A stretch of DNA of 35,742 nucleotides from Methanomassiliicoccaceae archaeon (GTDB lineage Archaea; Thermoplasmatota; Thermoplasmata; Methanomassiliicoccales; Methanomethylophilaceae): positions 1 to 35,742 of the forward strand of contig WRJJ01000007.1 of the NCBI GenBank assembly GCA_009778575.1. The letters are read 5' to 3'. Below the pieces are notes generated by a model that was not told the origin of the DNA, did no database searches, and saw nothing but the letters and a program-made list of their open reading frames with translations. Below are positions 1 through 35,742 of this stretch, piece by piece; within the stretch, counting starts at the first letter, position 1, and the number at the start of each line of letters is the position of its first letter. The translations under genes were made by a program, and so were the position numbers.

Positions 1-8
1 TGCGTTAA

Positions 9-992
<984 letters not shown>

Positions 993-1700
993 GTGACAAT
1001 GAACTGTATCATCGACGTCGATCACGATTTCTGGAAGAATTACAGAACGGACAAGAAAGACCCAGATTCGCACGATACACTTTTACGGGAATATCACAGG
1101 CTTCTTTGGAGCAAGCCGCTTCCCGACGGAAGACCGCTTTTACTGGACAGGTATCTCCAGCATAATTCGGAATTAGGCAGTTTCTCGTTCTCAAGCGACA
1201 GCTTCATGCATACTTATTCGGGCTGGAAAAGGTATCAGAACGTTATAGGTCAGATTCCCAAGGAAGAGATCGAATATTTCTACAGGGTCGCGAGCACGAT
1301 AGGCGCGATAACGATATTCCCGTCCAACAAGGTCAATGGGATGAGGACCATCAACGGAGAAAAAGGATGCAACGCCGGGATCCTTGACAGAATCGATCTC
1401 ACGATGGAATGCATCAGAAGACACTATGCCGGCGAAAGCAGCCCCATGAGCGCAACACTCGAAAGGTATGCTTCCTTCTTCGGCCTGTTCGGAGATTTCA
1501 AGGGGTACGTTGATTTCTTCCTGATGCAGGACATGGTTGACAATAGTTGCAGCGTCAAGTTTCTCTGTGAGTTCGGAGATTTCAATTCCTCTCCCCTTCC
1601 GGCAGGCGTTGAGGAATATATGCGTTACAAAGAGAACGCCATCGCATTCGTAACAAAAAGGAATCTCAGGATAAAGAAATGGGCAGAGGAGAACCTATAA
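993..1700 (+). CDS. Conserved hypothetical protein (resembles DUF6994-type proteins: KDPDSHDTLLREYHRLLWSKPLPDG)
   Basis: 235-aa ORF beginning immediately after kae1; family resemblance from memory only. Confidence 0.7.
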   Translation: MTMNCIIDVDHDFWKNYRTDKKDPDSHDTLLREYHRLLWSKPLPDGRPLLLDRYLQHNSELGSFSFSSDSFMHTYSGWKRYQNVIGQIPKEEIEYFYRVASTIGAITIFPSNKVNGMRTINGEKGCNAGILDRIDLTMECIRRHYAGESSPMSATLERYASFFGLFGDFKGYVDFFLMQDMVDNSCSVKFLCEFGDFNSSPLPAGVEEYMRYKENAIAFVTKRNLRIKKWAEENL

Positions 1701-1789
1701 CGGTCACTCACTCTGTTCGTTCAGATCCAGCGGCCGCGGCACGACCATAAGAATAACATGCGGACTCAAAAAATAGATGAAAAATGTAC

Positions 1790-1799
1790 ATTTATAAAG
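1790..1799 (+). promoter_or_regulatory. TATA box for the antitoxin gene (likely leaderless)
   Basis: acatttataaagc about 25 nt upstream of the GTG start at 1820. Confidence 0.5.
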
Positions 1800-1819
1800 C
1801 TGCGGTTTGATATTCTTCT

Positions 1820-2068
1820 GTGGACACGATCGACATCACACAGGCACGCGATGACCTATTCAAAGTAATGGATCATATTCTCGAAGGCAGGAAGGCCAAG
1901 ATCACATCGAAAAAAGGTAACGCAATCCTTCTAAGTGAAGAAGAATGGAATGGGATCGTAGAAACTCTGTATGTCTTGTCGGACCCCGATATCCTTCCTG
2001 CGGTCATGGAAGCGCGCGAGACCCCCACATCCGAGCTGGAAAGGGTAAATTGGAGAGATGCCTTCTGA
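1820..2068 (+). CDS. Phd/YefM-type antitoxin (GTG start)
   Basis: 82 aa, ITQARDDLFKVMDHILEGRKAKITSKKGNAILLSEEEWNGIVETLYVLSDPD is typical of Phd/YefM antitoxins. Confidence 0.85.
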   Translation: MDTIDITQARDDLFKVMDHILEGRKAKITSKKGNAILLSEEEWNGIVETLYVLSDPDILPAVMEARETPTSELERVNWRDAF

Positions 2069-2188
2069 CGTTTCCCGTTAGGTACACTGAATTCGCATCG
2101 GTATCGGCAGGGGCGCACCATAATAGGATTTCTTCTGTTCATAGAACAGGGCGTCTCAGATAAGTTCGCAATACCTCATTATTTTTGA
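2069..2188 (+). pseudogene. Possible remnant of a YoeB/RelE-type toxin, in frame after the antitoxin stop
   Basis: Translation RFPLGTLNSHRYRQGRTIIGFLLFIEQGVSDKFAIPHYF* loosely resembles a toxin C-terminus (PLxGxL..SRR..RLVY...HY); no start codon. Confidence 0.3.
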
Positions 2189-3094
2189 ATAGCTTTTGTA
2201 AATGCCCTCTTCACAATAGTAGAGGTATCTCCCGTAATAGCTCTCCATGGAGAGAACCCCTGCTTCGTTCAATTTCAGCGCCCGCGCCGATATTATCGCA
2301 TCCCTTTCTCTCTTCCCGTATATCCTTCTCAGATAGGTCCGGTACATTTCAGGATCCCATTTCAGGATCGTTTCACCGAAATAGGATGTCATGTAGTTTG
2401 CATTGCTTATCTGCACATAGGGCATGAAGCTTTTCAGGTGCAGCCTTGTTGCCATATAATTTGAATAGTTATCGATCATTTTTGCCATGATCATCTCCGG
2501 CAGTTCCGAAGGTTCTACGTCAAGGTCCATTTTCCGCCCCGGCATTATGTGATCTCCGTCTGCGGTGATCACCCCGAGACTACGCAGGAAGTCGATATTT
2601 TTGATCAGTTTCTCTGCCGGCCATTTTTTGAATTTGGATGTGTTTGCGGTCATATCGCCGTCTTTAGCAACACACGCTATTATCTCCAAGAGGGGGTTCA
2701 TCTGTTTTCTGACAGCATCGATCTTGACGAGTTTCTCTCCGGTTGACTGCAGGAGGATAAGTTCGGACCAGCTGAGGCTCTGTTTGAGGAAAGCCGATAT
2801 TTTCTCGAGTATTTCCGATAATGGCGGAAACACTATCTCCGGACCAAGGCTGCCTTCGCGCCAGTATGCGCTAAAGATATCTTTGTGCCCGATGTACCGG
2901 ATGCTCGTTCCGCCCGGGACCGAGGCGAGTATCAATTCATCCGTGTATACTCCGATCCCTATCATGTCATCTTTGGTCTCGGGCATGGTGGATACGTAGC
3001 ACAAGCTGCCTATCTTGCTCTTTACAAAGGCATCTACCGCATAGATGTTTGAAGTATCCAGATCAAAAGAAAATGCTAACTCTTCACTCGACAT
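2156..3094 (-). CDS. Hypothetical protein (312 aa), overlaps the DHH gene start/stop
   Basis: Long ORF, operonic overlap with the gene at 3084..4442. Confidence 0.75.
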   Translation of the reverse strand: MSSEELAFSFDLDTSNIYAVDAFVKSKIGSLCYVSTMPETKDDMIGIGVYTDELILASVPGGTSIRYIGHKDIFSAYWREGSLGPEIVFPPLSEILEKISAFLKQSLSWSELILLQSTGEKLVKIDAVRKQMNPLLEIIACVAKDGDMTANTSKFKKWPAEKLIKNIDFLRSLGVITADGDHIMPGRKMDLDVEPSELPEMIMAKMIDNYSNYMATRLHLKSFMPYVQISNANYMTSYFGETILKWDPEMYRTYLRRIYGKRERDAIISARALKLNEAGVLSMESYYGRYLYYCEEGIYKSYSKIMRYCELI

Positions 3095-4442
3095 CTGCTC
3101 TTCCTTGGATCTGCTTCCCTATGATCATATCAAGATTCGAAAGGAACTCTTCGCATTTGTCTTTCGGACAGGAGCCGCCGCTGGCTATCCTGTGCCCGCC
3201 GCCGGTGCCGCCGACGGACGCGCACGCTTCTTTCAACGCTGTTGAAAGGTCCACTCCCTTCTCCAAAAGGCTGAATGTAGCCCTGGATGAGATCTTCGCC
3301 GTTCCCTCCGACCGGTTGACCCCGATCGTTGGTTTGGAGGGGTCCCCCATGAACTGCATCGCGATGCTGCAAAGCATCCCGGTGAATCCGAGCGTGGAGC
3401 TGTCGAACCATTGGATGTTCTCCATTTGGCTGAGGCCGTTCTTTTGAAGGGAAAGCACTCCCTCCATCATCTGTGATCGGGAAGTGTTCTCCAGTTCGAC
3501 CGCCAGGGTGAGGTTCTTCGCATCCCCCATTCCCGCCGAGACCCCAACTCCTCCAAGACCCAGACGCCCGCATCCGTTCAGTACGGACCCAAGCGTCTCC
3601 GCATCCATGCTCCAATCCTTCAACTGATACACTGTGCGCGAAAGCTCGAACATCGTCTGCACGGAAGTGCCCTGTTCGATCAGTTTCAGGGCGATCAGGG
3701 ACGAGAGTTTCCTTTTTTCGTTCTCTGTCAGGTCCTTGCTGTTCTTCTCCCTGCCGATCCCCGCCGAATCCAGAAGCCCCGCAACGCCGTCAGCATTGCC
3801 GCTTATCCCGGCCAGGTACGGCTCGGTGGAGAGGTAGAGTTCCGAGGCCAGATGTCCGCGGGGTATCATGGATCCCTCCGCCACCTTGATGTATCCTCTC
3901 TCCAAGGCCTCTTCGTAAAGGTAGACGTTCAGCCCCTTCACGCCGTTCACCGCCTGCCTGTCGCCGGTGATCCCCGCGAACGCCACCTGCACCAGGTCCC
4001 AATTCTTTTCGCTCACCGCCACCGAGAACAAAAAGGACATCGTCGCACCGCATCCCGACGTCATGCCGTCGATGCCGTAGAGGTGGGGGTTCGCGTAGCA
4101 TATCCTCTTCGCCTGTTGTTCTGCAGTGTGATGGTCTAGTACGATCACGTCGCACTCTAAGGAATCAAGCTGCTCTATGTACGACGCGCCGAGGTCCGAG
4201 ATGATGATGCATCCTGCGGGGTTCTTTCTTATGAGCTCCATGGCCGCGTTGTCCAAACTTGTCAGAAGGGTGACCTTGAACTCCTTCCCCGCCCTCAGTA
4301 GGGTCTTCGCTATTATCGACGCCGACGATATACCGTCCGCGTCGTAATGGGAATAAACTTGAATAAAATCGTGGCCGCTGATTATATCGGCCGCTTGGGA
4401 TAAAGTGGAAAGAAGTTTGGAAGGAAGGACGGTATCGTCCAT
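3084..4442 (-). CDS. DHH/DHHA1 family phosphoesterase (archaeal RecJ-like)
   Basis: HYDADGISSASI, DLGASY, VIVLDHHTAE and C-terminal GGTGGGHRIASGG motifs. Confidence 0.93.
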   Translation of the reverse strand: MDDTVLPSKLLSTLSQAADIISGHDFIQVYSHYDADGISSASIIAKTLLRAGKEFKVTLLTSLDNAAMELIRKNPAGCIIISDLGASYIEQLDSLECDVIVLDHHTAEQQAKRICYANPHLYGIDGMTSGCGATMSFLFSVAVSEKNWDLVQVAFAGITGDRQAVNGVKGLNVYLYEEALERGYIKVAEGSMIPRGHLASELYLSTEPYLAGISGNADGVAGLLDSAGIGREKNSKDLTENEKRKLSSLIALKLIEQGTSVQTMFELSRTVYQLKDWSMDAETLGSVLNGCGRLGLGGVGVSAGMGDAKNLTLAVELENTSRSQMMEGVLSLQKNGLSQMENIQWFDSSTLGFTGMLCSIAMQFMGDPSKPTIGVNRSEGTAKISSRATFSLLEKGVDLSTALKEACASVGGTGGGHRIASGGSCPKDKCEEFLSNLDMIIGKQIQGRADVE

Positions 4443-4449
4443 AGGGCCC

Positions 4450-4905
4450 TCACTTGAGCATTATCTCTGCGTTCGCCAGAGAGTATTTCCAGTTCTGGGG
4501 GAGGACGCCGGTCCGCTTGTAGTAGCGCTCCAGTCTCCTGATCTTCGCTTCGATCAGGTTGAGCCCCCTTAGGTTGGAAACGTCCCCTTTGTTGTTCTTA
4601 ACGTGAACGTTGAGGGAGATGGCCCTCCTCATAAGGTTTGAAAGGTCTTCGGGAAGGTTGGGCATGACTCCTTTTTCCTTCATGATCTCGGTGACGGTCT
4701 TTCCCGTTGCCAATCTGACATTGGGGACGCCGTACTGGTCCCTGAGGATGAGTCCGATCTTTGCGGATACGTTGCCGCGTTCGGCGAGCTCAACGATGAG
4801 GTCCTCTATTTCGGTGGCTGTAAGAGGCACCCACTCAGGGTTCTCGGTTATCATGGGGCGTTTCGAACAGGATCTGCCCTTTCTTCTTGCGTGCATTCTT
4901 GCCAT
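4450..4905 (-). CDS. rps15: 30S ribosomal protein S15
   Basis: MARMHARRKGRSCSKRP...LRDQYGVPNVRLATGK...RRLERYYKRTGVLPQNWKY. Confidence 0.97.
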   Translation of the reverse strand: MARMHARRKGRSCSKRPMITENPEWVPLTATEIEDLIVELAERGNVSAKIGLILRDQYGVPNVRLATGKTVTEIMKEKGVMPNLPEDLSNLMRRAISLNVHVKNNKGDVSNLRGLNLIEAKIRRLERYYKRTGVLPQNWKYSLANAEIMLK

Positions 4906-5085
4906 ATTTTGATTCTCCGATCATTATATATGCGGCGAGGCTTGACACTCCAATCCTAATGTAGTATAAAAGATTGCCCCTTTATATTATGGGAGAAGGG
5001 GTAATAAGAGCCATGCCAAGAGGTCCGGAAGGTCTTTGTTTAACACTATGGAATTTTTCACTCGCAAAACAATTAATATAATTGA

Positions 5086-5104
5086 TTGCTAATGCTGTTA
5101 GCAA
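5086..5104. promoter_or_regulatory. Inverted repeat TTGCTAA-tgctg-TTAGCAA, candidate MarR autoregulatory operator
   Basis: Perfect 7-bp arms, just downstream of an AT-rich TATA-like element (aattaatataattg) and 10 nt before the MarR ATG. Confidence 0.65.
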
Positions 5105-5113
5105 ACATAGGAA

Positions 5114-5560
5114 ATGAAAGAGATGGACTACAGCATTCTCGCCAGGGAATTCATACAGAATATGCAGGCCGTCAGGACCGCGGGGCAGAGAGACAGCTTC
5201 GAAGGGTTCAAGGGCGAGATATTCATCCTTCACTTCATCAAAGAGAGTCAGGGCAAGACAGTCCCCGGAAGCATAAGCGATGCGATCGGCGTCAGTTCGG
5301 CGCGGGTCGCCGCGGCCCTGAACAGCCTCGAGGAAAAAGAGATGATCACTCGGAGGATAGACAGCGATGACCGGAGGAGGATCATCGTCGAATTGACACC
5401 GAAGGGCATGGACTACGCTGAAGAATGCCAAAGGGATCATTTTGGCAAAATAGAGAACCTCCTTATGTTATTGGGAGAAGAGGACGCAAAGGAATTGGTG
5501 CGGATCGTCGGCAGGGTGGCGGGGGTGCTTTCGAAGGACCCGGACCAGAGGGGCCGCTGA
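5114..5560 (+). CDS. MarR family transcriptional regulator
   Basis: wHTH: GSISDAIGVSSARVAAALNSLEEKEMITRRIDSDDRRRIIVELTPKGMDYAEE. Confidence 0.92.
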   Translation: MKEMDYSILAREFIQNMQAVRTAGQRDSFEGFKGEIFILHFIKESQGKTVPGSISDAIGVSSARVAAALNSLEEKEMITRRIDSDDRRRIIVELTPKGMDYAEECQRDHFGKIENLLMLLGEEDAKELVRIVGRVAGVLSKDPDQRGR

Positions 5561-5668
5561 GCTCGTTCTCGCAAAGTGCCAGAACGTTTGTTCCGGCAGT
5601 TGCGGCCGCAGACGATAATGACTTTAAGATAACATCAAACAACACAGGAAACAGTTCAAGGTAATGGT

Positions 5669-7432
5669 ATGAAAAGTATTCTCAAACATCTCAGGCCTAA
5701 AGATTGGGCAATGATAGGAGTGATCCTGGTCTTCGTGGTGATCCAGGTATGGTTCGATCTGAAACTGCCCGAATACATGAAGACGATCACGGAGCTCGTG
5801 GGAACCCCGGGCAGCGAGATGAGCGAAGTATGGCTGAACGGAGAGTATATGCTCCTATGCGCGCTTGGAAGTCTCGCGACAGCTATCATAGTAGGTTTCA
5901 TAGCCTCAAAATTAGGCACATCCTATTCGCAAAGGCTCAGAAGCATGCAGTTCAACAAGGTCGACTCCTTCTCAATGGCCGAGATAAACAAATTCTCGAT
6001 AGCCAGCCTGATCACCCGTTCCACGAACGACGTGACGCAGGTGCAGATGGGTTTCATAATGGGTCTGCAGATCCTTCTCAAAGCGCCCATACTCATGGTG
6101 TGGACCGTCATCAAGATCTCCGGCAAAGGATTCGAATGGACGCTTGCGACGGGCGTGTCGATGGCCGTCATCGCTATGATCTTCATCGCAATGGCGATGC
6201 TTGTGATCCCCAAATTCAGAAAGATGCAGGTGCTCATCGACAACATCAACCGGGTGGCAAGAGAGAATCTTACCGGGCTGCCGGTGGTCCGTGCGTACAA
6301 TGCGGAGGACCATCAGAAATCAAAGTTCGAAAAGGCCAACGATGAACTGACTGCCACTTATCTGTATACGACGCGCGCCATTGCGGTCTTGTTACCGGCG
6401 ATAACCTTGATAATAAACGCTTTGATGCTGGCCATATATTGGATCGCCGCGGTATTGATCAACGACGCCGTCGGCCCCGATGAGGCGCTGGATATTCTCG
6501 CGAACACGTTCGTGTTCACTACCTATGCGATGCTTGTTATGATGTCGGTCATGATGATAATGATCTTCTTCATCATGCTGCCCCGCGCGCAGGTGGCGGC
6601 AAGGCGTATCGGCGAAGTGATAGATACGGAACCGTCGATCAAGGACGGGCCGGTGACGGAGTCAGATCCAGCCAGAAAAGGCGAGATCGAGTTCAGGAAT
6701 GTGAGCTTCAAGTATCCGGATGCGGCGGATTATGTTCTGAGGGATGTCAGTTTTTCGGCAAAACAGGGCGAAACGATAGCATTCATAGGTTCGACCGGAA
6801 GCGGAAAGAGCACACTCATTAACCTTGTTCCGAGATTCTACGATGCCACCGAGGGATCCGTTCTCGTGGACGGCGTGGATGTCCGCGAATACAAACTGGA
6901 ATCGCTTTACAACAAGATCGGGTACATACCGCAGAAGAGCGTCCTGTTCAGCGGGACCGTATCATCCAACGTGGCGTTCGGCGACGGCGGCAGCGCGCAG
7001 GCGACGGAAGAGGATGTCAGAGATGCCGTAAGGATCGCCCAGGGCAAGGACTTCGTTGAAGAGATGAACGGTACATACGATGCCGAGATCTCCCGCGGCG
7101 GCACAAACATTTCGGGGGGCCAGAAGCAGCGCCTTTCAATCGCTCGCGCCGTTTGTAAAAAGCCTGAGATATTCATCTTCGACGACAGTTTCTCCGCACT
7201 TGATTACAAGACGGACCGCACCCTCAGAACCGTTCTGAAGAAGGAGACCCAGGGGGCCACAAGCATGATCGTCGCCCAACGCATCGGGACCATCATGGAT
7301 GCGGATAAGATCGTCGTTCTTGACGAAGGGAAGGTAGCGGGGATCGGAAAGCACAAGGAACTGCTCAAGACCTGCCGTGTCTACAAAGAGATCGCCATAT
7401 CGCAGCTGAGCGAAGAGGAGTTGGCAATATGA
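5669..7432 (+). CDS. ABC exporter half-transporter (TMD-NBD) with degenerate NBD
   Basis: Walker A GSTGSGKST, signature ISGGQKQRLS, Walker B IFIFDDSFSALD, VAQRIG at the H-loop. Confidence 0.95.
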   Translation: MKSILKHLRPKDWAMIGVILVFVVIQVWFDLKLPEYMKTITELVGTPGSEMSEVWLNGEYMLLCALGSLATAIIVGFIASKLGTSYSQRLRSMQFNKVDSFSMAEINKFSIASLITRSTNDVTQVQMGFIMGLQILLKAPILMVWTVIKISGKGFEWTLATGVSMAVIAMIFIAMAMLVIPKFRKMQVLIDNINRVARENLTGLPVVRAYNAEDHQKSKFEKANDELTATYLYTTRAIAVLLPAITLIINALMLAIYWIAAVLINDAVGPDEALDILANTFVFTTYAMLVMMSVMMIMIFFIMLPRAQVAARRIGEVIDTEPSIKDGPVTESDPARKGEIEFRNVSFKYPDAADYVLRDVSFSAKQGETIAFIGSTGSGKSTLINLVPRFYDATEGSVLVDGVDVREYKLESLYNKIGYIPQKSVLFSGTVSSNVAFGDGGSAQATEEDVRDAVRIAQGKDFVEEMNGTYDAEISRGGTNISGGQKQRLSIARAVCKKPEIFIFDDSFSALDYKTDRTLRTVLKKETQGATSMIVAQRIGTIMDADKIVVLDEGKVAGIGKHKELLKTCRVYKEIAISQLSEEELAI

Positions 7433-9279
7433 GCGAAGAAACACGCAGCAGACAGCCTGTGAGGGCCCGCCGCGGCCCCGGCCCCGGCCCCGGCATGGGC
7501 CCGGGGGAAAAGCCCAAGGAATTCAAGAAGACATGGTCAAAATTGATCAAGTACAGCAAATCGTTCCTTCCCACCGTCGCCGTGGCGATGGTGATGGCCG
7601 CTCTAGCATCGGTATTGATGATACTTGCCCCTGACAAAATAAAGGAACTGATAGACGAGATAACGAACGTCATTCCCGGATTGATGGGCGGAGTGCCGAC
7701 CCCCATCGACATGCACTTCGTGGAAACCATCGCCCTGATCCTTGTCTGCTTGTACGTAGGATCTGCGATATTGACCTTCGTCATGGGCTGGATCATGGCC
7801 ACCGTCACTCAGAAGATATCCAAGCAGATGAGGTCTGATATCTCAAAAAAGATTAACCGTCTGCCGTTCAGCTACTTCAACAAAACAAGCTACGGAGATG
7901 TCCTGAGCCGCATAACAAACGATGTGGATACGGTAGGACAGACATTGAATCAAAGCGTTTCCACGCTCGCGTCCGCGGTGACGATGTTATTCGGCGCATT
8001 GATAATGATGCTCTTAACGAATGTTACCATGGCGCTTACGGCCGTGGGTGCCAGTATCCTCGGTTTTGCAATGATGGCCATAATCGTGAAGAGGTCTCAA
8101 AAGTTCTTCACCACGCAGCAGAATGAACTGGGAAACGTCAACGGATATGTGGAGGAGGCATACACGGGGCACAATATCCTGAAGATATACAACGCAAGCA
8201 GCAGATCTAAGAGGGAATTTGAGGAGATAAACTCCAGACTGTACGTGAGCGGATGGAAGTCCATGTTCTTTTCGGGCATGATGATGCCGCTGATGATGTT
8301 CATAAGCAACTTCGGATACGTGGCGGTATGCGTCGTCGGCGCCGTACTGACCATGGACGGCGCGATCACATTCGGAGTGATAGCGGCATTCATGATATAC
8401 GTCCGGCTGTTCACACAGCCGCTTTCGCAATTCGCGCAGGCCGCAAGCAACCTTCAGAGGACGGCGGCCGCAAGCGAGCGCGTGTTCGAGTTCCTGGAAG
8501 AGGAGGAGATGGACGACGAGTCTCAGAAGGTAAGGAGGCTTGCCGAGGTGGACGGAGAAGTGGAATTCAGGAACGTCGGGTTCGGATACACCCCAAGCAA
8601 GACGGTCATTCATGATTTCTCGGCAAAGGTGAAGGCGGGGCAGAAGATCGCCATCGTGGGGCCCACGGGAGCCGGGAAGACAACATTGGTCAACCTGCTG
8701 ATGAGATTCTACGAACTGGACCGCGGCGAGATACTGCTTGACGGCGTGCCCATAAACGAGGTCCCCCGGGAGAATGTGCACGAGCAGTTCTGCATGGTGC
8801 TTCAGGACACGTGGCTATTTGAAGGCACGATAAAAGAGAATATCATATACTCAAAATCCGGCGTATCGGATGAGGACGTGGTCTCCGCCTGTAAGACCGT
8901 CGGATTGGACCATTTCATAAGAACGCTGCCCGACGGATACGACACCGTGCTCAACGACACGGCGAGCCTGTCCGAAGGCCAGAAACAGCTGCTGACCATT
9001 GCGCGCGCCATAATCAAGGATTCGCCGCTGCTGATATTGGATGAGGCAACAAGTTCGGTGGACACGCGTACCGAACGCATCGTGCAGGAGGCCATGGATT
9101 CGCTGACGAAGAACAGGACGTCCTTCATCATCGCGCACAGGCTGTCGACGATCAAGAACGCCGACCTGATCCTGGTGCTCAGGGACGGCGACATAATCGA
9201 GAACGGCACCCATTCGGCATTGCTGGCACAGGGCGGGTTCTACGCCGAACTCTACAACAGCCAGTTCGAAACGTCTTGA
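7429..9279 (+). CDS. ABC exporter half-transporter (TMD-NBD), partner of the preceding gene
   Basis: Walker A GPTGAGKTT, signature LSEGQKQLL, Walker B LLILDEATSSVD, IIAHRLSTI; start overlaps upstream stop. Confidence 0.95.
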   Translation: MSEETRSRQPVRARRGPGPGPGMGPGEKPKEFKKTWSKLIKYSKSFLPTVAVAMVMAALASVLMILAPDKIKELIDEITNVIPGLMGGVPTPIDMHFVETIALILVCLYVGSAILTFVMGWIMATVTQKISKQMRSDISKKINRLPFSYFNKTSYGDVLSRITNDVDTVGQTLNQSVSTLASAVTMLFGALIMMLLTNVTMALTAVGASILGFAMMAIIVKRSQKFFTTQQNELGNVNGYVEEAYTGHNILKIYNASSRSKREFEEINSRLYVSGWKSMFFSGMMMPLMMFISNFGYVAVCVVGAVLTMDGAITFGVIAAFMIYVRLFTQPLSQFAQAASNLQRTAAASERVFEFLEEEEMDDESQKVRRLAEVDGEVEFRNVGFGYTPSKTVIHDFSAKVKAGQKIAIVGPTGAGKTTLVNLLMRFYELDRGEILLDGVPINEVPRENVHEQFCMVLQDTWLFEGTIKENIIYSKSGVSDEDVVSACKTVGLDHFIRTLPDGYDTVLNDTASLSEGQKQLLTIARAIIKDSPLLILDEATSSVDTRTERIVQEAMDSLTKNRTSFIIAHRLSTIKNADLILVLRDGDIIENGTHSALLAQGGFYAELYNSQFETS

Positions 9280-9333
9280 ACAAACATCTAAAACGGGGCG
9301 GGCCGTATTCTCTCGGCCTCCCCGAAACCCATA

Positions 9334-10806
9334 TTACGCCAGCGGGCTGAAGAGGCGGGCTATGCTGATCTTGAAGTGCTCCCACTTGGTCAGCTTCCTG
9401 TAATCTTCCAGCGTATATTCCCTGCAGCCTTCCAGGTCCTCCAGGAACGCATCGTGCATGCGGCGCCCTATCTCTTTCGAATAGATCATGGCGTTCGTCT
9501 CGAAGTTGAGCCTCATGCTTCTCTGGTCCAGATTGGCGGAGCCCACCGAACAGAACTCTCTGTCTGCGACCAGCGTCTTCGAATGGACGAACCCTTTCTT
9601 GTAGCGGAATATGCGCACGCCGTGTTCCAGCAGCTCTCCGGCATTAAGTATGCTGACCCAGAACACGAAAAGATGGTCAGGCACATCCGGCATTATGATG
9701 TTCACGTCCACTCCCGAGCACGCCGAGATTATCAGCGCTTTCTGGACCTCGCGGCTGGGTACCAGGTAGGGAGTATGGATGCACAAGGTGCTCTTTGCGG
9801 AATTAATTAGTTTGATGTACTGCAGCTCGATGGGATTGTTCTTTGTGTCGGGCCCGCCGGATATTAACTGCATGACGCCGTCCCCGTAATGGATGTCCTT
9901 GTCTATCGGGAAATACATATCGATCTTGTCATCATTGGCATCAAGCTTTTTCTTCGTGGCGTAACCCCAATCCATGAAGAATCGGGTATTGATGGGTATG
10001 ACGCCGGTGCCTTCCACTCTTACTCCGGTATCCCTCCAATACCCCATCTCTCCTTTGCCGAGGTATTCGTCCCCTATGTTGAACCCCGAAACGTATCCGA
10101 TCGTCCCGTCTATGACGGCAAGCTTCCTGTGGTTCCTGTTCTGCTTCCTGGGACTGAGGAGCACGGTTATCGCTCTGTGAAAGAGCTTGAACTGCCCGCC
10201 GGCCTTCTTGAATTCCTTTATGCGCCCCTTCGGTCCGAGTTTGAAGCCCACGGCGTCCACCATGAGCCTGACCTCCACTCCGCTCTTCGCTTTCTCGATG
10301 AGTATGTCCATGAACTTGTTCGTGACCTCGTCGTTCCTTACGATGTAGTATTCCGCGTTGATGAACTTCTCCGCCTTTGAAAGGTCCTCCAAAAGGTCCT
10401 TGAAGAACGGCTCCCCGAGAGTGTATAGCCTGATGTCGTTGTTGTTGCTGTAAATGGAGCCCCCGGCCTCCAGCATGGCCCTGGCGAAACGCAGCCCTTC
10501 CTCGTTCTCTGCGGTAACGCGCTCTTTGTTTATTTCCTCCAGAGCTTCCGCCTTAAAATGGGCCAGATCCTGGTCGGTGACGTTCTTTATCGCGAACTGT
10601 CTCCTTTGATAGAAGGTCTGCCCGAAGCATAGGTAGATGAAGAAACCTACGACGGGAAGGAAGAGCAGGACCGCTATCCACATTGCGATAGTGCGCGGTT
10701 CCGCCCTCTCCAGGAATATCATCAGGAGTATCATCAGTGCGGACAGCCACAACACCACCGCGGTGAAGTTACCGAAGATGTCAAGGAAAGACATCGTAAT
10801 ATTCAT
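9334..10806 (-). CDS. cls: Cardiolipin synthase (phospholipase D family)
   Basis: N-terminal TM segments plus two HKD motifs (HRKLAVIDG, HSKTLVADREFCSVGSANLDQRS). Confidence 0.93.
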   Translation of the reverse strand: MNITMSFLDIFGNFTAVVLWLSALMILLMIFLERAEPRTIAMWIAVLLFLPVVGFFIYLCFGQTFYQRRQFAIKNVTDQDLAHFKAEALEEINKERVTAENEEGLRFARAMLEAGGSIYSNNNDIRLYTLGEPFFKDLLEDLSKAEKFINAEYYIVRNDEVTNKFMDILIEKAKSGVEVRLMVDAVGFKLGPKGRIKEFKKAGGQFKLFHRAITVLLSPRKQNRNHRKLAVIDGTIGYVSGFNIGDEYLGKGEMGYWRDTGVRVEGTGVIPINTRFFMDWGYATKKKLDANDDKIDMYFPIDKDIHYGDGVMQLISGGPDTKNNPIELQYIKLINSAKSTLCIHTPYLVPSREVQKALIISACSGVDVNIIMPDVPDHLFVFWVSILNAGELLEHGVRIFRYKKGFVHSKTLVADREFCSVGSANLDQRSMRLNFETNAMIYSKEIGRRMHDAFLEDLEGCREYTLEDYRKLTKWEHFKISIARLFSPLA

Positions 10807-10866
10807 CGATGGATGATGAAAAAGTATTTTTAAAAATGTTTTGTGAGCGGGACCACAGTTCCAACC

Positions 10867-11226
10867 TCAGCGTTTTTCATAAGAACCGACGGCGGACCGC
10901 GCCCATGGCAGAACAAGATCGTACTCCGATCTCTCAAAAGCTATTCTCTCAGGCACCTCTGAGAACATATCGGATCTCATCTCGGGCGAATCGTTCAGCT
11001 TGTCCAAGAGTATGCAGGCGCATACCATGCAGTGCCCTATGTCCAGGGTATCCAGGATGTCGATGCCGTATCCTGCTTCCTCAAAGAACTCCCTCTTTGC
11101 GGCATCCTCCGCCGACTCTCCTTCCTGAATGCCGCCGCCCGGCATCTCCCAGCCGCCGCGCTTCTCGTTGAAGACCATAAGAAAGCGTCCGCCGCTGAAA
11201 GCGACCGCGTACACCGTTGCCATCAT
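10867..11226 (-). CDS. NUDIX hydrolase
   Basis: Nudix box GGGIQEGESAEDAAKREFFEEAG. Confidence 0.93.
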   Translation of the reverse strand: MMATVYAVAFSGGRFLMVFNEKRGGWEMPGGGIQEGESAEDAAKREFFEEAGYGIDILDTLDIGHCMVCACILLDKLNDSPEMRSDMFSEVPERIAFERSEYDLVLPWARSAVGSYEKR

Positions 11227-11885
11227 GTTCTCCTGAAGATGATCATCCTGTGAGAGTTCTCGTACGGCTCAAGGTCTCTGGAATCCATTATCTCGAACCC
11301 TCTTTCCTTCAACTTCTTCTCTGATGCCTTGTAGATCTCGGACGGCGGCAGGGTCATGTCCTCCGACCTGGACTTTATGGCGACCATCCCCACATCCGTG
11401 CGGAAAAGGTCCATGTTGTCTGCGATGATCTCCGCCTGCCTCTTTTGGGCCACATCCGCGTACACAATATCCAGCGACCCGACGGCGAACTGATATTGTT
11501 CCGGTACAAGGGCATCTCCGAATATGGGATACATGTTCGGCCGCGCGGCGCAGGTGCCCACAAGGTCCCTGAACATCCTCGGCGAGAATTCAATGCAGTA
11601 TATCTTTCCGTCAGCGGCGATATCCGCAATATGGGATGCGGTGGTCCCGCTGGAAGCGCCCAGATAAAGTATCCTGCTGTCCCTTTTTATCGGGAACACG
11701 GTGCCTCCTGTCTTAATATAGGCGGCAAGCTTGCTTTTTCTGGGGTTCCATTCTCTGTATTCCAGATCCCCGACCCTCATAAGCTTCTCCCCGTAGACTC
11801 TGACGCCCGGGCTGGAGGATATGGTATAAAGCCGGTTATTCTCTGAAAATACCGAGCCTCCAGTAGAATCTATAGGGATCATCAC
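11223..11885 (-). CDS. flpA: Fibrillarin-like rRNA/tRNA 2'-O-methyltransferase
   Basis: REWNPRKSKLAAYIKTG...ILYLGASSGTTASHIADI...VGSLDIVYADVAQKRQAEI. Confidence 0.96.
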   Translation of the reverse strand: MMIPIDSTGGSVFSENNRLYTISSSPGVRVYGEKLMRVGDLEYREWNPRKSKLAAYIKTGGTVFPIKRDSRILYLGASSGTTASHIADIAADGKIYCIEFSPRMFRDLVGTCAARPNMYPIFGDALVPEQYQFAVGSLDIVYADVAQKRQAEIIADNMDLFRTDVGMVAIKSRSEDMTLPPSEIYKASEKKLKERGFEIMDSRDLEPYENSHRMIIFRRT

Positions 11886-11990
11886 TTTGTAATGGAAGTA
11901 TAAATTAATATTTTACCGTAAAAAAGAGCCAGTAAGCTTTTATACGATTCAAATGGATTTCATTAATCCCTAATAAGGAGGAAAACAAAC

Positions 11991-12437
11991 ATGACTGATT
12001 ATAAATCAACATCTTCAATTTATTCGATCTTAGTGCTGTTAGGGGGGCTGATCGGAGTAATTGCGGTGTTCATTGCGTGGATATCCATGGACCTAGGGCT
12101 ATGGGGTACATTCGAAGTTACAGGATGGGAGATAATAAGGGAAAGCCTCGATAACCCTTCACTGGGCAGTCTCAGCGACGACTACGTCCAGTGGATGCCC
12201 TTGCTCGTCTTGATATTCTCGGCGATCGGGCTGATCACCGGACTGATCGGGGTTCTCAAGCCAAGGAAGGAGTTCGGAGCGGGCGCGGTCGTATGCGGTC
12301 TTCTGACGATCGTAGCGGCGGTAGTGTTCTACCTTTATGACTTCATCAAGGACTTCGCCGGCATGGGGATCTATCTCGCCATAGTAGCAGGCGTAATGAT
12401 GCTGATATTCGGAGCGCTGAGGCTGTCAACCAAGTAA
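11991..12437 (+). CDS. Hypothetical four-TM membrane protein
   Basis: 148 aa with 4 hydrophobic segments; SD aaggagg upstream. Confidence 0.8.
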   Translation: MTDYKSTSSIYSILVLLGGLIGVIAVFIAWISMDLGLWGTFEVTGWEIIRESLDNPSLGSLSDDYVQWMPLLVLIFSAIGLITGLIGVLKPRKEFGAGAVVCGLLTIVAAVVFYLYDFIKDFAGMGIYLAIVAGVMMLIFGALRLSTK

Positions 12438-12515
12438 GATCGGAGCCATAGGTTCCGTTCGATACATACAAACCCCTTACAACACACTTTTTATTCTCCA
12501 TCTCAATGCTTACCC

Positions 12516-13052
12516 ATGCCCGATGAAAGCCAGAAGCCGGTGATAGGCTCTATCGAGTTGCTCAAGATACTGATGCTGACCGGTGCCGTCGTCGGGATAT
12601 TCAGCGTGTTCCAGCCTTGGTTCAGCATGGATTTCTTCGTTGCTCAGTTCGACTACAACGGATTCGATTTCCTTCTGAAGAGTTTTGATTACCCGGAAGG
12701 CTACCCCGGAGTAGGATATTATGCGTACATGCCGCTGATAGTTCTGGCAGCATCAGGGATCGCCCTCGCGGCTTCTTTGCTGACCTTTACCAAACGCGAA
12801 AGGAAGGGGGCAATCGCCGGGATCGTTCTGGGGGCGGTCATGCTGGTATCGACGCTTCTCTACATATTCTACCCGTTATCGAAGATCGTGGTCTCCACTC
12901 CCGTTGTGGAAGTGATCGCGGACATGAAACTGATGAACTATCTGGGCGGCGGGGTTTATTGCGCATTGATCGCAAGCGTGTTCCTTGTGATAGGAGGCGC
13001 GGTCATACTGATGAAAAAAACTGAAGAGCCTGCTGCCGAAGAGACCGAATAA
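12516..13052 (+). CDS. Hypothetical four-TM membrane protein, paralog-like to the preceding gene
   Basis: 178 aa; shares the layout GxxxVFxxWxSMD ... YxxxMPLxVL. Confidence 0.8.
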   Translation: MPDESQKPVIGSIELLKILMLTGAVVGIFSVFQPWFSMDFFVAQFDYNGFDFLLKSFDYPEGYPGVGYYAYMPLIVLAASGIALAASLLTFTKRERKGAIAGIVLGAVMLVSTLLYIFYPLSKIVVSTPVVEVIADMKLMNYLGGGVYCALIASVFLVIGGAVILMKKTEEPAAEETE

Positions 13053-13090
13053 TCAAAAGAGCAATATATTGTGACCAACTCTTTACGGTC

Positions 13091-14695
13091 ATGATGGATG
13101 TTCTCAGCAAGATAGCTGACGCGGTAGAGGAAGCGATCGATAAGATCCCGGATTCCAAATGCAGGGGAGAATGCATAGGCATGGGCGCCGACGGAACATC
13201 CACTTCCCAGATCGACAAGATAGCGGAGAACACGGTCCTGGCATTCATCCAGAGGAACAACATCCCTCTGAACGTCCTGAGCGAGGAGATAGGGTTCGTC
13301 GATAACGGAGGAGAGGACACGCTGGTCTTGGACCCCATTGACGGAACGTCGAATGCCATCGCGGGGGTTCCGCTGTTCACCGTTTCCATGGCCGTGGGGA
13401 AGAATTCTCTTTCGGATATCCACACCGCATACCTCAGGAACCTGGCCACCGGCGATGTCATCACCGCAGAGAAAGGAAAAGGGGCATACAAGAACGGTTC
13501 AAGGCTCAGCGTGAGGAAGGCCCAGATGGATGACCTCTTTCTTATGATCTACTTAGGGAACGGCGCCCACCCCTCGTCGTTCGACCTTGCGAAGAGGGTC
13601 AAATCGTCACGGTCCTTCGGCTGCGCGTCACTGGAGATGGTGCTCGTCGCCGAGGGGGAAGCGGACGGTTTCCTCATGCATGCCGAGAAGTACACCCGTG
13701 CGATCAGGATCGTCGACATAGCGGCAAGCGCGCTCGTCCTGAGGGAAGCTGGAGGGGAGATCTATGACCTCGAAGGCAATGTATTGGACATGGACTTCGA
13801 CGTGGGGTGCCGTTCTAATTTCATAGCTTTCGGCGACAGGGAAGTATACGATTTCATTCTCAGAACGAAGAGCGAGATATCTCCAACGCCGATATACGGA
13901 ATATGTGCGAATACAAAGAGTCCGGAGGCAAAGGAGTATGCGAGAAGGGTCATGAAGGCCCTGGAAGGGTGCGACTGCATATTGGAAGAGGACATCGCAG
14001 CCGAGTTCGGCACGAAAGGGTTCCCCGTCGAGGATATGAAAGTGGACATAATGGTAACGATCGGCGGCGACGGCACGATCCTCCGTACCTCAATGAAGAA
14101 TAAAGCGCCGATAATGGGAATAAATGCGGGAGGGGTCGGGTTCCTTGCCGAGGTAGATGCAAAGGACATTGAAGAAGGGATAATGAGGCTCCGCCGCGGG
14201 GAGTATGTGGTGGAAGAGAGGTTCAAGATCAGTTCGTGGTATAACGGAGAATATCTTGCGGAGGCTGTGAACGAGGCGGTCGTCCACACAGACTCCATCG
14301 CCAAGATAAGACATTTCAAGGTCTACGTGAACGACAGGCTCATGACGGAGGTCCGCGCGGACGGGATAATAGTATCCACTCCGACCGGGTCCACATGCTA
14401 CGCCATGAGTCTGGGGGCTCCGCTTATCGACCCCCGCGTGAACGCGGTGGTCATAGTGCCGATGGCGGCCTATAAATTCGCATCGAGGCCCTTCGTGGTC
14501 CCTGCGGACGCCAAGGTCACAGTGGAGACGGTCATGGACAACGGCTGTATCCTTGTGGTGGACGGACAGGAGGAATACGAGATAAAAGGAAAGACCCACA
14601 TAGATTTCATAAGGTCCTCCGAGACTGTCAGGTTCATAAGGTTCAACACAGATTTCTACTCGAGGGTAAGAGAAAAACTGGTGAACGCGATATGA
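13091..14695 (+). CDS. Bifunctional inositol-monophosphatase-like phosphatase / NAD kinase fusion
   Basis: N-terminal DPIDGTSNAIAG and VDIAASALVLREAGG; C-terminal GGDGTILRT, GGVGFLAE, TPTGSTCYAMSLGAP. Confidence 0.95.
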   Translation: MMDVLSKIADAVEEAIDKIPDSKCRGECIGMGADGTSTSQIDKIAENTVLAFIQRNNIPLNVLSEEIGFVDNGGEDTLVLDPIDGTSNAIAGVPLFTVSMAVGKNSLSDIHTAYLRNLATGDVITAEKGKGAYKNGSRLSVRKAQMDDLFLMIYLGNGAHPSSFDLAKRVKSSRSFGCASLEMVLVAEGEADGFLMHAEKYTRAIRIVDIAASALVLREAGGEIYDLEGNVLDMDFDVGCRSNFIAFGDREVYDFILRTKSEISPTPIYGICANTKSPEAKEYARRVMKALEGCDCILEEDIAAEFGTKGFPVEDMKVDIMVTIGGDGTILRTSMKNKAPIMGINAGGVGFLAEVDAKDIEEGIMRLRRGEYVVEERFKISSWYNGEYLAEAVNEAVVHTDSIAKIRHFKVYVNDRLMTEVRADGIIVSTPTGSTCYAMSLGAPLIDPRVNAVVIVPMAAYKFASRPFVVPADAKVTVETVMDNGCILVVDGQEEYEIKGKTHIDFIRSSETVRFIRFNTDFYSRVREKLVNAI

Positions 14696-15069
14696 GCGGC
14701 AGGGTATATGGAGTAAGCGTGGATTTCATCGACGGGTTCAACGAGTCTGCGAGGGCAGCATATCCGGATGAGTTCATCTGCTTCCACCGGGAATACGACG
14801 GTGTGATATCGGAGATGATATTGGTCCCCGGATCGATATACGGCGAAAGCCACAGTTTCATAAGCGATTGGATGTCGCCGATAGACTTCCGCAAATCCGG
14901 GTCCGCCCACTCCCACCCCGGCTACCGCAATGATCCCTCCGATGCCGATCTGGACTTCTTCAGCCATATGGGAGGGGTCCACTTCATCACCTGCCAGCCC
15001 TATGACAGGAGAAGCTGGAAGGCCTACGACTCCCACGGAAGGGTCGTGAACCTTGAATTAGTATTCTGA
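14692..15069 (+). CDS. JAB1/MPN (JAMM) metalloprotease-like protein
   Basis: HSHPGYRNDPSDADLDFF fits HxHPxxxxxPSxxD; upstream Glu in YPDEFICFHRE; ATGA overlap with the NAD kinase gene. Confidence 0.85.
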   Translation: MSGRVYGVSVDFIDGFNESARAAYPDEFICFHREYDGVISEMILVPGSIYGESHSFISDWMSPIDFRKSGSAHSHPGYRNDPSDADLDFFSHMGGVHFITCQPYDRRSWKAYDSHGRVVNLELVF

Positions 15070-16422
15070 CCGCAAACAATCCCGGGCTATATCCTTCGCA
15101 AGCTCCATCATGCTGACGGCATGCGCCTTGTCCTTAGACTCCGCGATAACATCGATGTATTCCGGATCGTCAGGGTTCCTGGAGATCGCGAACCACCCTC
15201 CGGGCACGCATACGCGTCTCCCTTCGATCTCCCATGTCTCTTCGGTATCGATCTCTTTCAGCATGTCACGGAGCTTTTTGCGGAACAGTTCGTCATCGCT
15301 CGGGCCGTATATCGATTCCTTTAAGGTTATATAACGCGGGAATGACGCAAGCAGATTGCTTATGCTGTTCTCTCTGGACATTTTGGTAAGTATCACCGCC
15401 GCATTTATCGCGTCGGGGCACAGGGTCACATCGGGAAAGATGAACGTTCCGTCCGTCATCGCGCCCATCTCTGCATCCGTCTCCTTTATGGTGGCGGTTA
15501 TCGACTCAAGGTTTTCGTCCGCCCATATTATCTTCCTTCCGTGACGGGCATGGGCATCGGTGGAGACTCCCTCGCCTATCAGGTCCCTGAACGCGTCCTC
15601 CACCACTGCGGAGGCGTTGAAAGGTATGACCAATGACGGTGGTTTGAGATAGATGATCAACAATGCGAGCACATTCGCCGGGTCCACGTATTTCCCCCGC
15701 TCATCCACCAGCGCAAGCCTCGTCCCGTCCCCGTTGAGGGCGATCCCTATGCTTCCGAGATCCATATCGACGATCTCTGCAAGGATCGAAACGTCATTTG
15801 GTCCGATCCCGGGCGGCCTGGGGCTGTACCGCGGATCGCTTTGCGCGTTGACCGTTGTCAGGTCCGCTCCGATGGATGCCAATATCTGGGGCGCGCACAC
15901 GGAGGTGCAGCCGCCTCCGCAATCCAATATGACGGGCGTTTCGATGCCCTTCCCGTATTTTCCGCTGATCATTTTGTTGTAGTCGTCCGCGACGGTGTCG
16001 CATATTCTCAGACCGCCTACGTCCTTGTATCCCGGAAGGGGAGTGTCGGTCCTCCCCGCCACCACCATCTGCTGCAGATGCTCCTTTGTAAAGATGGAGC
16101 CGTCGGAATTCATGATGTATATTCTGCTGATGACCCCGTGCTCGTTGGGCTCTCCCACCATCAGCATGCAGTCTGAGCCTTTCGAGGCCAAAGCCACGGC
16201 CGGGGCCGGAGCTATGTCCGCATCGTTGACGTATGCCCCGGCCGAGAGCAGCCCGCTGATGAGCGCGTTCTTGATCATTCTGCTGCTTTGGTTGGTATCG
16301 GATCCGACGCATACGGTCTTGCAGGACCTTCCTATCATACGGCCTATCCTCAGAGCCTTCTCTGCGGTCATATCGTCGTCCGTTATCGAACGGAGCGTCA
16401 AAGCGGGGATGTTCTTCATCAC
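15058..16422 (-). CDS. Phosphoglucomutase/phosphoglucosamine mutase-like protein with divergent active-site loops
   Basis: Overall phosphohexomutase layout (GSDTNQSSRMIKNALISGLLSAGAYVNDADIAPAPAVALA, VILDCGGGCTSVCAPQILASIGADLTTVN). Confidence 0.85.
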   Translation of the reverse strand: MMKNIPALTLRSITDDDMTAEKALRIGRMIGRSCKTVCVGSDTNQSSRMIKNALISGLLSAGAYVNDADIAPAPAVALASKGSDCMLMVGEPNEHGVISRIYIMNSDGSIFTKEHLQQMVVAGRTDTPLPGYKDVGGLRICDTVADDYNKMISGKYGKGIETPVILDCGGGCTSVCAPQILASIGADLTTVNAQSDPRYSPRPPGIGPNDVSILAEIVDMDLGSIGIALNGDGTRLALVDERGKYVDPANVLALLIIYLKPPSLVIPFNASAVVEDAFRDLIGEGVSTDAHARHGRKIIWADENLESITATIKETDAEMGAMTDGTFIFPDVTLCPDAINAAVILTKMSRENSISNLLASFPRYITLKESIYGPSDDELFRKKLRDMLKEIDTEETWEIEGRRVCVPGGWFAISRNPDDPEYIDVIAESKDKAHAVSMMELAKDIARDCLRSEY

Positions 16423-16604
16423 TATAGAAAGAAATATTCGGGTTGATATTTCTTATCATTGGGCGGCAATTGACCCAGCACAGAAAAGGCCCCAAATGGG
16501 CATTTTTGACCCCTCGTCCCTCCGTTTTCTCAATAACTTTTAAATATTTCTCATCTGGATATTTGTGTTACACTATGCCAGCAGGCTAGAGGAGGTGAAA
16601 CGTA

Positions 16605-16823
16605 ATGGTAATGGAGAAAATAGATATCGTAAAAGCAAAACAGATCGCGCAGAACAAGGGCCTCAAGCCTGGGAAAGTAAAGGGAACATCAGGGGTCCAA
16701 TTCACCAAAGGGAACAACGACAGGCTATCCGTCATAGCGTGGGACGAGTTCGAAACGATCCTCAAACAGAGAAAGCTCGCCATATACGAGAGCGGCGGCT
16801 GGATGAAGATAATGAAGGCATAA
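16605..16823 (+). CDS. Small conserved hypothetical protein (72 aa)
   Basis: TATA cttttaaatattt and SD aggaggtg upstream. Confidence 0.75.
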   Translation: MVMEKIDIVKAKQIAQNKGLKPGKVKGTSGVQFTKGNNDRLSVIAWDEFETILKQRKLAIYESGGWMKIMKA

Positions 16824-16845
16824 AAGCCTTCCAAACACCACTGCA

Positions 16846-16869
16846 TGCACATCACACGTTAGATGTGCA
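16846..16869. terminator. Stem-loop TGCACATC-acacgtta-GATGTGCA followed by a T-rich tract
   Basis: Perfect 8-bp arms downstream of the 72-aa ORF, upstream of tRNA-Leu. Confidence 0.4.
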
Positions 16870-16909
16870 CGTACTTCTTTTATATGAAAAAGTGAATCAG
16901 CCAGTTCAG

Positions 16910-16993
16910 GCAGGGGTAGTCAAGTCTGGCCAACGACGCTAGGTTCAGGGCCTAGTCCTTAGTGGTCCGAGGGTTCAAATCCCTTCCCCTGCA
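16910..16993 (+). tRNA. tRNA-Leu(CAG)
   Basis: Acceptor GCAGGGG/CCCCTGC, anticodon stem CTAGG-TTCAGGG-CCTAG, long variable arm, GAGGG-TTCAAAT-CCCTT T-arm; TATA cttttatatg upstream. Confidence 0.95.
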
Positions 16994-17166
16994 CTATTCT
17001 TCTTCTTTTCATGTAGCTTTTGGTAGTAAAAACGTTCTGTTTTTGGCCATATATTTGATCGGAGGGGCATTCCGGGGACGCCGCGGACCAACGACCTTCC
17101 AGTGATTTTTCGATGTCTGGGTCTTTGATAAATCGACAGACGTATCTTCGGAGTTAACTAATTTTT

Positions 17167-17180
17167 TTAGGCATGCCTAA
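17167..17180. promoter_or_regulatory. Perfect palindrome TTAGGCATGCCTAA, candidate DtxR/IdeR-family metal-responsive operator of feoAB
   Basis: 14-bp palindrome directly abutting the TATA element ttttatatat; TATA about 26 nt before the feoA ATG (17212). Confidence 0.75.
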
Positions 17181-17211
17181 TTTTATATATCTCCACCCTA
17201 TCCTAATAACA

Positions 17212-17607
17212 ATGGGGGAAATTTGCGACCGCTGCAATGAGTGCAACTGCATATGCGAAAAGGGAGGTGCAGGCAGAGTATACCTCCCCATCAGCGAAGG
17301 AACGCCCGGTCCGAGGACCGGGATGTCCCTTGTGGCCGCAAAAGTAGGGGACTGCGGCAGGATCGTCAAGATACACGGGGTGCAGGAAATGAGAAAGGCG
17401 CTCCACGACCTGGGGTTCGTCCTCGGAGCGCATGTGTCGATCACCAACGAGAACGCGGGGAACCTGATACTGGAAGTGAAAGGGTCCAGGATAGCGATGG
17501 ACAGAGCGATGGCATCGAAGATATGTTTCGTACCAATTAGTAATGAAAATGGCCCAGCCGCACCCGATACACGGCCGGCCGGCGGGCGTATCAAAGAGAA
17601 CAAGTGA
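17212..17607 (+). CDS. feoA: FeoA-domain protein with N-terminal Cys-rich extension
   Basis: MGEICDRCNECNCICEKGG then MSLVAAKVGDCGRIVKIHG...LGFVLGAHVSITNENAGNLILEVKGSRIAMDRAMASKI; ATG at 17212 chosen over the longer ORF start. Confidence 0.9.
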   Translation: MGEICDRCNECNCICEKGGAGRVYLPISEGTPGPRTGMSLVAAKVGDCGRIVKIHGVQEMRKALHDLGFVLGAHVSITNENAGNLILEVKGSRIAMDRAMASKICFVPISNENGPAAPDTRPAGGRIKENK

Positions 17608-17611
17608 GACA

Positions 17612-19729
17612 ATGTCAACTGTCATAGCCCTGACCGGGAATCCGGACTCCGGAAAGACCACGACCTTCAACAGACTGGTCGGACGCTCTCAACGCGCAGA
17701 GAATTGGCCGGGCGTCAACGTGGAGCGGAAAGAAGGCGGGCTGAAGGACAAAAAGGACGTGATCATCGTAGATCTGCCCGGGGTACATTCCTTTTCACCG
17801 TATTCTCAGGAGGAGATAATCTGCAGGGATTTTCTGCTGAATGACAGGCCGGATGCGGTCATCAATATCGTCAACGCCTCAAATCTGGAAAGAAGCCTGT
17901 ATCTGACCCTGCAAATTCTGGAAACAGGGATACCTGTGGTGATTGCGCTCAATATGATGGATGTTGTCCGCAGGGAAGGCATAAAGATAGATGTCGGCAA
18001 GATATCGAAAGCCCTCGGATGCCCTATTGTTGAAACAGTTGCCCTCAAAGGCGACGGCATCAAGGAACTCACCGAAACGATCGTATCCGCAGCGGGAGAA
18101 AAGGCAGGAAGCATTCCCGGGTACTCAGAGGATCTGGAGGGATACATTTCCGCCGTGGAGGAAGCTATTAGAGGAAAGGTGCCCGAGGAGACTGAGAGAT
18201 GGTATGCCCTCAAATTGCTGGAGAGGGACGAAAGGCTGAGGAAGGACATCGACGAGGATGTCTCGGAAAGAGTAGATGCGATCGTCTCCTCCATGGAGGA
18301 AAAGATCGACAACGATGCAGACGGCATCATTGCGGGAGAGAGATATTCCTTCATTGAGAGAGTGGTGGACAGCGCCGTTGACAAGAGCGGCACCGACAAA
18401 AGGGGAACTAGGTCCGACAGGATAGACAGGATCGTGACGAGCCGCCGGTGGGGTCTTCCCATATTTGCGCTCGTGATGTTTGCGATATACTTCGTTGCGA
18501 TAGAAACGGTCGGAGGATGGGGGACGGAGATACTTGATGATTACATCAGGAACACCGTAAGGCCGGCCGCCGAATCATGGCTTATCGGTGCAGGGGTCGA
18601 CGGATGGCTGGTCGGACTTATCGTCAAGGGCATAATAAGCGGCGTAGGGACCGTGGTAGCGTTCCTTCCGCAGATGATAGTGCTGTTCTTCATTCTGTTC
18701 CTGCTTGAGGAATGCGGATATATGTCAAGGGTGGCGGTGGTAATGGACCACCTGTTCCGCAGATTCGGTCTGTCGGGGAAATCGTTCATCTCCATTCTTG
18801 TGGGAATGGGATGCGGGGTCCCGGGCATAATGTCCTCAAGGTCCATCGAGGGAGAGACCGAGAGGAAGATAACCGCCATGACGGTAACGTTCATACCTTG
18901 CTCCGCGAAACTGCTGGTCATCGCTCTGATAGCCGGCGCGCTGTTCGGGCAGAGCGCCCTGATAGCGATCTCCGTTTATCTGATCGGCATACTTTGCATC
19001 CTGATGTCGGGGATCATCATGAAAAAATGGAAGTCCCTCGCAGGCACTCCGTCCCCGTTCATCATAGAGCTTCCTTCGTATCACATGCCTTACCTGCCGA
19101 GCGTCTTGAGGCTGATGTCGGAAAGACTGTGGTCTTTCATCAAGAACGCAGGTACGTTCGTTCTGCTGGCCTGCGTGCTCGTATGGTTCTTATCCTCATT
19201 CGATTGGCACCTTAACACAGTGGACGCGGGGGATTCTATGCTGGCAGGCATCGGTAACGCCATGAGGTGGGTATTCGTGCCTCTCGGGTTCGGGGACGAG
19301 TGGGAGTTCTCCATGGCGACGATCACGGGTCTTCTGTCGAAGGAGAACATCGTCGGATCGCTGGGTGTGCTCTTCAGCTCCGGAGGGCCCGGCGGCGAAG
19401 GGATATGGGAGATCCTCGGAAGCATGCTCACTCCCGCAGGAGGGTACGCATTCCTTTTGTTCAACATGATATGTGCCCCATGCATTGCGGCAGTGGGCGC
19501 CATGAAGGGCGAATTGGGATCATGGAAGGAAACGGCAAAAGCGGTCACGTACCAATGCATATTGGCATACGCCCTTACTCTGATATTCTATCAGTTCGCC
19601 ATGATCATCCTGGGCTACGGCGTCGGATGGGGGATCATACCCGCGGTCATAGCACTTGCGGGGCTGATCTACGTATTGGCATCGAAGGACCCCTTCAGTC
19701 CGTTCAGGAGGGCGGAGCGGGATGCTTAA
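17612..19729 (+). CDS. feoB: Ferrous iron transport protein B
   Basis: GNPDSGKTTTFN, DLPGVHSFSPYSQEE, ALNMMD; two Gate/TM regions; start placed at ATG 17612. Confidence 0.96.
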   Translation: MSTVIALTGNPDSGKTTTFNRLVGRSQRAENWPGVNVERKEGGLKDKKDVIIVDLPGVHSFSPYSQEEIICRDFLLNDRPDAVINIVNASNLERSLYLTLQILETGIPVVIALNMMDVVRREGIKIDVGKISKALGCPIVETVALKGDGIKELTETIVSAAGEKAGSIPGYSEDLEGYISAVEEAIRGKVPEETERWYALKLLERDERLRKDIDEDVSERVDAIVSSMEEKIDNDADGIIAGERYSFIERVVDSAVDKSGTDKRGTRSDRIDRIVTSRRWGLPIFALVMFAIYFVAIETVGGWGTEILDDYIRNTVRPAAESWLIGAGVDGWLVGLIVKGIISGVGTVVAFLPQMIVLFFILFLLEECGYMSRVAVVMDHLFRRFGLSGKSFISILVGMGCGVPGIMSSRSIEGETERKITAMTVTFIPCSAKLLVIALIAGALFGQSALIAISVYLIGILCILMSGIIMKKWKSLAGTPSPFIIELPSYHMPYLPSVLRLMSERLWSFIKNAGTFVLLACVLVWFLSSFDWHLNTVDAGDSMLAGIGNAMRWVFVPLGFGDEWEFSMATITGLLSKENIVGSLGVLFSSGGPGGEGIWEILGSMLTPAGGYAFLLFNMICAPCIAAVGAMKGELGSWKETAKAVTYQCILAYALTLIFYQFAMIILGYGVGWGIIPAVIALAGLIYVLASKDPFSPFRRAERDA

Positions 19730-19892
19730 CGCAGCGACCTTGGCGATAGGGCTGGCGGTACTGTTGATAATTGCCTTTTCAGCATACTATACGTACCGTT
19801 CCCTGAAACGCGGCGGGTGTGCGGGATGCAGCGGGTGCCCCGATACCGGAAGAGGCGCCGACTGCGGGCAATGCCCGAAGAAACGCGATTGA
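19722..19892 (+). CDS. Small FeoB-associated Cys-rich membrane protein (56 aa, absent from the ORF track)
   Basis: MLNAATLAIGLAVLLIIAFSAYYTYRSLKRGGCAGCSGCPDTGRGADCGQCPKKRD; overlaps feoB stop. Confidence 0.85.
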   Translation: MLNAATLAIGLAVLLIIAFSAYYTYRSLKRGGCAGCSGCPDTGRGADCGQCPKKRD

Positions 19893-19910
19893 TCGTGTTT
19901 GTGTAATGCA

Positions 19911-20183
19911 TCAGTTCCTTAGCAAAGAAATGATCAGGAACACCAGGATCATTGCGGCCAGTACGGCCGCCACTTTTACCCATTTCCAATCTTTTTCGGC
20001 AGTAAGGTGCGAAAGAGTGGTCAGTACGCCTACAAAGGGAGATGCGATCAGGATGAGGATGCCCACCCACATGATGTCATCCCCGTATTCTTGTTCCGAG
20101 AAGATCAATCCCACCGCAAGAAGGGCGATCCCGGCAAAGAGACAGCACCTCAGGGCAAGGGAGGTGGATCCATTCATGTTCAC
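19911..20183 (-). CDS. DUF1634-like small membrane protein
   Basis: 90 aa, 3 TMs, translationally coupled to TauE. Confidence 0.7.
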   Translation of the reverse strand: MNMNGSTSLALRCCLFAGIALLAVGLIFSEQEYGDDIMWVGILILIASPFVGVLTTLSHLTAEKDWKWVKVAAVLAAMILVFLIISLLRN

Positions 20184-21007
20184 AGAACACCACCCGCCTC
20201 AAGGAAAACAATTACGGAGACCGCGAGGAGCAGTATCGAGAAATACTTCCGCATGGGGCCCGCATCAAGCTTCTTCGATATGCTCGTGCCTATGACTGAG
20301 CCCAGGAATGCGCCTACGGCGATAGCTGCCGCATAGTCCAAAAGAAGGTCCCCGTGGATGAAGAAGATGATGGCTCCGGAGAATGCGGTTATTCCTATCA
20401 TGTAGCTGCTTGTCGCGCTGGCCACTTTTATCGGCACATGCATATGGATGTTCATCAGAGGGACCTTTATGGTGCCGCCGCCCACGCCGGTCAGAGAGGA
20501 CAGGACGCCGGCTGCGGTGCAGACCAAGAGGCCGCTTTTGACATTCTTCACCTCATATTGCCTTTCGGTGAGGTCTTTGCTGTCCGTATAAGAGAAATTC
20601 ATGTCGCCCCCCTCATCCGAATTCTCGATGATCCTTTCTTTTCTGAGGATCATGCTCACGGCGCTGTAAATGAGCACGCAGCCGAAAATGAAAAGAAGGA
20701 CCCAATTCGCGGCATACGCCGCGAAGAGGGCGCCTATCATCGCTCCGACAGACGTTGTTATCTCCAGCAGAAGCCCGAGCCTCACGTTTGCGATGCCGCT
20801 CTTAACGTAGAATGATGCGGCCCCCGTCGAAGTGGCGACGATCCCCACAAGGCTTACGGCAACGGCCTCGCTTGCGGACAGGTCGAAAAGTATTGTCAGC
20901 ACGGGAATGAAGATTATCCCCCCGCCGACGCCGAAAAGAGTGCCGATCGTGCCTGCACAGACCCCGACCGTGATGAGAGCGATGATCAGCACAGGTTCCA
21001 TATCCAT
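20180..21007 (-). CDS. TauE/SafE family sulfite exporter-like permease
   Basis: GTLFGVGGGIIFIPVLTILFDLSASEAVAVSLVGI; second repeat SSLTGVGGGTIKVPLMN. Confidence 0.93.
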   Translation of the reverse strand: MDMEPVLIIALITVGVCAGTIGTLFGVGGGIIFIPVLTILFDLSASEAVAVSLVGIVATSTGAASFYVKSGIANVRLGLLLEITTSVGAMIGALFAAYAANWVLLFIFGCVLIYSAVSMILRKERIIENSDEGGDMNFSYTDSKDLTERQYEVKNVKSGLLVCTAAGVLSSLTGVGGGTIKVPLMNIHMHVPIKVASATSSYMIGITAFSGAIIFFIHGDLLLDYAAAIAVGAFLGSVIGTSISKKLDAGPMRKYFSILLLAVSVIVFLEAGGVL

Positions 21008-21051
21008 AGAAATGCAACGCAGGATATTAATCCTTGATGTGAAAGCATATA

Positions 21052-21915
21052 TTGAGCAGGAGCATTCGGCAATCCGTGCCCATCATACTCGCAAGATATT
21101 CGGAGATAGGCCTCAAGAGCACGCCGGTCCGCGTCAAATTTGAGAACAGGCTCAGAGACAATATGATCTCAATGCTGGCCGGGGATAGGATAGAGGCACT
21201 GGTAACGAAGAGGGATGCGAGGTTCTATGTTGAGACCGGAGATATCGATGCGGCCGCGTCCGCCGTAAAAAGAGTGTTCGGCATTTCATCCCTGTCTGTT
21301 GCTGAGGTATGCTCTTCTGAAATGGAGGATATCTGTTCGACCGCGGCGGAATATTCGCTCAGCAGGCTGAAGGAGGGGGAGTCGTTCGCTGTCAAGGCAA
21401 GAAGGGAAGGGGACCACAGCTATACGAGCGTGGACGTGGGGCGGGAAGCGGGCTCCGCAATATTCCTGGCCAATGAAAGCAAGGGCGTCAAAGTAGACCT
21501 TACAGCCCCCGACGTCACATTCTATGTTGAGGTAAGGAACAATAAAGCTTTCGTTTTCGGGTCCTACGTAAGATGCCACGGAGGCCTCCCGCTCGGTACG
21601 CAGGGGAAGGTCATGGCCGAGATACGGAGCGACAGGGACATCCTTTCCGCATGGTTTATGATGAAGAGAGGGTGCAAGGTCATCGTCAACGGAGAGAGAC
21701 AGCCGCTGCTGGAAAGGTATGACCCAGACCTAAAATACGGGGCGGAGATATCCCCCGATATACTAGGCGTCGTCAAAGGCATTCCGCTGTCGGAACTGGG
21801 ATCCCAACCTATATCCGAATATGAGGTCCCGCTGTTCTTCCCCACGGCAGGAATGGCCGATGAGGAAGTACTCTCATTCATGAAAATGATAAAAGAAGAA
21901 AGTTCCCGCCGGTAA
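21052..21915 (+). CDS. THUMP-domain ThiI-like protein lacking a canonical PP-loop
   Basis: ILARYSEIGLKSTPVRVKFENRLRDN ... VRCHGGLPLGTQGKVMAEIRSDRDILSAWFMMKRGC; only 287 aa. Confidence 0.88.
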   Translation: MSRSIRQSVPIILARYSEIGLKSTPVRVKFENRLRDNMISMLAGDRIEALVTKRDARFYVETGDIDAAASAVKRVFGISSLSVAEVCSSEMEDICSTAAEYSLSRLKEGESFAVKARREGDHSYTSVDVGREAGSAIFLANESKGVKVDLTAPDVTFYVEVRNNKAFVFGSYVRCHGGLPLGTQGKVMAEIRSDRDILSAWFMMKRGCKVIVNGERQPLLERYDPDLKYGAEISPDILGVVKGIPLSELGSQPISEYEVPLFFPTAGMADEEVLSFMKMIKEESSRR

Positions 21916-21952
21916 AGGCGGGAAATGAGTTTCATTTCAGGTTAGAAAGGGA

Positions 21953-22576
21953 TCACTTGCCTTTTCTTCCCTTTGCCTTGATCGAGGGTCTGATCTTCTC
22001 TGCGCCTTTGCCTTTGTTCCTCAGACCGCGTCCGGATATTCCGGCGGACGTAAGTCCGCGGTAGACACGGTTCTTGTTGTTGCTGTCGCAGATCCAGTTG
22101 ATCTTCGGGTCGGCCATTATGACAGGGTGCGCCGGATCGACGAGTATGATCTCATACCACTCCTGCAGACCGTCGGCGCCCACCCAATACGAGTTAAGCA
22201 CCTCAAGGTTCGGATACCTCTTCGCGGCCCTTTCCTCGGCCATCCTCTGGAGGCTTTTTCCGGTGGTTATCTTGTTGATACCTTTCCTCTTTGCTCTCCT
22301 TCCGGCCCTGATGGTCCTTTTCCTGAAGGATCCCTTCCTGACCCTGCCCCTTACCACGACGTAGCCCTGTTTGGCCTTGTAACCCAGGGACCTTGCCCTG
22401 TCAAGCCTGGTGGGCCTCTCGATCCTGATGAAGTTCTCTTCTCTCCTCCATTGGCTCTTCCTTTCGCGGTTGAGTTCTTTCAAATAAGATTTGTTGGGGG
22501 TCTTCCAAGCCTCCCCAATATAACTGTACATGCTTTTCCCGTTGACCGGGCGCACATCCTGACCTTCGTCGCTCAT
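21953..22576 (-). CDS. rpl15e: 50S ribosomal protein L15e
   Basis: [12 protein letters not shown]...[29 protein letters not shown]. Confidence 0.97.
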
Positions 22577-22776
22577 GATATCACCTTTTCGGATTCACCC
22601 GTTGGGCACATTTCCGCCGGAACTCTGTTCCGTGATACCGTTCATACAAATAATGTATTTAAAATATGCTTTTTAAAAGGGTCTATTTTGCGTATCAGAA
22701 TGTGCATACTGGTTATTTATATGCCGAACATCCTCTTAATTTCGTAGGGGGGCTTACACGTTAACGGAGGAAGAAC

Positions 22777-23700
22777 ATGAATGTTAACAAAATAATGCAG
22801 AAGGACAGGTCCGGAATAGGTACTATCCTGATCGTGGTGATCGTGGTAGTGGTTCTGGTCGCCGCAGCGGCCGCGGCGTACGTCGTCCTATCAGGCAACA
22901 ATGATAATAGTAGTGATGAAGCAGAAGAGACAACACAAATATTGGCACCCGGGACAGTGATGAAATACGACGAGTTCAACGCCGCAGGGCTGAAGACTGG
23001 GACCATAGAAATGGAGATACTCGGGCAGAATGCCGATGAATACTTCCTGAAAGTTACAGTAATGACAGGGATGGTGGGAGCATATTCGTACAACTTAGAA
23101 CCAAAAGATAGCTCCGACGGAGCGACAAAAACGGGAACGATCCAGTTTGATACCATTGACGGATTAAAGACCCTGGATGTGTGGACATATCCTGACGGGA
23201 CAAAATCATACGTTGACCCAGAAAGCGGAATAGAGTATGGGGGACAGATCGGCTCCGGGAGTAACGCTTCGACACTGAAGCTTTCAGTCTACAGCCCAGT
23301 ATGGCAGGACGAAGATGCCTACACTGAGTCAAGTAACATTGGCAAGACATATGAATATGTCGGGACAATGACGGGGAGCACAAACAACTACGCCGCCAAG
23401 ATAGTATGCGTAGCTGACTGCAAGAACGGCCAGTTTGGAGTGATGTACGATCTGAACGGTTCCGCGTTGTACTTCCTCAGCAACAACATCCAAGGTCTGC
23501 CGACAGATACCGAGAACACAGGCGTCACAGATACCATGACCGGCACGATAGACGGTGACAAGGCAGTTCAGCTGTGGAAATATCCTCTAAGTGTGGGCGA
23601 GATAACGTTCTGCTATGATCCCGCGTCACATCTCGTTTACAGGTTCGTAATTCCCCAGTCATCAGGGAATATTGACTTCGACCTTTCAAAGAAGCCTTAA
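22777..23700 (+). CDS. Membrane-anchored secreted protein, pilin-like N-terminus (paralog A)
   Basis: KDRSGIGTILIVVIVVVVLVAAAAAAYVVLSG anchor then extracellular-type domain; SD ggagg. Confidence 0.8.
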   Translation: MNVNKIMQKDRSGIGTILIVVIVVVVLVAAAAAAYVVLSGNNDNSSDEAEETTQILAPGTVMKYDEFNAAGLKTGTIEMEILGQNADEYFLKVTVMTGMVGAYSYNLEPKDSSDGATKTGTIQFDTIDGLKTLDVWTYPDGTKSYVDPESGIEYGGQIGSGSNASTLKLSVYSPVWQDEDAYTESSNIGKTYEYVGTMTGSTNNYAAKIVCVADCKNGQFGVMYDLNGSALYFLSNNIQGLPTDTENTGVTDTMTGTIDGDKAVQLWKYPLSVGEITFCYDPASHLVYRFVIPQSSGNIDFDLSKKP

Positions 23701-23721
23701 TGAACACATAAACACAGGATG

Positions 23722-23735
23722 AAACATCTTCCAAA
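23722..23735 (+). repeat. 14-bp direct repeat aaacatcttccaaa (copy 1)
   Basis: Identical copy at 24724..24737, each just downstream of one paralog. Confidence 0.8.
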
Positions 23736-23803
23736 TTTTTTCTTTTATTCACACGAACCATTTTTAACTCCATAGAGAGCTATATATCGATGGAGGAAGA
23801 ACA

Positions 23804-24712
23804 TTGAATGTTAGTAGAATGATCTGGAAAGATAGGTCGGGAGTGGGTACGCTCCTGGTGATAGCGGTCGTGGTCATCCTGGTCGCCTCAGCGGCCGCAG
23901 CGTACATCGTCCTGTCAGGCAGCGAGGATAAAGAAGAAGGGGCGATATTGGCTCCGGGAACGGTGTTAAAATATGACCTGTTCGTCGCCGATGATGATTT
24001 TGGAAAGTATGAGTTTGAGATACTCGGGCAGAACTCTAAGGAATATTTCGTCAAGTTGACCACTGAGGTCGGGGCATCTGAAGTTTCACAATATACTTCG
24101 ACTCCGAAAGGGAACCCAGCCGGCATGAAGAAAACAGGCACCATTGTGTTCGACACAATGGACGGCGAAAAGACGCTGGAAGTATGGGAGTACGGCGGGG
24201 TAAAATCCTATGTTGATCCCTCAAGCGGGTTTGAGTACGGCGGAGAAATGTCGTTCGGAGAAGACACCGTAGTAATGAAGCTGACCTACTATGAACTCAT
24301 ATGGCAGGAAGAGTACAAAGAATCTGAATTCATAGGCAAAGCTTATGAGTATACTTACCGAGACGGAGCAAGGTCACTCAAAATGTATGTGAGATGCATA
24401 GCAGATTGTTTGGACGGCCAGTATGGCGTGGCGTATGATTTCTCATCGTTCATGTCAGGCAGTACGTCCAATAAGGATTATTTCTTGTGTGACAGCCCTC
24501 AGGGGTTGCCCAAAGATGCAGTATTCACAGAGAGTACGTACACTTTGACGGGTACGATAGACGGCGACATATCAGTTGAGATATGGGAGTTCATGATCGG
24601 CGATATGATGGGGTACGTTCTCTACTATGAGCCAGATACGAATATTATTTACAGGGTCGTCTTGAAGTCCGGTGTGAACGAGATTCTTTTCGACCTTACC
24701 GGCAAACCCTGA
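23804..24712 (+). CDS. Membrane-anchored secreted protein, pilin-like N-terminus (paralog B, TTG start)
   Basis: KDRSGVGTLLVIAVVVILVASAAAAYIVLSG, LAPGTVLKYD, EILGQNSKEYFVKLT align to paralog A. Confidence 0.8.
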   Translation: MNVSRMIWKDRSGVGTLLVIAVVVILVASAAAAYIVLSGSEDKEEGAILAPGTVLKYDLFVADDDFGKYEFEILGQNSKEYFVKLTTEVGASEVSQYTSTPKGNPAGMKKTGTIVFDTMDGEKTLEVWEYGGVKSYVDPSSGFEYGGEMSFGEDTVVMKLTYYELIWQEEYKESEFIGKAYEYTYRDGARSLKMYVRCIADCLDGQYGVAYDFSSFMSGSTSNKDYFLCDSPQGLPKDAVFTESTYTLTGTIDGDISVEIWEFMIGDMMGYVLYYEPDTNIIYRVVLKSGVNEILFDLTGKP

Positions 24713-24723
24713 ATGGTCAAAAC

Positions 24724-24737
24724 AAACATCTTCCAAA
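24724..24737 (+). repeat. 14-bp direct repeat aaacatcttccaaa (copy 2)
   Basis: Identical to 23722..23735. Confidence 0.8.
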
Positions 24738-24742
24738 CACTT

Positions 24743-27169
24743 TCAAAAGAAGTCATCCAATCTTGGGCTCTTTGATACGGGCTTAGGGGCGGGAACTTCT
24801 TTTTTCTTCTTTTCCTGAACGTCCCCCGGACCGAAGTCGCCGCCGAAAAGCGTCAGCTGCTGGCTCCCCATCAGGAGATCCTTCTCGTTCCATCCGAATA
24901 CCTCCGTTATTCTTGATGCCGTCTGGGCGAGCCTTTCCGCATAATATTTGTGATCCGGTACCCCCTCAAAAGCGGCGCCGCTGATGTACGGCTCGACCTC
25001 CTGCGGCACCACGCTGCCGTTGGTAACGACCCATGATACCTTCATTCCCGGTATGAAGTCGTATCCTTTTTTGATCATCTTTGCGGCCGCCTGCACGTTG
25101 CTCATTCTCTCGGGATTCTCGTAGGCGTTCACTCCCTTACAGGTCCTTGAGATCACCAATTCGGAGGTGTCGACCTTTTTGGCCAAGGTATCTTTGATGA
25201 TATTCTTGACGAAGGCCATGGCCTCGTCGTTCTTCTCGTCTAGTATCTTCTCGAACAGCTCCATCAGAAGGCGGCTCTGAAGATCAAAGGAATCCGATCT
25301 TCTTACTTCGTACCCTCTGACAAGAAGTTCCTCCGTCTTGACGGGCCACATGACCCTGCCTACGTACCTCTTCTTCTTTCCATGGGAGAAAAGAGGTTCC
25401 AAAAGCTTTTCGAACTCCAGCGTGCCGCCCTCTGTGGAGAACCTTTTCGCCATCCCCTTCCCGAAATCCACGGAGCCGTCCAGGTCTTCCGCCGGGGACT
25501 GCATGAACAGGGAGTCGGTGTCTGAGTAGATCACGGTTATGCCTTCTTTCTCGACCTCGTCGATTATCCTTTTGACGTTATCCCTGGCGAAAGCCGTTAT
25601 CGCCGCACCGATATTCTTATCGGTGAATCTGTAGAATGATGATGCGAAAACCCCGTAGAACGTGTTCATTAGCACCTTGACCGCTTCCTGAAGACCGTTG
25701 AGGTATCTTCTTTCCACATCGTCGGTAACGGACCTCATCCTTTCCTTTATGCCGTCCCTTTGGCGCATCAGGTCCTTCAGTATCTTCGGCAGTATGCCTT
25801 CCCTGCTGTCAGGCGACAGGAACCTTGCGCCGGAAGGCGCCGTTATGGTGCCCTGAGCGGACAGGGTCGTGAAGCAGATGTTCTTTGCGATGATCAGCGA
25901 AGGATACATGGATTTGAAGTCAAGTACGCATACCCAGTGGTACAGCCCCGGGTTGATGGTATGGACATATCCTCCCTCGATGGGGTCTCCCGCTTCCCTT
26001 CTTCCCGTCAAGGGAACGCCGACATTCTGCCTGTCCGCTTCCCTGATGAGAAGCGAGTCCGCAAGCTGGGACGAGCCGGCGTTGAGAGCATCGTCAAGGG
26101 GAAGCTTTGCAACGGTCGAGAGGTCCATCCCCTTTCTCACGGTACCTATCTTCAGAAGGATCTTGAGGGCAAGCTCCGCATCTTTCTTGCAGTATTCTAT
26201 CACTTTCTCTCTGTTGTTCTTCCATTCGTCATCCATTTTTTTGGGATCCACATCAAGCTTCGACTCCCCCAACACCTGAAGCGAAACGGCGTTGAGCGTC
26301 TCCTGCTTGGGCCTTAGTTCGCGCTTTACCGCCCACCATGCGTCCACTATGATCCTGCCTTTCAGCCTCCAGAATCTCTCATTCACGACGCGCGGCTGCC
26401 CGCGGTCCCTTCCCCAGGGCAGGGCATCCTTCATCTTGTTGGCAAGCGCTCTCTCCAATATCTTCTTGATATCATAGTTGTCTATGTTGTATCCCGTGAT
26501 GATGTCCGGGTCTTCTTTCCTGATCAGTTCCCCGAATTTGGTGATGATATCTTTCTCACTTCCGGTGAGCGGCTCGCAATCCTTGTACACGCCGTCCTCT
26601 TCCACTACAGAGCATATGGTGTAGATGAACTCGTGTTGGATGCTGTTCTCAATATCGAACGAGAGGAATCTTAAGCCCGGGTCAAAGGATTCTATGTTCT
26701 CGAACGCCTCCATCTTCATGACGAGGTCGGTCGTGTATGGGCCGGTCACCCATTCCCCCGCCGCTCTTATGCAGGAACCCATGTCTTTGTCGTAAACGAA
26801 CCTGTGGTGGAATGGAATGTCCGCCGCAAGAACGGCGAACCCTTTCTTTTTCCAATCATTTCGGTAGTCGGGGACCTTCCATGGATACTTTATCGTTACC
26901 TTAAGCACCTCATGATCGCGGCCTCTGTAGAAGAGGCGTGTGTGTTCTGTCCCTATGACCTCCGCATCCCTCGTCAGGGTCTTTTCCGTGTCCGCACTCG
27001 GATCGACAATGAAGAAGTAGGGGTCGAACCCATAGCACAGGATGGTAACGGACCTCTTGTCCCTGGTCTTTCCGAACAGCTCTACGAAAACGCTCCCGTT
27101 CTCGTCATTGCTGTAGGATGCCGTTATGAGTCTTACGTCCACTGTCTCCATTGTATCACTTGTTGGCAA
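24743..27169 (-). CDS. polB: Family B DNA polymerase
   Basis: LSFDIEN, YNIDNYD, YCKKDAE exonuclease motifs; DFKSMYPS, KVLMNTFYG, YSDTDS polymerase motifs; C-terminal PIP-like SPRLDDFF. True start may be METVDV slightly downstream. Confidence 0.96.
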   Translation of the reverse strand: MPTSDTMETVDVRLITASYSNDENGSVFVELFGKTRDKRSVTILCYGFDPYFFIVDPSADTEKTLTRDAEVIGTEHTRLFYRGRDHEVLKVTIKYPWKVPDYRNDWKKKGFAVLAADIPFHHRFVYDKDMGSCIRAAGEWVTGPYTTDLVMKMEAFENIESFDPGLRFLSFDIENSIQHEFIYTICSVVEEDGVYKDCEPLTGSEKDIITKFGELIRKEDPDIITGYNIDNYDIKKILERALANKMKDALPWGRDRGQPRVVNERFWRLKGRIIVDAWWAVKRELRPKQETLNAVSLQVLGESKLDVDPKKMDDEWKNNREKVIEYCKKDAELALKILLKIGTVRKGMDLSTVAKLPLDDALNAGSSQLADSLLIREADRQNVGVPLTGRREAGDPIEGGYVHTINPGLYHWVCVLDFKSMYPSLIIAKNICFTTLSAQGTITAPSGARFLSPDSREGILPKILKDLMRQRDGIKERMRSVTDDVERRYLNGLQEAVKVLMNTFYGVFASSFYRFTDKNIGAAITAFARDNVKRIIDEVEKEGITVIYSDTDSLFMQSPAEDLDGSVDFGKGMAKRFSTEGGTLEFEKLLEPLFSHGKKKRYVGRVMWPVKTEELLVRGYEVRRSDSFDLQSRLLMELFEKILDEKNDEAMAFVKNIIKDTLAKKVDTSELVISRTCKGVNAYENPERMSNVQAAAKMIKKGYDFIPGMKVSWVVTNGSVVPQEVEPYISGAAFEGVPDHKYYAERLAQTASRITEVFGWNEKDLLMGSQQLTLFGGDFGPGDVQEKKKKEVPAPKPVSKSPRLDDFF

Positions 27170-28343
27170 CTATCCTTATTATGTCCCCCTCCAGGAGTAC
27201 ATAGTCCGCCCCGACGGTCCTTTTCGTTCTGGCATTGACAGCTCTTATGAACTTGTCTCCGAGTTCCGTATGGACCTTGTACGCAAGATCCCTGGCGGTG
27301 GAGCCTCTGGGCATCAGGATGCAGTCTGGCAGAACGCGGCCGAAGTGATCCGTGTATTTCGACTCGTCCTCGACCGGATAGACCGCTATGAGGTCCAGCA
27401 TTCTGAAGACGCAGTCCTCCAGACAGGCCTGCACGCCCGTGCCGTTGTATCCTTTCATTTTCTCCGCCATGTAGTCCAGGGCCTTTTTCTGTCCTTCGCT
27501 GAGAGCGACGCCGGGTTTTATTGTAAAGGCGGAATCTCCAGGAACATAATCGATAAGGCCCGCGGCTCCCGCCTTCTTCAGGGCAAGTTCCGTCTCCGCA
27601 AGAGTAGGGATGGCGGGATCACCCATTTTTCTTAATTTGTCAAGGTTCTCCGGAGGAGAGATGTCCGCTTTGTTCATGGCGATGATCATCGGTTTGGAGA
27701 TCTCTCTGATCTTTACGCATAGTGCCAGAAGAGTTTCGTCATCCCACAGCGTCGGGTCTTGAGGCAGCTCCACGCTTCTGAGGGCTTCTTTGATCTGCCC
27801 TTCCGTCACGCTCAGGCCCGCAAGCCTCTCCTGAAGGATGGTTTCAGGCTTGCTTCCTTGCATCTTCGCCTGTCTGGCTATCTTGCTCAGACCGTTCTTT
27901 ATTATCTCCCTCATCCAGAGGGCTATCTCTTTCCTGAGAAAGACCACATCTTCCGATGGGTCATATTTCCCGGGATCGATGGTGTTCCCCTCTATGTCGG
28001 TGGTCCCGCTCGCATCGACCACGTTGATGAAAGCATCCGCCTGCCTTAGGTCATCCAAGAACTTGTTCCCCAGACCTTTCCCCTCCCAAGCGTCGGGGAC
28101 AAGGCCGGCCACGTCCAACATTTCAACGGGGACCATCCTTGTACCGTTGATGCACGCTGAGTTATGGGGGGTGCATTTAAGGTCCAGGTCCTTGCATGGA
28201 CAAGGGGTTCTAACGTATGCGACCCCCTTGTTGGGCTCTATTGTCGTGAAGGGGTAATTCGCGATCTCCACCGAAGCCATCGTCGCCGCGCCGAAGAATG
28301 TCGATTTCCCGACATTCGGTTTTCCTACTATGCCGACCTGCAT
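27156..28343 (-). CDS. ychF: YchF-type GTPase with TGS domain
   Basis: MQVGIVGKPNVGKSTFFGAATMASVEIANYPFTTIEPNKGVAYVR; C-terminal TGS domain; ATG 28343 preferred over TTG 28352. Confidence 0.95.
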   Translation of the reverse strand: MQVGIVGKPNVGKSTFFGAATMASVEIANYPFTTIEPNKGVAYVRTPCPCKDLDLKCTPHNSACINGTRMVPVEMLDVAGLVPDAWEGKGLGNKFLDDLRQADAFINVVDASGTTDIEGNTIDPGKYDPSEDVVFLRKEIALWMREIIKNGLSKIARQAKMQGSKPETILQERLAGLSVTEGQIKEALRSVELPQDPTLWDDETLLALCVKIREISKPMIIAMNKADISPPENLDKLRKMGDPAIPTLAETELALKKAGAAGLIDYVPGDSAFTIKPGVALSEGQKKALDYMAEKMKGYNGTGVQACLEDCVFRMLDLIAVYPVEDESKYTDHFGRVLPDCILMPRGSTARDLAYKVHTELGDKFIRAVNARTKRTVGADYVLLEGDIIRIVANK

Positions 28344-28385
28344 GTGATCCAATCTATATGGGGCTCAGGATGTTATACATTTGCC

Positions 28386-28399
28386 GATGCTTTCGCATC
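28386..28399 (-). other. Hairpin GATGC-GAAA-GCATC (GNRA tetraloop) upstream of ychF
   Basis: Perfect 5-bp stem with GAAA loop on the minus strand, inside a TATA-flanked intergenic region. Confidence 0.5.
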
Positions 28400-28486
28400 T
28401 TTACAGGGCTCAGAGGTCAGACCTAACCGCTGTGCCTTGGTTCGCGTTCATGCTAGGATGGCCATATAAAAACGAATAAAAGGGCC

Positions 28487-28504
28487 GCGGGGAGTGAACT
28501 CCCC
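28487..28504 (-). terminator. GC stem-loop (ggggag/ctcccc) followed by T-rich sequence on the minus strand
   Basis: GGGGAGttcaCTCCCC-type hairpin then gcggcccttttattcgttttt, downstream of the 28541..28948 gene. Confidence 0.45.
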
Positions 28505-28540
28505 TATGGGAAACGGTTTGACCTTTTCAAGTGTCAGCGC

Positions 28541-28948
28541 TCATACGCCGAAGAATTCTTTGACCTTCGGACGGAACAGATAATACAGTATCAGCAGCCC
28601 GATGACCAAGGGCAACAAGAGCGGAACCACTGCCGCCTGCGTCGCCGCCTCGTCGGTGAACACCAACACGATCGATACTATCGAACTGAGTACGCCCAGG
28701 GCGTAAAGGATCACGGCAATGTACCATGCGATGGTCCATCCTCTCCAGATCGCTATCCCGATTATCAGGGTAATGATCCCGATTATGAATCCTCCGTATC
28801 CGATATAGTCTCCGATGTCTATTCCGGTGAAATCAATGATGTAGTCCGAGAACAACGCCGCTGCCGCCGCAAGCAGGATCAGGACAGCAGCCAATATGGT
28901 GATCAGGCCGATCAACGCAATTAGTATGGGTCTTTTTTTGCCTTCCAT
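28541..28948 (-). CDS. Hypothetical multi-TM membrane protein
   Basis: MEGKKRPILIALIGLITILAAVLILL...; TATA (attatataaac) about 26 nt upstream of ATG 28948 supports this start over the longer ORF. Confidence 0.75.
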   Translation of the reverse strand: MEGKKRPILIALIGLITILAAVLILLAAAAALFSDYIIDFTGIDIGDYIGYGGFIIGIITLIIGIAIWRGWTIAWYIAVILYALGVLSSIVSIVLVFTDEAATQAAVVPLLLPLVIGLLILYYLFRPKVKEFFGV

Positions 28949-29037
28949 GAAAACGAATCGTTGTGCCAGGTTTATATAATCTTCTTCAAAAGAACATGTA
29001 TTTCTCCCATCCATCTATATAGGCTGGGTAAAGGAGG

Positions 29038-29841
29038 TCAAAGGCGAGTTAGCTCTTTCCGGCATTGGAATATGGAATTGGCTATCTCCGCTATCTCGGC
29101 GGGGCGCAGCTCTTCGATCCTTGAATCCAAGAACGGGATGTCCCAGCCGTCGTCTATGATCTTTGCCGCTCGAAGGGAGGTGCCTATCTTTTTCCTTCTG
29201 TGGTTGAAAGCGGCCTCGGTCACCCTGAAGAACTCCCTTTCGTCGTACACGGTAAAAGGCGCCGGCCGGGGCACGATCTCCACTATGGCGGAGTCCACCT
29301 TCGGCTGCGGTTTGAATCTGGAACTCGGCACTTTCTCCAGGAGCCTGCAGTCCGCTCTGTAAAAAAGATTGACGGTAAGTCTTGAATAATCGGGGCTGCC
29401 GACATCCGCCGTCATTCTGTCGGCGAATTCCTTCTGCACCATGACAACCGCTCTTCTGAAATCGTGCTCGAGAAGTTTGAAGATTATCGGCGTGGATACG
29501 CTGTACGGAAGGTTGCTGACGAACACGTCGAAGGGAGGGAACGGGACCTTGACGGCATCTCCTCTGATCAGGCGCAGCCTCTCTCCGTATGTTCCCTCTA
29601 TATGGTCGGCCAAAGCGTCGTCTATCTCTATGCACGTCACATCGCCGGAGCGCCCTATCAGCCTTGATGTGAGTATGCCTAGCCCCGGCCCAACCTCCAG
29701 CACTCTGTCTCCTTGGGATATCTTGGCAAAATCGATCTGGCGGTCCGCCACTCTTTCATCAATGAGAAAATTCTGCCCTTTGCTTTTTTTGGGGATCACG
29801 CCGGTCTCGGCTATCAGTCTGCCGGTCTCCCCTCTGCTCAT
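29038..29841 (-). CDS. rsmA: 16S rRNA dimethyladenosine transferase (KsgA/Dim1)
   Basis: KSKGQNFLIDERVADRQ...VLEVGPGLGILTSRL...NLPYSVSTPIIFKLL. Confidence 0.96.
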   Translation of the reverse strand: MSRGETGRLIAETGVIPKKSKGQNFLIDERVADRQIDFAKISQGDRVLEVGPGLGILTSRLIGRSGDVTCIEIDDALADHIEGTYGERLRLIRGDAVKVPFPPFDVFVSNLPYSVSTPIIFKLLEHDFRRAVVMVQKEFADRMTADVGSPDYSRLTVNLFYRADCRLLEKVPSSRFKPQPKVDSAIVEIVPRPAPFTVYDEREFFRVTEAAFNHRRKKIGTSLRAAKIIDDGWDIPFLDSRIEELRPAEIAEIANSIFQCRKELTRL

Positions 29842-30386
29842 TTCGATACAAAGAGATAGCGCTTCCTTTCGTTGTCCGTCAGTTCAAGCACTATGCGCGC
29901 CGTTATCAGCTTCTCGGGGTTCTTTACCGTCGCGCGTTCGCTGAGGTCCTTGAAGTCCTTGAAGTGGCCGTTCCTCGTGCGCTCATCGAGTATTGCGGTC
30001 ATCGTCTTCTTTCCGAGGCCGGGAAGCTCTTCCAGAAGGTGCTTCCTCATGGAGATGGCCTCCGCCTCGTTGAAGAACCTTATGAACCTCGGCTGGTTGG
30101 CCAACACTATCTCGTTCACGCAGTACTCCAGTTCGGCCACCGCGCCGTGCGTTAGGTCTGAAGGCCCGACGCGTCTCTTCACGTGATCGATGACCGTCCT
30201 CTTCACAGTGTCCTTTCCGATGTACACCCTTTCGCCGATGTTGATGACGGCGGCGGGTTTGGGAACGAGTTCGAAGAGTTTGAATTCCTCATCACCCAAG
30301 GCGTAGCACAACGGCTCCTTTTTCGCAAAATTATTGGTGGGTATGCCCTGAGAAAGATAATCCAGAACATATGCGTATTCTTCCAC
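29838..30386 (-). CDS. DUF655 family protein (HhH)
   Basis: YVLDYLSQG...LCYALGDEEFKLFELVPK...LHLLEELPGLGKKTM-like HhH region. Confidence 0.9.
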   Translation of the reverse strand: MEEYAYVLDYLSQGIPTNNFAKKEPLCYALGDEEFKLFELVPKPAAVINIGERVYIGKDTVKRTVIDHVKRRVGPSDLTHGAVAELEYCVNEIVLANQPRFIRFFNEAEAISMRKHLLEELPGLGKKTMTAILDERTRNGHFKDFKDLSERATVKNPEKLITARIVLELTDNERKRYLFVSK

Positions 30387-30411
30387 CGTAATTCCTCACA
30401 GATAAAACGCA

Positions 30412-30738
30412 TTACAGATATTTACCTACTACCTCGATTATCTGGTCGATGGTCTTCGGTTCGATCGCGAGTCTTTCTTTTGAGAATATGGCACGCACGT
30501 CTTCGGGGTACTGAGGGAGGAGGTCCGCTATCTTAACGGCAGCGTATTCCGTCACTCCTTCGATGGCGCCGATCTCTTCGACTATGCTTTTGGCATCATC
30601 GACCGAGATGGAGCACACTGCCCTCGCTTGTTCCATAGCGTGCTTTTGCGAAGTAAGGAGTTCTCTCTTCTCGTTCTCTTCGGTGAGAAGGTCCCTGACC
30701 TCAGCCAGCGTTATGTACTGCTCGGACATTCGGTTCAC
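30412..30738 (-). CDS. rpoF: RNA polymerase subunit F (Rpb4)
   Basis: Size, ITLAEVRDLLTEENEKRELLTSQKHAMEQARAVCSI, position next to L21e and DUF655. Confidence 0.9.
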   Translation of the reverse strand: MNRMSEQYITLAEVRDLLTEENEKRELLTSQKHAMEQARAVCSISVDDAKSIVEEIGAIEGVTEYAAVKIADLLPQYPEDVRAIFSKERLAIEPKTIDQIIEVVGKYL

Positions 30739-30751
30739 CCGTCAAAAATAT

Positions 30752-31045
30752 TCAATCCCTGTTCCTTACAAGGTGCTCCGGGCGCGCCACGACCATCTTG
30801 GTCTTGTTGCCGTCCTTTACGCTGACCTCATATGCGGCTCCCCTCGGACCAACGATGACGCCGGTAAGGCCGTGGAATCTGGAAAAGGGCATACCCTTGT
30901 GGACACTGGGGTCTATTATGATGTTGACCTTCTCTCCCGCTTCGAACTGCTGGAAAGCTTTTGTTATTGGCGAAAGCCCGCGTGCTCTCGGTTTCTTCTT
31001 CAGGAGCTGGCGGGTCTTTGTCCTTGTTCCTCTGGATGCCTGCAT
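30752..31045 (-). CDS. rpl21e: 50S ribosomal protein L21e
   Basis: SRGTRTKTRQLLKKKPRARGLSPITKAFQQFEAGEKVNIIIDPSVHKGMPFSRFHGLTGVIVG. Confidence 0.97.
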   Translation of the reverse strand: MQASRGTRTKTRQLLKKKPRARGLSPITKAFQQFEAGEKVNIIIDPSVHKGMPFSRFHGLTGVIVGPRGAAYEVSVKDGNKTKMVVARPEHLVRNRD

Positions 31046-31046
31046 C

Positions 31047-32282
31047 TTAATCCCTCATTGGTTCTTGGTAGTTGATCGCTATCACATCAAGCGTCTGCAC
31101 AGCACATCTTACTCCGAGGACGTCTGAGAAGTTCGGTACGGTCCTGCCCTCATCACCCGAAACGAACTCTTTGATGTACGTTCCGGATTCCGCGTTCACG
31201 GTGAGGTCGAACACGTCATCGCCGATCATCTCCGCCTCGACCCATCGGATCTCTCTTTTTCTCACAAGGTCGGCACGTCTGTGCTCAACCCTGCGTGGAG
31301 TCCTCTGGTTGATGTGGACATTCTTGAATGATAAGGCTACCTCATTTACTCTTTCTTTATTAACTTTACCATCCGTTTTGACCCTTGCAACGTAGGTCTT
31401 GTCCGGGTCCGCGCTTTTGTATTCCTGTACCGCATCCCGCGGAACGAAGTGCAGTCTCGCATATCCCGCAAGTTCCGATGCGTTGGACCTTCTCTCAAGC
31501 TCGTCGGTATCGATATCCCTTATCTTCGGCCTGCTTATCTCCAGGACGAACGGTCTGCCCTCGCCGAGCATACAGGCGTCTATGTCCTCCCTTCCCATCC
31601 CGTGGAAGAAGTGCTCCTCTCCCCCGCTCATCTCCAGAGCGATATCGCCGATTATCTCCTGCACGGATGTCTGGTACATTTTGCCGGTGCCTTTGCATCG
31701 TTCGCATCCTTTGCCTTTGCAGACCCTGCACGGCCATATTGTCTGCGGTATCTCGCGGCTGTACTTGTAGTATCTTCCGGCGATGAAGATAGGAGATATG
31801 TCCAGGGTGACATCCGCAAATCTGGTATCGATGCAGGCCACGACCTGAGGATTCTTGAATTCCACCGGGCGGTTGATCAGCGGCAGGGCAAGTTTGCCTA
31901 TCTCCCTGTTGAGCTCCGTCTTGATGGCCTCCGCATTCTCAAGCCCGTACTTTCCCCACAGCTCCTTTTCTTTTTCGGCGATCTCAGGCTCCACTCTGGA
32001 CCCCACCAAGAAGTTCTCGGACCGGATGCTGTTCACGCTCTCCGCTACGGCATCCGCGAATCTGTCCATCAGGTCGAACACGTTCTCGCACAGGCTGCAT
32101 ATTTCGGGAGCGGGAATATCCGTCCTTTTCTCAGAGAGGGCCTCCCTGAACATCCTGCCGCGGATGTCGTTGGTCATCCCCGTGCCGAGCTTCCCGAACA
32201 TCCTTCCGAGACAGCGGTCGCACAGGCCGGAGGACGCCAGTCCCTCCGCGGCATCAAGATTCTCATTGACCCAGTCTTCCAT
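31047..32282 (-). CDS. pus10: tRNA pseudouridine synthase Pus10
   Basis: LCDRCLGRMFGKLG, VGSRVEPEI, GREDIDACMLGEGRPFVLEI, RTPRRVEHRRADLVRKR, SGTYIKEFVSGDEGRT. Confidence 0.95.
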   Translation of the reverse strand: MEDWVNENLDAAEGLASSGLCDRCLGRMFGKLGTGMTNDIRGRMFREALSEKRTDIPAPEICSLCENVFDLMDRFADAVAESVNSIRSENFLVGSRVEPEIAEKEKELWGKYGLENAEAIKTELNREIGKLALPLINRPVEFKNPQVVACIDTRFADVTLDISPIFIAGRYYKYSREIPQTIWPCRVCKGKGCERCKGTGKMYQTSVQEIIGDIALEMSGGEEHFFHGMGREDIDACMLGEGRPFVLEISRPKIRDIDTDELERRSNASELAGYARLHFVPRDAVQEYKSADPDKTYVARVKTDGKVNKERVNEVALSFKNVHINQRTPRRVEHRRADLVRKREIRWVEAEMIGDDVFDLTVNAESGTYIKEFVSGDEGRTVPNFSDVLGVRCAVQTLDVIAINYQEPMRD

Positions 32283-32291
32283 AGGAACAGC

Positions 32292-32837
32292 TCACAGGTC
32301 AAAGCCCATCTCAGCGATCCTCAGTCTGGGACGCTGGCTCTCTAAATAATGGTATACGGTGGCATGTTCGCTCCCGTTCAGGATGAGCTCTACGGCATGC
32401 TTCGCCACCGGAAGGCTGACGGAATTCCCTATCAGCGACACGGTGTTCCCATACACTGACATATAGCATCCGGTGAGTTCTTCTATTATCCTTCTGGTCT
32501 TTCCCTCGGCGCCTATCAGCCTTCCCCTGACCCTTCCGAGCTGGTTGGGCCTGTCCCCGGCCACTTCCTTCAGGTCGAAGGCCTCGAAGTATTCGTCATC
32601 TTCGAAGAGCCTTACGGCCCGTTCGGGATTGAACCCTCTCCCTATCGCCCTTATCACATCAATGATCTTGAGTGCCATCAGAGGGTCTGTGCCTTCAGCT
32701 TCCTCGTTGAAGATCACCTCACCTTCCGTGTCGATGTCCAGTTTTATTCCGGACATCCTCTCTATCATTTTCTTCGTCTCGCCGTTCTTCCCTATGAGCG
32801 TGCCTACGCGGTCGCCTGGTATCCTCACGGACCTCAT
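32292..32837 (-). CDS. KH-domain RNA-processing protein (Dim2/Pno1 family)
   Basis: Two KH GxxG motifs (LIGKNGETKK, LIGAEGKTRR), adjacent to Rio1. Confidence 0.92.
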   Translation of the reverse strand: MRSVRIPGDRVGTLIGKNGETKKMIERMSGIKLDIDTEGEVIFNEEAEGTDPLMALKIIDVIRAIGRGFNPERAVRLFEDDEYFEAFDLKEVAGDRPNQLGRVRGRLIGAEGKTRRIIEELTGCYMSVYGNTVSLIGNSVSLPVAKHAVELILNGSEHATVYHYLESQRPRLRIAEMGFDL

Positions 32838-33514
32838 TCCTCTTCCTCCTCTTCTTCGTCTGATCCGTTCAGTATCTCGTCAAGTATCTTCTCTTGCTCT
32901 ATCACATCCGCCCCTCTGTTCCTGAAGAAGCGGTTGACGTTCGTTATATCCCTTATCAAAAGGTCCTTGGCATTGAAAAAGTCATTGGTCATGGCCTGCC
33001 CGCAGTCTATCAATATGGGCTGCCCCTCCCATACAAGCACGTTGTATTCGCTCAGGTCCCCATGTACCAGATGGGCATCCTTCCAGCCGTCTATGATGAA
33101 CGAGAGGACCTCATCGTACATGTCAGTAGGGTCTTCAAGCGCCACATCCTTAAGCTGGGGGGCCGGGCCGTTCTCATCCCCGATATATTCCATGAGGAGG
33201 CAGTTCTTGTCGAACGTGATGGGCTCCGGTACAGGCAGCCCCGCCTCCGAATATCTCTGGAGGTTCCTGAACTCCTTGTTGGTCCAGGTGTATATGAGCT
33301 TCCACCTGTTGCCCGCGACGCCTTTGAACCTCGGATCGCCCTCGATGTATCTTGCGACATTCTTGAATGTGGAAGTGGATGTTCTGAAGATCTTTAGGGC
33401 GAGCGGTTCGCCGTCCTCGTCGGTCGCAAAGAAAACGTTGCCTTCCTTTCCAGTTGATATGGGATACCCGACCGTGTCGATGAAACCTCCTTTCATCAGA
33501 TCGTATATGGTCAT
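32834..33514 (-). CDS. rio1: Rio1-type serine kinase (conserved reading frame continues upstream to about 33631)
   Basis: ISTGKEGNVFFA, LLMEYIG, LVHGDLSEYNVL, LIDCGQA; acidic C-terminus. Confidence 0.93.
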   Translation of the reverse strand: MTIYDLMKGGFIDTVGYPISTGKEGNVFFATDEDGEPLALKIFRTSTSTFKNVARYIEGDPRFKGVAGNRWKLIYTWTNKEFRNLQRYSEAGLPVPEPITFDKNCLLMEYIGDENGPAPQLKDVALEDPTDMYDEVLSFIIDGWKDAHLVHGDLSEYNVLVWEGQPILIDCGQAMTNDFFNAKDLLIRDITNVNRFFRNRGADVIEQEKILDEILNGSDEEEEEEE

Positions 33515-33646
33515 CAGGGTCTTTCTGTCAAAGACCTCTCCTTCCGTTTGGCGCTCATCCCCTGTTTTGTTTGTTTTCAGGGAATCGACGCGCTGTTCGA
33601 GATAGGAGAATTTCTCATCATAGGATGGCAGTCAAAACACCGCCCT

Positions 33647-33976
33647 TCAAAAGACATCCAGGCTCTTTGGTACTTTGCCTTTTTTGCTAAGGTTCACTGC
33701 CTGGGTCCTGGTGTACCTGAACCTGACATCGCATTTATCGGGCTGGAAATCCCAGAGGGAAACAATAAGGAGATCGCCCTCTCGTATCCACATCCTCTTT
33801 TTGATCTTCCCCGGTATGCGGCCCACTCTGGACACTCCGTCCTCGCACATGACCTTGATCTTCGATGCGCCGAGCAGCTGGTCGGCTATCCCGAACATCT
33901 CTCCTTCTTTGATGTTCGGCATACGTACGCGTGATACGTCCTCTTCAGTGCTCTCGAACGGTTCTTCTGCCGGCAT
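33647..33976 (-). CDS. Translation initiation factor aIF-1A
   Basis: RVRMPNIKEGEMFGIADQLLGASKIKVMCEDGVSRVGRIPGKIKKRMWIREGDLLIV; ATG 33976 fits the upstream TATA (catttaaaaga) better than 34006. Confidence 0.94.
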   Translation of the reverse strand: MPAEEPFESTEEDVSRVRMPNIKEGEMFGIADQLLGASKIKVMCEDGVSRVGRIPGKIKKRMWIREGDLLIVSLWDFQPDKCDVRFRYTRTQAVNLSKKGKVPKSLDVF

Positions 33977-34095
33977 TTGATCGATCTCCGTAGCCACATG
34001 TAACATTAATCTCTTTTAAATGTTATCCTAAAAATCGAATACGTGTTTGTACTAAACAAAAAACTATTTTAACCATATCAATCATGAGCGCGTAA

Positions 34096-34168
34096 GCTCT
34101 GGTAGTGTAGCGGCCAATCATTCAGCCCTTTCGAGGCTGACACCCGGGTTCGAATCCCGGCCAGAGCA
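34096..34168 (+). tRNA. tRNA-Glu(TTC)
   Basis: Acceptor GCTCTGG/CCAGAGC, anticodon loop CTTTCGA, T-arm CCGGGTTCGAATCCCGG; TATA-like ctattttaacc upstream. Confidence 0.96.
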
Positions 34169-34182
34169 CATACCAATTCCGG

Positions 34183-35286
34183 TCACCTCAGCAGGTTCTT
34201 GCGGTACTTGTCGCTCTTCTTTGCGATCTCGTCCACGTTGTCCTTGTTCACGATATGGACCTCCGGCAGTTTCTTCGGGTTGGATGCCAGCATCGCCGAC
34301 ATAAGATAAGGGTCGGGGAAGTCCTTCTTTTTCAGCGTCTCCCTGTTCCAGTTCTCGACCAGATCGAACACGGCCTCTATCCCCTCGTTGTAGAACTCCT
34401 GCACCAGAACCGCCGCCACGGTGCAGTCTCTGGATATCACCGCGATGTTCGATTTCCTTACGGCGAAGTCGCAGCCGTTGAATGACAGCGCGAGGCCGCC
34501 CCTGTCGCATACCGCGTCCAATGCGAGGATGTCCGTTATGTCTCCCCCTATGAACGCTGTGCCATCGAAATCGATCTGCGTCCTTCTTCTGAGGTCGATC
34601 AGGTAGTAAGCCTTCTCATTTGCCCCGACGGCTCTGAACTCCTTTATGAATTCCGAAGTGAACATGTCCTGGTATCTTCCGATGAACATCTCGTCAAATG
34701 TCTTTATCATCTCCACTTCGTACTTTTGGAGCTTTGTCGGGGTGTTCAGCTTGTATTCTTGTGTGGGCATCCTCAGGCCGGTGACCCTGTTGGCCATATC
34801 TCTGAGCTCCTTCGCCTCGTGTCTTGTCATGTCAAAATCGTCGAAGGATATCTCTGTGCATTCGGCCAACCCCCTTGGGATATCGAGAAAGTCGCAGAGG
34901 CTCATCATATTATGTTCATACGACGAAGTGGAAATGAAGGTCGGCAAAGTGTCTACCAGGTGGCCCATTACCCTTTTGGCCTCCGGCATGGGCCTCAGGG
35001 CCTCGTTGCAGTATTCCAGAGCGGAATAGTCGGTCATGCCGTAGGCCTTCAGGAACGGCGCGATGTACCGTGCGGTGCTTCCGGAGCGCCCTTCCGTCCT
35101 GTTCAGGACGTAAGCCACTATGTCATCATACCTTGCTACCATGTCATACAGCTTATCTCCGTTGGACACGAACCGCTTGCACAGATCTCTGGCACTGTTG
35201 TTCGTCTGAAGGAATCCTTTACAGCTGCACACCAGCTGTTTATCATGTTCAAGTCCCAGTTCGGCAGCGGGATCGAATTCGTTCAT
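34183..35286 (-). CDS. HAD-like protein of the COG4030/EhaR type, motif I degenerate
   Basis: NGDKLYDMVARYDDIVAYV...FISTSSYEHNMMSLCDFLDIP...FIGGDITDILALDAV...GGLALSFNGCDFAVRKSNIAVIS. Confidence 0.75.
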   Translation of the reverse strand: MNEFDPAAELGLEHDKQLVCSCKGFLQTNNSARDLCKRFVSNGDKLYDMVARYDDIVAYVLNRTEGRSGSTARYIAPFLKAYGMTDYSALEYCNEALRPMPEAKRVMGHLVDTLPTFISTSSYEHNMMSLCDFLDIPRGLAECTEISFDDFDMTRHEAKELRDMANRVTGLRMPTQEYKLNTPTKLQKYEVEMIKTFDEMFIGRYQDMFTSEFIKEFRAVGANEKAYYLIDLRRRTQIDFDGTAFIGGDITDILALDAVCDRGGLALSFNGCDFAVRKSNIAVISRDCTVAAVLVQEFYNEGIEAVFDLVENWNRETLKKKDFPDPYLMSAMLASNPKKLPEVHIVNKDNVDEIAKKSDKYRKNLLR

Positions 35287-35295
35287 CGTGGCACC

Positions 35296-35742
35296 TTAAA
35301 GCGTTCCGTCAACCGCAGAGGTCATATCATACGGTCTGTCGAGCACCCTGCCGCCCTCGATCAGTCGTTTGTTCTCTATCTTTACTGCACCGCTTGCGAA
35401 CAATCCGATCGTAGAGACCGTCAGGGGCAGCTCTCGTTTGGCACCTTCCTCTCTGATCTTCTTGAAAAGCGGTTCGTTCGTGCCCTCTTTCTCGATAATG
35501 TCCTCCAGCGATGAGACGGAGACCTTTTGGCGGAGTTCCTCCCAGAGTTCGTCGAATCCCGGGCCTTTTATGGGGAACCCGCAGTACGTGAGTGCGGCGC
35601 CCCTGTCCCACTCTTCGGTGCAGATGTGGATCATCACCCCGTGGCGGTCCGCCCCTTCTCGGATCAGGGCCCATATCACTTCTTCCCAGGTACCCTTCGG
35701 GCCGTCCGGAAGGGCGGGGTGGAGGTTGATCATGTCATAGGC
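35296..35742 (-). CDS. Formyltransferase-fold protein (PurN-like), 5' end beyond the window
   Basis: AYDMINLHPALPDGPKGTWEEVIWALI...GVMIHICTEEWDRGAALTYCGFPIKG. Confidence 0.8.
   Translation of the reverse strand, partial: AYDMINLHPALPDGPKGTWEEVIWALIREGADRHGVMIHICTEEWDRGAALTYCGFPIKGPGFDELWEELRQKVSVSSLEDIIEKEGTNEPLFKKIREEGAKRELPLTVSTIGLFASGAVKIENKRLIEGGRVLDRPYDMTSAVDGTL

Follow-up and report, generated by a model that had tools for sequence, protein, structure and literature searches.

Introduction

ThiI/TtuI (TIGR00342; structures 4kr6 and 2c5s) is the tRNA U8 4-sulfurtransferase, and in its canonical form it is a single polypeptide that joins an N-terminal ferredoxin-like domain (NFLD) and a THUMP domain to a PP-loop (PP) domain. 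In the Thermotoga maritima ThiI dimer, the PP domains form the main contact, the tRNA bound on the NFLD-THUMP of one chain is modified by the PP domain of the other chain, Lys17 of the NFLD loop is directed into the active site of the other subunit, and Gly168 and Asp319 are named as one inter-subunit hydrogen-bond pair (PMC4041423). A CxxC+C motif is reported for archaeal ThiI/TtuI.

ThiI-like proteins without the PP-loop are already known. The 'ThiI-like protein' PH1313 of Pyrococcus horikoshii (PDB 1vbk) combines NFLD-THUMP with a smaller PP domain that has no SGGxDS, and its activity was left open by a 2023 review (PMC9957541); the sources consulted describe no partner for it. Stand-alone ThiI-type PP-loop proteins are likewise catalogued, as the 'hypothetical protein' family PRK08349/NF006222, whose record holds no link to pseudo-ThiI. 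The eukaryotic s2U34 synthetase Ncs6/Ncs2 (Ctu1/Ctu2) is also a two-protein tRNA thiolase (PMC10067955). One of its partners has a degenerate PP-loop; this enzyme belongs to another family, acts on U34 and has no THUMP domain, and its likeness to the present case is one of layout only. In the open-access literature, we found no paper tying a pseudo-ThiI to a stand-alone PP protein or describing a split or two-subunit ThiI, and the pairing of these two proteins is, as far as the papers searched are concerned, the new part of this study.

The window analyzed here is a stretch of 35,742 nucleotides (contig WRJJ01000007.1) from a Methanomassiliicoccaceae archaeon. We propose, with a probability of roughly 0.8, that a pseudo-ThiI encoded in it binds tRNA as the non-catalytic subunit of an s4U8 synthetase made up of two proteins.

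A ThiI-like protein with a reduced PP-loop domain

The gene lies at 21052-21915 on the forward strand, as does each domain described below, and forms an open reading frame of 287 aa from a TTG start without internal stops, in keeping with the first-pass annotation of a short protein free of frameshifts. The start codon is uncertain between TTG 21052 and GTG 21076, the latter of which may be the better match to the conserved start in relatives. The NFLD (residues 11-82; 21082-21297) matches ThiI_fer (PF22025) at 8.7e-15 and bears the invariant RYxExGLK loop; residue mapping identified K22 as the counterpart of T. maritima Lys17. The THUMP domain (residues 90-169; 21319-21558), a putative CCA-end binder with invariant G134 and V148, matches PF02926 at 4.5e-12, and the linker GGLPLG with the reduced PP-loop-like domain follows at residues 178-287 (21583-21912). 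In the Pfam search, no match of the window protein to the ThiI PP-loop domain exceeded the threshold, and TIGR00342 aligned over model positions 1-199 of 373 only, scoring 128.7 bits where the cut-off is 264.5 bits.

In the alignment, GKVMAEIRSDRDILSAWFMMKRGC occupies the place where ThiI carries GKxxxLxSGGIDSPVAxWxMMKRG; the PP-loop does not lie elsewhere in the protein, and SGGxDS is replaced by IRSDRDIL. The loss extends to all 18 aligned family members: S182, G184, D186 and S187 of Thermotoga ThiI are not conserved as such, and variable residues, mainly charged or polar, stand at the SGGIDSPVA position. Deletions in the same 18 orthologues have also removed the CxxC segment, the GxSLGQVASQ loop and the loop with the catalytic Cys, and the segments for the catalytic Cys (Cys344 type) and the CxxC+C of the archaeal subclass are missing from the pseudo-subunit.

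The core strands and the MMKRG helix are retained. The part of the protein that follows the linker still has about 100 residues, with pLDDT mostly above 80 in an AlphaFold model whose values for the entire protein are pLDDT 91 and pTM 0.87. Since these residues fold with good model confidence, the PP domain is, as modelled, a reduced and folded pseudo-domain rather than an absent one. The earlier claim that THUMP was kept and the Ser-Gly-Gly-x-Asp-Ser loop lost is therefore borne out by Pfam, TIGR00342 and the alignments, while its picture of the loss needs correction as to the domain itself. Foldseek ranked PH1313 first and ThiI second, and PH1313 is the best match in both sequence (3.3e-23) and fold (3.8e-25, TM 0.80).

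The RNA contacts of ThiI are partly kept. The equivalents of T. maritima R10, Y11, E13, G15, K17, R21, R46, G126 and V138 are invariant in 18/18 pseudo-subunits, and R10, K17, R21, R46, G126 and V138 are RNA contacts among this set, whereas the equivalents of K19, W44, K104, Y119 and R141 are not kept in the 18 aligned proteins.

A stand-alone PP-loop partner gene

Searching with the ThiI model revealed a second open reading frame of about 210 aa, spanning model positions 174-369, in nearly every genome of the class. The partner proteins match PF02568 with E values of 1e-57 to 1e-59 and have the motifs SGGIDSPVA, YQCVLCKR (CxxC) and GDSLGQVASQTL, with a third Cys at the Cys344 place; C85, C88, C168 and SGGIDSPVA are invariant. 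The catalytic domain of ThiI/TtuI is wholly kept by this protein, and what is one polypeptide in the canonical enzyme is here two genes, with a dead PP domain on one. The nearest named family besides ThiI is PRK08349/NF006222 (5e-58), matched at 196 bits, which is under its 251-bit cut-off.

The stand-alone PP protein was present in 60 of 61 related genomes, the window genome being the sole one without a match. In 18/21 regions (the L083-L097 and L167 loci), a conserved methyltransferase-csl4 (exosome) pair precedes the PP gene, with csl4 immediately upstream in the reference order of genome G005. In the window genome, the assembly of which is 92.6% complete, contig C9 stops at base 33885 within csl4, about 465 bp upstream of where the PP gene would be expected to begin. 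As the contig breaks the syntenic block inside csl4, we read the unseen gene as falling in an assembly gap, and we infer that the partner is present in the window genome itself.

Physical linkage and co-occurrence of the two halves

In the host order, the canonical pseudo-ThiI and PP genes occupy different loci and are not neighbors. In two Candidatus Methanolliviera genomes, NFLD, THUMP, the pseudo-PP domain and the PP domain form one open reading frame. The model of this fusion (pTM 0.59) is too weak for judging a docked interface. Within the host family, second copies of both genes form overlapping operons in G250 and G312; the second pair of G277 is also an overlapping operon, with its pseudo gene truncated by the contig end, G307 has an in-frame run-on of the two, and G025 has a divergent neighboring pair with the dispersed copies retained. 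The genes are operonic in the Thermococcaceae G329, G330 and G344 as well. The suggestion of a tRNA-presenting subunit working with a separate sulfurtransferase gains support, at the level of gene organization, from this linkage in several lineages and from the partner gene in 60/61 genomes.

Two side observations belong to these loci. The NFLD of the G307 run-on (L099:7794-9332, minus strand) contains an amber (TAG) codon, which may be pyrrolysine, an error or decay. A further pseudo-ThiI paralogue, with SDKNS at the PP-loop, occurs in Methanolliviera G335 (L218:2846-3775) beside the genome's fusion copy.

In a survey of 140 genomes of the class, an intact ThiI was present in 18, never together with a separate half (0/18). 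The other 122 comprised 102 with both halves, 9 with the pseudo-ThiI only, 8 with the PP protein only and 3 with neither; co-occurrence within the class was not significant (p 0.08), the association being weak because both halves are near-universal. Outside the class, the 41 genomes of the phylum without a full ThiI comprised 26 with both halves, 11 with neither, 3 with the pseudo-ThiI only and 1 with the PP protein only (Fisher p 1.3e-6, a value that overstates the association because the surveyed genomes are related), and both states occur within each of the families f44 and f50. In Thermococcaceae, the pseudo-ThiI was found in 10/61 genomes, 7 of them without a full ThiI; the stand-alone PP protein was present in 10/10 of these, a count that alone says little, since it is also found in most of the remaining genomes.

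The possibility that the Thermococcus stand-alone PP proteins found beside a full ThiI are dead was considered and rejected: they have the motif SSGIDSPVA, and in genomes like G336 such a protein is the only copy, so that they are probably active. Other variants of the motif were also seen, namely SPGIDSPVA or SPGMDS replacing SGGxDS in full-length ThiI (L055, L056 and L061), SSGIDS (L059) and SAGIDS (L062).

The pseudo-ThiI might instead act alone, as a binder or chaperone of the tRNA acceptor stem, with the stand-alone PP protein doing an unrelated job. NFLD-THUMP is by itself a tRNA-binding module, and most genomes have the two genes at separate conserved loci, which would suit this explanation. 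However, it does not account for the fusions, the overlapping operons, the paired second copies and the co-loss, nor for a partner that has all ThiI catalytic motifs yet lacks an RNA-binding domain, and we regard it as unlikely.

Genome context, conservation and selection

The gene for ribosomal protein L15e (21953-22576, minus strand; named from its sequence) neighbors the window gene, and rpl15e is next to or close to the pseudo-ThiI gene in 20/21 regions. Since G013 has neither the pseudo-ThiI gene nor rpl15e, its missing pseudo-ThiI is probably a gap. Further along the window are two adjacent and similar open reading frames of about 300 aa (22777-23700 and 23804-24712). Each has a hydrophobic segment at its N terminus, and judging from their sequences they resemble a surface-protein gene duplicated in tandem.

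This context bears on a second alternative, that the pseudo-ThiI pairs with another enzyme, such as an NcsA/TtuA-type PP-loop protein or a methyltransferase, in the way that Tan1/THUMPD1 pairs with the ac4C acetyltransferase. THUMP partner proteins of the acetyltransferase are known (PMC12255305), but no other recurrent RNA-modification catalytic neighbor was recognized beside the pseudo gene, and it is the ThiI-specific PP half that co-occurs and is fused with the pseudo-ThiI. We consider such a pairing distinctly improbable.

Orthologues were identified in 57/61 related genomes from 6 families, and the intra-genus pN/pS of the entire gene is 0.15-0.24, a rough value because synonymous sites are near saturation. 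The corresponding intra-genus values, likewise rough, are higher for the dead domain (pN/pS 0.24-0.43) than for NFLD-THUMP (0.09-0.18). No intact ThiI was found by profile searches in the window genome or its order; the PF02568 matches in the window genome, examined as candidates, were weak and represent QueC and the PP subunit of GMP synthase. In-frame stops were also considered as pyrrolysine sites in the orthologues, and were terminal stops in those checked.

The faster evolution of the dead domain could be taken as a sign of a decaying ThiI paralogue under relaxed selection. This explanation is very hard to sustain, since the genome has no intact ThiI, the frame is open in more than 50 genomes of several families, and the gene is kept across the order and the phylum with a pN/pS that indicates purifying selection. 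These data agree with the earlier proposal of a stable pseudoenzyme. An assembly or frameshift error that split one gene has no specific support and is practically negligible, as the same architecture occurs in many independent assemblies, single-contig genomes included, and the PP half is located elsewhere.

Trees and the number of splits

Quick trees, with SH-aLRT support alone, were built for both halves. The NFLD-THUMP tree unites the dead-domain proteins from the class with those from Methanolliviera in one clade (97), with L181 outside, whereas the Thermococcales pseudo-ThiI are nested inside Thermococcales ThiI (99). PH1313 falls in this latter clade and the window protein in the former; therefore, the PP-loop loss of PH1313 is independent of that in the window family. 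In the PP-domain tree, the class's stand-alone proteins fall into one clade with the PP domain of Methanolliviera (96), L101 excepted, and the Thermococcus PP proteins L144 and L145 are nested in Thermococcales full ThiI (98). The agreement of the two trees indicates the same history for both halves and at least two independent splits.

The exception at L101 (7902-8687; G067, family f13) is a bacterial-type stand-alone PP protein without CxxC that groups with bacterial ThiI (98). As G067 retains the archaeal pseudo-subunit, the catalytic partner has apparently been swapped, judging from these sequences.

A repeated archaeal conversion of homodimeric ThiI to an obligate two-subunit enzyme appears likely. 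The PP domain would have been duplicated, with one copy losing its activity but persisting as a scaffold within the chain that binds tRNA, and the second turning into a separate catalyst, at least twice: in an ancestor of much of the phylum plus Methanolliviera, and in Thermococcales. Fused, operonic and dispersed stages of this process would be visible today, and in f13 the partner would have been replaced by a bacterial-type protein.

Proposed mechanism and significance

Concerning the function of the two-protein s4U8 synthetase, NFLD and THUMP would grip the acceptor stem and the CCA end of the tRNA, fixing the distance to U8, while the PP-loop protein of about 210 aa (SGGIDS, CxxC + C, GxSLGQVASQ) would bind ATP, adenylate U8 and transfer sulfur to give the s4U8 product. 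The dead PP-loop domain may be retained as a docking surface that stands in for one side of the PP:PP dimer interface of ThiI, holding the two proteins in a physical complex. In this complex, K22 of the NFLD loop would enter the active site of the partner, as Lys17 does between T. maritima ThiI subunits, and a ThiI-type dimer could be split provided that each tRNA-binding module still had a single functional PP domain. A [4Fe-4S] cluster is probably used by the PP-loop protein for sulfur transfer, because it has the CxxC+C reported for archaeal ThiI/TtuI. The equivalents of Gly168 in the linker (18/18 pseudo halves) and of Asp319 in the PP domain (13/13 PP halves) are both kept; as they sit in generally conserved motifs, they are consistent with docking without proving it. 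We found no s4U measurement for these organisms in the literature.

If this proposal is true, PH1313, whose structure (1vbk) is solved, would gain a function, as would a 'hypothetical' PP-loop family. The s4U8 pathway would be accounted for in much of an archaeal phylum where it has been missing, and this includes an order whose genomes yielded no intact ThiI. The system would further be a natural example of a homodimer that has changed into an obligate heteromer, one subunit of which is a pseudoenzyme, with intermediate stages present.
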